Source of the DNA: Paeniglutamicibacter sp. Y32M11
Lineage (GTDB): Bacteria; Actinomycetota; Actinomycetes; Actinomycetales; Micrococcaceae
DNA: 64,000 nucleotides
Direction of reading: 5' to 3'
Assembly (NCBI RefSeq): GCF_019285735.1
Contig: NZ_CP079107.1
Span: 2,976,001 to 3,040,000, forward strand
Of the stretch, positions 1-64,000 are shown one piece after another. The stretch's first letter is position 1. Each line of letters opens with the position of its first letter. Under the pieces are notes generated by a model that was given only the letters and a program-made list of their open reading frames with translations, did no database searches and had not been told where the DNA came from. The position numbers and the translations under genes are program-made.

Positions 1-417
1 TGGACATTGTCCTCAAGTAGTTCGCACAAAAATGGCTGGCCCAGGGGCACGGTCATGAAGATCCTGGGGCTCGGTCGTTGCTGACCGGGCCCTTTGTGTT
101 GGCATGAGCCGGGGGCGGGACTCGAGGAATTGGCCGGCAACGGAGATTCGACGCGACGGAACAGACATTCAAGCGGCTGGGCTGGCGTCAGTCGCGCGCC
201 TCTCTCCCATTGAGACTGTCGCGAGGGCACCTCGGGCCCGATGAATGACGACAGAGACGGCCCACATCATGAACGTGGAGCCGTGACGACTGGTCCCGGC
301 AACGCCGCTATGGCGCAGCGGTATGACTCGAACACGTCGCCGATTTGTAGTGCCCGCTTTTGTAGCGGCTCCCGCGGTACATCAACCAGCGATCTGGCTC
401 ACGGGGAGGTGCTAAAA
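1..417. other. left-edge stretch without an assignable gene
   Basis: I see no convincing gene here. A minus-strand reading frame beginning with an ATG at about position 56 is open to the left edge and has an AGGA a few bases upstream, so a gene could start there and continue outside the window, but only 18 codons are visible and I do not recognise them. A plus-strand frame that begins at 241 runs into the antisense of the next gene and looks like a shadow. Confidence 0.4.
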
Positions 418-690
418 CTACTTATTGCCGTCGAGGAAACGGTCTTCGGCTTCTTCGTCGTCCAAATCGTGTTTGGACTTCTTGGGGCCGCGGGAGGCAA
501 ACATCTGTTGCACATCCGCACTGGCAGCCAAGCGCATTTTATTGAGGAAGAGATAGCTCAACGCAAAGGCAAACACGAGGCCAACGAGGCCGGCCGTGAA
601 AACGGGCCAGCGCAGAAAGTAGACCAAGGGTAGGAATACAACGAAGAAGATGACCAAACGAATTAGGGAGAATTTTAGGAACTGCACCAC
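418..690 (-). CDS. DUF4229-type small membrane protein
   Basis: This 90-residue protein has two hydrophobic segments (about residues 9-27 and 31-48) followed by a charged cytoplasmic tail rich in Lys, Asp and Glu. The pattern fits the DUF4229 family of actinobacteria, which has no known function and often sits near menaquinone and cytochrome c maturation genes, as it does here. Two GTG codons stand in tandem at the start. The second (687) lies exactly 6 nt after TAGACT and would give a leaderless transcript, so the protein may be one residue shorter. It is read divergently from the next gene. Confidence 0.75.
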   Translation of the reverse strand: MVQFLKFSLIRLVIFFVVFLPLVYFLRWPVFTAGLVGLVFAFALSYLFLNKMRLAASADVQQMFASRGPKKSKHDLDDEEAEDRFLDGNK

Positions 691-739
691 CCCAGTCTAG
701 ACGCAGCTGATACACAGATAAATTCACTAGACTATAGCT

Positions 740-1156
740 ATGGTCCGGAACTTTATCTTTTTGGCATTGGTTGCACTCGCAGTAACCATCTATGCCTTGA
801 TCGAATGCGTGCGAGCGCGTCCGAACGACGTCCGTTCGCTGCCCAAGATGGCCTGGGTGGCGGTCATCATTCTGCTGCCCCTGCTGGGTGCGGGGTTGTG
901 GTTCTGGTTGGGTCGGCCACCGGCCTCCGCTTACGGCAACCCAAAAAAAGAAACGCGTACCGCAACCGGCGCTCCGGACGATGATCCGGAGTTCCTTCGA
1001 AACCTCGAAGTGCAGCGACGCCAGAAGGCGCGCGAGGAGGAATTGCGCCGCAAGGAAGCCGAACTTCAGGCACGTGAACGCAAGGCCGAGGAGAGCGGGG
1101 ACCAGAGCGACGAAGGCGGCAACCCCACCGAGGACACCCCTCGGCACACTCCATAG
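740..1156 (+). CDS. PLDc_N domain membrane protein
   Basis: This 138-residue protein has an N-terminal hydrophobic segment, a short linker containing the pattern RSLPKMAW, a second hydrophobic segment ending in WFWLGRP, and then a long charged tail (residues 60-138) that is probably coiled or disordered and rich in Glu, Arg and Lys. The first 60 residues match the phospholipase D nuclease N-terminal (PLDc_N) family, a two-helix membrane module found alone in many actinobacteria. It has no catalytic HKD motif, so it is not a phospholipase. The ATG lies 6 nt after TAGACT, which suggests a leaderless mRNA. Its role is unknown. Confidence 0.75.
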   Translation: MVRNFIFLALVALAVTIYALIECVRARPNDVRSLPKMAWVAVIILLPLLGAGLWFWLGRPPASAYGNPKKETRTATGAPDDDPEFLRNLEVQRRQKAREEELRRKEAELQARERKAEESGDQSDEGGNPTEDTPRHTP

Positions 1157-1181
1157 TTTCAGCCATTTAGACCAAGCACAG

Positions 1182-1230
1182 CCAAGGGGCTGGGTGGGCC
1201 AGCTTAGTTCTGACCCACCCCGCCCCTTGG
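1182..1230. terminator. bidirectional terminator between convergent genes
   Basis: The two 17-base arms (1182-1198 and 1214-1230) are complementary with a single mismatch and enclose a 15-base loop. The hairpin sits between the PLDc_N gene and rtcB, which converge. Only a weak T-run follows on either side. Confidence 0.7.
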
Positions 1231-1232
1231 GC

Positions 1233-2399
1233 TTAATCGCCCTTGACGTTAATGATCTGGCGTAGCTTATGCCGCACGTGCACGAGATCGGCAGCATCCT
1301 CCATGACCTGGTCAATCGGCTTGTAAGCTCCGGGAATCTCGTCAAGGAAGGCGTCGGTATCCCGGTACTCGATGCCTGTCATAGCAACACGCAGCTGGTC
1401 AATGGTAAACGCCTTGCGGGCGGCCGTACGGGAGTATTCTCGTCCCGCCCCGTGCGGCGACGAGCACAGTGCCACAGGGTTCCCCTTGCCAACAACAACG
1501 TAAGAAGCGGTGCCCATTGAGCCCGGAATCAGGCCTGGGTCCCCTTCGCGGGCACGGATGGCGCCCTTACGGGACAGCCATACCGACTTTCCAAAGTGCG
1601 TTTCGCGCTCGGTAAAGTTGTGGTGGCAGTTGATGCGTTCAATTTCCTGTACCTCTGCTCCCACCCATTCGGTAAACTGCCGAATCACCCGATCCATCAT
1701 TTCCTCTCGGTTCAGCAAGGCAAAGTGCTGAGCCCAGCGCAGTTCGCGGATATAAGAATCGAATTCCTCCGTCCCTTCCACCAGGTACGCAAGGTCGGGA
1801 TCGGGCAAATCGATCCAGTACTTCTTGGCGACCTGCTGGGCGACCTTGATGTGCTTGGTAGCAATCCGGTTTCCAACGCCACGCGAGCCCGAGTGCAAAA
1901 AGAGCCACACGTTATTGTCCTCATCCAGCGACACCTCGATGAAGTGGTTCCCCGAGCCCAGGGTGCCAAGCTGAAGTTCCCAATTCTTGGCGTAGTCCCC
2001 CGGATCAAATCCCGCAGTTTCGGCCAGCGCCTTCAGCGCGGCAATGCGCGGTTCAGCCGTGGCTACGACCTTGCGGTTGTACTTACCCGCGGACAGCGGA
2101 ATGGCTCGTTCGATCTCCTCACGAAGGCTCTTACGGTCCTTCGGAAGCTGCTCTTCGGTGAACTGAGTCTTTACCGCGATCATGCCGCAACCGATGTCGA
2201 CACCCACGGCGGCGGGGATAATGGCACCAAGTGTCGGGATGACCGACCCGACGGTGGCACCCTTACCCAGATGCGCATCGGGCATGAGGGCAAGGTGGGG
2301 GAAGATAAACGGCATCTTCGCGGTGGTGATGGCCTGCTCACGGGTCTTTTCATCCAGGATGGACGCCCAATTCTTGAGCCGGCTGTTGATGGTCTCCAC
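1233..2399 (-). CDS. rtcB: RNA-splicing ligase RtcB
   Basis: RtcB joins RNA 2',3'-cyclic phosphate or 3'-phosphate ends to 5'-OH ends, using GTP and Mn2+, in tRNA and rRNA repair. The metal-binding signature around VGVDIGCG gives Asp68 and Cys71; an HHNF motif lies in the middle of the protein, and the guanylated His is in SSPHGAGRE near the C-terminus. The frame is open further upstream, but family homology begins at a GTG at 2399, preceded by AGAAAGAG, which gives 388 residues, the usual length. The extra upstream residues do not look like the family. No archease or RtcR gene is adjacent. The initiator tRNA gene lies upstream on the same strand. Confidence 0.93.
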   Translation of the reverse strand: METINSRLKNWASILDEKTREQAITTAKMPFIFPHLALMPDAHLGKGATVGSVIPTLGAIIPAAVGVDIGCGMIAVKTQFTEEQLPKDRKSLREEIERAIPLSAGKYNRKVVATAEPRIAALKALAETAGFDPGDYAKNWELQLGTLGSGNHFIEVSLDEDNNVWLFLHSGSRGVGNRIATKHIKVAQQVAKKYWIDLPDPDLAYLVEGTEEFDSYIRELRWAQHFALLNREEMMDRVIRQFTEWVGAEVQEIERINCHHNFTERETHFGKSVWLSRKGAIRAREGDPGLIPGSMGTASYVVVGKGNPVALCSSPHGAGREYSRTAARKAFTIDQLRVAMTGIEYRDTDAFLDEIPGAYKPIDQVMEDAADLVHVRHKLRQIINVKGD

Positions 2400-2939
2400 G
2401 ATTTCTCTTTCTGGTGAGGTCTTTTGCCATGGCGATTCCGCGGCAAAGGGATAGATTCGGGGAGACAATCGGATCCAAAAAAGAAACCCCGAACCATGGT
2501 GTGGTTGCGGGGTTTGATATCTGCTGGCGTGCAGAATTCTAAAACATGGGCAACCGTAGGCCTGGTTCTTGCTGGTACTGGCGCTCAAACGCGCGCAGGG
2601 AGCAAGTATCAAGTTGAGTCGATTGCAATTTCAACATGTTACTTTCCCTTCAGTTCAGGCCGGTTCCCGTGGATCGGGATGATTAATCGTCAGCGCTAAG
2701 ATCAGGCCAACAATTGTTGAGCATAACAGCACAAATTGAAATGATGCAAGGAATCGAGCAATTATCAGCATTAATGCGGTTCATTGACCCTCGAAGAGAC
2801 GAGGAGATCTCCGGATGACTTTGGGATCTTTCGCCAATTAATTGTTAGATATTTAGCCCCGGCGCATTGCCTCGAATCTGCGGGCTGGCATGCTTGCTCT
2901 GGCTCCAGCCTCGACGGGCGGCGATTCACTGCTTAAACC
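2400..2939. other. AT-rich non-coding gap upstream of rtcB
   Basis: About 540 bases without a supportable gene. By eye the stretch from about 2590 to 2870 is clearly richer in A and T than its surroundings. It contains the 12-base palindrome caacaattgttg at 2708-2719 and, close to rtcB, a terminator-like hairpin described separately. No tRNA or protein gene was recognised. Confidence 0.5.
2476..2515 (-). terminator. terminator-like hairpin upstream of rtcB
   Basis: Read on the minus strand, a hairpin with outer arms aaacccc/ggggttt and inner arms aacca/tggtt is followed directly by CTTTTTT, a classical intrinsic terminator shape. It lies about 85 nt upstream of the rtcB start in the same orientation. 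It may end transcription arriving from the tRNA side or attenuate rtcB itself. Confidence 0.55.
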
Positions 2940-2978
2940 AAATGATCCACTCTCCTGAATCAGGAGAGTGGATCATTT
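2940..2978. terminator. perfect palindrome downstream of tRNA-fMet
   Basis: Two perfectly complementary 19-base arms (2940-2958 and 2960-2978) are separated by one base, so the effective loop is formed by opening the top pairs. It begins six bases past the 3' end of the tRNA gene. The T-run on the minus side is weak and better on the plus side. Confidence 0.7.
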
Positions 2979-2984
2979 TCTTTG

Positions 2985-3058
<74 letters not shown>

Positions 3059-3704
3059 TCGGTAGATACAACAATAACAGTGGATTGCCCAGTCACCTAA
3101 TCGAGGGGTCAATTCGTCGAAATCCCCCATGGAATCAGCTTTTTTAGACGATCGAGTGACCTCCAGGGCAACGTTTCGCACCCTTATCGGATAAAACGTA
3201 GAATTTTCAGCAGTGAGCCTCGTCACGATCCACCGTTGATTTCTGACCCTCCGGGAGCGGCGGCCGGTCGCCAGCCGCAGACCCGCTGTCTAAACCGTTG
3301 CCACCGAGTGCCGCTTGGTCCCCAGGACGCAATCCGCTGGCTTCCATAGTGCACCCACGATTCACCATCTTCGGTGCCCAGCGAATCGGGAAGTTCTTGT
3401 GGCAGAGACCTTTCCGTGCCGTCGCCACAACGCTCCAAGCGCTCGAGAAGAGACAAAAGCCGTTGGTCGTGGATGGGGCGGATAACAATCCGCGCCACTG
3501 AGATTACTCACCGATGAAGACTTCCGTTAAAAAGTACGTCGCTTCATGAACGATCAAGTTGACGACTAGATAGGTGCCCTCGGGCGCTTCTCTGCGCTAG
3601 GTCGCGTCATTTCGAACAATTGTCATTTCGCTTCGTAGCTACCAGCGACGCGTTCACGACCTTTGGCCACAGGGTAGCAGCCGCCATCTGGACGGGGCTT
3701 AACG
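3059..3704. other. long intergenic stretch with at most one small ORF
   Basis: Upstream of the tRNA on the minus strand there is a TTGACC that could be a -35 element. The rest of the stretch has one weak ORF candidate (3223-3498, listed separately). I found no RNA gene or repeat in 3499-3704. Confidence 0.4.
3223..3498 (-). CDS. hypothetical protein, doubtful
   Basis: A 91-residue frame begins with GTG. It has an amphipathic N-terminal stretch (IHDQRLLSLLERLERCG) and a Trp/Arg-rich C-terminal half, which reads more like a real protein than the overlapping frames do. There is no clear ribosome binding site and no family that I recognise. It could also be the remnant of a longer gene, because the flanking DNA is otherwise empty. 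Confidence 0.3.
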   Translation of the reverse strand: MARIVIRPIHDQRLLSLLERLERCGDGTERSLPQELPDSLGTEDGESWVHYGSQRIASWGPSGTRWQRFRQRVCGWRPAAAPGGSEINGGS

Positions 3705-3752
3705 CACCGGTGGCTCCGTACCCGCCGCAGGGAGGGTACGGAGCCACCGGTG
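3705..3752 (-). terminator. terminator of the cytochrome c maturation operon
   Basis: Arms of 19 bases (3705-3723 and 3734-3752) are perfectly complementary around a 10-base loop. The hairpin lies 13 bases past the ccsB stop codon. Confidence 0.8.
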
Positions 3753-3765
3753 TGAAACGCGCGGC

Positions 3766-4794
3766 TTAGAGGCCCGCGTACGAGTGAAGTCCGTTGAAGT
3801 AGATGTTCACCACGGTGAAGTTGAAGATGATGCAGAGGTAGCCGATGATGCTCAGCCAGGCCGAGCGAGCGCCCGTCCAGCCACCTGTTGCGCGGGCATG
3901 CAGGTAACCTGCGTAGACGACCCAGATCACGAAGCTCCAGACTTCCTTGGTGTCCCAGCCCCAGTAGCGGCCCCATGCGGCTTCTGCCCAAATGGCACCC
4001 GCCATCACGGTGAAGGTCCACATCACGAAGGCCACCGCATTGATCCGGTACGCGAAGTTCTCCAGCGCAGCAGCTCCAGGAACAAGCTTCATGAACGGGA
4101 ACTTGTCCGGCTTACCGGCCGCCAGTGCATCAATTCGAGCATGTTGCAACAGCTGAAGAACGTTCATGGCAAAGGTGATGGTGAACAAGGAAGAGGCCAG
4201 CACGGCGATGGAAACGTGAATAATCAGCCAGTAACTCTGCAGGGCCGGTACCAAGTGCGCGACAGGCGTCGGGAAGCCCATGGTTGCTCCGCAAAGCATC
4301 ACCGTCACCAGACCGATGACGAAGGTACCCATGAAACGCAGGTCCTTTTTCAGCAATACGAGTGAGAAGACCAAAGCCACCAGGAAGGAACCGGTCGAGA
4401 GGAATTCATACATATTTCCCCACGGCACACGGTGTGCAGCGATTCCTCGGGAGATCACGGCAAAGGCCTGCATGATGACGCCGAGCCAAGTCAAAGCGAC
4501 GGCAACCTTAGCCGCACCGCGCTTCTTTGAAGCAACCGTATAAGTCATTGCGTCATTCACCAACGCATTTGACGTGCTGTCCGCAGCCGGAGTCTGAACC
4601 GACCCGGCAGCAACGAGAAGCTTCTTTTCGGAAGCTACCGTCGCAGCGTCAATTTCTTGGATGAGCTTGCTGGACTTCGCTAAATCCCAGGCGAAGGCAA
4701 TAAAAGCCGAGGCATAGACCATCGCTGCGAGCAACATGAACAGGTCACTGTATTGCCCTAAGACCACATCAATGGTGGGTGTGTTGATATCCAT
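3766..4794 (-). CDS. ccsB: cytochrome c biogenesis protein CcsB (ResC type)
   Basis: This 342-residue polytopic membrane protein is the haem-handling half of the system II (Ccs/Res) cytochrome c synthase; with ResB it delivers haem to apocytochrome c outside the membrane. The diagnostic Trp-rich WWD-type segment (WGRYWGWDTKEVW, about residues 273-285) is present, with membrane helices on both sides and conserved His residues in the adjacent helices. The region of about residues 45-80 is an Ala/Ser/Thr-rich loop, common in actinobacterial homologues. It begins 8 bases after resB and is the last gene of the operon. Confidence 0.93.
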   Translation of the reverse strand: MDINTPTIDVVLGQYSDLFMLLAAMVYASAFIAFAWDLAKSSKLIQEIDAATVASEKKLLVAAGSVQTPAADSTSNALVNDAMTYTVASKKRGAAKVAVALTWLGVIMQAFAVISRGIAAHRVPWGNMYEFLSTGSFLVALVFSLVLLKKDLRFMGTFVIGLVTVMLCGATMGFPTPVAHLVPALQSYWLIIHVSIAVLASSLFTITFAMNVLQLLQHARIDALAAGKPDKFPFMKLVPGAAALENFAYRINAVAFVMWTFTVMAGAIWAEAAWGRYWGWDTKEVWSFVIWVVYAGYLHARATGGWTGARSAWLSIIGYLCIIFNFTVVNIYFNGLHSYAGL

Positions 4795-4802
4795 AAGTTC
4801 TC

Positions 4803-6422
4803 CTAAACTCCGGCTCGCTCAACGGCGGGCCACTGCTGCTCAAGGAGCTTACGCAATTCCTTGGCTTCGGAATCAAGCCGGTGGTCTTCACCACGGGCAA
4901 GCAGTCCGTATTCGATTATGCGCTCTTCACGGCCAGAATCGTCAACCGTCGTCTTGACCTTCACCCAGACACGACGACGCGGGGTGAACAGCGAGATGGT
5001 TAGACCCAAGAGCGCCAAGGCCGCAAAGATTGCCACCGGCTTCTTGCTCGGGTCATAGGCGACGTCAACACCGATGAAGCGTTTGAGCCCGTCGAAGGAG
5101 ATGCTCCCCTTACCGTCGGGCAAATCATAGGTCTGGCCGGCGCTCAGCACGATGCCGCCCGCGTCCAGGTTCCTGCTGTTGAGCTCCTTGAGCTGATCGG
5201 TTTCAAGGACGTAGACGTTCTGCGGATTTCCATTGTCCAAGCCCAGATCGCCGTAGAAAGAGTTCAGCTGCAGTTGTGGGTTGATGGCGTTCGGATCACC
5301 GGAAATGGCAAAGCCTGTTTCGTCCGTCATGGCGGTCGGCAACAGGAATCCCTGGAAAGCCAGCTGGTCTGGTGTCGCATCGGGGACCTTGATGACCATC
5401 AACGAGGTGTACATGCCATCCTGCGGCACCGAAATAACAGGACCGCTAAAGGCGATATCTCCCTTGCCGTCTCGAACCGTGACCACCGGGGCATAGCCGT
5501 TGCCCACGAGGTACACATCGGCGCCATCAATGCGCAGCGGATGGTTAACCCGAAGGAGCTCTTTTACCGGTTCAGCGTCAGGTCCTCGCCGGGTTTCTAC
5601 CTCGGCAGTGAAATCGATGGGCTGACCGAAGTGTGTGGTCGATTCACGATCGAAGGTGATGTTGAATTTATCCAGTTTGACCGAATATGGGTCAAGGGAA
5701 TCGTCTTTGAATAAGTTCCCCGGTGTGAAGCTGTCATAGGAAACTAACGAGTTCACGAAGGTTTCCCCTTCGACCAGCGCACGCTGACCGCTGTATCCAA
5801 AAGCGCCACCGATGCCGACCGAAGCCAACAGGCCCACGAGCGAAATATGGAACAGCAAGTTACCAATTTCTCGGGTATACCCACGTTCGGCACCCACCGA
5901 AGGGTTGGAACCCTCAATCCGGGCCTCCGACCGGTAACCGCGCTTTTTCAGGAGCTTGGTGACCTGCTGGACGATATTTACGTCACTCAGACCCGACTTT
6001 TCAGCCGACTGGATCTCGATGGTTCCGTACTCAGGCAGTCGGTTTAACCGGGACGGTGTTCGTGGCGGTGGCGTGCGCAGGGCCTTCGCATGCTTCTTGA
6101 CACGCGGCAGGATGCAGCCGATCAACGAGATGAACAGCAATAGGTAGATTGCCGAGAACCACACCGAGGAATAGACGTCGAAGAGCTGGAAGCGATCAAG
6201 CCATTCGCCCAGCGTCGGCTTGTTCGCCAGATAGGTGGTGACATCTTCTGGATTGATCGACCGCTGGGGGAACAGGGACCCGGGCACGGCCGCCACGGCC
6301 AAGAGCAACAGCAGGAAAAGTGCCGTTCGCATGCTGGTCAGCTGAGTCCACGCCCAGCGGATCATCCCTAAGAAATCGAGTGCTGGAACGGCAACATCTT
6401 TTTTCATGTCTTGCTTTTTCAT
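4803..6422 (-). CDS. resB: cytochrome c biogenesis protein ResB
   Basis: This 539-residue protein has the ResB layout: two N-terminal membrane helices (about residues 30-55 and 85-105), a third near residue 190, a large extracytoplasmic domain, and a last helix near residue 465 ending in LFTPRRRVWVK, followed by a cytoplasmic tail. It partners CcsB in system II cytochrome c maturation. Its ATG overlaps the ccdA stop codon by one base (TAATG), which indicates translational coupling. Confidence 0.93.
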   Translation of the reverse strand: MKKQDMKKDVAVPALDFLGMIRWAWTQLTSMRTALFLLLLLAVAAVPGSLFPQRSINPEDVTTYLANKPTLGEWLDRFQLFDVYSSVWFSAIYLLLFISLIGCILPRVKKHAKALRTPPPRTPSRLNRLPEYGTIEIQSAEKSGLSDVNIVQQVTKLLKKRGYRSEARIEGSNPSVGAERGYTREIGNLLFHISLVGLLASVGIGGAFGYSGQRALVEGETFVNSLVSYDSFTPGNLFKDDSLDPYSVKLDKFNITFDRESTTHFGQPIDFTAEVETRRGPDAEPVKELLRVNHPLRIDGADVYLVGNGYAPVVTVRDGKGDIAFSGPVISVPQDGMYTSLMVIKVPDATPDQLAFQGFLLPTAMTDETGFAISGDPNAINPQLQLNSFYGDLGLDNGNPQNVYVLETDQLKELNSRNLDAGGIVLSAGQTYDLPDGKGSISFDGLKRFIGVDVAYDPSKKPVAIFAALALLGLTISLFTPRRRVWVKVKTTVDDSGREERIIEYGLLARGEDHRLDSEAKELRKLLEQQWPAVERAGV

Positions 6423-7216
6423 TAAATGGGCAACTTCACTTCGTTAGCGAACCAGTCTTGCAATTGCGAAACCCACACTCCCCATAGGCCGGTGGCCATG
6501 AGAATTCCGAGAAGAATCAGCATGCCCCCGCCGAAGCGCATAATCGCGAGCTGGTGACGGCGGAAAAATTTCATGGCTCCCATGCCACGGCGAAGAGCCA
6601 TGGCGATGAACAGGAATGGCAGCCCAAGACCCATGCAGTAGAAGAACGTCAATAAAGCGCCCTTCGCCGGGTTCGGGTCAACACCCGTGCTCATGGCCAG
6701 AACGGCAGCCAACGTAGGACCGATGCATGGCGCCCATCCCAACCCGAAGGTGACTCCCAAGACCGGGGCTCCCCAGAGGCCGGCCGGTGGCTTCCTGTGA
6801 ATCTTCGCATCGCGTTGCATGAACGAAAAACCGCCCAAGAAGACCACACCCATGAGGATCACGACCACTCCAAGAATCTGGGTGATCCAGGAACCCTTGA
6901 ACTGCATCCAAGCGGCGACCTGTGAAAAGACCACACCCGCCATGACAAACACGGCAGTAAAGCCAAGAATAAACAGCCCAATTCCTGCCACCATGCGCCC
7001 ACGCTTTTGATCGGCAAGATCGGCACCGGACAAACCCGTCACATAACCCAGGTATCCAGGCACGAGGGGCAACACACAAGGGGAAAGAAAGGAGACTAAA
7101 CCGGCAAGAATGGCGACGGGAACGGCAAGAACCAGCGAGCCATCCTGAATGATCTCGGCGAACTGGTTTCCTTGGGCAGGAAGCATCATAGCGTTGACCA
7201 GCGCGGAGCTGATCAC
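6422..7216 (-). CDS. ccdA: thiol-disulfide transporter CcdA
   Basis: CcdA carries reducing equivalents across the membrane to the extracytoplasmic thioredoxin TlpA/ResA so that the CXXCH cysteines of apocytochrome c stay reduced. The 264-residue protein has six hydrophobic helices and the family cysteines in FLSPCVLPLVPGYLGY (about residue 47) and GWAPCIGPTLAA (about residue 163). It overlaps the upstream tlpA-like gene by 4 bases (ATGA). Confidence 0.93.
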   Translation of the reverse strand: MISSALVNAMMLPAQGNQFAEIIQDGSLVLAVPVAILAGLVSFLSPCVLPLVPGYLGYVTGLSGADLADQKRGRMVAGIGLFILGFTAVFVMAGVVFSQVAAWMQFKGSWITQILGVVVILMGVVFLGGFSFMQRDAKIHRKPPAGLWGAPVLGVTFGLGWAPCIGPTLAAVLAMSTGVDPNPAKGALLTFFYCMGLGLPFLFIAMALRRGMGAMKFFRRHQLAIMRFGGGMLILLGILMATGLWGVWVSQLQDWFANEVKLPI

Positions 7217-7839
7217 AATGACTCGGTCAGTGCCGTATTGATCAGAGCCTTCAGCGTCGTTTTATCCGCCGCGCCAAGCACTCGAGCCGAGACTCTGCCC
7301 TGTTTGTCCAGAACAAGAGTGGTCGGCACGGCCTTAAGCGGAACGTACTTGGTCATCGCCAGCTGGATGGTGCCCTCGGTGTCCTGCACCGAGGGGTACT
7401 TAATGCCGAAGTTTCGTTCAAAGGCTTCCGCAGCGTCTTTCTCATCTCGGACATTGATGCCGATGAACTGTGCTTTGTCGCCGAATTCCTTATTCAGCTC
7501 CACCATGTGTGGGGCCTCGATGCGGCACGGAGCGCAGGCTGCATACCAAAAGTTTAAGATGGTGGCTTGGCCAGCCCAATCAGCGGAATCAATCGCAGAT
7601 CCGTCATAGGCAACTGCCTTAATTTCAACCGGTGCGGTGCGGGATTCCGGAGCGTATTCCTCGACGGATCCATCGCCGGCAATGTAGTTCTTGTTATTGC
7701 CTTCACGAGCCTGCTTGGCCAGCGGGTCTTCTTCGCCGACGCATGCAGCCAATGGGATGATCGCGGCGCCGAGCACGACAGCACGCAACAGTGTTCGTCG
7801 TCCCAAGCGCGCGGCTTGGGACGAGGTGGGATCGGTCAT
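7213..7839 (-). CDS. TlpA/ResA-type thioredoxin lipoprotein
   Basis: This extracytoplasmic thiol-disulfide oxidoreductase probably reduces apocytochrome c with electrons from CcdA. From the ATG at 7839 (GGAG upstream) it has 208 residues. The N-terminus combines a twin-arginine pair (Arg14-Arg15), a hydrophobic stretch and a lipobox LAAC with Cys33, so the protein is probably a lipoprotein and possibly Tat-exported. The active site CAPC is at residues 102-105 inside the typical FWYAACAPCR context. The frame is open to 7929, but the extra 30 residues overlap the upstream gene and do not look like a signal peptide. Confidence 0.9.
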   Translation of the reverse strand: MTDPTSSQAARLGRRTLLRAVVLGAAIIPLAACVGEEDPLAKQAREGNNKNYIAGDGSVEEYAPESRTAPVEIKAVAYDGSAIDSADWAGQATILNFWYAACAPCRIEAPHMVELNKEFGDKAQFIGINVRDEKDAAEAFERNFGIKYPSVQDTEGTIQLAMTKYVPLKAVPTTLVLDKQGRVSARVLGAADKTTLKALINTALTESL

Positions 7840-7843
7840 GATC

Positions 7844-8506
7844 TCAAGCTCCAGGGATGTTCGCAGCGTTGACCAAAAGATCCACGCTAGGTTCTGCATA
7901 ACGGACTGCGACCAGACTTTCACCTTCAAAGTCCAGACTAGTCACGGAGGTGAGAGTGCATTCGCGTTTCCGCGGATCATGCCATAGGGCATTGCCCTCG
8001 GCAGAGCGGCGTGTCACCCAAATGGGCAGCTGATGGCTGACCAGGATGGCTTGCGCGCCCGGGCCACCAAGTTCTACCGCACGATCGCGGTGTTCAACTA
8101 TGGCGGTCATCATTCGTTCCACCTGGTCCCGGTAGGGCTCCCCCCAGGATGGTCGGAATGGATTGACGACGTAGGACCAGTACTTTGGTTCCTTGAGTCG
8201 ACGCTTAATTTGAGAAAGACCCTGGAAGCGATTCGCTGCCTCGATAATTCGATCATCCGTAACGATATCGAGGCCCAAGGCATCCGACGTGGGCTTGGCT
8301 GTTTCCTGCGCACGAACCAGCGGAGAAGACACCAGATGGGTGATGTTTGCTCCGGCGTTCCGTTGCGCCGTGAAATACTCGGCCGCCCTGTCGGCCATTT
8401 GGTGGCCAAGATCGGAAAGATGAAATTCAGGTAGACGACCGTAAAGCACCCTGTCCGGGTTATACACTTCGCCGTGACGCAGCAGGTGAACGGTGGCAGT
8501 CGACAT
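7844..8506 (-). CDS. histidine phosphatase family protein
   Basis: This 220-residue protein belongs to the phosphoglycerate mutase-like (branch 1) superfamily. The LLRHGE motif with catalytic His is at residues 9-14, and a second Arg/Glu-rich region and the C-terminal catalytic His (VSHQLPIW) are visible. It is the first gene of the operon and ends 4 bases before the TlpA-like gene begins. Orthologues commonly precede the ccd/res genes in actinobacteria; the substrate is unknown. Confidence 0.88.
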   Translation of the reverse strand: MSTATVHLLRHGEVYNPDRVLYGRLPEFHLSDLGHQMADRAAEYFTAQRNAGANITHLVSSPLVRAQETAKPTSDALGLDIVTDDRIIEAANRFQGLSQIKRRLKEPKYWSYVVNPFRPSWGEPYRDQVERMMTAIVEHRDRAVELGGPGAQAILVSHQLPIWVTRRSAEGNALWHDPRKRECTLTSVTSLDFEGESLVAVRYAEPSVDLLVNAANIPGA

Positions 8507-8775
8507 GGCTTAAGTGTCTCAAAACTTTGTTCCGTAACCTAAACAGGCCCATCGCGGCCTTCGCCGCGCGCGGAGGTCCACCTTGCGGGTGGCAACACGG
8601 ACCTCATCGCCTCCGTACTATCGGAATGTGGCCATATTGGGCGAATTATTGCGGGTCTTGGCCTCGGAGTGATTTCACTTCCCCCAAGAAAACCATCCTT
8701 TTGGAGGGGGCCTAAACCAATCTCTAACCGATATCGTGAGTAGTAAGTCATAGTTTCCAACACGAGGAGCATCTC

Positions 8776-9486
8776 ATGTCCACCCCAGAGAACAATCCCC
8801 AGAACCCACAGACTCCGTCCGGAGAGCCCACCCCACCGCAGTACGGGCAACGCGCACCGCTTGATCCCAACGCTGCTGGGCAGACACCACAGTTTGGTGC
8901 TCAACAGCCGAATCCGTACGGCCAGAATCCAAACCCGTACGGCCAACCGGAGCAGTCCAATAGCCCCTACGGACAGCAGCCGTATCCGGGTGGATTCCAG
9001 GTACCACCGCAGGGCAATTTCCCCGCGCCTCAGATGCCAACCCAGCGTCCCAAGGAATTGGACACGTCGTTCTGGGCCATCCTGGCCGCCGGCGTCTTCT
9101 TCCTCGCCTCGATGCTTCTCACCCTGACCGACTCGGCCATCCGGGATTCGCTCACGATGGCACCCGAAATGGAAGATCTTCTCGCCCAGTCAGGCAGTAG
9201 CTTGGAACAGATGATTCCCATGGTGAGAATCTTTGTGATCGTCTTCGCGCTGATTGGTCTGGGTATCTACGTCTTGCTGGCGTTCATGGTTCGCAAGGGT
9301 AGTAACGTTGCCCGGATCTTCGCGACAGTACTTGCCGCCCTATCGCTGTTCAACCTCGCCGGTGGCTTGATCATGGTTGTCGCGGTAATCCTCGGCATCG
9401 TCGGCGTCGTGTTCGCTTGGTTGCGTCCCTCCAGCCAGTACATCGCCGCCCGGCGGGCTGCACGGGCAGCTGGCTTCCGCGGCTAA
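8776..9486 (+). CDS. membrane protein with Pro/Gln/Tyr-rich N-terminus
   Basis: This 236-residue protein starts with about 90 residues rich in Pro, Gln, Asn and Tyr, including several NPYGQ-type repeats, followed by hydrophobic helices near residues 97-115, 153-175 and 190-220 and a short Arg/Ala-rich tail. A helix-poor segment with MAPEMEDLLAQSGSS lies between the first two. Such disordered N-terminal regions are common in actinobacterial membrane proteins of unknown function. AGGAG lies upstream of the ATG. I do not recognise a specific family. Confidence 0.75.
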   Translation: MSTPENNPQNPQTPSGEPTPPQYGQRAPLDPNAAGQTPQFGAQQPNPYGQNPNPYGQPEQSNSPYGQQPYPGGFQVPPQGNFPAPQMPTQRPKELDTSFWAILAAGVFFLASMLLTLTDSAIRDSLTMAPEMEDLLAQSGSSLEQMIPMVRIFVIVFALIGLGIYVLLAFMVRKGSNVARIFATVLAALSLFNLAGGLIMVVAVILGIVGVVFAWLRPSSQYIAARRAARAAGFRG

Positions 9487-9501
9487 GCGTCCCTAATAAG
9501 C

Positions 9502-9549
9502 AAGTGGTCCGTGACCTCGCCAAACTTGGCGAGGTCACGGACCACTTTT
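9502..9549. terminator. bidirectional terminator
   Basis: The 22-base arms (9502-9523 and 9526-9547) are perfectly complementary around a 2-base centre and are followed by TTTT on the plus strand. The hairpin separates the plus-strand membrane protein from minus-strand rex. Confidence 0.85.
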
Positions 9550-9594
9550 CGTTTGACCCGGCACCTTGAACATGCCGATCCATGGCTATAGGCG

Positions 9595-10338
9595 CTAAGC
9601 TTCTAGATTTTGGGCGTGGTAAGCCAAGATTTGTAGCTCCGTGGCCAAGTCGACTCTGCGCAAATTCACCCCGGCTGGGACGTTGAGTACCACTGGGGCA
9701 AAGCTCAAGATGCTTCGCACCCCGCAGTCCACCAGTTTGTCGCACAAATCTTGGGCAGAAATGCCCGGAACAGATAAGACGGCCATATTGGCCTTAGACA
9801 GTTGAACGATATTTTCTAGGTCGGCAATATCTTGGACCTCCATGTCACCCACGGTGGTACCAATAACCTCCGGTGCCGCATCCAAAAGCGCGACGATTTC
9901 GAATCCTCTACTACGGAATCCGCCGTATCCGGACAACGCACGCCCCAAGTTACCTGCACCAATGATGGCTACACGCCACTGCTGCAACAAACCGAGCGCC
10001 TTGGAAATATGCTCGGTCAGTTCGACCACCACATATCCCACGCCCCGGGTCCCATACGAGCCCAGTAAAGAAAGATCCTTGCGCAAGATCGCGGGATTAA
10101 CTCCGGCCGCCGTTGCCAGTACCCCGGAAGATGTCCGTAGTTCGCCGCTGGCCTTCAATTTGATGAGGGCTCGTAGATACTGTGTCAGGCGCGCCAACGT
10201 CGCCTCGGGCAGGATCCGTGTAAGCGAACCAACGGCTGGCTGAGCTGACTCCTGGTCCAGCGCCTGACCGTGCGCGGCCGATAGTTCCGTGACACCCGCA
10301 GGGACTCCATTGTCTTCGGTGTGGTCCTCGGTGGACAT
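9595..10338 (-). CDS. rex: redox-sensing transcriptional repressor Rex
   Basis: Rex senses the NADH/NAD+ ratio and represses respiratory and fermentative genes when NADH is low. The 247-residue protein has the N-terminal winged-helix domain (LPEATLARLTQYLRAL at about 43-58, then the recognition region around GVNPAILRKDLSLLG) and a Rossmann domain with GAGNLG at residues 127-132. The first 40 residues are an acidic extension. No clear Rex operator (TTGTGAN6TTCACAA type) is visible just upstream. It follows the glutaredoxin-like gene by 67 bases on the same strand. Confidence 0.95.
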   Translation of the reverse strand: MSTEDHTEDNGVPAGVTELSAAHGQALDQESAQPAVGSLTRILPEATLARLTQYLRALIKLKASGELRTSSGVLATAAGVNPAILRKDLSLLGSYGTRGVGYVVVELTEHISKALGLLQQWRVAIIGAGNLGRALSGYGGFRSRGFEIVALLDAAPEVIGTTVGDMEVQDIADLENIVQLSKANMAVLSVPGISAQDLCDKLVDCGVRSILSFAPVVLNVPAGVNLRRVDLATELQILAYHAQNLEA

Positions 10339-10405
10339 TGTGTTCTAACTCAATTCATTGGATAACAACAACTTTTACCAACCACCCTCATCGGTGGCAC
10401 CACGG

Positions 10406-10660
10406 TTAGCTGGACAGCAAGGACTCCAAGCGTTGTGGATCGATCACCCAAAAATCCCGGACCCGTCCGTCAACTAAGAGCACGGGAACTTCTTCGGAGT
10501 GTTTGGATAAGAGATCCGCGTCCTGGTCAATGTCAACACTTTTCCAGCTATACCCCAGTCTGCTGGTGACCTCATTAAGGGTCATTTTAGCCGCTTCGCA
10601 CAAATGGCATCCCGAACGAACCAACAGAACTATTTCTCGGGGTCTCTTCACGCTGCTCAT
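10406..10660 (-). CDS. glutaredoxin-like protein
   Basis: This 84-residue thioredoxin-fold protein has a redox motif CHLC at residues 18-21 and a cis-Pro region (EEVPVLLVDGR), matching the DUF836/glutaredoxin-like family of actinobacteria. It probably acts in dithiol chemistry in the cytoplasm, though the substrate is unknown. The ATG lies 6 nt after TAGCGT, which suggests a leaderless start. It lies upstream of rex, which is a recurring arrangement in actinobacteria. Confidence 0.85.
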   Translation of the reverse strand: MSSVKRPREIVLLVRSGCHLCEAAKMTLNEVTSRLGYSWKSVDIDQDADLLSKHSEEVPVLLVDGRVRDFWVIDPQRLESLLSS

Positions 10661-10709
10661 GAACCAACGCTACCGCTATGGTCAAAAAAGTTTGCAATAG
10701 ACTGGGCGG

Positions 10710-11522
10710 ATGCCCTCCACCCTTCCTTCCCCATCCGAGCTCGGGCATGAACCCGCCCCGCCAGTCGCAGGTGCGGCCTTTTTCGACGTAGATAACACCA
10801 TGATGCGCGGGGCATCGCTTTTTGCGGTGGCCCGAAAACTCTATCAACGCCGCGCCTTTACGCTGCGAGAGGTCCTCTGGTTCGCCATCCACCAATTGCG
10901 GTTTTTAACCCGAGGAGAAAATCTCGGAGACATTCAGGCCATCCGTGATCGTGCGCTTTTAATGGCAGCAGGATTCTCCGTTGAGGACATGGTTGCGCTG
11001 GGAGACGAGATTTATGACGAGTTCATTGAGTCAAAGATCTGGCCCGGAACTCGCGCCATCGCCGAACAGCACCTACACGCCGGTCGCCAAGTCTGGCTCG
11101 TAACAGCCACTCCTCTGGAGGTGGCTTCGGTCATGGCTCGGAGGCTGGGTCTCAGTGGCGCGCTAGGGACCAGCGTTGAACATGTTGATGGCGCCTACAC
11201 CGGTCGGCTCGTCGGCGAGATCCTCCATGGAGCGGCGAAGGCGACAGCCGTGCGAGAGCTAGCTGAGGAACAGGGCCTGGATCTTGACCACTGCTGGGGG
11301 TATAGCGACTCGCACAACGACATACCGTTGTTAGAGGCGGTGGGACACCCGGTAGCCATTAATGCCGATCGCAGGCTGCGTCGTTACGCCATGGACCGAA
11401 GCTGGCCTACCTATGATTTCCGGACCGGACGCAAAGCTGCGGCCTTTGGCCTGAAGGCGGCAGGAGTCTCCGGTGCTCTTTGGGGACTATGGCGAAGCAT
11501 TAGCGCCATTCGCGGGCGCTGA
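10710..11522 (+). CDS. HAD-IB family hydrolase (SerB-like)
   Basis: This 270-residue phosphatase has the HAD motif I DVDNT with the nucleophile Asp26 and the general acid Asp28, motif II in VTATP, and motif III/IV in YSDSHNDIPLLEAVG. The HAD-IB subfamily includes phosphoserine phosphatase and phospholipid-type phosphatases; the long C-terminal end here resembles the actinobacterial SerB-like proteins found next to rex and the glutaredoxin. The ATG lies 6 nt after TAGACT, suggesting a leaderless transcript diverging from the glutaredoxin-like gene. Confidence 0.88.
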   Translation: MPSTLPSPSELGHEPAPPVAGAAFFDVDNTMMRGASLFAVARKLYQRRAFTLREVLWFAIHQLRFLTRGENLGDIQAIRDRALLMAAGFSVEDMVALGDEIYDEFIESKIWPGTRAIAEQHLHAGRQVWLVTATPLEVASVMARRLGLSGALGTSVEHVDGAYTGRLVGEILHGAAKATAVRELAEEQGLDLDHCWGYSDSHNDIPLLEAVGHPVAINADRRLRRYAMDRSWPTYDFRTGRKAAAFGLKAAGVSGALWGLWRSISAIRGR

Positions 11523-11543
11523 ATTTCAATTATCGAATAAATG

Positions 11544-11583
11544 AAAAAGGTGTGTTTCCCCCGAGGGGGAAACACACCTTTTT
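11544..11583. terminator. bidirectional terminator
   Basis: Perfectly complementary 19-base arms (11544-11562 and 11565-11583) with A-rich and T-rich ends flank a 2-base centre. It separates the HAD phosphatase gene from the minus-strand bS22-like ORF. Confidence 0.85.
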
Positions 11584-11619
11584 ACATACGCAACTCCGAG
11601 CAAGCCCGGAAACTGGTAT

Positions 11620-11718
11620 TTACTTCTTATTACGACGCTGGTGGCGGGTCTTACGAAGCAATTTACGGTGCTTCTTCTTAGCCATACGCTTGCGGCGCTT
11701 CTTAATAACAGAGCCCAT
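11620..11718 (-). CDS. 32-residue basic protein, ribosomal protein bS22 / COX24-domain type
   Basis: This very short ORF encodes a protein in which more than half of the residues are Lys or Arg, beginning MGSVIKKRRKRMAKKKH. It matches the AURKAIP1/COX24-domain family, identified as ribosomal protein bS22 in mycobacterial ribosomes. The ATG has a good site, GAGGAA, six bases upstream. It follows the HTH gene on the same strand and is closed by the terminator at 11544-11583. The short length is normal for the family. Confidence 0.9.
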   Translation of the reverse strand: MGSVIKKRRKRMAKKKHRKLLRKTRHQRRNKK

Positions 11719-11862
11719 ACTGGTTCCTCACAAACTGATTCGATTGCCGACTACTACTACCGCGGCACCAAGGCACCAGAATAGCCAACTGGACGTTAAA
11801 CGTTCCTTAACAGATTACCTGCTTCCAGAGCGGATTCTGACCACTCGTGAAAACCTCCGGAA

Positions 11863-12075
11863 TTAACCGGTGTTGAAGTCTCGACCGAATCCGGCTGCCC
11901 GCAGGTATTCCTGCACGGCGTTCTCTGGGACTCGGTAGGAGCGACCGAAGCGAACGGCCGGCAAATCACCGGAATGGACGAGTCGATAAACCGTCATCTT
12001 TGAAACACGCATCACATCGGCAACCTCGGCCACCGTCATGAAACGCGCGCTGGCAAAGTTTTGCGATTCGACCAT
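11863..12075 (-). CDS. excisionase-type helix-turn-helix protein
   Basis: This 70-residue protein consists almost entirely of a MerR/excisionase-like winged helix: MTVAEVADVMRVSKMTVYRLVHSG forms the helix-turn-helix and VRFGRSYRVPENAV the wing. It resembles the conserved actinobacterial family related to BldC rather than a phage excisionase, and there is no integrase nearby. AGGAG and AAGGA precede the ATG. It lies upstream of the bS22-like ORF. Confidence 0.85.
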   Translation of the reverse strand: MVESQNFASARFMTVAEVADVMRVSKMTVYRLVHSGDLPAVRFGRSYRVPENAVQEYLRAAGFGRDFNTG

Positions 12076-12268
12076 TCCTTGATTCTCCTGACAATATTCA
12101 CATAGCAGTCATGCCGTGGCTCGGACTTCGGAACACTCCGGTCCGCGCCAACACCCCAAGATACCCTATGTCCTTTAGTGTTACTTTAGTGGCTCGCGGG
12201 GCCAATGTGAACGATTCGGACCAGTTATGAGCCATCAATCGGTTGCGTTTTGTCTCCATGTCACAGAA

Positions 12269-13381
12269 CTAGCGTGCGACGCGCACCGCTGCGGCCAGGG
12301 TGTCCAGCAAGTCAGAGCTCGTTTCCCAGTTCATGCATGCATCGGTGACCGACTGGCCGTACCGCAACCCACCGAGCACATCAGCGCCCACTGCCACGGC
12401 GTCGGGATCGTGCTTCTGCGCGCCCGCCACAAGGAAACTTTCAGCCATGATCCCGGCAATGCTCTGATCGCCAGCGGCAATGCGAGCCGCCAGTTCGCCG
12501 ATAACCTCGGCCTGGCGAAGCTCTGATTTTCCGGAGTTCGCGTGGCTTGCATCGACGATCAGACGCGGATTCATACCGGATCCGGCCATGGCCGCGGACG
12601 CCGCAGCAACCTGCTCGGCACCGTAGTTTGGCCCATCCGCTCCCCCACGCAGAATCAAGTGGGAGTCCTGGTTTCCGGTGGTCGTCACGATCGCGGTGCG
12701 ACCGTCATCACTAATACCAAGGAACGATTGCGGGGCACTAGCGGCCTGGCAGGCGTCGATGGCGACCTGAACCGATCCGTCGGTGCCGTTCTTGAAGCCC
12801 ACCGGCATCGAAAGACCCGAGACCAACTGCCGATGCGTTTGGCTTTCGGTGGTGCGGGCCCCGATGGCCCCCCAACTCATCACATCGGCGAGGTACTGAG
12901 CGCTCAACGGTTCGAGGAACTCGGTGGCCAACGGTAGCCCCAAATTGCTGGCGGCGAGGGTGAATTCGCGCGCAATTCGTAAGCCGGCGGCCATGTCGTG
13001 GCTACCGTCAAGGTGCGGATCATTAACCAGACCCTTCCAGCCCACCGTGGTACGTGGCTTTTCGAAGTAACTTCGCATGACCACCAGCAACTCGCCCTCA
13101 TGCGTCTTGGCAGCAGCAGCGAGCTTCGCAGCGTATTCAAGCCCCGCTACGGGGTCATGAATAGAGCATGGGCCGATGATTACCAGCAGGCGCTCGTCAA
13201 GGCCTGAGAGCACCGCACGGACCTCCTGGCGGGCTCTCATGATGCGGTAGCCCTGCGCATCCCCCACCGGGAGTTCACCTATCAGTTCTGCCGGGGTCGG
13301 CAGCTCGGTAATGGAGGTGATGCGCTCGTTGGTGTTGAAGCGCGGTTGTTCTTTTACGGCGGGGCTGATGTTGCTGATCAT
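12269..13381 (-). CDS. aroG: 3-deoxy-7-phosphoheptulonate synthase, class I (AroG type)
   Basis: DAHP synthase condenses phosphoenolpyruvate and erythrose 4-phosphate, the first step of the shikimate pathway. The 370-residue protein shows the class I motifs: the GPCSIHDP phosphate-binding region near residue 70, MRSYFEKPRTTVGWKG near 105, and the metal-binding His and Glu regions in the C-terminal half (DASHANSGK). The N-terminal 60 residues correspond to the regulatory extension of AroF/G/H enzymes. Upstream lies a leader encoding a short peptide with Trp, Tyr, Tyr and Phe codons (13553-13612), which points to attenuation by aromatic amino acids. The start codon has GAAAGG nine bases upstream. 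Confidence 0.93.
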   Translation of the reverse strand: MISNISPAVKEQPRFNTNERITSITELPTPAELIGELPVGDAQGYRIMRARQEVRAVLSGLDERLLVIIGPCSIHDPVAGLEYAAKLAAAAKTHEGELLVVMRSYFEKPRTTVGWKGLVNDPHLDGSHDMAAGLRIAREFTLAASNLGLPLATEFLEPLSAQYLADVMSWGAIGARTTESQTHRQLVSGLSMPVGFKNGTDGSVQVAIDACQAASAPQSFLGISDDGRTAIVTTTGNQDSHLILRGGADGPNYGAEQVAAASAAMAGSGMNPRLIVDASHANSGKSELRQAEVIGELAARIAAGDQSIAGIMAESFLVAGAQKHDPDAVAVGADVLGGLRYGQSVTDACMNWETSSDLLDTLAAAVRVAR

Positions 13382-13439
13382 GATCGGTGGCCTTTCGGTG
13401 AGACCCCGCGATTCGACGGGGGCCGAGTAGTTTATTTGC

Positions 13440-13552
13440 GGCCCCGTTGATTTCTCGCTGCAATTCCTTCAGGGCCGCTATCGTGAAAATAGCGAAGGGC
13501 CTGCAAGCAATAGCTTGCGGCCCTTGTCGACTCTGAAGGTGGGTATGCGAAT
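13440..13552 (-). promoter_or_regulatory. alternative RNA hairpins of the DAHP synthase leader
   Basis: Between the leader peptide and aroG the minus-strand RNA can form: a pairing of GGTATGCG (13599-13592, inside the Trp-Tyr-Ala codons) with CGCATACC (13549-13542) just after the leader stop; a terminator-like hairpin at 13525-13495 (AAGGGCC GCAAGC with GCTTGC A GGCCCTT); a hairpin at 13494-13476 (CGCTAT/ATAGCG); and a GGGGCCG/CGGCCCC hairpin close to the aroG start. CCTTCAG just after the 1:2 pairing can alternatively pair with CTGAAGG beyond both hairpins, giving mutually exclusive folds. Confidence 0.7.
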
Positions 13553-13612
13553 TTACCGCGTCCTAGGCTCCTCCAGAGCCGACACAAAATACGCATACCA
13601 ACGATTAGTCAT
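13553..13612 (-). CDS. leader peptide of the DAHP synthase gene
   Basis: This 19-codon ORF encodes MTNRWYAYFVSALEEPRTR, with Trp5, Tyr6, Tyr8 and Phe9 clustered, all end products of the pathway that aroG starts. It ends 171 bases before aroG and is followed by alternative hairpins, which is the layout of a ribosome-mediated attenuator. The ATG lies 7 nt after a -10-like TATGTT, so translation probably begins at the transcript 5' end without a ribosome binding site. A leader peptide before a DAHP synthase gene has been described in Corynebacterium glutamicum; this one fits the same principle. Confidence 0.8.
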   Translation of the reverse strand: MTNRWYAYFVSALEEPRTR

Positions 13613-13648
13613 GGGTTGAAACATACAACCGTTAAGAACGATTGACAA
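13613..13648 (-). promoter_or_regulatory. promoter of the DAHP synthase leader
   Basis: A -35 element TTGTCA (13648-13643) and a -10 element TATGTT (13625-13620) are separated by exactly 17 bases. The start codon of the leader peptide follows the -10 hexamer by 7 bases, so the predicted transcription start coincides with the A of its ATG. Confidence 0.7.
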
Positions 13649-13694
13649 ATAATGCCCGCCCGCGCGGGCTTCACAATTCGTCACTGTTACACAA

Positions 13695-13746
13695 AAGCGG
13701 GTTGGAAGGAGCTGAACATCGCTGTTCCACTCTTCCCAACCCGCTT
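13695..13746 (-). terminator. terminator downstream of gdhA
   Basis: The base of the hairpin pairs the 14-base stretch at 13695-13708 with 13732-13746 (one bulged base), and a TTTTG run follows on the minus strand. It lies 35 bases past the gdhA stop codon and before the promoter of the aroG leader. Confidence 0.7.
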
Positions 13747-13780
13747 CAAAGGTCAGTCGTTTTTAGCTGGTGCTACCGAC

Positions 13781-15127
<1,347 letters not shown>

Positions 15128-15314
15128 TTATTCTCCTCATCACTTGGGGCAGGCATAAGGGCACGCTTACGCCGTTTCTGGCAACGCTGCCCGGATTGAG
15201 AATGTCATGACGCTAGGGGTTGGGCATAACCGGACGTCATCAATAATGCATCGGGACGTAACGTACTCGACACAAATGAGTGCTCAAATACCCCGGTGGT
15301 TGGTGCCGCCGGGC

Positions 15315-15773
15315 CTAGCGCTTGCGCCCAAATTTGCGTTTCGGAAAGCGCTCAAGGAAGTCCTGGGCACGGCCGGTGACCTGCTCGAGGGAACGGCCCA
15401 CGGTTCTGCCCAATTGTGCCGCTGCCACCGTCGCACCGCTAGTCACATCGTGCGAAGAAGCGTGCACCTCCAACTGGCTCTTCTCGGGAACCACCACCAG
15501 CTCGGGCGCAGCGGGCAGGTACCCACGAAGCCAGGTCTGCAGTTCGAGGAAGGTCTCGGTTTCCAAGGCATAAAAGCGGCGCTGTCCATCGGCGCGCATG
15601 GAGACCAGCCCGGCCTCGCGCAGGACCTTGAGGTGCTTGGAAACGGTCGGCTGGGAAACACCCAATTCTTCGACCAACGATCCTACGGACAGCGATTCTT
15701 CGCGCAGGGTATCGACCAACCGTCGTCTGGTCGGGTCGGCCAGCGCGGTAAAAATATCATCATGAGCCACCAC
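15315..15773 (-). CDS. ArsR-family transcriptional regulator
   Basis: This 152-residue protein has an N-terminal winged helix of the ArsR type (IFTALADPTRRRLVDTL, then the recognition helix SQPTVSKHLKVLREAGLV and wing RADGQRRFYAL), followed by about 70 residues without metal-binding cysteines. It is therefore probably not a metal sensor; it resembles the SdpR-like regulators. It lies 43 bases downstream of the AcuC-type gene on the same strand and could be co-transcribed with it. Confidence 0.85.
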   Translation of the reverse strand: MVAHDDIFTALADPTRRRLVDTLREESLSVGSLVEELGVSQPTVSKHLKVLREAGLVSMRADGQRRFYALETETFLELQTWLRGYLPAAPELVVVPEKSQLEVHASSHDVTSGATVAAAQLGRTVGRSLEQVTGRAQDFLERFPKRKFGRKR

Positions 15774-15816
15774 ATAACCCTATCTGCATATGCGCGTGGG
15801 GGCATCTTTGTGCGTC

Positions 15817-17019
15817 CTAGTCGAACCAGGGATCCAGCCCAAAGAGCGGGAAGATCTCCTTACGGGTGGCCATGATGCTGCGGTCCACCGGATCGGCAGG
15901 GTCATAACCCACTTCCCAGCTACGCCACCACAATTCGGCGTTATCGCCCATGAATTCCGGCGGCCAAATACCGTAGCGCTCATGAACATAGACACGCCAA
16001 GGACCGGGGACCGGTGTTGCCAAGGGCACAGGTTTGCCCGAGGCAATAGCCACCAGATGACTCCAGGCTCGCGGGGCCACGGCGGTGATGTTGTAGCCGC
16101 CGCCACCGGTGGCAATCCAGCGTCCGGCACATAACCGGTCCGCCAGCTCGCAAATATCCAACGCGTTCTGCCGCTGCCCGTCAACACTCAGGCGAAGGTT
16201 GGACAGCTCGTCATCCTTATGTCCATCACAACCGTGTTGGGAAACGATGACCTCCGGGGCAAAGGCCTGAGCCAATTGCGGAACCACCGCATGGAAGGCG
16301 CGCAGCCACCCCGCGTCCCCCGTACGTGGAGGCACGGCGATGTTCACCGCCGTGCCCTGCGCCGCCGGCCCGCCAATCTCATTGGCGTAGCCGGTTCCGG
16401 GGAAGAGGGACATGCCGGTTTCATGGAGGGAGATTGTCATGACGCGGGGATCGTCCCAGAAGATCGATTCCGTACCGTCCCCATGATGGGCATCAACATC
16501 GATGTAGAGGACCTTGGAGACCCCGCCATCAAGCAATCGCTGAATCGCCAGGGCGGTGTCGTTGTAGATGCAGAAGCCGCTGGCCTTGCCCCGTGCCGCG
16601 TGGTGCATGCCGCCGCCGAAGTTCACTACGTGCAGGGCGCGTTCCTCGAGGATCGCTGTGGCCCCCTGCAGTGAGCCGCCGGCGAGTCTGGCGCTGGCCT
16701 CATGGATCCCCTCGTAGGCGGGATTGTCCTCGGTGCCCAACCCGCGGGCCTCATTGGGAACCTCCGGGTGCGCGCTGACGGCACGCACCGCGGTGATGTA
16801 TTCGGGTTCGTGAACGCGACCAAGCTCATCGTCGGTGGCCAGTCGCGGGGCAACAACACGCAGATTCTCCCGCTCAAAGAGGCCAAGGTCACCGCACAGT
16901 CGTGCGGTGAGCTCCAGCCTGAGCGGGTGCATCGGATGAGTTTCACTAAAGCGATAGGCCAGCATCTCATCGCTCCAGATCACCTGGGTGGCAGGCGCGG
17001 GCTTGGTATCAGAAAACAC
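15817..17019 (-). CDS. acuC: AcuC-type deacetylase (class I histone deacetylase fold)
   Basis: AcuC-like enzymes deacetylate lysines, in Bacillus reversing acetylation of acetyl-CoA synthetase. The 400-residue protein shows the zinc site region DVDAHHGDGTESIF, the catalytic His pair in NFGGGMHHA, SLHETG, and the C-terminal GGGGYN loop. It is named from family resemblance; an acetyl-CoA synthetase gene with the acetylatable Lys motif occurs elsewhere in this window, which makes the role plausible. It is read divergently from trkH. Confidence 0.88.
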   Translation of the reverse strand: MFSDTKPAPATQVIWSDEMLAYRFSETHPMHPLRLELTARLCGDLGLFERENLRVVAPRLATDDELGRVHEPEYITAVRAVSAHPEVPNEARGLGTEDNPAYEGIHEASARLAGGSLQGATAILEERALHVVNFGGGMHHAARGKASGFCIYNDTALAIQRLLDGGVSKVLYIDVDAHHGDGTESIFWDDPRVMTISLHETGMSLFPGTGYANEIGGPAAQGTAVNIAVPPRTGDAGWLRAFHAVVPQLAQAFAPEVIVSQHGCDGHKDDELSNLRLSVDGQRQNALDICELADRLCAGRWIATGGGGYNITAVAPRAWSHLVAIASGKPVPLATPVPGPWRVYVHERYGIWPPEFMGDNAELWWRSWEVGYDPADPVDRSIMATRKEIFPLFGLDPWFD

Positions 17020-17173
17020 CCCTTCAGGCTACGCGATCGATCACCCGAGTGTGTGCCAAGACACCCAGGGGTGCCATGCTAAGGACCAAAGACCCGTCAT
17101 GGTTTATTGTGGGAACTTGCGGGGCAGGGCCTTCGCACCGAAGATGTCGACGTCTTGGAGCCGAGCTATCACC

Positions 17174-18613
17174 ATGGGAAGCATTCCCTCTACCGCCGCA
17201 ACACGACGGCCCACCACCGAATCCGGTGCACCGGCCCCGTGGCGCAAGCGACTGGGCCACTGGCGGCGAATGATTGCGGATTTCACCGTCCGCTCCCCCG
17301 CCCGCCTGGCGCTCTTCGCCTTTGTTCTGGTCATCGCGCTGTTCTCGTCCTTGCTTTCGCTTCCCGCAGCATCGGCCAGCGGCGAACGGACCGCCTTTGT
17401 TGACGCCTTCTTCACGGCCGTATCGGCCGTCTGTGTCACCGGCCTGACCGTCGTCTCGACCGCCACCCACTGGTCGTTCTTTGGTCAATTGGTGATGATC
17501 ATCGCGGTATTTGTTGGTGGTTTGGGCATCCTGACCCTCGCCTCGGTGCTCTCCCTGGCAGTATCCAAGCGTCTGGGCGTCCGCGGCAAGCTCATGGCGC
17601 AAAACTCGATGAACACCTCCGCCGCCTCCACCCTGGGTGAGGTCGGCTCGCTGCTGCGCATCGTGATCACCACCTCGGTGGCCATCGAGGTGGCGCTGGC
17701 GTTGATGCTCATCCCGCGCTTTTTGATCCTCGGCGAGCCGTTTAGCCAGGCCCTCTGGCATGGCGTTTTCTACTCCATCTCCGCCTTTAACAACGCAGGG
17801 TTCACACCTCACTCCGACGGGCTGGTCCCCTATGAGATGGACTTGTGGATCCTGGTGCCGCTGATGCTCGGGGTGTTCCTGGGCTCGCTCGGCTTCCCGG
17901 TGCTGATGGTGCTCTTGGCCCATCGCTTCAATTCCAAGAAGTGGACGCTGCACGCCAAGCTGACCCTGCTGGTGACCGGCATCCTGCTGGTGGGCGGCAC
18001 GCTGCTCTGGGCCGCCGCGGAATGGAGTAATCCCAACACCATCGGCGGCCTAAATGCCGGGGATAAGGTCATCCACTCGGTCTTCGCCTCGGTGATGACC
18101 CGCTCCGGCGGTTTTAATCTGGTGGATCAGGGTGAGATGAATCAGGTGACGATGCTGCTCACCAACGCCCTGATGTTTGCCGGTGGTGGCTCGGCGTCAA
18201 CCGCCGGCGGCATTAAGGTCACCACGATCGCGGTGATGTTTTTGGCGATCTTCGCCGAGGCCCGCGGTGACACAGATCTGCGCGCCTTTGGCCGGCGCAT
18301 TCCGGAGGGAACCATGCGCGTGGCCATCTCGGTCATCGTCCTTGGTGCCACGCTGGTGATGCTGGCGACGGCCTCCCTGCTGATCATCAGTGGCACCTCA
18401 CTCTCCCGAGCGCTCTTCGAGTCCATCTCGGCCTTCGCCACCGTGGGGCTGAGCACCAATCTGTCGGCCGAAATGCCGCCCTCGGGCAAATACGTGCTCG
18501 CCGCACTGATGTTTGCCGGTCGCATCGGTACGATTACCCTGGCATCCGCGCTGACCTTGCGCCAACGCAACCAGCTCTACCACTTCCCCGAAGAGAGGCC
18601 CATCATTGGCTGA
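17174..18613 (+). CDS. trkH: TrkH-type potassium transporter membrane subunit
   Basis: This is the K+-conducting subunit of a Trk/Ktr system. Four pore-loop selectivity filters with conserved Gly are visible (VCVTGLTVV, FNNAGFTPH, MTRSGGFNL and FATVGLSTN), and eight or more membrane helices surround them. The frame is open from 16988, but that part overlaps the divergent acuC gene; the ATG at 17174 gives 479 residues with an Arg-rich N-terminus before the first helix. An earlier ATG near 17141 cannot be excluded. The gene overlaps trkA by 8 bases. Confidence 0.9.
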   Translation: MGSIPSTAATRRPTTESGAPAPWRKRLGHWRRMIADFTVRSPARLALFAFVLVIALFSSLLSLPAASASGERTAFVDAFFTAVSAVCVTGLTVVSTATHWSFFGQLVMIIAVFVGGLGILTLASVLSLAVSKRLGVRGKLMAQNSMNTSAASTLGEVGSLLRIVITTSVAIEVALALMLIPRFLILGEPFSQALWHGVFYSISAFNNAGFTPHSDGLVPYEMDLWILVPLMLGVFLGSLGFPVLMVLLAHRFNSKKWTLHAKLTLLVTGILLVGGTLLWAAAEWSNPNTIGGLNAGDKVIHSVFASVMTRSGGFNLVDQGEMNQVTMLLTNALMFAGGGSASTAGGIKVTTIAVMFLAIFAEARGDTDLRAFGRRIPEGTMRVAISVIVLGATLVMLATASLLIISGTSLSRALFESISAFATVGLSTNLSAEMPPSGKYVLAALMFAGRIGTITLASALTLRQRNQLYHFPEERPIIG

Positions 18614-19277
18614 GAAAAACACCGACCACAACGCCCCGGTGCTAGTCATTGGGCTGGGCCGCTTTGGCGCCTCGGTGGCCGAACAATTGGTCAAACAGGG
18701 CCGCGAGGTCTTGGCCATCGAACGGAACCAGGAATTGGTGCAGAAGTGGGCCTCGGTGCTGACCCACGTCGTGGAGGCGGATGCAACAAACATCGATGCG
18801 TTGCGCCAGCTCGGAGCCCAGGAATTCGCCTCGGCCGTGGTGGGGGTGGGTACCTCCATCGAATCCTCGGTGTTGATCACCGTGAACCTGGTGGATCTGG
18901 GGATCGAGCACCTGTGGGTCAAGGCCATTACGCCCTCCCACGGCAAGATCCTCACGCGTATCGGTGCCAACCACGTGATCTATCCGGAGGCCGACGCCGG
19001 AGTGCGTGCCGCCCACCTGGTCGGCGGACGGATGCTTGACTTCATCGAGTTCGACGATGGCTTCGCGATCGTGAAAATGTACCCGCCGAAGGAAACCCAG
19101 GGCTTCACGCTGGCCGAGTCTCAGGTCCGCTCCAAGTACGGGATCACCGTGGTGGGTGTGAAATCCCCCGGCGAGGACTTCACCTACGCCCAGCCCGATA
19201 CCAAGGTGACCCGGCGCGACGTGTTGATCGTCTCGGGCCACGTGGATTTGCTCGAACGCTTCGCCGCCCGGCCCTAA
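18606..19277 (+). CDS. trkA: TrkA/KtrA-type potassium channel regulatory subunit
   Basis: This 223-residue cytoplasmic RCK protein gates the TrkH pore by binding nucleotides. It has an N-terminal Rossmann fold with GLGRFGASVAEQL at residues 17-29 and an acidic residue at the end of the second strand (AIERN), followed by a C-terminal TrkA_C-like domain from about residue 140. Translation starts with TTG inside the end of trkH, with GAAGAGAGG upstream, so the two subunits are translationally coupled. Confidence 0.92.
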   Translation: MAEKNTDHNAPVLVIGLGRFGASVAEQLVKQGREVLAIERNQELVQKWASVLTHVVEADATNIDALRQLGAQEFASAVVGVGTSIESSVLITVNLVDLGIEHLWVKAITPSHGKILTRIGANHVIYPEADAGVRAAHLVGGRMLDFIEFDDGFAIVKMYPPKETQGFTLAESQVRSKYGITVVGVKSPGEDFTYAQPDTKVTRRDVLIVSGHVDLLERFAARP

Positions 19278-19329
19278 GGAAGCTCGGCGCTCATCTCTCC
19301 GAGTTAAACCCGGATGGCAGCACCCGCAG

Positions 19330-19379
19330 CACAAAAATATGCGTCCCCTCGTTCGAACGAGGGGACGCATATTTTTGTG
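19330..19379. terminator. perfect 50-base palindromic terminator
   Basis: A perfect palindrome with two 25-base arms and no spacer (centre gttc|gaac) has A-rich and T-rich outer ends, so it can act in both directions. It separates trkA (plus) from proC (minus). Confidence 0.85.
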
Positions 19380-19397
19380 AGGCCAGTTCCGTTGAGT

Positions 19398-20258
19398 TTA
19401 AGCCAGTTCCTTGGTGATCGCCGCGGCACGTGCGGCTGCTGCTGCCGCCCCGCGGGCGATGATCTGAGAAAGGTTCGTCTCATCAAAGGTTGCGATGGCC
19501 CGTTCGGTGGTGCCGTTGGGGCTGGTGACGCCCTGACGCAGGGCAGAGGGGTCGGCCTGCGCATCGGAAAGCATCTTCCCCGCCCCGGCAACGGTGGCAC
19601 GGGCCAAATCGGTCGCCAGAGCGGGCTCCAGGCCCAGTTCAACGCCCGCCGCGGCCATGGCCTCGGCCAGGTAGAACACGTACGCCGGTCCCGAGCCGCT
19701 GATGGCAGACACCGCGTCCTGCTGCGCCTCCGGAACCACGTGCACCACACCGGAACCGGCAAACAACTGCACGACGGCCTCCAGCGCGTCCGCGGAGACC
19801 GAATCCCCGGCGCTGACGCCCACCGCGCCGGCACCCACCTTCAACGGCGTATTGGGCATCGACCGCACCACGGGTTGGCCCGGATTCAGGTGCGCGGCCA
19901 TCATGCTGATGGTGATGGCTGCGGCCACCGAAACGATAACGGCGCTGGGCTTCAGGGCATCCTTGATTTCGTCGCACAATGCGGTGATGCCCACGGGCTT
20001 TACACCCAAGAAGACGATGTCGGCATCCCGCACCGCCTTGAGGTTGGCCTCTGGATCTTGGGCACCAATCAGCACCGTGACACCGGTTTCGGCACGCAGC
20101 GCCTCGGCCTTGTCATCGCTGCGCAGGGTGGCGGTGATCGCCCGCGGGTCATAACCGGAAGCGATGATGCCGCGCAGCACCGCCCCATTCATGGAACCGG
20201 TGCCCAGGAAGGCAAGTTTGTTCTCGGTACGGGCAGAAGTTACAGGCGCTGAAGTCAT
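19398..20258 (-). CDS. proC: pyrroline-5-carboxylate reductase
   Basis: ProC carries out the last step of proline biosynthesis, reducing pyrroline-5-carboxylate with NAD(P)H. The 286-residue protein begins with a Rossmann motif (LAFLGTGSMNGAVLRGI), has VRSMPNTPLKVGAG in the middle, and the family signature SGSGPAYVFYLAEAM near residue 190. It is the last gene of a minus-strand run that also includes the isomerase and Ppx/GppA genes, with gaps of only 25-30 bases. Confidence 0.95.
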   Translation of the reverse strand: MTSAPVTSARTENKLAFLGTGSMNGAVLRGIIASGYDPRAITATLRSDDKAEALRAETGVTVLIGAQDPEANLKAVRDADIVFLGVKPVGITALCDEIKDALKPSAVIVSVAAAITISMMAAHLNPGQPVVRSMPNTPLKVGAGAVGVSAGDSVSADALEAVVQLFAGSGVVHVVPEAQQDAVSAISGSGPAYVFYLAEAMAAAGVELGLEPALATDLARATVAGAGKMLSDAQADPSALRQGVTSPNGTTERAIATFDETNLSQIIARGAAAAAARAAAITKELA

Positions 20259-20288
20259 CTGCCCATTCTTCCACGGCTTCCCGGGAGC

Positions 20289-21128
20289 CTAGATCGAATG
20301 TGTCCCACTCTGCGCGCCGGTGCTCACCTGGTCCAGATGGCGGCGGGCAAATTCCAGCGTCTCGCCCAGCCAGGCCTCGCGCTCCCCGGCACCCTTGGCC
20401 TTACGGGTGGAGACCTCCACGGCCACCACTCCGTCCCAGGCGACATCACGGAGGTACTGAATCGCTTCGATCACCGGTTGGGTGCCGCGGCCGGGCACCA
20501 GGTGCTCGTCCTTGCCGTTGTCCATCCCGTCGCACAGGTGCACATGGCTCAGTCGCTGCCCCAGCTCACGGAAGGCCACGGCGGAGTCCATGTCGGCGAT
20601 CGCCGAATGGGAGAAATCCCAGGTGACAAACTCATAGGGTTCGGGGATCGGGTTCCAGTGCGGCAGATACATTTTTGCCTCGCGTCCCCGCGCGCGCCAC
20701 GGGTACATGTTCTCCACCGCGATCTTCACACCGTACTCCTCCATGATCCGGCGGATGCCGGTGGAGAATTCGGTGGCGTAGGTACCCTGCCAGCGGAAGG
20801 GCGGGTGCGCCACCACCACATCGCACCCCACCTCCACGGCCATCGCTGCGGCCGATTCGATCTTGTTCCACGCGGTGCCCCAGACCTGCTGGGTCAACAG
20901 GAGCGTGGGCGCGTGGATGGCCATGATGGGTTGGTCGTAGCGTTCGGCTAACCGATTCAGCGCGGCGGCATCCTGGGAGATCTGGTTTCCGGTGACCAAG
21001 ACCTCCACCCCGTCGTAGCCCAAATCGTGGGCCACGGAGAAGGCGTCATGGACGTTCAACGGATAAACCGAGGCGCTGGAGAGCGCAACGGGAATGGGGG
21101 CGCTGCCCTGTGTACCTGAATCAATCAT
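20289..21128 (-). CDS. sugar phosphate isomerase/epimerase family protein
   Basis: This 279-residue protein has the AP-endonuclease-2-like TIM barrel fold: strands around YDGVEVLV and MAIHAPTLL, the metal-ligand region AVENMYPWR, and TWDFSHSAI/SHVHLCDGMDNGKDEHLVPGRG. This fits the IolE/xylose isomerase-like superfamily; actinobacterial homologues are conserved next to proC and ppx. The substrate cannot be read from the sequence. Confidence 0.85.
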   Translation of the reverse strand: MIDSGTQGSAPIPVALSSASVYPLNVHDAFSVAHDLGYDGVEVLVTGNQISQDAAALNRLAERYDQPIMAIHAPTLLLTQQVWGTAWNKIESAAAMAVEVGCDVVVAHPPFRWQGTYATEFSTGIRRIMEEYGVKIAVENMYPWRARGREAKMYLPHWNPIPEPYEFVTWDFSHSAIADMDSAVAFRELGQRLSHVHLCDGMDNGKDEHLVPGRGTQPVIEAIQYLRDVAWDGVVAVEVSTRKAKGAGEREAWLGETLEFARRHLDQVSTGAQSGTHSI

Positions 21129-21153
21129 GGAACGTGCCCCTTATGTTTCGGTC

Positions 21154-22179
21154 CTAAAGAACGGTACTTCCCTGCGCCAAGGACAGGGCCGAGGCCCTAC
21201 CCAAGGCAACTTCACCAACACCCACGCTACTACTGAGCGGCGCGGTGGAGTCAAATAAAACGTGGTCAAAACGGCGCAGCATCAGACCCTCACGCAGTGC
21301 CCACGGGCAGATGCGCAGGGATTTAACCTTCAGCGCGTTCATGGCTTCCAGGGCGACGACGGCACCGGCGAGCAGCTGTGGGGCACGGATCGCCGAGACT
21401 CCGGGCAATTCCACCCGCTCATCCCAGCTCATCGCGGTCAGCCGGTTGGTCCACAACTTGAGCGAATCGGCACGCAGCACGCGCTTCACATACGGTCCAT
21501 CGGCGCTGGGCGCAGCACCGGTGATCCGGGCCAGCGACCTGAAGGTTTTGGAGGTGCCGGTGACCATGGACGGCTTGCCAAATTGGCGCAGCTCGGCCGC
21601 GGGTTCGGCCAGCACATCGCGCACATAGTGGCGCATTTCCTTGAGTTTTTGGATCGACGGACGATCCTCGGGCAGCCATTCGCGGGTCAGCCGGCCCGCA
21701 CCCAGTGGTACCGAGTGGGCCACGCTGGGGAATTCGTCCCCGCCCAGGGCGAGTTCGAAGGAGCCGCCACCCATGTCCAGGTTCAAGATGGTGTCGGCAC
21801 TCCAGCCAAACCAGCGGCGCACCGCGTGGAAGGTCATGCCGGCCTCCTGTTCACCGGTGAGCTCGGTGAGCTGAACACCGGTTTCATTCACCACCCGAGC
21901 CAGCACCATCTCGCCATTGGCCGATTCGCGGATGGCGGAGGTGCAGAAGGCCAGCAGGTCCTCGGCATGATGATTGATGGCAAATTGTGCCGCCTCGTGC
22001 ACAAAGTCCAACAGCTCGGTTTGCCCGGCATCGTTAATGGCCCCGTTTTCGTCCAGGAAGGACACCAACGACAGGGCCCGCTTGTGCGAGGCAAAGGGCA
22101 CGGGGCGGGCGCCCGGATAGGCATCCACCAACAATAGATGGACCGTGTTCGATCCAATATCCAGTACGCCCAGCCTCAT
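21154..22179 (-). CDS. Ppx/GppA family phosphatase
   Basis: This 341-residue protein of the ASKHA fold hydrolyses polyphosphate or guanosine pentaphosphate, or has lost such activity as in some actinobacterial Ppx1 forms. The N-terminal phosphate loop VLDIGSNTVHLLLVDA and the second loop LDMGGGSFELALG (about residue 140) are intact. The C-terminal HD domain of long exopolyphosphatases is absent. It lies 42 bases downstream of topA and 25 bases upstream of the isomerase gene. Confidence 0.9.
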   Translation of the reverse strand: MRLGVLDIGSNTVHLLLVDAYPGARPVPFASHKRALSLVSFLDENGAINDAGQTELLDFVHEAAQFAINHHAEDLLAFCTSAIRESANGEMVLARVVNETGVQLTELTGEQEAGMTFHAVRRWFGWSADTILNLDMGGGSFELALGGDEFPSVAHSVPLGAGRLTREWLPEDRPSIQKLKEMRHYVRDVLAEPAAELRQFGKPSMVTGTSKTFRSLARITGAAPSADGPYVKRVLRADSLKLWTNRLTAMSWDERVELPGVSAIRAPQLLAGAVVALEAMNALKVKSLRICPWALREGLMLRRFDHVLFDSTAPLSSSVGVGEVALGRASALSLAQGSTVL

Positions 22180-22221
22180 TCTGTGCCCTTCATGCTCTTG
22201 CTCGGTCCTCGCTAGCGAGGG

Positions 22222-25005
22222 CTACTTGCTAGTTTTCTTGGCCGCTGGCTTTTTGGCCGGAGCCTTCTTGGCCGCCGGCTTTTTGGCCGGGGCCTTGGCA
22301 GCGGTCTTGCGCTTGACCGGTCCCCGGGCGCGCTTATCGGCCAATAGCTCGATGGCCCGCTCCCGGGTCAGCTCCTCCAGCGTGGTATCACGCGGGATGG
22401 TGATGTTGGTGACGCCGTCGGTGATATAGGCACCAAAGCGTCCCTCCTTGACCACGATGTTCTTCTCCGAGACCGGATCGACACCAAACTCGGCCAGCGG
22501 CGGCACGGCCGCACGCGCGCCACGAACCTTCGGCGTTGCGTAAATCTCCAACGCTTCTTCCAAGGTGATGGTGAAGATCTCTTCCTCGGTACCGATGGAG
22601 CGCGAGTCGGTGCCCTTTTTCAGGTAGGGCCCAAAACGGCCGTTCTGCACCGTAATCTCCACGCCCTCGGCGTCCGCGCCCAGCACCCGCGGCAGCGAGA
22701 TCAGGCGTAGGGCTTCCTCGAGCGTCACCGACTCCACGCTCATGGTCTTGAACAGCGAACCGGTGCGCGGCTTGGCCTTGACCGGCTTCTTCGGCGGCTT
22801 GGGCTTGCCGTTCTTGTAGTACTCCACGGGCAGTGCGGCCAATTCCTCGGCCGTGGGCTCCACGATGACCTCGGTGACGTAGGCGCCGTAGCGTCCGTCC
22901 CGGGCCACGATGGTGCGCCCGGTCTCCGGGTCAACGCCGAGCACGTTTTCGCTCGGACCCTGCTGCTCCATCAGCTCGATGGCCTTTTCGGCGGTGAGCT
23001 CGTCCGGAGCCAGATCCTCGGGCACATTGGCACGCTGCGGGTCGGTGCCCTCGGGGGCATCGGCGGGCAACGGCTTTTCCAGGTACGGACCAAACTTGCC
23101 CACGCGCAGGACGATGCCCGGGGCGATGTCGATGGAGTTGATGGCGCGAGCGTCAATGTCGCCCAGGTTGTTCACCACCGATTCCAGGCCGGCCTCACCG
23201 GTGGCCTCGGAACCGAAGTAGAAGTCCTTCAGCCAGGCGCTGCGACCCTTTTGGCCGTGCGCAATTTCGTCCAGATCATCTTCCAGGCGTGCGGTGAAGT
23301 CGTAGTCGACGTACTTGCCGAAGTGCTCTTCCAGCAGACGCACCACGGAGAACGCGATCCAGCTGGGCACCAGGGCGCCGCCACGCTTGGTCACGTATCC
23401 GCGATCCATGATCGTGGAGATGGTCGGGGCGAAGGTCGAGGGGCGACCGATCTCGCGAGCTTCAAGCTCGGCGACGATCGAGGCCTCGGTGTAGCGCGCC
23501 GGCGGGGAGGTGGTGTGGGAGATGGCGTCGATGCCGGTGCCAGCCAACGGGTCGGCGACCTTAAGCTGGGGCAGGCGTGCTTCCTCTGCCGCGTCGGCCG
23601 CCTCGGCCTCGCGGGCTGCGTCACGGCCTTCCTCATAGGCGGCCATGAAGCCACGGAAGGTGATCACGGTGCCGGAGGCGGAGAACTCCGCAAGCTGCCC
23701 CGTGGTGGCTTCACCGGCCAGCTTGATGGTGGCGGTGAAACCCTTGGCGTCCGACATCTGCGAGGCGACGGTACGCTTCCAAATCAGTTCGTAGAGCCTA
23801 AATTCATCGGCCGAGAGCTGGGCACGGACGGTGGCCGGGCGGCGGAAGGAATCACCGGCGGGGCGGATGGCCTCGTGGGCTTCCTGCGCCGCTGCACTCT
23901 TGGCCTTGTAAACGCGCGGCTTATCCGGCACCGAGTCGGTTCCGTAAAGTTCTGCTGCCTGCTTGCGGGCGGCGTTCACTGCCTCGTTGGACAGGAACAC
24001 CGAATCGGTACGCATGTAGGTGATGTAGCCGTTTTCATACAGGCGCTGGGCGACCTGCATGGTGGACTTTGAGCTCCAGCGCAGCTTGCGGCTGGCTTCC
24101 TGCTGCAGCGTTGAGGTGGTGAACGGGGCTGCCGGTCGACGGGTGTAGGGCTTTTCATCCACCGAGGTCACGGCAAAATCGGCCTCGGCCAGTCCGTTGG
24201 ACAGTGCCGTGGCACCGGCCTCGTCCAGGTGAGCGACGGAACCGGACTTGGGGGTCTTCAGTTCACCGCGGTCGGTGAAGTCGCGGCCGGTGGCCACACG
24301 GGCACCGTCAACGCTGGAGAGCTTCGCGCCGAAGGATTCGCCGGCATTCGTGGCGAAGGTTCCGGTCAAATCCCAGTAGGAGGCGTTGCGGAACGCCATG
24401 CGTTCACGTTCGCGCTCGACCACCAGGCGAGTTGCCACCGACTGCACACGGCCGGCGGACAGTCCACGGGCCACCTTGCGCCAGAGCACCGGGGAGATCT
24501 CGTAGCCGTAGAGACGATCCAGCACACGACGGGTTTCCTGGGCATTAACCAGGTCGGTGTCGAGTTCGCGGATATTTTCCATGGCACGGTTGATGCCCTC
24601 TTGGGTGATCTCCGTGAAGGCCATGCGGTAGACCGGAACCTTGGGCTTAAGCACCTCGAGCAGGTGCCACGCGATGGCTTCGCCTTCGCGGTCCGCATCG
24701 GTCGCGAGATAGAGTGCGTCGGCATTTTTGAGCTTCGCCTTGAGCTCGGCCACACGCTTCTTCTTATCCGGGTATACGACGTAATAGGGGTCGAAGTCGT
24801 TGGTGACGTCCACGGCAAATTTGCCGTATGGCCCCTTTTTCATCTCCGTGGGCAGATCGGCGGGTTGCGCCAAATCTCGAATGTGCCCCACCGAGGCATC
24901 AACTTCAAATCCATCGCCCAAATACTTGGCGATAGATTTGCTCTTAGCAGGAGACTCCACGATCACGAGCTTCATACCGGTCTTTTCCTTGGCCTTGGCG
25001 GGCAC
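22222..25005 (-). CDS. topA: DNA topoisomerase I
   Basis: TopA relaxes negatively supercoiled DNA by type IA strand passage. The protein starts with the TOPRIM domain (LVIVESPAKSKSIAKYLG, with the acidic DADREGEA motif), the active-site Tyr330 lies in YMRTDS, and the C-terminal half carries several repeated TopA-C modules that lack zinc cysteines. It ends in a Lys/Ala/Pro-rich basic tail, as usual in actinobacteria. I place the start at a GTG (25005) with AGGAG five bases upstream, giving 927 residues; the frame extends further to 25053 without homology. Confidence 0.95.
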   Translation of the reverse strand: MPAKAKEKTGMKLVIVESPAKSKSIAKYLGDGFEVDASVGHIRDLAQPADLPTEMKKGPYGKFAVDVTNDFDPYYVVYPDKKKRVAELKAKLKNADALYLATDADREGEAIAWHLLEVLKPKVPVYRMAFTEITQEGINRAMENIRELDTDLVNAQETRRVLDRLYGYEISPVLWRKVARGLSAGRVQSVATRLVVERERERMAFRNASYWDLTGTFATNAGESFGAKLSSVDGARVATGRDFTDRGELKTPKSGSVAHLDEAGATALSNGLAEADFAVTSVDEKPYTRRPAAPFTTSTLQQEASRKLRWSSKSTMQVAQRLYENGYITYMRTDSVFLSNEAVNAARKQAAELYGTDSVPDKPRVYKAKSAAAQEAHEAIRPAGDSFRRPATVRAQLSADEFRLYELIWKRTVASQMSDAKGFTATIKLAGEATTGQLAEFSASGTVITFRGFMAAYEEGRDAAREAEAADAAEEARLPQLKVADPLAGTGIDAISHTTSPPARYTEASIVAELEAREIGRPSTFAPTISTIMDRGYVTKRGGALVPSWIAFSVVRLLEEHFGKYVDYDFTARLEDDLDEIAHGQKGRSAWLKDFYFGSEATGEAGLESVVNNLGDIDARAINSIDIAPGIVLRVGKFGPYLEKPLPADAPEGTDPQRANVPEDLAPDELTAEKAIELMEQQGPSENVLGVDPETGRTIVARDGRYGAYVTEVIVEPTAEELAALPVEYYKNGKPKPPKKPVKAKPRTGSLFKTMSVESVTLEEALRLISLPRVLGADAEGVEITVQNGRFGPYLKKGTDSRSIGTEEEIFTITLEEALEIYATPKVRGARAAVPPLAEFGVDPVSEKNIVVKEGRFGAYITDGVTNITIPRDTTLEELTRERAIELLADKRARGPVKRKTAAKAPAKKPAAKKAPAKKPAAKKTSK

Positions 25006-25139
25006 AGCACTCCTATTAGCAACCAGTGGTGCACCAAAGTGGGCGCACAGCACATTCCCTGATCTAGGTTAGCCGCAATTTTGCGCACCTCGGCAAGCTG
25101 GGAACCTCAAATAGCGTTTACCCGGCCCACGAGAGAAAC

Positions 25140-25784
25140 CTAGTCCCCCATTTCGGGGCGGATCTCGGGGAGAAATGAAAGCATATAGTAGAGCCGGTCC
25201 CCATCCACGCCACGAGCCTCGGGTTCGGCCAAATCCTCGTACTCATAGAGCAGGTCATAGACCTTCGTGATGAATTCCTTGCGCTGAGTCTCGGAGAGGA
25301 ACACCACACCGGTGGTCAGTACCGGAGCACGATCGGGCGCAGGTTCATGACCTTCCTTGCGTTCTTTATCACGACGGTTAATTTCCGCCGAGAGTCGGTC
25401 GCGGAAGGCGTTGAGCTGCACGTTGAGGTAGGCGTTCTTCGCACTGGTCGAGTCCGAGAGTGAGCCAAGCACCAGTTGGCTGCCGGCAGCCTTCCAGCGG
25501 CGTTCGCGGCCATCACCCTCGCTTGCCGCACGGATCACGTAACCGTATTTCTCCAGGGCACGCAGGTGATAACTCATGGCGCTCGGAGTCAGAGCACAGC
25601 GCGTGGCCAGTTCGGTAGCGGTACGTGTTGCCTGCGAAGCAAAAAGTTCTTCCAGCACCGTCAGTCTCGCCTCGTGGGCAAGGGCGCGGATGGCTTGCGG
25701 GTCGCTAATCGACACCGGTGCGGCGGGCGCCGGGGACACGCTGACGGGTTTAACGCCTGCCTCCGGGGATGTGTTCTGACTCAT
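25140..25784 (-). CDS. winged-helix transcriptional regulator (ArsR-like)
   Basis: This 214-residue protein has an Ala/Pro-rich N-terminal arm of about 25 residues, an ArsR-type winged helix (IRALAHEARLTVLEELF, recognition helix TPSAMSYHLRALEKYGYV, wing SEGDGRERRWKAA), and a helical C-terminal half of about 100 residues. No cysteine-based metal site is visible. It lies upstream of topA on the same strand with a 134-base gap and downstream of the methyltransferase gene, so its targets cannot be read from context. Confidence 0.85.
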   Translation of the reverse strand: MSQNTSPEAGVKPVSVSPAPAAPVSISDPQAIRALAHEARLTVLEELFASQATRTATELATRCALTPSAMSYHLRALEKYGYVIRAASEGDGRERRWKAAGSQLVLGSLSDSTSAKNAYLNVQLNAFRDRLSAEINRRDKERKEGHEPAPDRAPVLTTGVVFLSETQRKEFITKVYDLLYEYEDLAEPEARGVDGDRLYYMLSFLPEIRPEMGD

Positions 25785-25795
25785 ATCAAAAAACT

Positions 25796-27406
25796 TTAGC
25801 GGTTGTTTCGCATCTCCAAAAGAAACCCGTGCTTAATAAGCCGCACAACTCCTTCATGTAGCCGCGAAGAAAACTCTGGATCACCCTCGCCTATCAACGA
25901 ATTAAGCGCATTGACTAGTGACGATATGCTCAAATCACCGTCGCAGGCAGAAACAAACCCGGTCAGTGCGGTGTCCAATATTTCGGTTCGCCGTAAACCT
26001 GCACCTTGGCGTAACAAGATCACGCCGGGGTGCTCCGCGCCCGGTCGCTGGTGACGTTCCTCGGTCACGTCCTCGGCCACCACCAAATGCAAGTCGCCAA
26101 CATCATGTGCGACCAATTCATCGGCCACGGCAATATCGCGTGTCAGGTACGAACCGATGGGTTGTTCGATGGGATAACCGATCGCTTCGAAGTTGACTCC
26201 CATCCCATTTTTTCCTGTCGCGGGCCGGCGCAACCAGACCATGCCAAAACCGATGGCCCCGACATTACGTGAGGCAAAGTCATCAAGATACGCACCGTAT
26301 TGCTCGGCAAACGCCAACGGGTCCCTGCCCTGCGAGGCGTCGCGCAGCCAAGTCTCCGCGTATTCGGTCGGGCTGACCATTTCACGCTGGATGAACCAGG
26401 CTTCGGTATCGGCACCGAGCCAGGAACGCGGGCCGGCGGTCCAGTCTCGAGCTTGCTCCTCGTCTACCACTTCGGTGATTTCCCAGTTGGCCAGCATTTG
26501 TGCGGTTCCACCCGGGGCAAGAATCGAGGGAAGGGAGCTGACAAGCGTGGATACCAGGGTATCGCCGGGCATCCCGCCGTCGCGGTAGGTAAAACGATCC
26601 GCGTCCTGTTCCCCAGCAAAACGGGGAGTGATCACAAAGGGCGGATTGGAGACGATCAGGTCAAACTCTTCACCCCGAACCGGGTCTAATAGGGACCCCA
26701 AACGGAGGTCAACACGTGCTTGCAGGTCGTGTGGATCGATGGCCAACGCTTGGTGATTCAGTAACAAATTGAAGCGGGTGAACCCCAATGCACGCGCCGA
26801 AATATCTGTGGCAACCACCCGGTCTGCGTGAGACAACAAATGAAAAGCTTGAATACCGCAGCCGGTGCCCAAATCCAGGGCGTAGCGGACCTGCGGCCGC
26901 ACGGTCGTCTGAGCCAGGGTCAAGGACGCTTGGCCAATGCCCAGCACGTGATCGTGGCGCAGCACCCCGGCACGCTGGTGCGCACCCAAATCGCTGGCTA
27001 CCCAAATTTCCGCATCAGCATCGGAGGCATGGGTGCGCAAATCAACGCGTGCACGCCAAAGTTCTCCCGACTCTGCCGGTTCGATGAGGCCCAGGCCGTG
27101 AAGCCCGGCGATCCCCGTGGCCGGGAAGGCAGCAGCAAGTTCGCCCTCCGGCACCTCGACGCCGAGCATAAACAAGCCTAGGGTGGTGCTCAACGGCGTG
27201 GGGGCATCCAACGCCGCGATGGTGCGTAGCGCCGGAATAAGCTGATCGCGTAGCAACGCATCGTGCGCGGTGTCACCGAGAAATTCGGTGATCGCCTCAT
27301 GGTGGAATGTGGCGCGGCGCAAATCACCGGCCAACTGCTCAAGGAGACTGACATCGTCACTGCGCGGGGCATCGGGAACTTGGGCAAAGTTTTCGGTGGA
27401 AGTCAC
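25796..27406 (-). CDS. SAM-dependent methyltransferase, HemK-like NPPF type
   Basis: This 536-residue protein has an N-terminal domain (residues 1-150) without catalytic motifs, a Rossmann-type SAM-binding domain with ALDLGTGCGIQAFHLL (about 180-195), and the N-methyltransferase motif SNPPFVIT (about residue 262). A C-terminal domain of about 200 residues follows. This arrangement matches actinobacterial proteins annotated as DUF7059/DUF7782 methyltransferases. NPPF enzymes methylate amide or amino nitrogen in protein, RNA or DNA; the substrate is unknown. It ends 11 bases before the HTH regulator starts. Confidence 0.8.
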   Translation of the reverse strand: MTSTENFAQVPDAPRSDDVSLLEQLAGDLRRATFHHEAITEFLGDTAHDALLRDQLIPALRTIAALDAPTPLSTTLGLFMLGVEVPEGELAAAFPATGIAGLHGLGLIEPAESGELWRARVDLRTHASDADAEIWVASDLGAHQRAGVLRHDHVLGIGQASLTLAQTTVRPQVRYALDLGTGCGIQAFHLLSHADRVVATDISARALGFTRFNLLLNHQALAIDPHDLQARVDLRLGSLLDPVRGEEFDLIVSNPPFVITPRFAGEQDADRFTYRDGGMPGDTLVSTLVSSLPSILAPGGTAQMLANWEITEVVDEEQARDWTAGPRSWLGADTEAWFIQREMVSPTEYAETWLRDASQGRDPLAFAEQYGAYLDDFASRNVGAIGFGMVWLRRPATGKNGMGVNFEAIGYPIEQPIGSYLTRDIAVADELVAHDVGDLHLVVAEDVTEERHQRPGAEHPGVILLRQGAGLRRTEILDTALTGFVSACDGDLSISSLVNALNSLIGEGDPEFSSRLHEGVVRLIKHGFLLEMRNNR

Positions 27407-27465
27407 GCTTCACAGTCTAGCGATCAGCTCCCCGGCACGGGACGGCGATGCCTAAGATAGAACTC

Positions 27466-28050
27466 ATGATTGAGGTCACCACCACCCACTTGCAGCAGCT
27501 CTCCGTCTCCGAGCTCCGCCGAAGCACCCGAACGTTGCCCGCAGGGGCACGAATCGAGCGCGTCGAGGCCATGACTCCGGAGTTCAGCAAGTACCTGTAC
27601 CAGGGTGTGGGTAGTGGCTGGAACTGGTCCGACAGATTGTCGTTAACTCGCGCCGAGTGGGCATCCCTGCTCGAAGCCGCAGGAGTTGAAACGTACGTCA
27701 TCTACCTTCATGGCGCACCGGCCGGATATCTGGAGCTGGTCGGCCGGGTCGAAAGAACCGGAACCGAGGTGGAAATCATGTACTTTGGACTCTTTCCACA
27801 GAGCATTGGCCACGGACTAGGCGGGGCACTGTTATCCGAGGGCATGTCACGGGCATGGGATCTTGACGCGCGTTGGGCGTCCTTCCCACCGGTGAGCAGA
27901 ATCTGGGTACATACCTGTTCGCTGGATGGACCGGCGGCCTTGGCGAACTATCAGGCGCGTGGTCTGCAGATCTTCCATACCGAAAGCGAAATGCTGGAGC
28001 CCGGTGACGGAGCCGCTGGCATGTGGCCAGAGAGCATGCCAAGCGCGTAA
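27466..28050 (+). CDS. GNAT-family N-acetyltransferase
   Basis: This 194-residue protein has the GNAT core, with the acetyl-CoA loop recognisable in FGLFPQSIGHGLGGALLSEGM and a final strand around WVHTCSLDGPAALANYQARGL. Two in-frame ATG codons are possible; I prefer 27466 because it lies exactly 7 nt after TAAGAT (leaderless layout), while 27448 has no ribosome binding site. It is divergent from the methyltransferase gene. The substrate is unknown. Confidence 0.8.
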   Translation: MIEVTTTHLQQLSVSELRRSTRTLPAGARIERVEAMTPEFSKYLYQGVGSGWNWSDRLSLTRAEWASLLEAAGVETYVIYLHGAPAGYLELVGRVERTGTEVEIMYFGLFPQSIGHGLGGALLSEGMSRAWDLDARWASFPPVSRIWVHTCSLDGPAALANYQARGLQIFHTESEMLEPGDGAAGMWPESMPSA

Positions 28051-28116
28051 CCAAGGGGTCTTCACCGAACTCCCGGGGCAAACCGGGCGCATGATGACCA
28101 CCCCTTGGCTGCTAAC

Positions 28117-28134
28117 GCCACGCTACTGCGTGGC
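28117..28134. terminator. short hairpin between convergent genes
   Basis: Seven-base perfect arms (gccacgc/gcgtggc) with a 4-base loop lie between the GNAT gene and trhO. No T-run follows, so termination is only suggested by position. Confidence 0.4.
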
Positions 28135-28164
28135 AATCGGCAGATCGCCACCTATAGAACCGCT

Positions 28165-29079
28165 TTACTGGACGAGTGAGCCCTTCGGTTCGGGCACGCA
28201 TTCGGTGCACTGGCGCAATTCGTCGTTGGCAGCACAGTCCGCGCAGAAAAGACGAAGATTGCGGCAGGTGAGGTTGGAACAGTTTTCGAACTTGTTGGTG
28301 GGTGCCGAACAGCCAACACATTTCCCGATGGTCACGGCATCTTCGGAGAATTCCATGTGCATGCGCTTGTCGAAGACATAAAGTGATCCTTCCCACAGGC
28401 CCTTGTCGCCAAAGGTTTCCCCATAACGCACGATGCCACCTTGCATTTGGTAAACCTCTTTGAAGCCACGCTTGACCATGAGCGAGGAAAGCACTTCACA
28501 GCGGATGCCACCGGTGCAATAGGTGACGATGGGCTGGTCCTTCATATCGTCGTACTTGCCCGATTCAATCTCGGCAATAAAATCATGGGTGGTTTCGACG
28601 TCTGGAACGATGGCGTTCTTGAACTTGCCAATCTGCGCTTCAAAGGCGTTGCGCCCGTCAAAAAAGAGCACCTCTTGACCGGCTGCTTTTTTGGTTTCCA
28701 CCAACTCATGCAGGGCTTCGGGCTTGAGATGTACGCCGCCGCCGACCACGCCATTCTCGTCGACTTCGAGCTCGGACGGGGCCCCAAAGGACACCACTTC
28801 GTCGCGAACCTTGACTGAGATTCTCGGGAAGTCCTCGGCCGAGCCGTCGGACCACTTGATATCCATTTTTTTGAACGGTGGATACTCCCGGGTGGCCTTC
28901 ACATAGGCCTTTACATCTTTGATTTCACCGCCAACGGTTCCGTTGATCCCCTGGCTGGAAATGATGATGCGACCACGAAGGTTCCACCGTTCGAGCAGGG
29001 CCCGCTGCCACAGGCGTATAGCCTCTGGATCGGCAAGTGGAGTAAATGCGTAATACAAGACAATTCGGTTCTGCGACAC
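28165..29079 (-). CDS. trhO: tRNA uridine-34 hydroxylase TrhO (rhodanese-like)
   Basis: TrhO (formerly YceA) makes 5-hydroxyuridine at the wobble position of tRNAs, an oxygen-dependent step. The protein has an N-terminal ferredoxin-like domain, a rhodanese domain with active-site Cys188 in [10 protein letters not shown], and a C-terminal cysteine cluster (CVGC, C, C, CADC and CTEC) that probably binds zinc. I place the start at GTG 29079, giving 304 residues; it lies 7 nt after TACCCT and no ribosome binding site is visible, so it may be leaderless. The frame open upstream to 29187 is not part of the family. Confidence 0.92.
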
Positions 29080-29216
29080 GCTATTAAGGGTAGGGCCTAA
29101 AACCACTAGTGTGCGCGTGAAGTGGCAACCATCACCGGGTAAACACTGTGTTTCAAGCTTGCAACAGTTGTCATAAATGCACTGCAAGTAGGTTGTTCAC
29201 GGGGTAGGGTCGATGT

Positions 29217-29885
29217 ATGGGATCTACTGCAAGCGATGAATTAATTGGCACATGGGTTACCGGCTGGGCCGGTGCTCGAGGCTACGAAAGTCGGCATGAG
29301 GGCCGCGTTCACGCTGCCCTTCGTCACGACACTTCCGGAGACTGGGAGTACGTCATCTATGAACCGTCCAATGAGGAATTGGTGGCCGTCGCCGAGACGC
29401 TCAACAAGCACCCCAAGCGTCGGCTAACTGCCTTCGCCAACGAGACATCGAGCCTCATCGACGCCGCTCAGGCGGCTGGTCTCACCGTAATTAACGCTAA
29501 CGAGATCCTGATGGTGACCGAAATGGTCGGCCACGATGTCGAGGCACCTTTGCCCGCCGAAGGCTTTGCCTTCCAAATCGAGCGCGACGATTCACACGCA
29601 TACGTCTCTATCCACCCCGAAGATGACCCGTCGATCGTTGCCGCTAGTGGCCACGTTTCGGCAGTCAACGGCTATGCGATCTTCGACCGCATTATCACCG
29701 CTCCGGATTTCCGCCGGCGTGGTCTTGGCAGCCTCATCATGCGCACCCTTGTCTCGCTAGCCCTTGAACACGATGTTGAAGAAGGCCTGCTGATTGCCAG
29801 CATTGATGGCCAGCAGCTCTACAAGTTCTTGGGTTGGACCGATCTGGGCAACGTTGTGCTTTTCGAGGGCCAACAGGAAGCCTAA
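29217..29885 (+). CDS. GNAT-family N-acetyltransferase
   Basis: This 222-residue protein has an N-terminal half with weak resemblance to a degenerate GNAT domain and a C-terminal GNAT core with the acetyl-CoA loop FRRRGLGSLIMRTL (about 164-177). It resembles actinobacterial double-GNAT-like proteins of unknown substrate. The ATG lies 6 nt after TAGGGT, which suggests a leaderless start. It is divergent from trhO. Confidence 0.82.
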   Translation: MGSTASDELIGTWVTGWAGARGYESRHEGRVHAALRHDTSGDWEYVIYEPSNEELVAVAETLNKHPKRRLTAFANETSSLIDAAQAAGLTVINANEILMVTEMVGHDVEAPLPAEGFAFQIERDDSHAYVSIHPEDDPSIVAASGHVSAVNGYAIFDRIITAPDFRRRGLGSLIMRTLVSLALEHDVEEGLLIASIDGQQLYKFLGWTDLGNVVLFEGQQEA

Positions 29886-29905
29886 GCTTCGTCTAATAAG
29901 CAATG

Positions 29906-29946
29906 AAAGTGGTGGATCCCGCGACAGCGGGGTCCACCACTTTTGT
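29906..29946 (+). terminator. intrinsic terminator after the GNAT gene
   Basis: The 17-base arms (29906-29922 and 29927-29943) pair with one G-U wobble around the loop gaca, followed by TTTTG. It lies 20 bases past the GNAT stop codon and before the helicase gene. Confidence 0.85.
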
Positions 29947-29990
29947 CTTATATGACGTGGCTGGGCCGCAGGTGATGCCACAATGAAGCA

Positions 29991-32330
29991 GTGAACGAAT
30001 ACTCGGAACAGATCGCCCTTCTCGGCCACGGGCCCACCCCCAAGGCGCTGCTCCATTCTCGGATCATCGAGGCACGCGAAGCAGTCTCTGGACCCTGGCC
30101 CGAATGGGTGCACCCCGATGTCAGATCCGCGTTTGAACATTCGGGAGTTCAAACACCATGGCTCCACCAAGTCCAAGCCGCCAATCTCGCACATGAGGGC
30201 CACAACATCATCGTGGCCACAGGAACTGCCTCGGGAAAGTCGTTGGCCTATCAGCTGCCGGCATTGAACGCGATTCATGTTTCTTCGCTGGAGAATCAAG
30301 CCACCCTGATTCCCAACGACGCCACGGTGCTTTATCTAGCCCCGACGAAGGCTCTGGCTGCAGACCAACTCAGCGCCATCGAAGGCTATTCCCTACCCAC
30401 GGTTCGCGCCGCCGGCTACGACGGGGACACCGAAGTATCGGCTCGACGCTGGATCCGCGACCATTCCAACTTCATCCTGTCGAATCCCGACATGCTGCAC
30501 TACGGCATCCTTCCCAACCACACCTGGTGGGCCAGGATGTTGCGTCGGTTGAAGTTCGTGATCATCGACGAAGCCCATTCCTATCGGGGGGTCTTTGGAT
30601 CGAACATCGCCAACCTCTTGCGGCGTCTTCGTCGTATCTGTGAACACTACGGTGCCAACCCGGTCTTCATTGGTGCCTCAGCCACCAGTTCCGAACCTGC
30701 CGCGTCCTTTTCCAAACTCATTGGCGCACCGGCAACGGAGGTCACCCACGACTTCTCCCCCAAGGGGTCTGTGACCATCGGACTATGGGAGCCTCCACTG
30801 ACCGATCTCCACGGTGAGAATGGCGCGCCAACCCGACGCACGGTGATCGCCGAGACCTCTAATTTGTTGGCCAACCTCGTTTGTTCTCAGGTCCGCACCC
30901 TCGCATTTATCAAGTCCCGCCGCGGCGCCGAAACCATTGCAACAATTACCCGGTCGATGGTCGACCAAGTCCATCCATCATTACCCGCGCGCGTCGCAGC
31001 CTACAGATCCGGTTACCTTCCGGCCGAACGCCGGGAGTTGGAAAAATCGTTACGCAACGGCACCCTCCTCGGCGTCGCCTCAACCTCGGCCCTAGAACTG
31101 GGCATCGATGTGGCCGGACTCGACGCGGTGCTCGTGGCCGGGTGGCCCGGAACCCGGGCCTCCTTTTTCCAGCAGATCGGACGGGCAGGTCGAGCGGGTC
31201 AAGACTCCTTGGCCGTCTTGGTGGCCAGCGACGACCCCCTAGACACGTATCTGGTGAATCACCCGGAAGCAATCTTTGAGGCAGGAGTTGAGGCCACCGT
31301 CTTTGACCCGGAGAACCCCTATGTGCTCTCCGGGCATCTGTGCGCCGCGGCCGAAGAACTTCCCCTGCGTTCGGAGGATTTGTCCGCATTCGGTCCCACC
31401 GCCCCGGCGTTGCTTGATTCGCTGGTTCAGCGCGGATTCCTGCGCCGCCGACCGGCTGGCTGGTTCTGGACTCACCCCGAACATGCTGCATCCATGGTGA
31501 ATCTCCGTGCTGACGGTGGCGGACCGGTCAGTATCATCGAAACGGAGACCGGAGCCCTCTTGGGAACGATGGATTCTCCGCAGACTCACTACCAAGCGCA
31601 CAACGGGGCCATTTATGTGCACCAGGGTGCCACCTACGTGGTGGATGAACTCAACGAAACCGACCACTGTGTCATGGTCACCCGTGCCAACCCCGACTTC
31701 TACACCCAAGCCAGGGACATCACCACGGTGGAGGTCATCAACACCGAACGCACGGCAACGTGGGGTCCGATCACCGCGAACTTCGGAGAAGTGGTGGTGA
31801 CTACCCAGGTGGTGTCCTTCCAACGCAAATCGGTGATGAGCAACGAAATCCTCTCGGAGGAACCACTCGGACTCGAGGCTCGCGACCTGCACACCAAGTC
31901 GGTGTGGTTCACCATTCCCGAAAAGCGGCTGCTGGCCGCGGGCATCACCCCGGAAGATTTCCCCGGTGCTCTGCATGCTGCCGAGCATGCCTCCATCGGC
32001 CTGCTTCCATTGGTGGCATCAAGTGACAGGTGGGACATCGGCGGGGTCTCCACTGCCCTTCACATGGACACCGGGATGCCCACCATCTTCGTCTACGACG
32101 GGCATCCCGGTGGAGCGGGATTCGCCGAGCGCGGCTTTGATCGAGCGGTCAGATGGCTCGGTGCCACCCGCGATGCCATCGTCGCCTGTGAGTGCGCCAC
32201 CGGATGCCCCTCCTGCGTGCAGTCGCCCAAATGCGGCAACAAGAACAACCCGTTGAACAAGGCCGCAGCGATCCTGTTGCTCGGCGCCATCCTGCATGAA
32301 GCACAACGGGCGGACGCGGCACCCCAGTAG
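29991..32330 (+). CDS. DEAD/DEAH-box helicase, MrfA-like with DUF1998 zinc module
   Basis: This 779-residue superfamily 2 helicase has Walker A GTASGKS at 78-84, a DEAH box near residue 193, motif III (SATSS), the helicase C domain with motif VI QIGRAGRAGQ, and a C-terminal DUF1998 module with four cysteines (CECATGCPSC and a following KCG). This matches the MrfA/YprA family, where MrfA acts in repair of mitomycin-type lesions. In actinobacteria this helicase is a constant neighbour of the Tad-type secretion genes that follow here on the opposite strand. Translation starts with GTG. Confidence 0.9.
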   Translation: MNEYSEQIALLGHGPTPKALLHSRIIEAREAVSGPWPEWVHPDVRSAFEHSGVQTPWLHQVQAANLAHEGHNIIVATGTASGKSLAYQLPALNAIHVSSLENQATLIPNDATVLYLAPTKALAADQLSAIEGYSLPTVRAAGYDGDTEVSARRWIRDHSNFILSNPDMLHYGILPNHTWWARMLRRLKFVIIDEAHSYRGVFGSNIANLLRRLRRICEHYGANPVFIGASATSSEPAASFSKLIGAPATEVTHDFSPKGSVTIGLWEPPLTDLHGENGAPTRRTVIAETSNLLANLVCSQVRTLAFIKSRRGAETIATITRSMVDQVHPSLPARVAAYRSGYLPAERRELEKSLRNGTLLGVASTSALELGIDVAGLDAVLVAGWPGTRASFFQQIGRAGRAGQDSLAVLVASDDPLDTYLVNHPEAIFEAGVEATVFDPENPYVLSGHLCAAAEELPLRSEDLSAFGPTAPALLDSLVQRGFLRRRPAGWFWTHPEHAASMVNLRADGGGPVSIIETETGALLGTMDSPQTHYQAHNGAIYVHQGATYVVDELNETDHCVMVTRANPDFYTQARDITTVEVINTERTATWGPITANFGEVVVTTQVVSFQRKSVMSNEILSEEPLGLEARDLHTKSVWFTIPEKRLLAAGITPEDFPGALHAAEHASIGLLPLVASSDRWDIGGVSTALHMDTGMPTIFVYDGHPGGAGFAERGFDRAVRWLGATRDAIVACECATGCPSCVQSPKCGNKNNPLNKAAAILLLGAILHEAQRADAAPQ

Positions 32331-32370
32331 GAGTGGCCGTGCCCGCCCGCCGGATCAGTTCCCGTCATTT

Positions 32371-32766
32371 TCAGGGCAGGATCCACGGTTGCGGTGGTGG
32401 CCCGGCCCGGGCGACCGAGAATGCCCGCGTCAGATCGGGTAGCCATCCGATTGGCGCAACCGCAACGCTAACCCTGACGGTCACGACCTCACCACTGGGG
32501 CCAGCTCGGGTGCAGCCCACCAGTGCGGCCGAGTTCGCGGAGGCAGTGCGTAAAGCAACTCCGCACGGATCACCGGTGGCCAGCCCGCGTGCGGCATCGG
32601 CCGCGGCCAATGCCGCCAGGTCCGCGGCGGTTCCTGCCGTGGCCCCTGCCTTCGCCACGGCAGTGAAGATCAGCACCACCATGAGTCCGAGAGCTGCCAC
32701 GCATACGACCGAGAGCATGAGCACCGTTCCGCTTCCTTCCTCCGTGTGGTTGCTGGCGCGGCTCAT
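32371..32766 (-). CDS. TadE-like protein of the helicase/secretion neighbourhood
   Basis: This 131-residue protein has a short charged N-terminus, one long hydrophobic helix (about residues 14-37) followed by an Ala-rich helix, and an extracytoplasmic domain. It fits the Rv3654c-like TadE-like family. Unlike its two neighbours it lacks the Glu at +5 after the Gly of the pilin-type cleavage site (G-SGTVL), so it may be processed differently or not at all. Its ATG overlaps the tadE stop by 4 bases. Confidence 0.82.
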   Translation of the reverse strand: MSRASNHTEEGSGTVLMLSVVCVAALGLMVVLIFTAVAKAGATAGTAADLAALAAADAARGLATGDPCGVALRTASANSAALVGCTRAGPSGEVVTVRVSVAVAPIGWLPDLTRAFSVARAGPPPQPWILP

Positions 32767-33107
32767 GGTTGCTGCTCCATGCGGGCGTTGGCTTCGGCCC
32801 GCAAATGAACCTCACCGAGTAACGGCAACGCGACTCCGGAGAGAACCACCACGTGCCCATATCCGCCACCGTAGGAACTGCCGACGCTGATCTTCGGCCC
32901 GGCGATCCGGCGGGCGATACCAGTAACTTGTGCCTCATCGGTACCGCGAGCCAGCTCTCGAGCCGCTGCACTAGCCGCCTGCTGGATACGGACCTGTTCC
33001 CCACCCACGGCACCCACACCCACAACAAGTGCCACCAGGATGGCCACGGCCGGCAGCAGAACCGCCACTTCCGCTGTCGCGCTGCCGGATTGTGATTTCG
33101 TGGCCAT
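32763..33107 (-). CDS. TadE-family pilus/secretion protein
   Basis: This 114-residue protein is a pseudopilin-like TadE family member. A short N-terminal leader ends in Gly, followed by SATAE, so Glu is at +5 as in class III (Tad/Flp) prepilins, and a hydrophobic helix follows. The C-terminal 70 residues form a small extracytoplasmic domain. It overlaps the next gene by 4 bases and starts 18 bases after the DUF4244 gene. Confidence 0.87.
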   Translation of the reverse strand: MATKSQSGSATAEVAVLLPAVAILVALVVGVGAVGGEQVRIQQAASAAARELARGTDEAQVTGIARRIAGPKISVGSSYGGGYGHVVVLSGVALPLLGEVHLRAEANARMEQQP

Positions 33108-33125
33108 GATGGTCTCACTTCCTTC

Positions 33126-33350
33126 TTAGAAGGACAGGGCCTGACGGATCAGGCCCATGAGCAGCCCGCGAACATCTCCGCTGGAGAGAATGCTGACCAA
33201 GAGTCCCGCGAAGGCGACGGCGGCCAGGGTGACGACGGCGAATTCGGCGGTGGTGCTGCCTGCTTCGTCGTTGAGTAGACCGGTGCTCGATTCCGCGTTG
33301 TGCTGCAGATCAATGTGGCCGGGTGTTGCGTCGTTGGTGTCATTTTCCAT
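33126..33350 (-). CDS. DUF4244 Flp-pilin-like protein
   Basis: This 74-residue protein has a 32-residue polar leader ending in Gly, then STTAEF with Glu at +5 and an aromatic residue at +6, and a single hydrophobic helix of about 20 residues. This is the layout of Flp-type type IVb prepilins, and DUF4244 proteins occupy the pilin position in actinobacterial tad loci. It is the best candidate for the major subunit of the locus. Confidence 0.87.
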   Translation of the reverse strand: MENDTNDATPGHIDLQHNAESSTGLLNDEAGSTTAEFAVVTLAAVAFAGLLVSILSSGDVRGLLMGLIRQALSF

Positions 33351-33519
33351 GATGGGTCCTTCACGTTGAGTTGAGGTGGGCTCCTGGAGATCTGGAAGTC
33401 ATCCGGCGCCGGGTGTGCACCGGTGAACTTCACTACGAGTGTGCGGGGACAACCATGGGTGGTGCGGCGGCCTCCGGTCCGGTTGGGGATAACCCCGATG
33501 CGCTAGAAAGCATGAAGGC

Positions 33520-34077
33520 TCATAACCGGGGAAGCAGGGAAATCACCACGGGCACCACCCCGAGGGCGATGAAGGCCGGCAACGCGCACAACCCCAACGG
33601 CACCACCAATTTGATGCCAAATTCCGCGCCCCGGGCCTCGGCCTCACGCACACCTCGTTTGCGGGCAGCCGCTGCGCAGGAGCGCAAAAGTGCCGCCGCT
33701 GGTGCTCCCGACAGTTGCGTAAAGCGCAGCGTGGATTCAAGTTCACGCACCACGGTGCTGCCCTGGGTCCAGGCGCGTTCCCAGTCCACGTTCATTTCCA
33801 GGGCGCGAGCCACCCTATCCAGGGAGCCGTAGCCAGGAACGTTGGCCCCGATGATGCGCAGCACCAAACGCAGCGGCAGCCCCGACTCCAGCAACGTCGC
33901 ACACATCTCCAAGACCAGCGGTACGGATTCGGTCTCCGTCTCCGTCTGCGATTCACCGGATCTGGCTACCTGCCCGTGCCCACGTCCGGCTCCGGGTGTG
34001 CCGCGGTTTTCCGGGGAGCCCAGTGCTATCCACACTGCCGCTCCGCAGAGCAGCACCGCGGCCAGCACGGCGCTCAT
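33520..34077 (-). CDS. tadC: TadC-like inner membrane platform protein
   Basis: This type II secretion F-domain protein acts as part of the membrane platform on which the TadA ATPase works. From the ATG at 34077 it has 185 residues, with an N-terminal helix, a cytoplasmic helical F domain (LVLEMCATLLESGLPLRLVLR and following), and two C-terminal helices. The frame extends to 34518, but that part is the antisense-like shadow of tadB; the ATGA overlap at 34074-34077 fixes the start. Confidence 0.87.
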   Translation of the reverse strand: MSAVLAAVLLCGAAVWIALGSPENRGTPGAGRGHGQVARSGESQTETETESVPLVLEMCATLLESGLPLRLVLRIIGANVPGYGSLDRVARALEMNVDWERAWTQGSTVVRELESTLRFTQLSGAPAAALLRSCAAAARKRGVREAEARGAEFGIKLVVPLGLCALPAFIALGVVPVVISLLPRL

Positions 34078-34799
34078 GATGGCACCTTCGCCGTGATGGC
34101 CCGCAGCATCTGGGCACACCAGAGTTTGTTCACCAGCCATAGGATGACTCCGCAGAGGAGGGCGATGCGGCCCACGGGATTCATGGTGAGTATGACGAAG
34201 GGGTTGATGCCCAGCAGCTGACCGAGCCCCAACCCGATGCCGGGAAGAATGGTCAGCAACCGGCTGGTGGCCCGCGGCCCGGCCAGTGCTGCGTGCAGGG
34301 CCCTGTGCAGATCGGCCGCGCTTTCCTGTTCCTCGGCCAGGGTGTCGAGCAGATCGGCGAGCGCGGCTCCAGATTGTTCGCAGATGGCAAAGCACCAGGC
34401 CAAGCGATTCCACAGGCGACGATTCTCCGGACGCGGGAGGGGGTGCGAGGCCCCATGAGCGGATAGACCCTCTTGCAGCGTTCCCCCGGTATGTATTTGG
34501 GCCAGCGTCCGGGTACAACCTCGATGGATGTCCACCTCACCGGCGCTCCTGCCCGTTGACCAGATATCTGCCAGAAGGCCAAACGCTGCGGCCGGTGCGA
34601 TACCGGCACGCAGTAACGCCGCGAGCTGCCGAATGAACGTGGCGTTTTGCTCCGTGGCCAGGGCGAGGGTGGAACGTCTGGGCCCCGGACGCCGGAGCCG
34701 AGGCGCCGGGCGCTGCCGGCTTGGCCCGGCCGTGGGCCCCGGTGCCGCCCAGAGCCAGCCCGCTGCCCCCAACAGGAGCACGGCAAGGAAGGTGATCAC
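34074..34799 (-). CDS. tadB: TadB-like inner membrane platform protein
   Basis: This 241-residue protein has an N-terminal helix, a Pro/Arg-rich linker, the type II secretion F domain (FIRQLAALLRAGIAPAAAFGLLADIW, about residues 55-80), and C-terminal membrane helices at about 175-230. It pairs with TadC in the secretion platform. It overlaps tadA and tadC by 4 bases each. Confidence 0.88.
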   Translation of the reverse strand: MITFLAVLLLGAAGWLWAAPGPTAGPSRQRPAPRLRRPGPRRSTLALATEQNATFIRQLAALLRAGIAPAAAFGLLADIWSTGRSAGEVDIHRGCTRTLAQIHTGGTLQEGLSAHGASHPLPRPENRRLWNRLAWCFAICEQSGAALADLLDTLAEEQESAADLHRALHAALAGPRATSRLLTILPGIGLGLGQLLGINPFVILTMNPVGRIALLCGVILWLVNKLWCAQMLRAITAKVPS

Positions 34800-36019
34800 C
34801 AGGGGCTCCCTTCACCCGCTGCGTCGAGCCGCTCGCGGAACCAGGTCAGTGCCTCGGGGTCAGCTGGTTCGGTGCCTTGAGCGTGGATCAGCTGTACCGC
34901 CAGGGTTCCGTGAGTGGTCAGGACGAGGCGGCCGAGCTGGATGGGAGAACGTCTCCCCGTGGCCGGATCGCGGCGCAGATGAACCAGCACGTCCAGGGCG
35001 CTGGCCGCTTGTAGTGCCGTGGCTGCCGAGTCCATTCCCGCCAGCGCACCCATCGCCGCGAGTCGCGCGGGGACGGCCATGACGCTGTTGGCGTGCACGG
35101 TTCCGGCGGCTCCCTCATGTCCGGTGTTCATCGCGGCGAGGAATTCGCGCACCTCCGCTCCGCGACATTCCCCGACCACCAGCCGGTCCGGTCGCATCCT
35201 CAGTGCCTGACGCACCAGGACCTCCAGCGAGATTTCTCCCGCACCTTCCACGTTTCCGCTGCGGGACTGCAACCCCACCAGGTGTGGGTGGGCCGGGGTG
35301 AGCTCGGCGGAGTCCTCCACCACGACGATCCGTTGGTTAGCAGGCACGGAGGCCAGCAGGGCCGCGAGCAACGTGGTTTTCCCGGCCCCGGTGCCGCCGG
35401 AGATCAGAAAGTTCAATTTGGCTGCCACGATGGCCTTCAGCGCCGCTAACCAGTCGGGGTCGGCGACCAGCGCATCGAGCGGTTGGTTCTTGCTCCCCTG
35501 GATGCGGATGGAGAGCAGTGGGCCGCCGGTGGAGATCGGCGGCAGCACCGCGTGGATGCGGTAGTTCCCCAGCGACACGTCAACAAAGGGTTGTGCGTCA
35601 TCAAGGCGGCGCCCACCGGCTGCCGCGAGGCGCACCGCTAGGGCGCGAATCTGCCCGGGGTCGCTGAAGGCGGTATCGGAGGCGTGCAGTCCGCTACTCC
35701 CATCCACCCAGACCCGTCCGCGGCCGTCGATGAGGATGTCGGTGGTGCCGGGGACTTCGGCCAGTCGCTCAAGAATGCCCAGCCCGTGGATGTCATCACT
35801 GAGCGAACGCAGCATCTCGGTGCTGCTCGCCGAACCGATGACCCGCCCGGTGGCCCGTACCGCTGACGCCAGATCCACCTCACTGAGTTCTCCGTGCTGG
35901 CCCATCGCGCGAAGGCGCGCTTCTTCGAGCACCTCGGCGTTGGCCAGCGACACCGGCAGTACCGTGGGGGCTTCCCAGCGGCGGCGGCCCCGGGCACCCT
36001 GAGCACGCTGAGCACTCAT
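34796..36019 (-). CDS. tadA: TadA-type secretion ATPase
   Basis: This 407-residue hexameric ATPase powers Tad pilus assembly or secretion. It has an N-terminal domain, Walker A GGTGAGKT at residues 208-215, an Asp-box-like segment around VEDSAELTPAHPH, Walker B region MRPDRLVVGECRGAE, and the His box (GHEGAAGTVHANS). It is often annotated as a conjugal-transfer ATPase, but no relaxase or coupling protein is nearby. It overlaps the CpaE-like gene and tadB by 4 bases each. Confidence 0.92.
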   Translation of the reverse strand: MSAQRAQGARGRRRWEAPTVLPVSLANAEVLEEARLRAMGQHGELSEVDLASAVRATGRVIGSASSTEMLRSLSDDIHGLGILERLAEVPGTTDILIDGRGRVWVDGSSGLHASDTAFSDPGQIRALAVRLAAAGGRRLDDAQPFVDVSLGNYRIHAVLPPISTGGPLLSIRIQGSKNQPLDALVADPDWLAALKAIVAAKLNFLISGGTGAGKTTLLAALLASVPANQRIVVVEDSAELTPAHPHLVGLQSRSGNVEGAGEISLEVLVRQALRMRPDRLVVGECRGAEVREFLAAMNTGHEGAAGTVHANSVMAVPARLAAMGALAGMDSAATALQAASALDVLVHLRRDPATGRRSPIQLGRLVLTTHGTLAVQLIHAQGTEPADPEALTWFRERLDAAGEGSPW

Positions 36020-37329
36020 GCCGCGGCCGCTTCGTGGGTTTCAAGGACCTGCGCCGGCTCCGACCCCTGCCCCAATTGGGCCACGGTTCGCCGTAAGGAG
36101 CGATGGACCAGCACGTTCATCAGCCCTCCCGCCGCGGCGGCCCGCGCGATGGAACGCCGTGGGGCAAAGTATCCGGCCAATTCGAGTCCCGCCCGCTGTG
36201 CCACGATGCGGGTATCGGTTCCGCTGGTGAGCTTGCCACTGACGATCAGACGCCACGGGTGGGCTTGGTCCCCCAGCCGCTGCCCGGCACCGGGCGTATA
36301 ACTCGACCCGGCACCCAAAAGCAGCAGCCGGGTGGTGGCCAGCGCCGTCATGGCCGCCGGGACGGAGCCGATGTGCCCGGCATCAATCACGATGCGTTCA
36401 TAGATGCGCCGCGAGGCGGCCAGGACCTCGCTCAGCAGCGCCACGGATGGCACAAAGGCGCCGGGGTCGCGGATCCAGGAGAGCACCGCGGTGCCCTGTG
36501 CCAGCGGGAGGATTTCGGCTAGTTGCCCGGGTGAGAGCTGCCCACGGGAATTCTCCAGGTCCTCCCAGCCCAGCCCGTCTGCCGCCCGGGCGCGGAGCAC
36601 CGGCCAGAATCCGGGTGAGTGAGGATCGGCGTCCAGTAGCAGGGTGCGTTGGCCGGCCAGTGTTGCGCTCGCGGCAAGCAGTGCGGCGAAGGTGCTGGTC
36701 CCCACGCCGCCGCGGGCTCCGGCCACGATCGTGACGTGCGCTCGCCCGGCATGGAGTCCCAGTTCCCCGAGGTATTCGCCGAGCCAGGCGGTGGCCTGTG
36801 GAAGGATGGCGACGCGTGCCCCGGGTGAGGCCGCCGCGGCGCGCCAGAGGATGTCTTGGTGTTCCTGGGTGCCGGTGAGGATCAGCGTGCATCCGGCAGC
36901 TATGGCTCCCAGCTCGGCCACCGCGTCGGCTCCCACCAGGATGACCTCGTTGCCGCACGCCTCCGGGTGGGCCCCGTCGTGGGCCAAGACCAGTTCGATG
37001 CCCGCCCCCACGGCGATCGAGGCCAGCGCCTGGGCCAGTTCCACATCGCGGCTGAGCAGCACGGCGCGCGCCAATTCGGCGGGCCGGGCCCCAGCGGTTT
37101 CGGCGGCCGATGGCACACGCACCGAGACTCGGACACCATGGAGGGGAGACAACGGGGTCGGGAGCCTGCGGACCTGCGGCTCGGGCACCGGCTCGGGCAC
37201 CGGCTCGGGCACCGGCTCGGGGGACAAAAAGCGTTCTTGATCCCTGGTACGGGCAGCAGCCAGCGCCGGCAGCTGCAGGGTGCGTGGACGTGGAGTGGAT
37301 CGGGCGACAAATCTGCTGGGTTCCTTCAT
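36016..37329 (-). CDS. CpaE-like ATPase domain protein (Ssd type)
   Basis: This 437-residue protein is the first gene of the tad locus. It has an N-terminal repeat of Glu-Pro-Val-Pro (residues 37-50), a receiver-like domain, and a ParA/MinD-like domain whose deviant Walker A reads GARGGVGTS at 204-212; both lysines of the classical KGGVGKT are replaced. Actinobacterial CpaE/Ssd proteins often show this loss, so ATP hydrolysis is doubtful. CpaE proteins localise the Tad machinery; Ssd has been linked to septum placement. The ATG at 37329 is preceded by GGGAGG with unusually short spacing. Confidence 0.82.
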   Translation of the reverse strand: MKEPSRFVARSTPRPRTLQLPALAAARTRDQERFLSPEPVPEPVPEPVPEPQVRRLPTPLSPLHGVRVSVRVPSAAETAGARPAELARAVLLSRDVELAQALASIAVGAGIELVLAHDGAHPEACGNEVILVGADAVAELGAIAAGCTLILTGTQEHQDILWRAAAASPGARVAILPQATAWLGEYLGELGLHAGRAHVTIVAGARGGVGTSTFAALLAASATLAGQRTLLLDADPHSPGFWPVLRARAADGLGWEDLENSRGQLSPGQLAEILPLAQGTAVLSWIRDPGAFVPSVALLSEVLAASRRIYERIVIDAGHIGSVPAAMTALATTRLLLLGAGSSYTPGAGQRLGDQAHPWRLIVSGKLTSGTDTRIVAQRAGLELAGYFAPRRSIARAAAAGGLMNVLVHRSLRRTVAQLGQGSEPAQVLETHEAAAA

Positions 37330-37495
37330 GCCTCCCAGCGTGATGCCGGTGCCCCATCGGGCATAAGACCCTTGAGCTCCGCCACTGGATAAGTCCGTTT
37401 GAGGCCCGAGGGACACTGGTGCGGGAAGGTGGGGCAAGGCAAGGGGAAAGTGAGGCGCGATGCCAAGGCGGTGGCGCGGCCTGCAAGAATGGAGC

Positions 37496-39208
37496 GTGCA
37501 GCAATTTGCGGTAGTGGCCACCCACTCCATCTCTCAGTCCGACGCCGAAGCCGAGGCAGCCACCGCGGTGGTGTCCATCGTGGACGGATCGGGCACCGCG
37601 TTGTTCCCCCCGGTTCAGGTCTACGGCGATACCCTGGCCACGGTGGTGGCAGAACTGGAGGCCAAAAAACCGCGCTGGGTCTTCGACTCGGTCCAGGGCT
37701 GGTACCCCCAGCTATTGGCCGCCGGCGTGATGATCGAACGCGTCCATGACCTCTCACTGGCCCGCACCATTTTGCGAAATACGCCCTTTGCCGTCCCCGG
37801 CGCCTACCTCGATTCGATTCGCGCGCTTCCGGATCCCTCCACCACCGCACCCGCCCACCTGTTGCCGCCGGCCCGGGTCGCGGAGAATCAGGGTGAGCTG
37901 TTCGGTGAACCCAAAAACCACAGTGCCGCGCTGGAAAATGTGCTCGCAGAATTTCTGGCTCAGCGCGCTGCCGTCCCGGCCACCGAGCGCGGTCATCGGC
38001 TGAACCTGCTGCTGGCCGCAGAGTCCGCCGGAGCACTGATCGGTGCGGAGATGACCCATGCGGGGGTGCCCTGGGATGTGGCCGAACACCATCGGCTGCT
38101 GGGCGAGGCGCTGGGCCCTCGGGTCGCTGTCGGGGTCCGTCCGCCGAAGATGGAGGCGTTGGCCGCAACCCTGCGTTTACTCCTTGATGCCCCGGGGCTC
38201 AACCCCGACTCCCCCGCGGAATTGCTTAAGGCCATGAACCGGGCCGGCATCGCGATCAGCAATACCCGGGCCTGGGAACTGACGGAGATCAAACACCCGG
38301 TCATCGAACCCTTGCTGGCCTACAAAAAGATCGCCCGGCTGGCCAACGCCAACGGTTATGTGTGGCTCGATCGTTGGGTGGATCGCGGGCGGTTCCGCCC
38401 CACCTACATTGTGGGCGGGGTGGTCACCGGGCGCTGGGCCTCCAATGGCGGCGGGGCACTGCAGATCCCTCATCAGGTCCGCTCGGCGGTGCGGGCCGAT
38501 ACGGGCAAGGTGCTGGTGGTCGCCGATGCCGCGCAGTTGGAGCCACGGATCTTGGCCGCGCTCTCGCGTGATGACGCGTTGGCTGCCGCCGCCCGCGGCA
38601 AGGATTTGTATCAGGGCATTGCCGACGCCGGCTTCGGCGGGGATCGGGCGCACGCCAAGGTGGCGATGCTCGGGGCCATGTACGGTGCCACCAGTGGCGA
38701 ATCCGGACGGCTGTTGCCCAAGTTGAAGGCCACCTACCCGCGGGCCGTTTCCCTAGTGGAATGGGCAGCGGCCCAGGGTGAGGCCGGAGCCGGGGTGTCA
38801 TCGTTCCTGGGTCGCGGCACCCCGCCGGCGCCGGAGGCCTGGCTGAGGGCCAAGACGCGCACCGGCTCGGAGGCCGAAGCGCGTGCGGTGGAGGCCGAGG
38901 GCCGGGCCCGTGGCCGCTTCACCCGCAACTTCATTGTGCAGGGCACCGCCGCCGAATGGGCGCTGTGCTGGATGAGTGAATTGCGCAGGCGCCTGTCGGC
39001 GAGCCGGGCGGCGGGCATTGATGCCGGCCAGCTGGTATTTTTCCTGCACGATGAGATCATGCTCCACGTCCCGGCGGACCAGGGTGAGAGAGTGATCGCG
39101 CTGGTGCACGAGTCGGCCAAGGCGGCCTCGGAGCTGCTCTTTGGCACCATTCCGGTGGATTTCCCGGTCACCGCCGTCATCGTGAATTCTTATGACCAGG
39201 CCAAGTAG
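37496..39208 (+). CDS. PolA-like bifunctional 3'-5' exonuclease/DNA polymerase
   Basis: This family A polymerase-like protein has 570 residues from the GTG at 37496. The N-terminal part replaces a normal proofreading domain, and the polymerase core is shorter than in PolA. Motif A (VVADAAQLEPRILAAL), motif B (KVAMLGAMYGA) and motif C (FFLHDEIML) are visible, but the 5'-nuclease domain is absent. Such proteins occur in many actinobacteria beside a full PolA; a role in repair is inferred. The frame opens at 37460, so the start is uncertain. It is divergent from the tad locus. Confidence 0.85.
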   Translation: MQQFAVVATHSISQSDAEAEAATAVVSIVDGSGTALFPPVQVYGDTLATVVAELEAKKPRWVFDSVQGWYPQLLAAGVMIERVHDLSLARTILRNTPFAVPGAYLDSIRALPDPSTTAPAHLLPPARVAENQGELFGEPKNHSAALENVLAEFLAQRAAVPATERGHRLNLLLAAESAGALIGAEMTHAGVPWDVAEHHRLLGEALGPRVAVGVRPPKMEALAATLRLLLDAPGLNPDSPAELLKAMNRAGIAISNTRAWELTEIKHPVIEPLLAYKKIARLANANGYVWLDRWVDRGRFRPTYIVGGVVTGRWASNGGGALQIPHQVRSAVRADTGKVLVVADAAQLEPRILAALSRDDALAAAARGKDLYQGIADAGFGGDRAHAKVAMLGAMYGATSGESGRLLPKLKATYPRAVSLVEWAAAQGEAGAGVSSFLGRGTPPAPEAWLRAKTRTGSEAEARAVEAEGRARGRFTRNFIVQGTAAEWALCWMSELRRRLSASRAAGIDAGQLVFFLHDEIMLHVPADQGERVIALVHESAKAASELLFGTIPVDFPVTAVIVNSYDQAK

Positions 39209-39226
39209 GACCGGGCCGGTGGCCCG
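39209..39226. terminator. compact hairpin between stop codons
   Basis: The perfect arms cgggcc/ggcccg (39212-39217 and 39221-39226) with a 3-base loop fill the gap between the convergent polymerase and Nudix genes. There is no T-run, so termination is inferred from position. Confidence 0.45.
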
Positions 39227-39943
39227 CTAGGGCGTGTGTGGCCCGCCAACGCCGATATGCACTTCGCGCTGAGCATCCCAGGGCAGGGTCCAGCCCAGGT
39301 CGTTGAAGATCCGATCCAACAAGATCCCGGTAAAGCCCCAGATGAAGCCGCCGTCCACGTCGAAGGCCGGGGCACAAAAGCGCTGCCCGTCGCGTTGAAT
39401 GACCGAGGAGACCCGGTTGGCCGGATCCAGCAGGTCGGCGACCGGGGCGCGGAAAACGGTGGAGGATTCGGCGGTGTCCACCACAAATACCTCCGAGGTC
39501 TGGTGCCACCAGCCGATGACCGGGGTGACGATGAAGTTGGTGATGGGCAGCTCCGCATCGGGCAGCACCCCCAAAATTTCCACGCCCGCCGGATCCAGCC
39601 CGGTCTCTTCCTGGGCCTCGCGCAGGGCGGCGGCGATCGCGTCCGTATCCTCCGGGTCCACCTTGCCGCCGGGGAAGGCCACCTGGCCGGCGTGTTTGCG
39701 TAGCGTGTCGGCACGGGTCACAAAGAGCACATCGAGGTCCTCGTGAACGGACTTCACCCCGCTGGCCGCCGGGACATCATCCAGCCGGCCAAAGAGGATC
39801 AGCACCGCCGCATGCTTCGCGGTGGTCGGATCCAGCGGGTTAAACACCCAGGTGGAGGGCATCTTGGTGGCAGCTTCCGGACCACGCCCGGACAGGTGCG
39901 CCTTGGCCCGGATCATCGCGCGTAATTCGCTGCGTACACTCAT
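39227..39943 (-). CDS. Nudix hydrolase, CoA pyrophosphatase type
   Basis: This 238-residue protein has a Nudix box beginning at AFPGGKVDPEDTDAIAAALREAQEETGL (positions about 92-118 overall), with the two-residue extended spacing typical of CoA pyrophosphatases such as NudL. The C-terminal part carries a Phe/Trp-rich strand-helix end. It follows nth with a 4-base overlap, a conserved actinobacterial pair. Cleavage of CoA or related dinucleotides is the likely reaction. Confidence 0.87.
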   Translation of the reverse strand: MSVRSELRAMIRAKAHLSGRGPEAATKMPSTWVFNPLDPTTAKHAAVLILFGRLDDVPAASGVKSVHEDLDVLFVTRADTLRKHAGQVAFPGGKVDPEDTDAIAAALREAQEETGLDPAGVEILGVLPDAELPITNFIVTPVIGWWHQTSEVFVVDTAESSTVFRAPVADLLDPANRVSSVIQRDGQRFCAPAFDVDGGFIWGFTGILLDRIFNDLGWTLPWDAQREVHIGVGGPHTP

Positions 39944-40725
39944 GCTTCTAACCCGTATCCTTCCGCACGCAATTGAGCTCGTGTGGCTCCGGCGCGCATC
40001 TTGGCGGCCAGCTCCTCGCGGCCCGGTGCCAGCTCATATTTGAGCAGCTTAAGCGCCTTCACCTCGTCGGTCTCGCCCTCCCCGTAGGCCGGGCAGAGTG
40101 TGGTCAGCGGGCAGGCGCCGCAGGCCGGTTTGCGGGCATGACAGACACGGCGGCCGTGGAAGACCACGCGATGGCTGAGCATGGTCCAGTCCCCCGGCTC
40201 AAAGAGCGTCGCTACCTCATGTTCGATCTTGACCGGGTCGCTTTCCGTGCTCCAGCCAAAGCGCTTCGACAGGCGCATGAAGTGCGTATCAACGGTGATG
40301 CCCGGAACCCCAAAGGCGTTACCGAGCACCACGTTGGCGGTCTTGCGCCCGACCCCGGCCAGGGTCACCAGGTCCTCAAGCCGTCCCGGGACCACCCCGT
40401 CGTACACGTCAACCAGGCGGTTGGATAGCGCGAGCAGGGAGTTGGCCTTGGCGCGGAAAAAACCGGTGGACCGGATCAGTTCCTGCAAGGCCTCCGGTGC
40501 CGCCTGACTCATGGACAGCGGATCGGGGTACGCGGCAAACAGTGCCGGGGTAATCGCGTTGACCCGCACATCGGTGGTCTGGGCGGAGAGCACCGTGGCC
40601 ACCAAGAGTTCGAAGGCGTTGGTGAAATCGAGCTCCGGCACCGCATAGGGGTACGTTTCGGCCAGTACCCGGTTAATTTTCCGGGCCCGACGTTTACGCC
40701 CCAGCGGGGTTTCTTCCGTGTGCAT
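39940..40725 (-). CDS. nth: endonuclease III
   Basis: This 261-residue base-excision repair glycosylase/AP lyase removes oxidised pyrimidines. The helix-hairpin-helix LAGVGRKTANVVLG carries the catalytic Lys128, Asp146 lies in VDTHF, and the [4Fe-4S] cysteines are Cys195, 202, 205 and 211 with the canonical 6-2-5 spacing. The C-terminus has an extra 45 residues. Its stop overlaps the Nudix gene start by 4 bases. Confidence 0.95.
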   Translation of the reverse strand: MHTEETPLGRKRRARKINRVLAETYPYAVPELDFTNAFELLVATVLSAQTTDVRVNAITPALFAAYPDPLSMSQAAPEALQELIRSTGFFRAKANSLLALSNRLVDVYDGVVPGRLEDLVTLAGVGRKTANVVLGNAFGVPGITVDTHFMRLSKRFGWSTESDPVKIEHEVATLFEPGDWTMLSHRVVFHGRRVCHARKPACGACPLTTLCPAYGEGETDEVKALKLLKYELAPGREELAAKMRAGATRAQLRAEGYGLEA

Positions 40726-40727
40726 TC

Positions 40728-42569
40728 CTACTGTTCCGGGAACTGAAGGTCATCTAGGTTGCGCAGCACCGCGGGAGTTCCGTTGGCCTGGTTGATCAGG
40801 TATTCGGTGCCACGGTCCTCCAGGCACAGAATCCAGGTGCCCGGCTGCATCATGGCCAGTTGCTTTCCGTTACCGGGGTGGAACACCGGGCGCGGGGCGT
40901 TGAGCGCAAACCAGAAGCTGGTGTGCTTTTCTTCCGGTTCCTGCACCTCGGCGCGGGCCCCGAAGCCCTGCTCGGATTCGGCAGCGGCCCGAGCCTTCGC
41001 CTTCTCCGCTGCCTCCTGGTGCGCCTGAATGTCGGCACGGGATAGTGCCGCGGTGGCCTTGATGTCTACCGGGGCCGCCGGGCTCAAGCTGGTGGCCGGA
41101 TGCGCGGCAGCGGACTGCCCAGCGGCAGGCTTCACGCCCGATGGTGCACCGGGCTTTGGCACCTTGGCTTCGGTTTCCGAGGTCGTGGTTTTTGCCACCG
41201 GGCTCTGCGCGGCTGACGTCGCGGTGAGTGATGCTGCCGGCGTTGCGGATTTTTCCGCGCCGACGTTGCGGCTGTCCGTGGCCGATTCCTGGGGGGCCAC
41301 GGACTCGGCGAGCTTCGCTGCCCCGGCGCTCTGTGGGGCCTCGGTGCCCTTGACGTCGTTGGTGCCATTGACGTCGTTGGCGCTCTTGAGGTCGTCAGTG
41401 TTTTTGGTGTCCTGAACGTTCTTGGCGTCGGGGGTGTTACTGGCGTTGTTTACCGCGAGGTCATCGGCATCCTCAAGCTTCGTGGACTGCTTCTGCGCAG
41501 TCACGGGAGACTCGGCGGGGACAGATTCATCGTTCGAAACGGCAGATGTTGCATGGGCCTCGGGAGTTGGTCCCTTCTCCGCCGGGGAGTCCTTCGGCTG
41601 AGTGTCGCGCGCCGCCTCGGCCCCCGTGGTCGATGCCTTGAACTTCGCATCGTTCTCGGCTGCTGAGATAGCCGAGGCGGATGTCGCCTTCGGAACGGCG
41701 ACCTCAGCCGCGGACGGAACATTCTCCGACTCGGCCGGGGTCAGCTCATGAGCATCGGCGGCGGAATTATCGGTGGCGGCAGCAGAAGCTGAGGTGGACG
41801 TCGGTGCAACAACAACGGGTGTCTTAACCGCCGGGGTCGGGGTCACGATCTCGGCAACCGGCTCGGCCTCAACATGAGAATCGACATCGACGACGGCGTG
41901 AGGGTCATCGGTGTGAGCGTCATCGGAGGTGGCGGTGCTTGAGTGCGAAGTCCGCGGCACCGACGGTGCGTGGTAATCCCCCGTGCTGCTGGCGCCGATG
42001 ACCTCTTCGTGATCATCGGTAGCCTCGGCTGCCGCGGCAGCACCCTTGTTGTCCTTCTTGGTCACGGGAACCGGGTAGACATCGGAACCAAGCACCGATT
42101 CACCCCCACTCACAAAATCACCGCGGAAGGCACCGAGGTAGCTGGCCAGCGTGGTGCCGACAACCATCGCCAGGCCGCCAAACAACCCGATCAGGTAGGC
42201 CGGGGCCATGGAGGCCACGTAGGAATTTAAGAAGTAGGCCGAGGCGATGATCGCCACCACGGAAGCGGCCTGATCAAGGCTCAGGGAGCCCACGCGAACC
42301 CGCGAATGGCCCTGGAGTCGACGCCAGAGGAATCCGGCGGCAATCGCGAGGGGAAGCAGTACCGAGACAAAAAAGTGGAAGGGCAGGCCCGGGAAAATCC
42401 ACATATTAACGGCAACGGTCTTGCTCCACGGGATCGGGAGGAAGGAGCCCACCAACACCAGCAGCCCGCCGAGCAGCACCACAACATCGCGGGCCGTCAG
42501 TGGTCCGATGACAGTCTTGGGCGTGTGGTCGGGCTGCGAACCCTGTGCCTTGGCATGCACCGTTTCCAT
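40728..42569 (-). CDS. membrane protein with long low-complexity tail
   Basis: This 613-residue protein has four hydrophobic helices in residues 25-150 and then more than 350 residues rich in Ala, Ser, Thr, Asp, Glu, Pro and Val with short DVKG/NDVN-like repeats. It ends with a folded-looking domain of about 80 residues (SFWFALNAPRPVFHP, then MQPGTWILCLEDRG). I place the start at 42569, with GGAG upstream; the frame is open to 42689. It starts only 2 bases upstream of nth on the same side of the operon. I do not recognise a family; the tail domain could bind another protein. Confidence 0.75.
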   Translation of the reverse strand: METVHAKAQGSQPDHTPKTVIGPLTARDVVVLLGGLLVLVGSFLPIPWSKTVAVNMWIFPGLPFHFFVSVLLPLAIAAGFLWRRLQGHSRVRVGSLSLDQAASVVAIIASAYFLNSYVASMAPAYLIGLFGGLAMVVGTTLASYLGAFRGDFVSGGESVLGSDVYPVPVTKKDNKGAAAAAEATDDHEEVIGASSTGDYHAPSVPRTSHSSTATSDDAHTDDPHAVVDVDSHVEAEPVAEIVTPTPAVKTPVVVAPTSTSASAAATDNSAADAHELTPAESENVPSAAEVAVPKATSASAISAAENDAKFKASTTGAEAARDTQPKDSPAEKGPTPEAHATSAVSNDESVPAESPVTAQKQSTKLEDADDLAVNNASNTPDAKNVQDTKNTDDLKSANDVNGTNDVKGTEAPQSAGAAKLAESVAPQESATDSRNVGAEKSATPAASLTATSAAQSPVAKTTTSETEAKVPKPGAPSGVKPAAGQSAAAHPATSLSPAAPVDIKATAALSRADIQAHQEAAEKAKARAAAESEQGFGARAEVQEPEEKHTSFWFALNAPRPVFHPGNGKQLAMMQPGTWILCLEDRGTEYLINQANGTPAVLRNLDDLQFPEQ

Positions 42570-42934
42570 ATGAAGACTCCGCTTCTTGTTAGCTCGTGTC
42601 TCGTGGCCGGCGAGTAAATACGGTCGGCGGACCACATTGATCACTTCCAACACTATCCGCGCCGGGGCACCAACGCAGTGATTCGGCACTCCGGTTACCC
42701 GAGGTGTTGTTCATGACACGGCCATGGAGGCATTAACCATCCGGTACCCCCCTTCCGAGACGGAGTTGCCGGGGCACGGTTGACCGCCAGTATCCAGCAA
42801 TCGCCGAAAATCACCGTTCACCGCAGAATTACCACCCTCCACTGTCATGCTTGTGACGGAAAGCACGTGAGAACCCGCGCGGCTGTAACGTTAGTCACAG
42901 GAAATTTTTGTCTGTTACTGGAAGGACCATACTC
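42570..42934. other. divergent intergenic region upstream of acs
   Basis: This stretch holds the promoters of the low-complexity membrane protein (minus) and acs (plus). The only recognisable element is a Crp-like palindrome at 42884-42899, listed separately. No gene is visible. Confidence 0.5.
42884..42899. promoter_or_regulatory. Crp-like binding site upstream of acs
   Basis: The 16-base sequence tgtaacgttagtcaca matches the Crp/GlxR consensus TGTGANNTANNTCACA at all positions but two. It lies 36 bases upstream of the acs GTG. A Crp-family regulator gene is present 4 kb away, and acs genes are known Crp targets in other bacteria. Confidence 0.6.
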
Positions 42935-44920
42935 GTGTCGGAAACCCACACCCCCGCGTTGGATAACCTCTCGCATGAAACGCGCTCGTTTGCCCCGAGC
43001 GCCGAATTCGTCGCAACCTCCATCGCCAAGCCGCAGCAATATGAGGCAGCCGCCGCCGACCGTCTGGGGTACTGGGCGAATGCCGCCCGCAGCGTCTTGA
43101 CCTGGGACACCGACTTCACCGAGGTTCTGGACTGGTCACAGGCGCCCGTGGCCAAGTGGTTCGCCGACGGCAAGGTTAACGCCGCGTACAACGCACTTGA
43201 CCGCCACGTGGAAAATGGACTCGGAGACCGGGTGGCCATCCACTTCGAGGGCGAACCGGGCGACACCCGCACCTACACCTACGCGCAACTCACCACGGCC
43301 GTGAAGCAGGCGGCCAACGCCTTTGAGTCCCTCGGCGTGGCCAAGGGCGACCGCGTCGCCGTCTACCTGCCGATGATCCCGGAGGCAGTGATCACCATGC
43401 TGGCCTGCGCCCGCATCGGCGCCATCCACTCGGTGGTCTTTGGTGGGTTCTCCGCCGACGCGCTGCGCAGCCGCATCGACGACGCCGAGGCCAAGCTCGT
43501 GGTCACCGCCGATGGCACCTGGCGCCGCGGTAAGCCCTCGGCGCTCAAGCCCGCCGTCGACGAGGCCCTGGACAAGGAAGGGCACACCGTCCAAAACGTG
43601 CTCGTGGTCAAGCGCAACGGCCAGGACGTCGTCTGGAACGATTCATTGGATCAGTGGTGGAGCGATGTAGTTGATTCGGCCCCCACCGAGCACACCGCCG
43701 TGGGCCACGAATCCGAACACCCGCTCTTTGTGCTCTACACCTCCGGCACCACCGGCAAGCCCAAGGGCATCATCCACACCACCGGCGGGTACCTGACCCA
43801 GGCCGCCACCACGCACCGCGATACCTTCGACCTGCACCCGGAGACCGACGTGTTCTGGTGCACCGCGGACATCGGCTGGGTCACCGGCCATTCCTACGTC
43901 ACCTACGCCCCGTTGATCAACGGAGCCACCCAGGTCATGTACGAGGGCACCCCGGATTCCCCCCACCAGGGCCGCTGGTGGGAGATCGTGGCCAAGTACG
44001 GGGTGACCATCCTGTACACGGCCCCCACCGCCATCCGCACCTTCATGAAGTGGGGCCGGAGCATCCCGGATTCCTATGATCTGTCCTCGCTGCGTGTGCT
44101 GGGTTCGGTGGGCGAATCCATTAACCCCGAGGCCTGGATGTGGTACCGCGACGTCATCGGCTCCAATAACGGAGCCAATGGGGAACGCAAAGAGCACCCC
44201 ACCCCGATTGTTGATACCTGGTGGCAGACCGAGACCGGCGCCCACATGATCGCCCCGCTGCCCGGCGTCACCGTCACCAAGCCCGGATCGGCACAAACCG
44301 CCGTCCCCGGCATCACCGTGGACGTGGTTGACGAAATGGGTCAGTCGGTAGCCAACGGCGAGGGCGGCTTCCTGGTCATCCGTGACCCCTGGCCGGGCAT
44401 GCTCCGCGGCATCTGGGGCGACATGGACCGCTACAAGGAGACCTACTGGTCCCGTTTTGAGGGCATGTACTTCGCCGGCGACGGCGCCAAGAAGGACGAG
44501 GATGGGGACATCTGGCTGCTGGGCCGCGTGGATGACGTCATGAACGTCTCCGGCCACCGCCTGTCGACCACCGAGATCGAATCCTCGCTGGTGGCCCACC
44601 CGTATGTGGCAGAGGCAGCGGTGGTGGGAGCCAAGGACGAGACCACCGGCGAGGCAGTGGTCGCGTTCGTCATCTTGCAGATTGACCCACCGGAGGGCGA
44701 GGACGTGGTGGCAACGCTGCGCGCCCACGTGGGCAAGGACATCGGCCCTATCGCTAAGCCGCGACACATTTTGGTGGTTCCCGAGCTACCCAAGACGCGT
44801 TCGGGCAAGATCATGCGCCGACTTCTCAAGGATGTTGCCGAGGGCCGCGAGGTCGGGGATGCAACCACCTTGGCGGATAACACCGTCATGACGCAGATCG
44901 CCGATTCGATGCGCAAGTAG
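42935..44920 (+). CDS. acs: acetyl-CoA synthetase
   Basis: This AMP-forming enzyme activates acetate to acetyl-CoA. From the GTG at 42935 (GGAAGG nine bases upstream) it has 661 residues. The adenylation motif [13 protein letters not shown] lies around residue 268, [10 protein letters not shown] around 428, and Lys625 in the C-terminal SGKIMRR motif is the residue acetylated in the family and reversed by AcuC/SrtN-type deacetylases; an AcuC-type gene occurs in this window. The frame is open from 42908. A terminator follows. Confidence 0.95.
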
Positions 44921-44943
44921 TACCACCGCAGGACCCAGACATC

Positions 44944-44990
44944 TGGGGGCGGGAAGGGCCAGAGCCTTTCCCGCCCCCACGTCTTTTAAC
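44944..44990 (+). terminator. intrinsic terminator after acs
   Basis: Arms of 12 bases (44944-44955 and 44968-44979) are perfect and extend inward with three more pairs, followed by a TCTTTTAA run. It lies 24 bases past the acs stop codon. Confidence 0.8.
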
Positions 44991-45046
44991 GCAAGGTGCA
45001 AAGGCCCTACCCAGAATGTGTCGGGCCACAACCTACAGTGGATGCC

Positions 45047-45496
45047 ATGAGTGAAGAGAAAACCAAACGCATTCTCGTCCTGAATGGACCAAACCTGAAC
45101 CTCTTGGGCACCCGGGAACCCGCCGTCTATGGGCACGAGTCCCTGAAAGACGTTGAAGAGCTCTGCCGGGCTACTGCCACTGCGGCGGGCTTCGAGGTCG
45201 AATTCCTGCAGTCAAATCATGAGGGTGTGCTCATCGATGCCATCCACGCGGCACGTGGCACGGTGAGCGGCATCGTCTTTAACCCCGGCGCCTACACCCA
45301 CACGTCCATCGCCCTGGCCGATGCCATCTCCGGGGTCGAGCTGCCGGTCATCGAGGTCCACATCTCCAATGTGCACCGTCGCGAGTCATTCCGCCACCAC
45401 TCGTACATCTCCCCCGTTGCCGCTTCGGTGATTGTGGGAGCCGGGACCAACGGGTATTCCTTAGCCATCAATCAGCTGGCTCACCTCACCCGCTAG
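45047..45496 (+). CDS. aroQ: 3-dehydroquinate dehydratase type II
   Basis: AroQ converts 3-dehydroquinate to 3-dehydroshikimate in the shikimate pathway. The 149-residue protein shows the type II active site: [13 protein letters not shown] with Arg23, catalytic Tyr28, [15 protein letters not shown], and [12 protein letters not shown] with the catalytic His. I place the start at 45047 because the ATG lies 7 nt after TACAGT (leaderless layout) and homology begins there. It is not next to other shikimate genes, but a DAHP synthase gene occurs elsewhere in the window. Confidence 0.94.
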
Positions 45497-45524
45497 CAAC
45501 TTCCCCGGGTCCCAGATCTGGAAA

Positions 45525-45568
45525 CGGGCTGGAGGCGGAGCCATTGAATTAGTTCCGCTTCCAGCCCG
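45525..45568. terminator. bidirectional hairpin between aroQ and the MarP gene
   Basis: Arms of 15 bases (45525-45539 and 45554-45568) pair with one mismatch around a 14-base loop. It lies between convergent genes. Confidence 0.55.
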
Positions 45569-45588
45569 GCGAAGCCCTCTTCGTTTGA

Positions 45589-45609
45589 GGCTAGTGGCTA
45601 GTGGCTAGT
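45589..45609. repeat. tandem GGCTAGT repeat over the marP stop codon
   Basis: Three perfect 7-base units (ggctagt) stand in tandem, and the minus-strand TAG stop of the MarP-type gene lies inside the last one. Because the unit carries a stop in that frame, slippage here would not extend the protein. Confidence 0.7.
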
Positions 45610-46813
45610 GGGGCGAGCAAGCCCCGGTCGGAACCGAGTCCTGAGCACGAGTCGATTGGCTGATCGCCGTGTTAATTTCCTCGAGTGCCAGGGCGTACCC
45701 GACCTCGGTATCGCCCTTGGCCTTGGCGAACACCATGCCAACAACTTGGCCCTGGTCATCTAGCAGCGGACCGCCGGAATTGCCCTGTTCAACATCACCG
45801 GCCAGCTGGTAGATACGTAACGGCGAGGGTTCGGCACCATAGATGTTTTGAATGGCGATGGTGCTCAGTGATTCAATCACCGCACCCCGGGCGTGGAATG
45901 AACCGCCACCGGGGAATCCGAGGAAAGCAGCGGTGTCACCGCGCTCTAGATCGCTACCTCGCTGCAGCGGATCCAGGCCCAGACCGGGGACGTCCAAGAC
46001 CGCAGTATCGGTTACCGAATCGAAGTAGACGACACTGGCCGAGAGCACTTTGCCGTCTTGTGTGGTCACCGAGGGCTCGGTAATTCCGGCCACCACGTGC
46101 GCGTTGGTGAGGACGCGGTCCGGTGCGAAGACAAAACCCGAACCTGATTGGTTCACACCGCACGCATAAGCGGTGCCGATGATCTTGACCACCGATTCGG
46201 CGGCCGCATCAACCGCGGTGCCGAGTTCCGACTCCTGCGGTACCGCGACTTCCACCTGCGGTGCAAAGGGCTCAAAAAGCTCGGGAATGGTTTGGCCCAT
46301 GACCTGGGCTCGAGCCTCTGTCACGAAGTCGGTGAGGGGGCGGGGCGTCAATTTCTGGATCGTGGTCAGGACCTTGGAGTCCGCCACCTGCTGGGATACC
46401 AATGGCACACCCATGGTCGCCGCCGACAGTGCGATGGCGGAGATAACCAATGCCGCCATGACGGTATTGGCAATGCCACCCAAGAAGCGATCAAAGGACT
46501 TCAGCACCGGGAAGTTCAGCCATAAGCGGATTCTGGCACCAATGGCCGCTCCAATTCCCTGGCCGATCAAAATAAACGCCACGGCCGCGGCGACGATCCA
46601 GAAAATGCGCCAGCCGGGGTTGCTGACCCAGGTTGCCACGAGGGGAATTCCGTAGAAGGCTGCTATACCACCAGCGAGGAAGCCAATGATGGCCCCTAGC
46701 GTGACAAAGAAGCCTTTACGCAGGCCAGAGGCCAAAAAGCTGATCAATGAAATGATGAGCAACAGATCCAACCATGACAATCCCAATATCAAGTCCGGAC
46801 TCCACTCCTTCAT
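45605..46813 (-). CDS. marP: MarP-type membrane serine protease
   Basis: MarP is an extracytoplasmic trypsin-like protease that protects mycobacteria against acid. The 402-residue protein has four N-terminal helices of the CvpA/colicin-V type (residues 1-140), then a protease domain with His239 (TNAHV), Asp269 (TDTAVL) and Ser346 (GNSGG). Cys218 and Cys399 could form the activating disulfide known from MarP. It is divergent from the crp gene and could share its control region. Confidence 0.9.
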   Translation of the reverse strand: MKEWSPDLILGLSWLDLLLIISLISFLASGLRKGFFVTLGAIIGFLAGGIAAFYGIPLVATWVSNPGWRIFWIVAAAVAFILIGQGIGAAIGARIRLWLNFPVLKSFDRFLGGIANTVMAALVISAIALSAATMGVPLVSQQVADSKVLTTIQKLTPRPLTDFVTEARAQVMGQTIPELFEPFAPQVEVAVPQESELGTAVDAAAESVVKIIGTAYACGVNQSGSGFVFAPDRVLTNAHVVAGITEPSVTTQDGKVLSASVVYFDSVTDTAVLDVPGLGLDPLQRGSDLERGDTAAFLGFPGGGSFHARGAVIESLSTIAIQNIYGAEPSPLRIYQLAGDVEQGNSGGPLLDDQGQVVGMVFAKAKGDTEVGYALALEEINTAISQSTRAQDSVPTGACSPH

Positions 46814-46923
46814 TCGGTGTTGTAGGGCACCAAAACGGGCCTAAAACACTATTTCTTGCCCCGAGTCTAGTCGGGCATGGATCAAATGCCCGCGATTCTA
46901 ACCACATTTAGGGCCTTTTGGCG

Positions 46924-46939
46924 TGTGGAAGCTGTCACA
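46924..46939. promoter_or_regulatory. Crp-like binding site between marP and crp
   Basis: The 16-base sequence tgtggaagctgtcaca keeps both TGTG/CACA ends of the Crp consensus, flanked by a further complementary G and C. It lies 58 bases upstream of the crp ATG and 110 bases from the marP start, so it could serve autoregulation and control of marP. Confidence 0.6.
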
Positions 46940-46996
46940 CGGGGCAACCGTACGGCACAATTGGAACAGCGCTAACGACAGTTGACAGGAGATTTT

Positions 46997-47674
46997 ATGG
47001 ACATCGAGGTATTGCGTCGGGCACCACTTTTCGCTTCATTGAGCGACGAGGTGTTCTCTGCACTGACTGAAGAACTATCCGAAGTAGATCTTTCCCGTGG
47101 TGCCTCCGTGTTCCGCGAGGGCGATCAGGGCGACCAGCTCTACTTCATTGTTTCGGGAAAGATCAAGCTGGGACGCACTTCCTCGGACGGTCGTGAGAAT
47201 CTGATTGCCGTTCTCGGCCCGGGCGAGTTGTTCGGCGAAATGGCACTCTTCGATCCGAGCCCGCGTAACGCTACCGCCACCGCGGTTTCGGAAACGCGCC
47301 TGGCTGGCCTGCGCCACGAGAACCTGCGCAAAGTTATCCAGACCAGCCCGGAGGTTTCGGTGCAGCTGCTGCAGGCCTTGGCCTCGCGTCTTCGCCGCAC
47401 CAACGAGTCGCTGGCCGACTTGGTCTTCTCGGATGTTCCGGGCCGTGTCGCCAAGGCACTTCTGGATTTGGCAGACCGCTTCGGTCGTCCCGCTACCGAC
47501 GGCATCTTGGTTGCCCACGAACTGACCCAGGAAGAATTGGCTCAGTTGGTTGGTGCCTCACGCGAAACCGTGAACAAGGCTTTGGCCGAGTTCGTCCAGC
47601 GTGGTTGGTTGCGTCTGGAAGCACGCGCAGTCGTGATCTTGGATATTCAGCGCTTGCGTCAGCGTTCACGCTAA
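46997..47674 (+). CDS. crp: Crp/Fnr-family transcriptional regulator
   Basis: This 225-residue regulator has an N-terminal cyclic-nucleotide-binding domain with the phosphate-binding cassette FGEMALFDPSPRNATA at 79-94, which keeps the Glu and Arg that bind cAMP, and a C-terminal winged helix with recognition helix SRETVNKALAEFV. This fits the cAMP-responsive GlxR/Crp group of actinobacteria. The ATG at 46997 has AGGAG six bases upstream. A Crp-like palindrome lies in its own promoter region. Confidence 0.93.
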   Translation: MDIEVLRRAPLFASLSDEVFSALTEELSEVDLSRGASVFREGDQGDQLYFIVSGKIKLGRTSSDGRENLIAVLGPGELFGEMALFDPSPRNATATAVSETRLAGLRHENLRKVIQTSPEVSVQLLQALASRLRRTNESLADLVFSDVPGRVAKALLDLADRFGRPATDGILVAHELTQEELAQLVGASRETVNKALAEFVQRGWLRLEARAVVILDIQRLRQRSR

Positions 47675-47697
47675 AACGCATCAGTGCATCAACGGCC

Positions 47698-47733
47698 GTG
47701 GCCGGGAACCCCTATCAAGGGGTTCCCGGCCAC
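47698..47733. terminator. bidirectional terminator after crp
   Basis: Perfect 15-base arms (47698-47712 and 47719-47733) enclose the loop tatcaa. It lies between crp and the convergent Nudix gene. Confidence 0.8.
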
Positions 47734-47789
47734 AGTCGTTTCTACGTGGTTCAGGTAACCGTTGGGCACGACCGAGGTCGCGGGAGTGT

Positions 47790-48776
47790 TTAGCGGCCGC
47801 GTCCCAGTCCGCCGCCTTCGGCAGCGGTCGTGGTGGTCACGTCCAAAAAGAACTTTCCATCGGCCTGAACCAGCTCAGGATGGTAGCTCTTGAGCTCACG
47901 GCGCACGGAGAGGTATGCCACGGTTCCGCGAGTGGAGGCAATCTTTTCCAGAATGACTTCCACCGCTGGCGTGGTGATTTTGCTCAGCGGCAGGCCCCGA
48001 GTGTCGACGGCGTCCGCTTCGTCGCCCAACGTTGTTGAAAGGCGTTGTGCGACGACCTCGCTGGCTACCTTCCAACTAGCCCAGACGCCTTTGCCCCGCA
48101 GCAAGCTTGGTTCCTGACGAACCGGTAGTGCTGCCGCGAAATAGCGGGTGTCAAAACGCCGCAGGGCGAAGTTCGGGGAAATCCAGTGCGACAACGGACG
48201 CAACAGATCGGTACGTAGACCCAGCCCGCGCTTGGCCAACACGTCGGCCAGGGTCTTGTCCTGCCCGGCCACCGCTTCGCGCACCGCCATCCAGTCCTCG
48301 CTGTCGCAGTTCTCCACCACGGACAGTTCGTCGGTTCCCGCTAGCAGGACACCCGTTTCTTCGAAGAGTTCCCGGATGGCGCACACAATGTGCGCCTTGA
48401 CCAAGCGCTGGTCAAGAATGCCCAACCTCTTGGACCACTCGCTCAGGCTTGGTCCGTACCAAGGGATGTCGTGATCATCCACACTTTCCAAGCTTCCACC
48501 GGGAAAGGCGACACTCCCGAGCGGCGAACCGCCGGGACGATATCCGAGGTAAGTTTCAACACCTTTTGGCGAGTCGCGGATCAGCACCACCGAAGAAGCG
48601 CGACGCACGGTCCGCGGGGTGCGATTTCCAAAGGAAACCCAATTCTCCGCCGCATCATATTGGCTCGGCGGGAGGTCAAAAAGTCTACGCAACAGCCCCG
48701 TGGACGGGTTCCGCGGTTTCACCACAGGATCCTCGTTCACGGGGCCACCGTTTTCAGTATTGTTACGCAAACTCAA
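47790..48776 (-). CDS. Nudix hydrolase family protein
   Basis: This 328-residue protein has a Nudix-type domain: AFPGGSLESVDDHD near the middle and a REL/EETG segment (AIRELFEETGVLL) about 30 residues later, so the Nudix box is stretched by an insertion, as in some eukaryote-like Nudix members. The C-terminal half holds an extra domain. Translation probably starts with TTG inside the end of ridA (14-base overlap); a GTG at 48740 is an alternative. It forms an operon with the RidA and DUF4177 genes. The substrate is unknown. Confidence 0.8.
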   Translation of the reverse strand: MSLRNNTENGGPVNEDPVVKPRNPSTGLLRRLFDLPPSQYDAAENWVSFGNRTPRTVRRASSVVLIRDSPKGVETYLGYRPGGSPLGSVAFPGGSLESVDDHDIPWYGPSLSEWSKRLGILDQRLVKAHIVCAIRELFEETGVLLAGTDELSVVENCDSEDWMAVREAVAGQDKTLADVLAKRGLGLRTDLLRPLSHWISPNFALRRFDTRYFAAALPVRQEPSLLRGKGVWASWKVASEVVAQRLSTTLGDEADAVDTRGLPLSKITTPAVEVILEKIASTRGTVAYLSVRRELKSYHPELVQADGKFFLDVTTTTAAEGGGLGRGR

Positions 48777-49239
48777 CGATCAGTTCGACCTCAACCGGTG
48801 CGTCCAACGGCAGTGCTGCCACGCCGACGGCCGACCGGGCGTGTACGCCCTTTTCGCCCAGGACTGCGCCCAAGAACTCTGAGGCTCCATTGATGACGGC
48901 CGGCTGCCCGGTGAAGGACGGATCGGATGAAACGAAGCCGACAACCTTGACCACGCGGACGATGCGGTCCAGGTCGCCGATGACACCCTTGATGGCTGCC
49001 AGGGCGTTCAGCGCACAGACCTGTGCCAGTTCGGCCGCTGCTTCAGCGGTAACTGCGGCACCGACCTTTCCGCTGGCTGTGAGTTCCCCATTAATAAATG
49101 GCAGCTGCCCCGAGGTGTAAACGAGGTTACCGGTGATCGTCGCTGGTACGTAGGCGGCCACCGGAAGAGCGACGGCCGGAAGGGTGTGGCCGAGGTCGGC
49201 CAGTCGTGCCTCAACTGCGGAGGAAGTCTCTTGTTGCAT
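48763..49239 (-). CDS. RidA-family protein
   Basis: This 158-residue protein belongs to the YjgF/RidA family, whose best-known members hydrolyse reactive enamine/imine intermediates released by PLP enzymes. The final segment ARSAVGVAALPLDAPVEVEL contains the conserved Arg of active RidA proteins. The YTSGQLPFINGELTASGKVG segment is characteristic of the longer RidA-like subgroup. It lies 21 bases after the DUF4177 gene. Confidence 0.9.
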   Translation of the reverse strand: MQQETSSAVEARLADLGHTLPAVALPVAAYVPATITGNLVYTSGQLPFINGELTASGKVGAAVTAEAAAELAQVCALNALAAIKGVIGDLDRIVRVVKVVGFVSSDPSFTGQPAVINGASEFLGAVLGEKGVHARSAVGVAALPLDAPVEVELIVEFA

Positions 49240-49260
49240 AGAAATTACTCGTTTCTTTTC

Positions 49261-49416
49261 TTAGGCCTTGGGGCGCTTGAGGTAGGCGACCGGTGCATTT
49301 CCGTTGGGTCCGGGGACGACGGCAACTAGCTCCCAACCGTCCTCTCCCCATTGGTCCAGAATCTGCTTCGTGGCGTGAATAATGAGCGGTAAAGTGGCGT
49401 ACTCCCATTTCGTCAT
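49261..49416 (-). CDS. DUF4177 small protein
   Basis: This 51-residue protein has the DUF4177 pattern, beginning MTKWEYATLPL with a central DQWGEDGWELVAV motif and a basic end. The long upstream frame to 49698 is antisense to the penicillin-binding protein gene and not real. The ATG lies 7 nt after TAACGT, suggesting a leaderless transcript. Its -10 element lies 11 bases from that of the divergent PBP gene, so the two promoters probably compete. Function is unknown. Confidence 0.87.
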   Translation of the reverse strand: MTKWEYATLPLIIHATKQILDQWGEDGWELVAVVPGPNGNAPVAYLKRPKA

Positions 49417-49453
49417 AACCGATACGTTAGCGCGTCCTTGTAAACTAGTACGC

Positions 49454-51874
49454 ATGGCAGCTAAAAAGTCCCCGTTTTTTGATACGGCTACCACCCTTGG
49501 CAAGATCGTTGCCTTCTTTGGGGTGAGCGCCTTATGTGGCGTACTTGCGGCAGGACTCATGGTCCCGGTCGCCTCTCTCGCCGGCAGCGGCGCCAACGCA
49601 GGTGTGGATATTTTCAACGCCTTGCCGGCCAGCTTCGCCGGTGAGCCGATTGCGGAACCCTCCAAAATTTTGGCCAAGGACGGGTCGACTATCGCCACGT
49701 TCTACTCGGAGAATCGCCAGCCGGTCAAGCTGGAGAATATTTCCCCCGTCATGCGCAAGGCGATCGTCTCCATCGAGGACGAACGCTTCTATCAGCACAA
49801 CGGCGTGGATCTGCGCGGCATCGCCCGCGCGGCAGTGAACAACTTCACCTCCTCGTCCCAGCAGGGTGCTTCAACGTTGACCCAGCAATACGTCAACAAC
49901 CTGCTGATCAACTCGGACTCAGTTAATGGCGTGGACCGCTCGGAGATGACGATCTCCGGCACCAAGAACATTGCCGACAAGGCTCGTGAGGCCAAGCTGG
50001 CCATCTCCATCGAAAAGGAAATGTCCAAGGATGAGATCCTTGAGGGTTACCTAAACCTCGTGCTCTTCTCCGGACGTAACTACGGCGTTCAGGCAGCGGC
50101 ACAGCGCTTCTACTCCATCGATGCCAAGGATCTTAACCTTCAGCAGTCAGCGATGCTTGCCGGAATGGTTCAGCTGCCCAACGCTTACAATCCGGAAAGC
50201 TACCCGGAACGAAGCATTAAGCGCCGCAACACCGTCCTCGCCGCCATGCTGCGCACCGGTGCCATCGACAAGGCTGAGTACAAAAAGGCCGTCGCTTCGG
50301 ACCTAAATTTGAAGCCGCACAAGACGCTCTCCGGATGTATCGCCGCCGATTCGGCCGCCTACTTCTGTGACTATGTCACCAAGCTCATCGTCAGCGACGA
50401 CGCCTTCGGCAAGACCGCAGAGGCCCGCGAGTCCCTGCTCTACCGTGGTGGTTTGACCATCAAGACCACGTTAGACATCAAGCTTCAGAAGGAAGCCGAA
50501 AAGCAGTCCAAGGCCATGATCCCGGCCAACGACAAGTCGAACATGGGCGCGTCCATCGTGACCGTTGAACCCGGCTCGGGCAACATCCTGGCCATGGGCC
50601 AGAACAAGACGTACTCCCCCGCTGAGGGCAAGGAATTCACCGAGTACAACTTCGCCGTTGAATCCTCGAAGGGTGGAGCCGGCGGGTTCCAGGGTGGTTC
50701 CACGATGAAGCCCTACACCACGTTGGCCTGGCTCCAAGCCGGAAACACCATGAGCCAACGGATCAGTGCACCGAACAGAAAAATGTACCCTCAGTCATTC
50801 CATTGGGAGGCTTCCTGCTTGCCCGCCGGTTACACCACGGTGGGCGGTGGCTGGGATCCTGCCAACGCCGTGAACTCATGGGCCTCTTCGGGAACGGTTG
50901 ACTACGGTCTATTCAACTCCGTCAACTCCTTCACGGTGGCCGAGGCGTCCCAGCTTGATCTCTGTGACATCTCCGCAAACACGGAGAAGTTGGGTCTCGT
51001 CGACTACGCCAATTACACCGACCTGGCCACCGGTAAGAAGACCACCACCGCACAGCCGATTTCCCCGGCCAACCCGTCCTTCGTCATCGGTTCGGCTCAA
51101 ATCACCCCGCTGGCTCAGGCCACCGCGTTTGCTGCATTCGCCAACAACGGTGAGTACTGCGAGAACCGAGCGCTGACCTCAGTCACCGACGCGAGCGGCA
51201 ACGAGTACAAGGTCAAGCCGGTGACTTGTAGCCAAGAACTCAGCCCTAAGGTGGTGTCCGATTTGAACGGCACACTGAAGAAGATCGCCAGCCAAAAGGT
51301 TGCCAAGGGAGCGATCAACTACCCGATCGCTGGCAAGACCGGTACGAACAACGATGCCAACTCCACCTGGTTCGTTGGTTACACCTCGGGCATGTCGACT
51401 GCGGCCTGGGTCGGCCGCTGGGACAAGCAGCGGAATCTGGAGACTCCGGGCTATGAGATTGCCGGAGTCACTCGTTCCTGGGTTGACTCGGGCACCTGGG
51501 CAAGCCCGCTGTGGGTCAATTACATGAAGGAAGTCGGGGACCTGTACTCGACGGATTCATTGGGCAAGGGCTCAGTCTCTCCCCAGTCGACTCCTTCCAG
51601 CGCCTCCGCGCAGAGCGACTCGAACAACGAAGCCGACGCGCCGGCCACCACGGACCCGTCACCGACTACGGCTCCGAGCACCTCCGCACCGAGTAGCGAT
51701 GCCCTGAGCAGCTCAGCACCGGCTAGCTCCGCTCCGAGTAGTTCGGCTCCGAGTAGTTCGGCTCCGAGCACCTCCGAGTCCTCGGACACCGGCAATAACG
51801 GTAATAGGAACTCCAACGGGAACGGCAATGGCAACGGGAACAACAATTCAACCGATGCTAAGAGCGATGACTAA
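49454..51874 (+). CDS. bifunctional penicillin-binding protein
   Basis: This class A PBP polymerises and cross-links peptidoglycan. From the ATG at 49454 (7 nt after TAAACT) it has 806 residues: a cytoplasmic start, a membrane helix near residues 20-42, a GT51 glycosyltransferase domain with EDERFYQH near 108 and QGASTLTQQY, and a transpeptidase domain with the active Ser in STMKPY (about 416) and KTGT near 627. The C-terminal 110 residues are a Ser/Ala/Pro-rich repeat tail ending in Asn/Gly repeats, probably spanning the wall. It resembles PonA-type proteins. Confidence 0.93.
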   Translation: MAAKKSPFFDTATTLGKIVAFFGVSALCGVLAAGLMVPVASLAGSGANAGVDIFNALPASFAGEPIAEPSKILAKDGSTIATFYSENRQPVKLENISPVMRKAIVSIEDERFYQHNGVDLRGIARAAVNNFTSSSQQGASTLTQQYVNNLLINSDSVNGVDRSEMTISGTKNIADKAREAKLAISIEKEMSKDEILEGYLNLVLFSGRNYGVQAAAQRFYSIDAKDLNLQQSAMLAGMVQLPNAYNPESYPERSIKRRNTVLAAMLRTGAIDKAEYKKAVASDLNLKPHKTLSGCIAADSAAYFCDYVTKLIVSDDAFGKTAEARESLLYRGGLTIKTTLDIKLQKEAEKQSKAMIPANDKSNMGASIVTVEPGSGNILAMGQNKTYSPAEGKEFTEYNFAVESSKGGAGGFQGGSTMKPYTTLAWLQAGNTMSQRISAPNRKMYPQSFHWEASCLPAGYTTVGGGWDPANAVNSWASSGTVDYGLFNSVNSFTVAEASQLDLCDISANTEKLGLVDYANYTDLATGKKTTTAQPISPANPSFVIGSAQITPLAQATAFAAFANNGEYCENRALTSVTDASGNEYKVKPVTCSQELSPKVVSDLNGTLKKIASQKVAKGAINYPIAGKTGTNNDANSTWFVGYTSGMSTAAWVGRWDKQRNLETPGYEIAGVTRSWVDSGTWASPLWVNYMKEVGDLYSTDSLGKGSVSPQSTPSSASAQSDSNNEADAPATTDPSPTTAPSTSAPSSDALSSSAPASSAPSSSAPSSSAPSTSESSDTGNNGNRNSNGNGNGNGNNNSTDAKSDD
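51708..51775 (+). repeat. 15-base minisatellite in the PBP gene
   Basis: Units close to gctccgagtagttcg recur at least three times within the Ser-rich tail, encoding Ala-Pro-Ser-Ser-Ser blocks. Change in copy number would stay in frame and lengthen or shorten only the wall-spanning tail. Confidence 0.7.
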
Positions 51875-52832
51875 TCCTCTCCCGGTCTCGACGACCATGA
51901 CCGAAGCGGTCTCACGCACAGCGCGTGGGGCCGCTTTGGCGGTTGGTGCTGCCGCTGCGGCGGGAACGGCACTTTTCGGTTATGGACTGAGCCAGACCAC
52001 CCGCTTTGTGGTGCGCGAGGAAAACTTGGCTCTGCTCCCCACGGGGTCCGCCCCCATCCGGATCTTGCATCTCTCGGATATTCATATGGTGCCGGGACAG
52101 GAACTCAAGCGCCGCTGGCTCCACTCGCTCGCAGACCTGAAACCAGACCTGGTGATCAACACCGGAGATAACCTCGGGCATTTGCGGGGACTTGAATCGT
52201 TGCTGGCTGCGTTGGGCCCGCTCATGGCTTTCCCCGGCGCCTTTGTTCCGGGATCAAATTGCTACTTTGGTCCCCGACCGAAGAACCCCCTGCGGTACCT
52301 GAGGAAGGATTCTTCGGTCCCCCGCAACTCCCCGAAGTATCAGTTGCCTTGGGAAGCAATGCACCGTGCCTTTGGCGCCGCGGGCTGGGTCAACATGACC
52401 AACCGAAATTATTCGATGCCGGTGCGAGGCACACGCCTTGACTTCACCGGAGTTGATGACCCGCATCTCTCCTATGACCGGTTTGCTGGTTGGCCGGCCG
52501 GCTCGGCCTCCTCTTTTGATGCCCCGCATCTTCGCATCGCGCTGGCCCATGCCCCGTACCAGCGGGTCCTGGATCGCTTCACGGCCTCGGACGCGGACCT
52601 GATATTGGCCGGACACACCCACGGCGGACAGATCTGTATCCCCGGCTATGGGGCGCTGGTGACCAATTGTGATTTGCCGACGTGGCGGGCCAGTGGGCTC
52701 ACCACCTGGGAATGGGCGGGGAAAAGCACGCCGCTGAACGTATCTGCGGGCATTGGCACCTCACGCTTTGCTCCGGTGCGGATCGCCTGCCCGCCGGAAG
52801 CGGTTCTGCTCACGTTGAGCGCTCGTCCCTGA
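51867..52832 (+). CDS. metallophosphoesterase
   Basis: This 321-residue protein has an N-terminal hydrophobic segment (about residues 17-38) and a calcineurin-like phosphoesterase domain with the metal-ligand motifs HLSDIHM, NTGDN, and the C-terminal GHTHGG. It is likely anchored to the membrane with the domain outside. It overlaps the PBP gene by 8 bases, a conserved actinobacterial pair that suggests a role at the cell surface. The substrate is unknown. Confidence 0.88.
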   Translation: MTNPLPVSTTMTEAVSRTARGAALAVGAAAAAGTALFGYGLSQTTRFVVREENLALLPTGSAPIRILHLSDIHMVPGQELKRRWLHSLADLKPDLVINTGDNLGHLRGLESLLAALGPLMAFPGAFVPGSNCYFGPRPKNPLRYLRKDSSVPRNSPKYQLPWEAMHRAFGAAGWVNMTNRNYSMPVRGTRLDFTGVDDPHLSYDRFAGWPAGSASSFDAPHLRIALAHAPYQRVLDRFTASDADLILAGHTHGGQICIPGYGALVTNCDLPTWRASGLTTWEWAGKSTPLNVSAGIGTSRFAPVRIACPPEAVLLTLSARP

Positions 52833-52922
52833 GGCTTTCGCAACCGATTGAAATATCCCAACCCCACACTGTAAGGTATTTTACGTAGCGAATACGCGCG
52901 CATTAAGTGAGGTCGGACACCG

Positions 52923-54755
52923 GTGGCAAGACAACAAGGACACTCACCCGCGGCGGGAACGCCCACTGTGCGCAAGACCTTTGCGCGGCTTGGCCCCTTC
53001 GTTAAACCCATCTTGCCGCGCTTGTTCTGCGGTTTCTTGTGCGCGTTGGCTGCAGGCCTCGTCGCGCTGGCCATCCCCCAGGTCCTAGCCACACTGGTCA
53101 ACGACGTGTTGCACCCCGAGGGCAAGAGCTCGGCGGTTTGGTACGCGGTGGCATTGATCGGCGGGCTCGGATTCCTCGAGGCGCTGCTGGTGTTCCTGCG
53201 TCGACAATTCGTGATCACCCCCGCGGCCCGCCTCGAAACTCAACTGCGGGTACGCTTCTACGCCCACCTGCAGCAGCTCCCCGTGGCCTTCCACGAACGC
53301 TGGGGCTCGGGTCAGCTGCTCTCCCGGTCCATGTCCGATCTGAGTCTGCTGCGCCGCTGGCTGGCCTTTGGCGCCCTGATGCTGGTGGTTTCCACCGTGA
53401 CGGTGATTGCCGGCCTGAGCCTGATGTTCAGCGCCAGTTGGGTGTTGGGTGCCATCTACCTGGCCGGGGCCATCCCCATCACCATCAAGGCATTCCACTT
53501 CCGATCCAACTACCGTGCCGCCAGCCGCCTGAGCCAAGACCAGGCCGGCGACCTCGCCACGGCCGTCGAGGAATCGGTCCACGGCATTCGCGTTATCAAG
53601 GCCTTTGGACGTGGCCGCCACATGTACGACGGCTTTAATTCCCAGGCAAAACAACTTCGCGACACCGAGGTTTCCAAGGCCAAGACCCTGGCCGGATTCA
53701 TTCTTTTTGTGGTCGCCATCCCCGAAACCACTTTGGGCTTAGGGCTTGCGGCCGGTCTCTGGCTCACCGCACAGGGCGATTTGAGCGTGGGTGCGCTGGT
53801 GGCTTACTTCGCCACCGCCATGGTGCTGGCCGGCCCGGTGGAAAACATGGGCATGCTCATGGGCATGACGCTGACCACCAAGACCGCGCTGGACCGCCAT
53901 TTCGAGGTCATGGACACCCAAAACACCATCACCTCCCCCGAAACACCAGTGACACCCACCCAGCGGCGCGGGGAGCTCGAGCTGCGCAACGTGGCCTTCC
54001 GCTTCGCCGATACCGCCCAGGATGCACCACCCACGCTGCGTTGCATCAATCTATTGGTGCGCCCCGGGGAAACCATGGCACTGGTCGGCATGACCGGCAC
54101 CGGAAAATCCACCCTGCTGCAGCTGGTTCCCCGGCTGTACGACGCCACCGGCGGGCAGGTGCTCATCGACGGGGTCGATGTGCGAGATCGCGATCTGATC
54201 GAATTGCGCCAGGACGTCGCGGTGGCCTTCGAAGACACCATCTTGTTCTCTTCCTCCATCCGAGAGAACGTCTTGCTTGGCGCGCCCGAATACGAAAAAG
54301 AAAAATTGGATGCCCTGTTGGATGAAGCCATCGATACGGCTCAGGCGGGCTTCGCCCGCACTCTGCCCGATTCTCTGGATACTGTGATCGGCGAGGAGGG
54401 GCTCTCGCTCTCCGGTGGGCAGCGCCAACGCATCGCGCTGGCCCGCGCCATCGCCGCCAAACCACGGGTGCTGGTGCTCGATGACCCACTCTCCGCCCTC
54501 GATGTGCGCACCGAGGAAGCTGTGACCCAGAAGCTGCGCAGTACCCTCGCCGGGACCACCACGCTGATTGTTGCTCATCGTCCCTCCACCGTGGCCCTGG
54601 CCGATCGGGTGGCGCTGCTCAAGGACGGGGAGATCAACGACGTGGGCACCCACTCCGAGCTCCTGGGGCGCAACGAGCACTACCGCTACGTCATCGCCAG
54701 CCTCGAGGACGAGGAATCCAACATCATCTCCCTGACAGGTGGAACTGAAGCATGA
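52923..54755 (+). CDS. ABC exporter half-transporter with degenerate ATP site (subunit 1)
   Basis: This 610-residue protein has a six-helix transmembrane domain followed by an ATPase domain. Walker A is GMTGTGKST (about 388), the signature is a canonical LSGGQ (about 495), but Walker B ends LVLDDPLSALD, so Asp replaces the catalytic Glu; the Q-loop region reads FEDTILFS instead of the usual FQ. With the partner encoded by the next gene this forms a heterodimeric exporter of the TM287/288 or LmrCD kind. It overlaps the next gene by 4 bases. Confidence 0.9.
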   Translation: MARQQGHSPAAGTPTVRKTFARLGPFVKPILPRLFCGFLCALAAGLVALAIPQVLATLVNDVLHPEGKSSAVWYAVALIGGLGFLEALLVFLRRQFVITPAARLETQLRVRFYAHLQQLPVAFHERWGSGQLLSRSMSDLSLLRRWLAFGALMLVVSTVTVIAGLSLMFSASWVLGAIYLAGAIPITIKAFHFRSNYRAASRLSQDQAGDLATAVEESVHGIRVIKAFGRGRHMYDGFNSQAKQLRDTEVSKAKTLAGFILFVVAIPETTLGLGLAAGLWLTAQGDLSVGALVAYFATAMVLAGPVENMGMLMGMTLTTKTALDRHFEVMDTQNTITSPETPVTPTQRRGELELRNVAFRFADTAQDAPPTLRCINLLVRPGETMALVGMTGTGKSTLLQLVPRLYDATGGQVLIDGVDVRDRDLIELRQDVAVAFEDTILFSSSIRENVLLGAPEYEKEKLDALLDEAIDTAQAGFARTLPDSLDTVIGEEGLSLSGGQRQRIALARAIAAKPRVLVLDDPLSALDVRTEEAVTQKLRSTLAGTTTLIVAHRPSTVALADRVALLKDGEINDVGTHSELLGRNEHYRYVIASLEDEESNIISLTGGTEA

Positions 54756-56560
54756 GCCAGCACACCGGGGTGGCCAATGAGGATGCCATCACCCTGAGCC
54801 TTGAGGAACGAAAACGCATCCGCGCCCGCTCGTGGAAGCTGCTGGCCGTGCTGGCCAGCACCCAGAAGAAGATGCTGGCGCTTACCGTGGTGCTGGTGGT
54901 CATTTCCAACGTTGCCCGCGTCGCGTTCCCGCTACTCATTGCCTGGGCCATCGACTGGGGCCTGCCCCAGGTGCGCAACGGCAACTGGGCGGTGCTGGGC
55001 ATCACCGGCGGCGCATACGTGCTGGCCGCCATCACGGCCGGGTCCCTGTTGGGCTGGTACATTCTGTGCACCGCAAAAATCTCCCAGGCCATGCTGCTAG
55101 ATCTGCGACTACGCGTCTTTAGACACACCCAACGGCTGAGCCTGGAGTTCCACGAAAACTACACCTCCGGTCGCATTATTTCGCGGCAGACCTCGGATTT
55201 GGAGACGCTGCGCGAGCTGCTGGACCAGGGCATCTCCGAGCTGGTCTCCGCCGGAGTGTTTGTGGCCTTCACCCTGATCTCGATCTTTGTGCTGGACTGG
55301 CGCTCCGGACTGGTGGTGATGATCGCGGCGGCGCCCATCTGGTTGCTCTTTGGCTGGTACCAGAAGCGCTCCGAGGTGGTCTACCGCGAGTCGCGGGTGG
55401 TCTCGGCCCGAGTCATCGGCTCCTTCGTGGAAACCATGACCGGTATCCGCGCGGTGAAGGCGTTCCGCAAGGAAAAAATCAACGATGCGAGCTACTCCAC
55501 GGTCGCCGGGGAATACCGGGACAACTCCATCCGCTCCATCAACCTCTTCGGGGTGTTGCAGCCATCATTGGTGCTGATCGGCAACCTGTCGGTCGCCGCG
55601 GTACTGGCCTGGGGCGGCTTCCGCATCCTTGACGGCCAACTGGGCGTGGGCGTGTTGGTGGCGCTGCTGCTGGCCACCAAGCGGGTGTTCCAACCGGTGG
55701 AAAACATTGCCATGTTCTACCAGTCCCTGCAGTCGGCCACCGCCGCCCTGGAAAAGGTCTCCGGGCTCCTGGAGGAGGAGCCGACGGTCACCGAGCCGGT
55801 GAAACCGCAGCCCCTGGAAAGCGTGGTGGGCAGGCTGGAGTTTAAGGATGCCGTCTTTGGCTACGGGGACGGGCCGGTCATCATGGACCGCTTTGACCTG
55901 ACGATTCCGGCGGGTCAAACCATTGCGGTGGTCGGTCAGACCGGAGCGGGTAAATCCACGCTGGCCAAGTTGATCGCCCGGTTCTATGACCTGCGCTCCG
56001 GTTCCTTGTCCCTGGACGGGGTGCGGATCGAACATATTGCCAACAACGATCTGCGTCGGCACGTGGTCATGGTGACCCAGGAGGCGTTCCTGTTCTCCGG
56101 CACCGTGGCCGATAATATCGCGCTGGGCAAACCGGGGGCCAGCATCGAGGAGATCATTCTGGCGGCCCGCGCCGTGGGCGCCCACGAATTCATCACGGCG
56201 TTGCCCGAGGGCTACGAGACCGATGTGAACAAGCGAGGCGGGCGCGTGTCCTCGGGTCAGCGCCAGCTGATTTCCTTCGCTCGAGCCTTCCTGGCCGATC
56301 CGGCGGTGCTGATCCTCGATGAGGCGACCAGCTCGTTGGATATTCCCTCCGAGCGGGCGGTGCAGCGCGGGCTGCAGACCCTGCTGGGCAACCGCACCGC
56401 GCTGATCATCGCGCACCGACTCTCCACGGTGCAGATCGCCGACCGCGTACTGGTGGTCCACGACGGGCACATTGTTGAGGACGGTACTCCGGCGGAGTTG
56501 ATCAGCTCCGAAGGCCGCTTCGCCGCCCTGCACAAGGCCTGGCGCGACTCGTTGGTCTAG
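54752..56560 (+). CDS. ABC exporter half-transporter with active Walker B (subunit 2)
   Basis: This 602-residue partner has six membrane helices and an ATPase domain with Walker A GQTGAGKST (about 394), Walker B LILDEATSSLD (catalytic Glu present) and H-loop IAHRLSTV, while its signature reads VSSGQ instead of LSGGQ. The defects of the two subunits complement: subunit 1 Walker B and subunit 2 signature meet in one degenerate site, while the other site is canonical. The substrate is unknown; family members export drugs or lipids. Confidence 0.9.
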   Translation: MSQHTGVANEDAITLSLEERKRIRARSWKLLAVLASTQKKMLALTVVLVVISNVARVAFPLLIAWAIDWGLPQVRNGNWAVLGITGGAYVLAAITAGSLLGWYILCTAKISQAMLLDLRLRVFRHTQRLSLEFHENYTSGRIISRQTSDLETLRELLDQGISELVSAGVFVAFTLISIFVLDWRSGLVVMIAAAPIWLLFGWYQKRSEVVYRESRVVSARVIGSFVETMTGIRAVKAFRKEKINDASYSTVAGEYRDNSIRSINLFGVLQPSLVLIGNLSVAAVLAWGGFRILDGQLGVGVLVALLLATKRVFQPVENIAMFYQSLQSATAALEKVSGLLEEEPTVTEPVKPQPLESVVGRLEFKDAVFGYGDGPVIMDRFDLTIPAGQTIAVVGQTGAGKSTLAKLIARFYDLRSGSLSLDGVRIEHIANNDLRRHVVMVTQEAFLFSGTVADNIALGKPGASIEEIILAARAVGAHEFITALPEGYETDVNKRGGRVSSGQRQLISFARAFLADPAVLILDEATSSLDIPSERAVQRGLQTLLGNRTALIIAHRLSTVQIADRVLVVHDGHIVEDGTPAELISSEGRFAALHKAWRDSLV

Positions 56561-56609
56561 CCCCGGGCTTCACTCCCCCGGTCAACAAGACCCCGACCGC
56601 CGCACGGCA

Positions 56610-56647
56610 CAACAAAGCCCCGTTCAAAATGAACGGGGGCTTTGTTG
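56610..56647. terminator. bidirectional terminator
   Basis: Arms of 16 and 17 bases (56610-56625 and 56631-56647) pair with one bulged G around the loop aaaat. It separates the ABC pair from minus-strand purC. Confidence 0.8.
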
Positions 56648-56656
56648 ATGAGTGAC

Positions 56657-57562
56657 TTAGGCGCTAAAGGTCAGACCGGTCAGGCGCTCGTAGGCATCGA
56701 TGTAGCGTGCACGGGTGAGCTCGATGATGTCCGCCGGAAGTGCCGGAGGTTCCTCATCGGAGTTCTTGTCCCAGCCCGAGGCCGCCGAGGTGAGGTAGTC
56801 ACGGACAAACTGCTTGTCGAAGGACGGCTGAGCCTGGCCCGGTGAGTAGGTCTGCGCATCCCAGAAGCGTGAAGAATCGGGGGTGAGCACCTCATCGCCC
56901 AGGGTGATCTCGCCGGTGGCCGGATCGATCCCGAACTCCACCTTGGTATCGGCCAGGATGATGCCGCGTTCGCGGGCGATCTCCTCGGCGCGGGTGTACA
57001 ACGCCAGGGTGGCATCACGCAGATCGGCAGCCTGCTGGCCGCCGATGCGGGCAGCGGTTTCCTCGAAGGTGATGTTCTCGTCGTGTTCACCGACCTCGGC
57101 CTTGGCCGAGGGGGTGAAGATCGCCGGATCCAACTTCGAACCATCCACCATGCCGGCCTGCAGCGGCAACGCGCAGACGGTCTGACGATCCTTGTATTCG
57201 GCCAGGCCGGAGCCGGTGAGGTACCCGCGGGCGATGCATTCGATCGGGAACATGTCGAGCTTTTTGCAGACCATCGCCCGGCCCACCACGGCGTCGGGGA
57301 CGTCGGTGGAGATGACGTGGTTGGGGAATTGTGCCAACTTCTCGAACCACCACAGGCTCAGCTGCGTCAGCACCTTGCCCTTGTCGGGGATCTCGGATTC
57401 CAGCACAAAGTCAAAGGCGCTGATGCGATCGGAGGCGACCACCAAAACCCGGTCGGTTTCCTCAAAGGTGGAACCGGCCGGGATGTACAGATCGCGGACC
57501 TTGCCCGAATAGTGGTGTGTCCATCCCGGCAGATCCAGGGTTTCGGTTTGCAGGCCTGACAT
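56657..57562 (-). CDS. purC: phosphoribosylaminoimidazole-succinocarboxamide synthase
   Basis: PurC (SAICAR synthase) adds aspartate to CAIR with ATP in purine biosynthesis. The 301-residue protein has the N-terminal ATP-grasp-like lid HHYSGKVRDLYI, the SDRISAFDFVL motif near residue 45, the signature IECIARGYLTGSG near 110, and DTKVEFG further on. Its ATG follows the purD TAA directly with no gap, and GGAAGGAA inside the end of purD serves as the ribosome binding site, so the two genes are coupled. Confidence 0.95.
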   Translation of the reverse strand: MSGLQTETLDLPGWTHHYSGKVRDLYIPAGSTFEETDRVLVVASDRISAFDFVLESEIPDKGKVLTQLSLWWFEKLAQFPNHVISTDVPDAVVGRAMVCKKLDMFPIECIARGYLTGSGLAEYKDRQTVCALPLQAGMVDGSKLDPAIFTPSAKAEVGEHDENITFEETAARIGGQQAADLRDATLALYTRAEEIARERGIILADTKVEFGIDPATGEITLGDEVLTPDSSRFWDAQTYSPGQAQPSFDKQFVRDYLTSAASGWDKNSDEEPPALPADIIELTRARYIDAYERLTGLTFSA

Positions 57563-58849
57563 TTAGTGTGTTCCTTCCGAGACGCTGATCTGGCCGTTGG
57601 CGGCCTTCAGCGCAATGTCGTTACGGTGCTGGGCACCGTCCCAGGAGATGGCTGCCACGCCGGCGTAGGCCGAATTGCGCGCTGCATGAAGATCTGCGCC
57701 CAGGCCTACGACTGCCAGCACGCGCCCGCCATCAACGATGACCTCGCCGGCTTCGTTGTTGGTGGTTCCCGCGTGCAGCACCGATACGTTCTCGATGGCT
57801 TCGGCGGCGTCGATGCCCGTGATGGTGGCACCCTTGATGGGTGAATCGGGGTAGTTTTCTGCCGCCATGACCACGCCAACGGCGGTCTCGGGACGCCAGT
57901 GCAAAACCTCGGCGTCATCAAGTTCACCCTTGGCCGCCGCCATCAGCAGGCCGCCCAGCGGTGTCTTGAGCCGAGCGAGCACGGCCTGGGTCTCGGGGTC
58001 GCCGAAACGTGCGTTAAATTCGATGACGCGGATGCCGCGGGTGGTGATGGCCAGGCCGCAGTAGAGCACACCGGTGAAGGGGGTTCCGCGGTGTTCCATG
58101 TCGCGCAAGGTCGGGTAGGCGACACGTTCCATGACCTCGTCCACGAAGCCGGCCGGGAGCCACGGCAGCGGCGAGTAGGCGCCCATGCCGCCGGTGTTCG
58201 GGCCCTGATCATCATCAAAGATGCGTTTGAAGTCTTGGGCCGGGGCCAGTGGGACGGCGTGGGTGCCATCGCAGATGACAAAGAGGGAAACCTCCGGGCC
58301 GTCGAGGAATTCCTCGATGACCACGGTGCCGCCGGCCTCAAAGCAGGTCTCGGCGTGGGCCAGGGCCTCGGCGCGGTCGTTGGTGACCACCACGCCCTTG
58401 CCGGCTGCTAGGCCATCGTCCTTAACAACATAGGGAGCACCAAAGGCATCAAGCGCCTCGGCGGCTTCCTGCGTGGTGGTGGCAACCCGGGCCATGGCCG
58501 TGGGAACCTCGGCCGCTGCCATCACGGTCTTGGCGAAGGCCTTTGAGGCTTCGAGCTGGGCCGCGGCCTTGGTGGGTCCAAAGACGGGGATGCCGGCCTC
58601 GATCAGGACGTCGGCAACACCTGCCGCCAGGGGCGCTTCGGGGCCAACCACCACCAGATCCGAGCCCAGATCGCGCGCCAGGGCCAGCACTGCGGCCGGG
58701 TCCTGTGCATCGATTTGGTGGGTGGAGACATCACGCGAGATCCCAGCATTGCCCGGAGCGCAATGTAGGTCGGTGACGTAGGGATCCGCAGCTAGTGCGC
58801 GGATCAGTGCATGTTCGCGGCCGCCGGGGCCAATAACCAGTACCTTCAC
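57563..58849 (-). CDS. purD: phosphoribosylamine-glycine ligase
   Basis: PurD (GAR synthetase) joins glycine to phosphoribosylamine. From the GTG at 58849 it has 428 residues, beginning VLVIGPGGREHAL, with an ATP-grasp domain (YVVKDDGLAAGKGV near 140, VIEEFLDGPEVS) and FNARFGDPETQ near 283. The frame is open to 58891 without homology. No ribosome binding site is obvious; TAGGCT lies 8 nt upstream. It precedes purC on the minus strand. Confidence 0.95.
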   Translation of the reverse strand: MKVLVIGPGGREHALIRALAADPYVTDLHCAPGNAGISRDVSTHQIDAQDPAAVLALARDLGSDLVVVGPEAPLAAGVADVLIEAGIPVFGPTKAAAQLEASKAFAKTVMAAAEVPTAMARVATTTQEAAEALDAFGAPYVVKDDGLAAGKGVVVTNDRAEALAHAETCFEAGGTVVIEEFLDGPEVSLFVICDGTHAVPLAPAQDFKRIFDDDQGPNTGGMGAYSPLPWLPAGFVDEVMERVAYPTLRDMEHRGTPFTGVLYCGLAITTRGIRVIEFNARFGDPETQAVLARLKTPLGGLLMAAAKGELDDAEVLHWRPETAVGVVMAAENYPDSPIKGATITGIDAAEAIENVSVLHAGTTNNEAGEVIVDGGRVLAVVGLGADLHAARNSAYAGVAAISWDGAQHRNDIALKAANGQISVSEGTH

Positions 58850-58967
58850 GAGGCTAAAGCCTACCGGGTTTGACCCGGGCGTAGCGGACAAAAGACCTCA
58901 CCGCGACGTAATGTGCGTTGGCCTGCCGCACTGACCCACTACCGGGTGCTGCGCCTATGCTCAAGTC

Positions 58968-59588
58968 ATGGACGAAGAAACACTGTGGCAGCAACGGGCT
59001 CAGAGCAACCCGGAGCAGGCCAAGAACTACATTAAACGTTTTGCCCAGTTGCGGGCGCAGGGAGTGGACCTTGACGGTGAGGCACGCTTTATCGATGCGC
59101 TGCTGCCGCGCGGGGCGAGGGTGCTTGATGCTGGATGCGGCACCGGTCGGGTGGGCGGTGCCCTAGCCCGGTTGGGGCACCGGGTCACGGGCGTGGATTT
59201 GGATGAGGAGTTATTGGGCGCCGCGGCCCATGACTTCCCCGATGCGCGGTGGATACCGGGGAATCTGGCCAGCTTCGAGCTGCGTGTGGCCAACGGTGGT
59301 GTCGAGGAATTTGATGTGGTGTTTGCCGCGGGAAATGTCCTGGCGTTTGTGGCCCCCGGCACCCAGGCGCAGGTGCTGAACTCACTCGCGCGGCATCTGG
59401 CTCCCGAGGCCCGTTTGGTCTTGGGATTTTCGCCGAGTCTGGGCTACGCGCCCGCTGATTTCGCAGCGGATGTGCGCGCGGCGGGGCTCGAATTTACGGC
59501 CCGGTTTTCCACGTGGGACATGCGCCCGGCGGATCCCGACGCGGACTTCATTGTTGCGCTGCTTCAACGTGCGGAGCACGTAAACTAA
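58968..59588 (+). CDS. class I SAM-dependent methyltransferase
   Basis: This 206-residue protein has the SAM-binding motif I VLDAGCGTGRVGGALA near residue 47, an acidic motif II in VTGVDLDEELL, and a C-terminal region typical of small class I methyltransferases. The ATG lies 6 nt after TATGCT, suggesting a leaderless transcript. Neither the substrate nor a pathway can be read from the neighbours. Confidence 0.87.
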   Translation: MDEETLWQQRAQSNPEQAKNYIKRFAQLRAQGVDLDGEARFIDALLPRGARVLDAGCGTGRVGGALARLGHRVTGVDLDEELLGAAAHDFPDARWIPGNLASFELRVANGGVEEFDVVFAAGNVLAFVAPGTQAQVLNSLARHLAPEARLVLGFSPSLGYAPADFAADVRAAGLEFTARFSTWDMRPADPDADFIVALLQRAEHVN

Positions 59589-59593
59589 ATCAC

Positions 59594-60601
59594 ATGTCCG
59601 AAACGCAGCTCGCCTCCGAAACCGTTGATCTTGTTGTCCTTGAACGCAATGGCTTCATCGAGTCGCGGCATCGAGGCACGGCCGTTGTCATCAATGCCGC
59701 CGGCGAGATCACGTTCGCCCTGGGCAACCCCAACACGCTGATTTTCCCGCGCTCCACGCTCAAGCCCTTCCAGGCCATGGCCTCGATGCAATTGGGCGTG
59801 CCGTTGCGTGGTGCCCAGGTGGCCCTGGCCTGTGCCAGCCATGTGGGCAGCACCGAGCACACCGACGTGGTCGAATCCATGCTCGCGGCTGCGGGACTCA
59901 GCTCGGCCGAACTGCGTTGCCCCGAGGCCTGGCCCGCACATGAGGCAACCCGCAGCGAGTTGATTCGTCAGGGTGGAGGCAAGTCGAAGATCGCCTTCAA
60001 TTGTTCGGGCAAGCACGCAGCGTTCCTGTGGGCCTGCACCGAAAATGGGTGGGACACCGAAAATTACCTCTCCCCCGATCACCCGGTTCAGCAACGCGTG
60101 ATTTCCGTGATCGAGGAATACGCGGGCGAAAAGATTTCACATCTGGGTGTAGATGGCTGTGGAGCACCGGTTCCCGTCATTTCGCTCGCGGGCCTGGCCC
60201 GCGCGGTGTCCAAGCTGGCGCTGGCCCCGGGTAATAAGCATGCCGATGCACGTGCCGCCACGATCGCCACCGCGATGCTCGACTACCCATGGGCGGTTCA
60301 GGGCCACGGCTTGCCCAACTCCGTGGTGATGGAAGATCTTGAAGTGATCGCCAAGCTGGGTGCCGAGGGCGTGCTGGTCATGGCCGCGCCCAATGGCACC
60401 GCGGTAGCGGTGAAAATGCTCGATGGATCCGGCCGCGGGTCCGATCTTCTGGGGCTCACGCTGCTGGCCAATGCCGGAGCCATCACCACCGCGCAACTCG
60501 AATCGGTGCTTCCCAAGCTGACCCGTCCGGTGCTCGGAGGCGAGGTCCCCGTCGGTTCGGTGCGGCTGGCCAGCCACGTGATCAACCAGCTGGAAAGCTA
60601 G
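59594..60601 (+). CDS. asparaginase (L-asparaginase II family)
   Basis: This 335-residue protein belongs to the family of thermolabile L-asparaginases related to Rhizobium etli AnsA (PF06089). The segments STLKPFQAMASM, CASHVGSTEHTDVV and NCSGKHAAFLWAC are characteristic and hold the putative catalytic Ser/Lys residues. The frame is open from 59513, but homology starts at the ATG at 59594, which lies 7 nt after TAAACT. It overlaps nothing and is followed by the sterol carrier family gene 3 bases later. Confidence 0.88.
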   Translation: MSETQLASETVDLVVLERNGFIESRHRGTAVVINAAGEITFALGNPNTLIFPRSTLKPFQAMASMQLGVPLRGAQVALACASHVGSTEHTDVVESMLAAAGLSSAELRCPEAWPAHEATRSELIRQGGGKSKIAFNCSGKHAAFLWACTENGWDTENYLSPDHPVQQRVISVIEEYAGEKISHLGVDGCGAPVPVISLAGLARAVSKLALAPGNKHADARAATIATAMLDYPWAVQGHGLPNSVVMEDLEVIAKLGAEGVLVMAAPNGTAVAVKMLDGSGRGSDLLGLTLLANAGAITTAQLESVLPKLTRPVLGGEVPVGSVRLASHVINQLES

Positions 60602-60604
60602 ACC

Positions 60605-60979
60605 TTGGCCATCAAACGACGCATCGATCCGGCCGAGGGCTCCAGGGCCTTTCGCCGCTGGATCGAGGCCGCAGCCTCCGGGGCCGAAGCACCACCGCGT
60701 CCGGTGCTGGCCATGGCCGTGCGTTACACCCTGGAGGAACTGGCAACGCGCGCCGAGGGAAACTCCGTGGAAGTGCGGGTGCCGCCCTTTGGGGTGACCC
60801 AATGCATCCCCGGGCCCCGACACACCCGTGGCACCCCGCCGAATGTCATCGAGTTACCGGCCGAGCTCTGGCTGGCCCTGGCGGCCGGCACCCTGGCGTG
60901 GGATGCCGCGCTGGCCACCGGAAGGGTCACCGCCTCGGGGCTGCGCGCGGACCTGTCGGGCGAGCTTCCACTGGTTTAG
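60605..60979 (+). CDS. sterol carrier family protein
   Basis: This 124-residue protein is of the actinobacterial sterol carrier family (SCP2-like, MDMPI-like C-terminal module), with RPVLAMAVRYTLEELA and a C-terminal ALATGRVTASGLRADLSG segment. It starts with TTG three bases after the asparaginase stop, so both genes are probably co-transcribed. Its ligand is unknown, and lipid binding is only inferred from the family. Confidence 0.8.
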   Translation: MAIKRRIDPAEGSRAFRRWIEAAASGAEAPPRPVLAMAVRYTLEELATRAEGNSVEVRVPPFGVTQCIPGPRHTRGTPPNVIELPAELWLALAAGTLAWDAALATGRVTASGLRADLSGELPLV

Positions 60980-60992
60980 TAACCTTGTAGTT

Positions 60993-61319
60993 ATGGAATC
61001 CAGTCAGCACCCCAGCACCCCCAACCCGGCGAGTAAGAAATCCGGCGACGTTGAGGTGCTCGTTTACGCAGCACCAAAGTTTTGGCCGTTCATGGGCATT
61101 GGTGCCCTTCTCGGCGTGATCATCGCCTTCATCTCCGCCTATTCCGGCGAGGAGTCCGCGGAATTCACTCGTGCGGCGGTCGCTGGCTTCCTCTCGGTCG
61201 GTTTTGGCTTTGTCGGCGTAACGTTGGCCTGTATCGCCTTCCTCATTGTGGATCGCATCACACGCAAAAAGGCACGTCGAGCGCTTGCCGTGCCTATGGG
61301 TGCCGCAGAACACCAGTAG
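60993..61319 (+). CDS. small two-helix membrane protein
   Basis: This 108-residue protein has a polar Ser/Pro-rich N-terminus, a hydrophobic helix at about 31-50, a second at about 67-92 and a basic end (DRITRKKARRA). It is a conserved neighbour upstream of purF in Micrococcaceae but of unknown function. The ATG lies 7 nt after TAACCT and has no ribosome binding site, so it is probably leaderless. The frame open upstream to 60828 is a shadow. Confidence 0.8.
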   Translation: MESSQHPSTPNPASKKSGDVEVLVYAAPKFWPFMGIGALLGVIIAFISAYSGEESAEFTRAAVAGFLSVGFGFVGVTLACIAFLIVDRITRKKARRALAVPMGAAEHQ

Positions 61320-61381
61320 AACTTCGATTGTGCGTCACTTCACGGGAAATGCAGCCAGCGGCTCGTGAGAGAATAATTTCT

Positions 61382-62935
61382 ATGGCGCGTGGCGATGGAA
61401 ACCTTAATCATGACCTCTTGCCCAACGAGAAGGGCCCGCAGGATGAATGCGGCGTCTTTGGAGTTTGGGCCCCCGGCGAAGAAGTAGCGAAACTGACCTA
61501 TTACGGTCTGTATGCGCTGCAGCATCGCGGGCAAGAATCGGCCGGTTTGGCCACGAGTGACGGCGAACGGATCAATGTCTATAAAGACATGGGTCTGGTC
61601 TCGCAGGTGTTTGATGAAAACACCCTTAATGCGATGCCCGGGCATCTGGCCATCGGCCATTGCCGCTACTCCACCACCGGAGCCAGCCACTGGGCCAATG
61701 CCCAACCGACGCTGGGCCCCACTGCCGCTGGCACCGTGGCACTTGCTCACAACGGAAACCTCACCAACTCCGCAGAACTGCTGGAGATGGTCAACTCTGT
61801 CCACGCCGAATCCGGCGAAAAAATCCGTGGCGAAATCGCCCAGGGTAATACCACCGATACCGCACTGGTGACGGCGTTGCTCAATGGTGACTCGGGTGAG
61901 TCACTCGAGGAGGCAGCACTCGCACTGCTGCCCAAGCTCAGCGGTGCCTTCTGCTTCGTCTTCATGGACGAACACACCCTCTATGCGGCACGCGACACCT
62001 ACGGTGTGCGCCCGCTGGTGCTCGGCCGGCTGGAACGCGGATGGGTAGTGGCCTCCGAACAGGCGGCACTGGCCACCGTTGGCGCCAGCTTCATCCGCGA
62101 AATCGAGCCCGGCGAATTTATCGCCATCGATGAGGATGGGGTGCGCTCGCAGCGCTTCGGCGTTGCCACTCCCAAGGCCTGCGTCTTTGAATACGTATAC
62201 CTGGCCCGTCCCGATGCTGCCATCAACGGCCGCTCGGTCTACGAATCTCGGGTAGAAATGGGTCGTCAGCTGGCCCGCGAAAACTCCGCCGATGCAGACA
62301 TCGTGATCCCCGTCCCCGAATCGGGCACCCCGGCGGCCATCGGCTACGCCGAGGAATCGGGTATCCCCTTCGCCCATGGCTTTGTGAAAAATGCCTATGT
62401 TGGTCGAACCTTCATCCAGCCGTCCCAGACGCTGCGTCAGCTGGGCATCAAGCTCAAGCTCAACGCCCTGGAGCCGGTCATCAAAGGCAAGCGCGTGGTG
62501 GTCGTTGACGACTCGATCGTGCGCGGTAATACCCAGCGTGCCGTGGTGCGGATGCTCCGCGAGGCCGGCGCCGCCGAGGTGCACGTGAAGATTTCTTCTC
62601 CCCCGGTGAAGTGGCCCTGCTTCTACGGCATCGACTTCGCCACCCGCGCGGAGCTGATTGCCAATGGTGCGGCCGTCGAGGAAATCGGCAAGTCCATCGG
62701 CGCCGATTCTCTGGCGTACATTTCCGAGGACGGGATGATCAACGCCACGCTGCAGAAGCGTGAACGTCTGTGTACCGCGTGCTTCACCGGTGACTACCCG
62801 ATCGCCCTGCCGGCATCGGATCGCATCGGCAAGAACTTGCTTGAAAGTAGCAACCAGGCGGGATGTGAGCCGGGCCCGGATGCTGAATTTGAGTCCACCC
62901 TCACCGCCGAAGACAAAACCCGAGCAACTAAGTAA
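61382..62935 (+). CDS. purF: amidophosphoribosyltransferase
   Basis: PurF makes phosphoribosylamine from PRPP and glutamine, the first committed step of purine synthesis. The 517-residue protein has a 22-residue propeptide before the nucleophile Cys23 (CGVFGVW), a glutaminase domain (LYALQHRGQESAG), the PRPP-binding motif VVVDDSIVRGNT, and cysteines in the C-terminal half (including CTACFTGDYP) that fit an [4Fe-4S] cluster. The frame is open from 61082; homology and the propeptide fix the start at 61382. It is 15 bases upstream of purM. Confidence 0.95.
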   Translation: MARGDGNLNHDLLPNEKGPQDECGVFGVWAPGEEVAKLTYYGLYALQHRGQESAGLATSDGERINVYKDMGLVSQVFDENTLNAMPGHLAIGHCRYSTTGASHWANAQPTLGPTAAGTVALAHNGNLTNSAELLEMVNSVHAESGEKIRGEIAQGNTTDTALVTALLNGDSGESLEEAALALLPKLSGAFCFVFMDEHTLYAARDTYGVRPLVLGRLERGWVVASEQAALATVGASFIREIEPGEFIAIDEDGVRSQRFGVATPKACVFEYVYLARPDAAINGRSVYESRVEMGRQLARENSADADIVIPVPESGTPAAIGYAEESGIPFAHGFVKNAYVGRTFIQPSQTLRQLGIKLKLNALEPVIKGKRVVVVDDSIVRGNTQRAVVRMLREAGAAEVHVKISSPPVKWPCFYGIDFATRAELIANGAAVEEIGKSIGADSLAYISEDGMINATLQKRERLCTACFTGDYPIALPASDRIGKNLLESSNQAGCEPGPDAEFESTLTAEDKTRATK

Positions 62936-62950
62936 AGGACAGTTTCAGAG

Positions 62951-64000
62951 ATGACCAGCGCCACCCCTGAGAATTCCGGTATCACCTATGCTTCGGCCGG
63001 TGTTGATGTTGAGGCCGGTGACCGCGCCGTTGAGTTGATGAAGGGTGCCATCAAGGCCACTCACAACTCCAACGTTCTGGGCGGAGTCGGCGGATTCGCC
63101 GGCCTGTACGACGCCTCGAAGTTCCTTTCCTACAAGAAGCCGTTGCTGGCGACCTCCACCGATGGTGTGGGCACCAAGGTGGCCATCGCCCAGGCCATGG
63201 ACATTCACGACACCATCGGCCAGGACCTGGTCGGCATGGTGGTGGATGACATCGTGGTGGTCGGCGCCGAGCCGCTGTTCATGACCGACTACATCGCCTG
63301 CGGCAAGGTAGTTCCCGAGCGCATCGCGGACATCGTCCGCGGCATCGCCGAGGGTTGCAAGATTGCCGGCACGGCTCTGGTGGGCGGCGAAACCGCCGAG
63401 CACCCGGGCTTGTTGGGCGAGCACGAATACGATGTTGCCGGTGCCGCGACGGGCATCGTCGAGGCCGACGGCCTGCTGGGCCCGGAGCGCGTGAAAAACG
63501 GCGATGTCATCATCGGCATGGCCGCCTCGGGTATTCACTCCAACGGCTACTCACTGGTCCGCAGCGTTGTTGCGCACGCCGGCTGGGCCCTTGACCGTCA
63601 CGTGCCGGAGTTCGGCCGCACCCTCGGTGAGGAACTGCTGGTTCCCACCCGCATTTACACCGCTGACTGCCTGGATCTGATCCGCGCGTTCAACGTTGAT
63701 GGGGCCATCAAGATCCACGGTTTCAGCCACGTCACCGGTGGCGGCCTCGCGGCCAACCTGGCCCGCGTGCTGCCGCAGGGTCTGATGGCCACCGTGGAGC
63801 GCAACTCCTGGGCACTGCCCTCGGTCTTCAAGGTCATCTCCGAGCTCGGTTCCGTACCGCAGCCGGATCTGGAGCGCACACTGAACCTGGGCGTGGGCAT
63901 GGTGGCCATCGTGGATGCCTCCGTAGCCGACGCTGCACTGAGCCGCCTGAACGCACGCGGCATGACCTCATGGGTCATGGGCACCGTTGGTTCGATCACC
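62951..64000 (+). CDS. purM: phosphoribosylformylglycinamidine cyclo-ligase, cut by window edge
   Basis: PurM (AIR synthetase) closes the imidazole ring of the purine pathway with ATP. The visible 350 codons begin MTSATPENSGITYASAGVDVE and contain the ATP-binding segment TSTDGVGTKVAIA, the VGGETAEHPG motif and GFSHVTGGGLAANL. The reading frame is still open at the last base, so only the C-terminal end is missing. It follows purF by 15 bases and is surely its operon partner. Confidence 0.95.
   Translation, partial: MTSATPENSGITYASAGVDVEAGDRAVELMKGAIKATHNSNVLGGVGGFAGLYDASKFLSYKKPLLATSTDGVGTKVAIAQAMDIHDTIGQDLVGMVVDDIVVVGAEPLFMTDYIACGKVVPERIADIVRGIAEGCKIAGTALVGGETAEHPGLLGEHEYDVAGAATGIVEADGLLGPERVKNGDVIIGMAASGIHSNGYSLVRSVVAHAGWALDRHVPEFGRTLGEELLVPTRIYTADCLDLIRAFNVDGAIKIHGFSHVTGGGLAANLARVLPQGLMATVERNSWALPSVFKVISELGSVPQPDLERTLNLGVGMVAIVDASVADAALSRLNARGMTSWVMGTVGSIT

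Follow-up and report, generated by a model that had tools for sequence, protein, structure and literature searches.

A leader ORF with aromatic codons and a conserved set of RNA pairings upstream of aroG in Paeniglutamicibacter: a probable, widespread variant of ribosome-mediated attenuation

The aroG locus and its leader

The window analysed here is a 64,000-nucleotide stretch of Paeniglutamicibacter sp. Y32M11 (NZ_CP079107.1, positions 2,976,001 to 3,040,000), and all positions below are counted from its first letter. Its minus strand carries aroG, which encodes a type I DAHP synthase (Table 1), the single match to that enzyme at E ≤ 0.001 in the 4.17 Mb genome. DAHP synthase governs the flux towards all aromatic amino acids and many actinobacterial antibiotics. 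A glutamate dehydrogenase gene (13781-15124), on the same strand, sits ahead of aroG. Behind that gene stand U-tailed hairpins at 13654-13669 and at about 13700-13770, both on the minus strand and the second recognized by eye, and a transcript proper to aroG is therefore probable.

A preliminary description of this DNA, made from the letters alone, had proposed a promoter with a 17-base spacer, followed after 7 bases by the ATG of a 19-codon ORF bearing W5, Y6, Y8 and F9 as candidate sensing codons, and further on a terminator-like hairpin. All of these elements are present. The promoter is the one promoter-like site found in 13350-13780, against 0.2 expected from shuffles, and it apparently puts the transcription start at or beside the leader ATG. 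The ORF is followed by a structured leader of about 170 bases; the fold of 13612-13382 has a z of -5.45, and none of 200 shuffles was equally stable.

Table 1. The aroG leader region, listed in the direction of transcription (positions in the window).
Feature	Positions	Strand	Basis or remark
Promoter	13620..13648	-	predicted; -35 TTGTCA 13648-13643, 17-nt spacer, -10 TATGTT 13625-13620
Putatively leaderless leader ORF	13553..13612	-	ATG at 13612, MTNRWYAYFVSALEEPRTR plus stop, 19 codons
Segment 1a, GGTATGCG	13592..13599	-	within the Trp/Tyr/Ala codons; pairs with 2a
Segment 1, TCGGCTCTGGAGG	13570..13582	-	3' half of leader ORF; pairs with segment 2
Segment 2a, CGCATACC	13542..13549	-	just past the leader stop; partner of 1a
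Segment 2, CCTTCAGAGTCGA	13527..13539	-	switch strand; pairs with segment 1 or segment 3
Hairpin T1	13495..13525	-	terminator-like; covariation; script finds T1 in 132/133 leaders
U-rich tail of T1, CGCTATTTTC	13485..13494	-	sequence; weakly U-rich
Segment 3, GCGGCCCTGAAGG	13466..13478	-	alternative pairing with segment 2 or with segment 4
Segment 4, CGGGGCCGC	13438..13446	-	can pair with segment 3 or with the ribosome-binding region
Shine-Dalgarno-like GAAAGG of aroG	13391..13396	-	sequence reading
aroG, type I DAHP synthase, controlled gene	12269..13381	-	TIGR00034, 453.7 bits (cut-off 173.2)

Distribution of the leader

The observation is far stronger than this single locus suggests. All 15 genomes of the window's genus carry the leader, with a peptide MTN/QRWYAYFVSALE and small changes thereafter; in P. 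antarcticus (L002) the leader, its identity and its spacing are the same as in genome L093 of the genus. Type I aroG (E ≤ 1e-60) was found in 80 of 197 Micrococcaceae genomes, and the leader lies ahead of it in all 80 (79 by pattern; the last, L119, by eye and with the RNA model). That model, R1, is a covariance model running from segment 1 to T1 and built from 31 sequences, all of them type I aroG leaders. In a sample of the class, 67 of 345 genomes have type I aroG; all 67 upstream regions were examined, and 46 contain the leader (38 by pattern, 6 by eye, 2 by RNA model). Four of these 46, the YFWF-type leaders of L223, L227, L228 and L229, were found by eye and are weakly supported, with an R1 score of 16.5 bits (E 0.014) for L223, a partial match of 10.7 bits for L227, and no match up to E 1 for L228 and L229. 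No leader was found in 21 of the 67, and 19 of those 21 belong to one family, f23, to which we return below.

Among 80 named loci, 33 carry the leader (32 by pattern, L011 by RNA model), including Arthrobacter, Sinomonas, Dietzia, Mycobacterium and Nocardiopsis. The 47 loci at which the pattern found none are mostly from other phyla; actinobacterial loci among them are Nocardiopsis ansamitocini (L017), Thermobifida fusca (L025) and the MAGs L045, L048 and L078, and L017 and L025 also have no R1 match. In family f10 (probably Mycobacteriaceae) the gene is present in 127 of 151 genomes, and an aromatic ORF with a -10-like site stood at all 28 loci examined there. Relatives of the leader RNA, as judged by sequence comparison, are widespread in actinobacteria.

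The search pattern required two aromatic residues near the core, without specifying Phe. Its first version missed the Micrococcaceae because it had been built on mycobacterial spacing, and widening it raised the yield from 52 to 151 of 229 loci. Left out of the counts were L172 (no aroG start found), L119 (missed by the pattern) and identical sequences. The 150 pattern rows comprised 136 distinct sequences, of which 133 entered the helix tests after removal of three with implausible start distances. Tests were run on three groups: the window's genus (n = 15), Micrococcaceae-type leaders (n = 69) and other leaders (n = 49). The second group was set by core sequence and holds 67 Micrococcaceae or named relatives plus L164 and L167 of other families.

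A predicted leaderless start

The motif TAnnnT lies 6-8 nt ahead of an ATG or GTG in all 136 distinct leaders, against 3.2% in shuffles. The gap between motif and start is 6 bases at 51 sites, 7 at 81 and 8 at 5 (137 sites, one sequence having two). The start codon had first been picked with a less strict form of this motif; each of the 136 sequences has exactly one in-frame start with a site at 5-8 nt. ATG opens 90 of these ORFs and GTG 46, and no Shine-Dalgarno-like motif occurs in the 12 bases before any of the 136. Such a spacing between -10 and start is typical of leaderless actinobacterial transcripts, and the comparison supports a transcription start at the leader ATG.

Aromatic codons and the amino acid they may report

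Phenylalanine stands three codons ahead of the core alanine in every one of the 69 distinct pattern-found peptides (150/150 rows); tyrosine is present in 69/69 and tryptophan in 55/69. Some leaders outside the pattern place Phe four codons ahead instead. The distance from the Phe codon to the helix formed by segments 1 and 2 is 3-5 bases in leaders checked by eye. The order of the aromatic residues differs between lineages, being WY.YF in Micrococcaceae, YW.F in Mycobacterium and Dietzia, and Y.YF in a family that is probably Streptomyces; WY..F also occurs. In 73 distinct ORFs, TTT accounts for 71 of 75 Phe codons and TAT for 106 of 109 Tyr codons, against 6/409 and 5/275 in aroG of the same loci (for some loci, the first part of aroG only). 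The leaders thus favour synonymous codons that are shunned in their genes, perhaps so that they are read slowly or so that the stretch stays unpaired.

What precedes aroG is therefore a short ORF with codons for end products of the pathway, upstream of a biosynthetic gene and kept in relatives, as in leader-peptide attenuation. We regard a ribosome-sensing role of the leader as very probable. It might be argued that the RNA binds a ligand or a protein and that the ORF codons are kept only for base pairing: both segment 1 and segment 1a combine coding with pairing, and the GC-rich core is nearly constant. Such a reading is improbable, given that aromatic residues persist across lineages despite their changed order, always together with the leaderless signature and the unusual UUU and UAU codons, and that no Rfam family matches at the curated threshold. 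At the curated gathering score, Rfam returned only a tRNA in the window and one tRNA in six related loci. A permissive search added four sub-threshold matches, taken as chance; the best was the CPEB3 ribozyme on the plus strand (21.3 of 35 bits), and ALIL on the leader strand reached 15.4 of 50 bits.

The preliminary description had further supposed that the leader senses several aromatic amino acids together. This is unproven: the invariant residue is Phe, and the C. glutamicum leader AroR, an apparent relative discussed below, precedes a gene, aroF, that responds to Phe and not to Tyr, as stated in the accessible text of a review (PMC11802643). Taken together, the fixed Phe codon and the report on aroF point to Phe as the main signal, which we consider rather likely.

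Alternative pairings between the leader ORF and downstream RNA

The strongest and most conserved pairing, overlooked in the preliminary description, joins segments 1 and 2 over 13 positions. Across the 133 leaders this helix 1:2 spans 9-15 ungapped positions (118 without mismatch, 15 with one) and is better than at least 95% of shuffles in 133/133. In an alignment of the 69 Micrococcaceae-type sequences 98.9% of cells are paired and 1 of 13 pairs has changed on both sides; in 46 sequences taken across lineages the figures are 92.1% and 7 of 13. The latter alignment holds 86 double-changed cells against a shuffled mean of 31, a value that none of 500 shuffles reached, and sliding one strand along the other lowers pairing to 32-52%.

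The covariation of helix 1:2 also bears on whether the ORF might simply encode a functional small protein, with the RNA pairings incidental. The peptide is nearly identical throughout the genus, which is what such a protein would show, but past the core it varies between genera, and in one genome it is frameshifted with the RNA kept; we find this explanation scarcely credible. The frameshifted leader (L119:316-435, minus strand) has one extra base after the Phe codon and before segment 1, which alters the end of the peptide (MTNRWYAYFSLCSGGARV), and its RNA is intact, scoring 96.5 bits with the RNA model. It is a natural experiment that separates peptide from RNA.

The pairing that the preliminary description did report, a perfect complementarity between GGTATGCG inside the codons and CGCATACC beyond the stop, is real (three bases separate the leader stop from CGCATACC) but less widely conserved, the principal helix being that of the ORF's 3' half with 13539-13527. 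The 1a:2a duplex beats at least 95% of shuffles in 15/15 genus leaders, 65/69 of the Micrococcaceae type and 14/49 others. When partners were swapped between leaders, own and foreign partners were equal in the Micrococcaceae-type group (p 0.96), where 1a hardly varies, and own partners were better elsewhere (p 0.0096); these and all later swap-test p-values are optimistic, since they ignore relatedness among the sequences. The strands of 1a:2a and 1:2 cross, and we think of the two as alternatives rather than as a pseudoknot.

Segment 2 has a further partner beyond T1. Helix 2:3 is paired in 95.0% of cells, against 30-58% when slid, and no pair in it has changed on both sides, which would follow if pairing with strand 1 also constrains strand 2. 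When segment 2 is paired with the RNA beyond T1, the duplex outdoes at least 95% of shuffles in 15/15 genus leaders, 63/69 of the Micrococcaceae type and 30/49 others; only in the Micrococcaceae-type group is it better than with swapped partners (p 0.002; genus p 0.33, others p 0.11). Helix 3:4, evaluated in the 69 Micrococcaceae-type sequences, an alignment that does not include the window's genus, has 85.5% of cells paired and 4 of 7 pairs changed on both sides. One of five measures in the 69-sequence alignment, further pair types, was not clearly above shuffles (53/500).

Since 1:2 and 2:3 share one strand, they are mutually exclusive helices that involve the ORF, an arrangement characteristic of attenuation. 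Comparison supports helices 1:2, 2:3 and 3:4 as well as T1; we infer which way the switch works and what it finally acts on. The proposal of a leaderless leader peptide within an aromatic-codon attenuator thus gains support, with W/Y/F codons and pairings kept in the relatives within Micrococcaceae, where their conservation had been named as a check.

Hairpin T1 and transcription

Hairpin T1 lies between segments 2 and 3. In the alignment of the 69 Micrococcaceae-type sequences 96.7% of its cells are paired, and both sides have changed in 6 of its 10 pairs. This strong covariation, together with the U-containing tails that follow the hairpin and attain stronger tracts of U5-U6 in one other family, would suit classical transcription attenuation, in which T1 is an intrinsic terminator and stalling allows readthrough by something beyond the simple pairings, for example ribosome-polymerase coupling. 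The C. glutamicum aroR leader, moreover, is mostly described as transcription attenuation in the accessible parts of its literature, with one paper speaking of a translational regulatory leader peptide. We nevertheless hold this explanation to be unlikely, if a serious competitor. In transcripts modelled to 10 nt past T1, which end before segment 3, the mean probability of T1 was 0.97-0.999 across four ribosome positions, whether the leader was free or segment 1 blocked, and the tail averages only 3.2-3.9 T in 8 nt.

No modelled ribosome position lowered T1 formation in these transcripts, and simple terminator/antiterminator switching at T1 was rejected: a hairpin that forms at every position implies that competition for T1 before the polymerase leaves is not the switch. 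A pairing of the T1 5' arm with RNA after T1 was likewise set aside, being no better than shuffles outside the Micrococcaceae (p 0.84) and marginal in the Micrococcaceae-type group (p 0.04). In the window's genus this arm can pair with later RNA (-18.3 against a shuffled -12.0 kcal/mol; equal means against swapped partners, p 0.028), yet that RNA is made after T1.

A possible output at the ribosome-binding site

The preliminary description had suggested that the 3' arm of T1 could also cover the aroG ribosome-binding site. In the window, GGCCCTTCG on the 3' side of T1 can indeed pair with CGAAAGGCC at that site in 8 of 9 duplex positions, and the pairing beats shuffles in all three groups. Against swapped partners it fares unevenly: Micrococcaceae-type leaders show no advantage for their own partner (-8.5 kcal/mol, swapped -8.9), any advantage in the genus is unclear (p 0.13), and other leaders show a slight one (p 0.027). 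When the upstream RNA as a whole is paired with the ribosome-binding region, own partners do better than swapped ones, with energies of -14.8 and -13.6 kcal/mol in Micrococcaceae-type leaders, -15.6 and -13.4 in the others, and -16.4 and -15.2 in the genus (p 0.06); a second cut gave p 0.076, 3e-6 and 0.06 for the same groups. This pairing beats 95% of shuffles in 18/69, 16/49 and 0/15 leaders, respectively. The pairing of segment 4 with the ribosome-binding region is more weakly supported than helix 3:4.

In the folding models, which covered four ribosome positions and gave mixed results, the ribosome-binding region is cheaper to open when segment 1 is free than when it is blocked (6.3/8.2, 8.0/8.8 and 8.4/9.6 kcal/mol in the three groups). 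A ribosome placed at Phe makes opening easier than a blocked segment 1 in Micrococcaceae-type leaders (7.2/8.8 kcal/mol) and not elsewhere (9.7/9.6) or in the genus (9.6/8.2). An output at the aroG ribosome-binding site is moderately supported elsewhere and weakly in the window's genus, and whether translation initiation is the main output we regard as an even question.

Relatives of the leader RNA before another gene

R1 matches one place in the genome of the window. Among the 345 genomes of the class, 57 have a match at E ≤ 0.01, under the stricter filters of Infernal, with which weak matches are lost; 42 of these genomes have it at type I aroG by coordinates, 13 belong to f23 and 2 appear to be chance. 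Matches in G376 and G401 and the second one in G394, which by eye lie beside tRNA-like sequence, were rejected as chance-like, and two antisense partial matches were disregarded.

The 13 f23 genomes with a match have no type I aroG at E ≤ 1e-60, and no leader was found upstream of the gene in any of the 19 sampled f23 genomes that do have it. Peptides could be read for 10 of the 13 f23 leaders, all with Phe four codons before the alanine (valine in one), and by eye the helix is extended by about three bases upstream. A downstream protein was found at 9 of 10 loci and scanned at 8: a chorismate mutase domain scored above cut-off in 8/8 and a DAHP synthase domain in 7/8, and in the four tested against NCBI models the DAHP synthase scores fell far below the cut-offs. 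From these scans, the f23 RNA precedes a different, divergent fusion of a DAHP synthase-like domain and chorismate mutase. The eight proteins (L288-L299) are about 300-400 aa long, with the chorismate mutase C-terminal, and are possibly a regulatory or altered enzyme.

Proposed mechanism and significance

The reading we lean towards is a ribosome-sensed attenuator of aroG in which segments 1 to 4 relay the state of the leader ribosome to the ribosome-binding region. A transcription start at the leader ATG implies that a 70S ribosome would load directly on the 5' end of the transcript. How it advances through the aromatic codons, and the conserved Phe UUU in particular, would then report how far the matching tRNA is charged. 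Were the ribosome to wait at Phe, segment 1 just ahead of it could pair with segment 2, leaving segment 3 free for segment 4 and the aroG ribosome-binding region open. With no wait, the ribosome would run through segment 1, helix 2:3 would form, and segment 4 could cover the ribosome-binding region. T1 would form in both states and act as a pause or as a leaky terminator. A ribosome stalled at Phe may also reach over the start of segment 1, in which case the logic would be the opposite, and geometry alone does not decide between the two.

More tentatively, we propose that 1:2, 2:3, 3:4 and 4:ribosome-binding site form an ancient actinobacterial relay, set by Phe and carried across an ever-forming hairpin to aroG translation, and that the module has been reused before non-orthologous genes of the pathway. 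If this were true, one regulatory RNA, unmatched at Rfam curated thresholds, would set DAHP synthase expression across much of the class; it would offer an evolutionary series for the leaderless ribosome as a sensor and a clean test both of which aromatic amino acid is read and of transcriptional versus translational output. The leader would also be a control point useful in strains that make aromatic compounds.

Comparison with known systems

We conclude that the leader and structured RNA before aroG probably represent a widespread variant of ribosome-mediated attenuation. In the trp and pheA attenuators of E. coli, the position of the ribosome on the control codons picks between alternative helices, the control codons lie within segment 1, and the output is a terminator with a U-run. 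Here, in contrast, the codons immediately precede segment 1, the transcript apparently begins at the leader start codon, and a terminator-like hairpin separates segment 2 from segment 3.

The closest known case is in C. glutamicum, where Neshat et al. in 2014 reportedly described an aroR leader upstream of aroF. The accessible text of PMC4046766 gives the AroR leader as containing Phe-Tyr-Phe and preceding the DAHP synthase gene aroF, and that of the review cited above states that Phe limitation raises transcription of the aroF operon (PMC11802643). Two members of a small-genome genus in f10, L238 and L250, which we infer to be corynebacteria, carry WRFYF leaders with the same RNA and match R1 (26.0 bits, E 5.7e-5, and 32.4 bits, E 1.4e-6, respectively). 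On this ground AroR is very probably a member of the leader family, an apparent relative of the aroG leaders by way of L238 and L250. AroR shares with them an aromatic peptide, Phe-Tyr-Phe, ahead of a DAHP synthase gene; the leaders described here differ in having other aromatic clusters (WY.YF in the window), and the pairing chain and wide distribution are absent from the accessible descriptions of AroR. The openly accessible literature on aroG and DAHP synthase leaders, a scope that leaves subscription papers mostly outside, yielded no description beyond C. glutamicum aroR, and a search of the literature for leader-peptide attenuation of aroG in Mycobacterium found nothing.

Other actinobacterial leaders offer partial parallels. 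Leaderless polycysteine short-ORF attenuators of mycobacteria were reportedly described by Canestrari et al. in 2020, and the accessible literature on these ORFs mentions translation attenuation for cysteine genes. They are likewise leaderless short ORFs devoted to one amino acid, with another amino acid and other genes. The actinobacterial LEU element, which lies ahead of leuA (Seliverstov et al., 2005; PMC1262725), resembles the present RNA, in the accessible text, by its leader ORF, alternative RNA structures and link to the Shine-Dalgarno region, and differs by its leucine codons and by a base stem made of the leucine codon run and the Shine-Dalgarno box. The accessible text of that survey of actinobacterial amino acid leaders contains no mention of aroG or aroF, and a survey of Streptomyces lividans lists, in its accessible part, eight leader peptides of which Trp is the only aromatic one (PMC8079986). 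What was already known is thus ribosome-mediated attenuation as a kind, plus one relative, AroR; what appears to be new is the breadth of the family, the fixed placement of Phe together with the use of codons that the genes avoid, a chain of pairings built around a hairpin that always forms, and the reuse before a non-orthologous gene.
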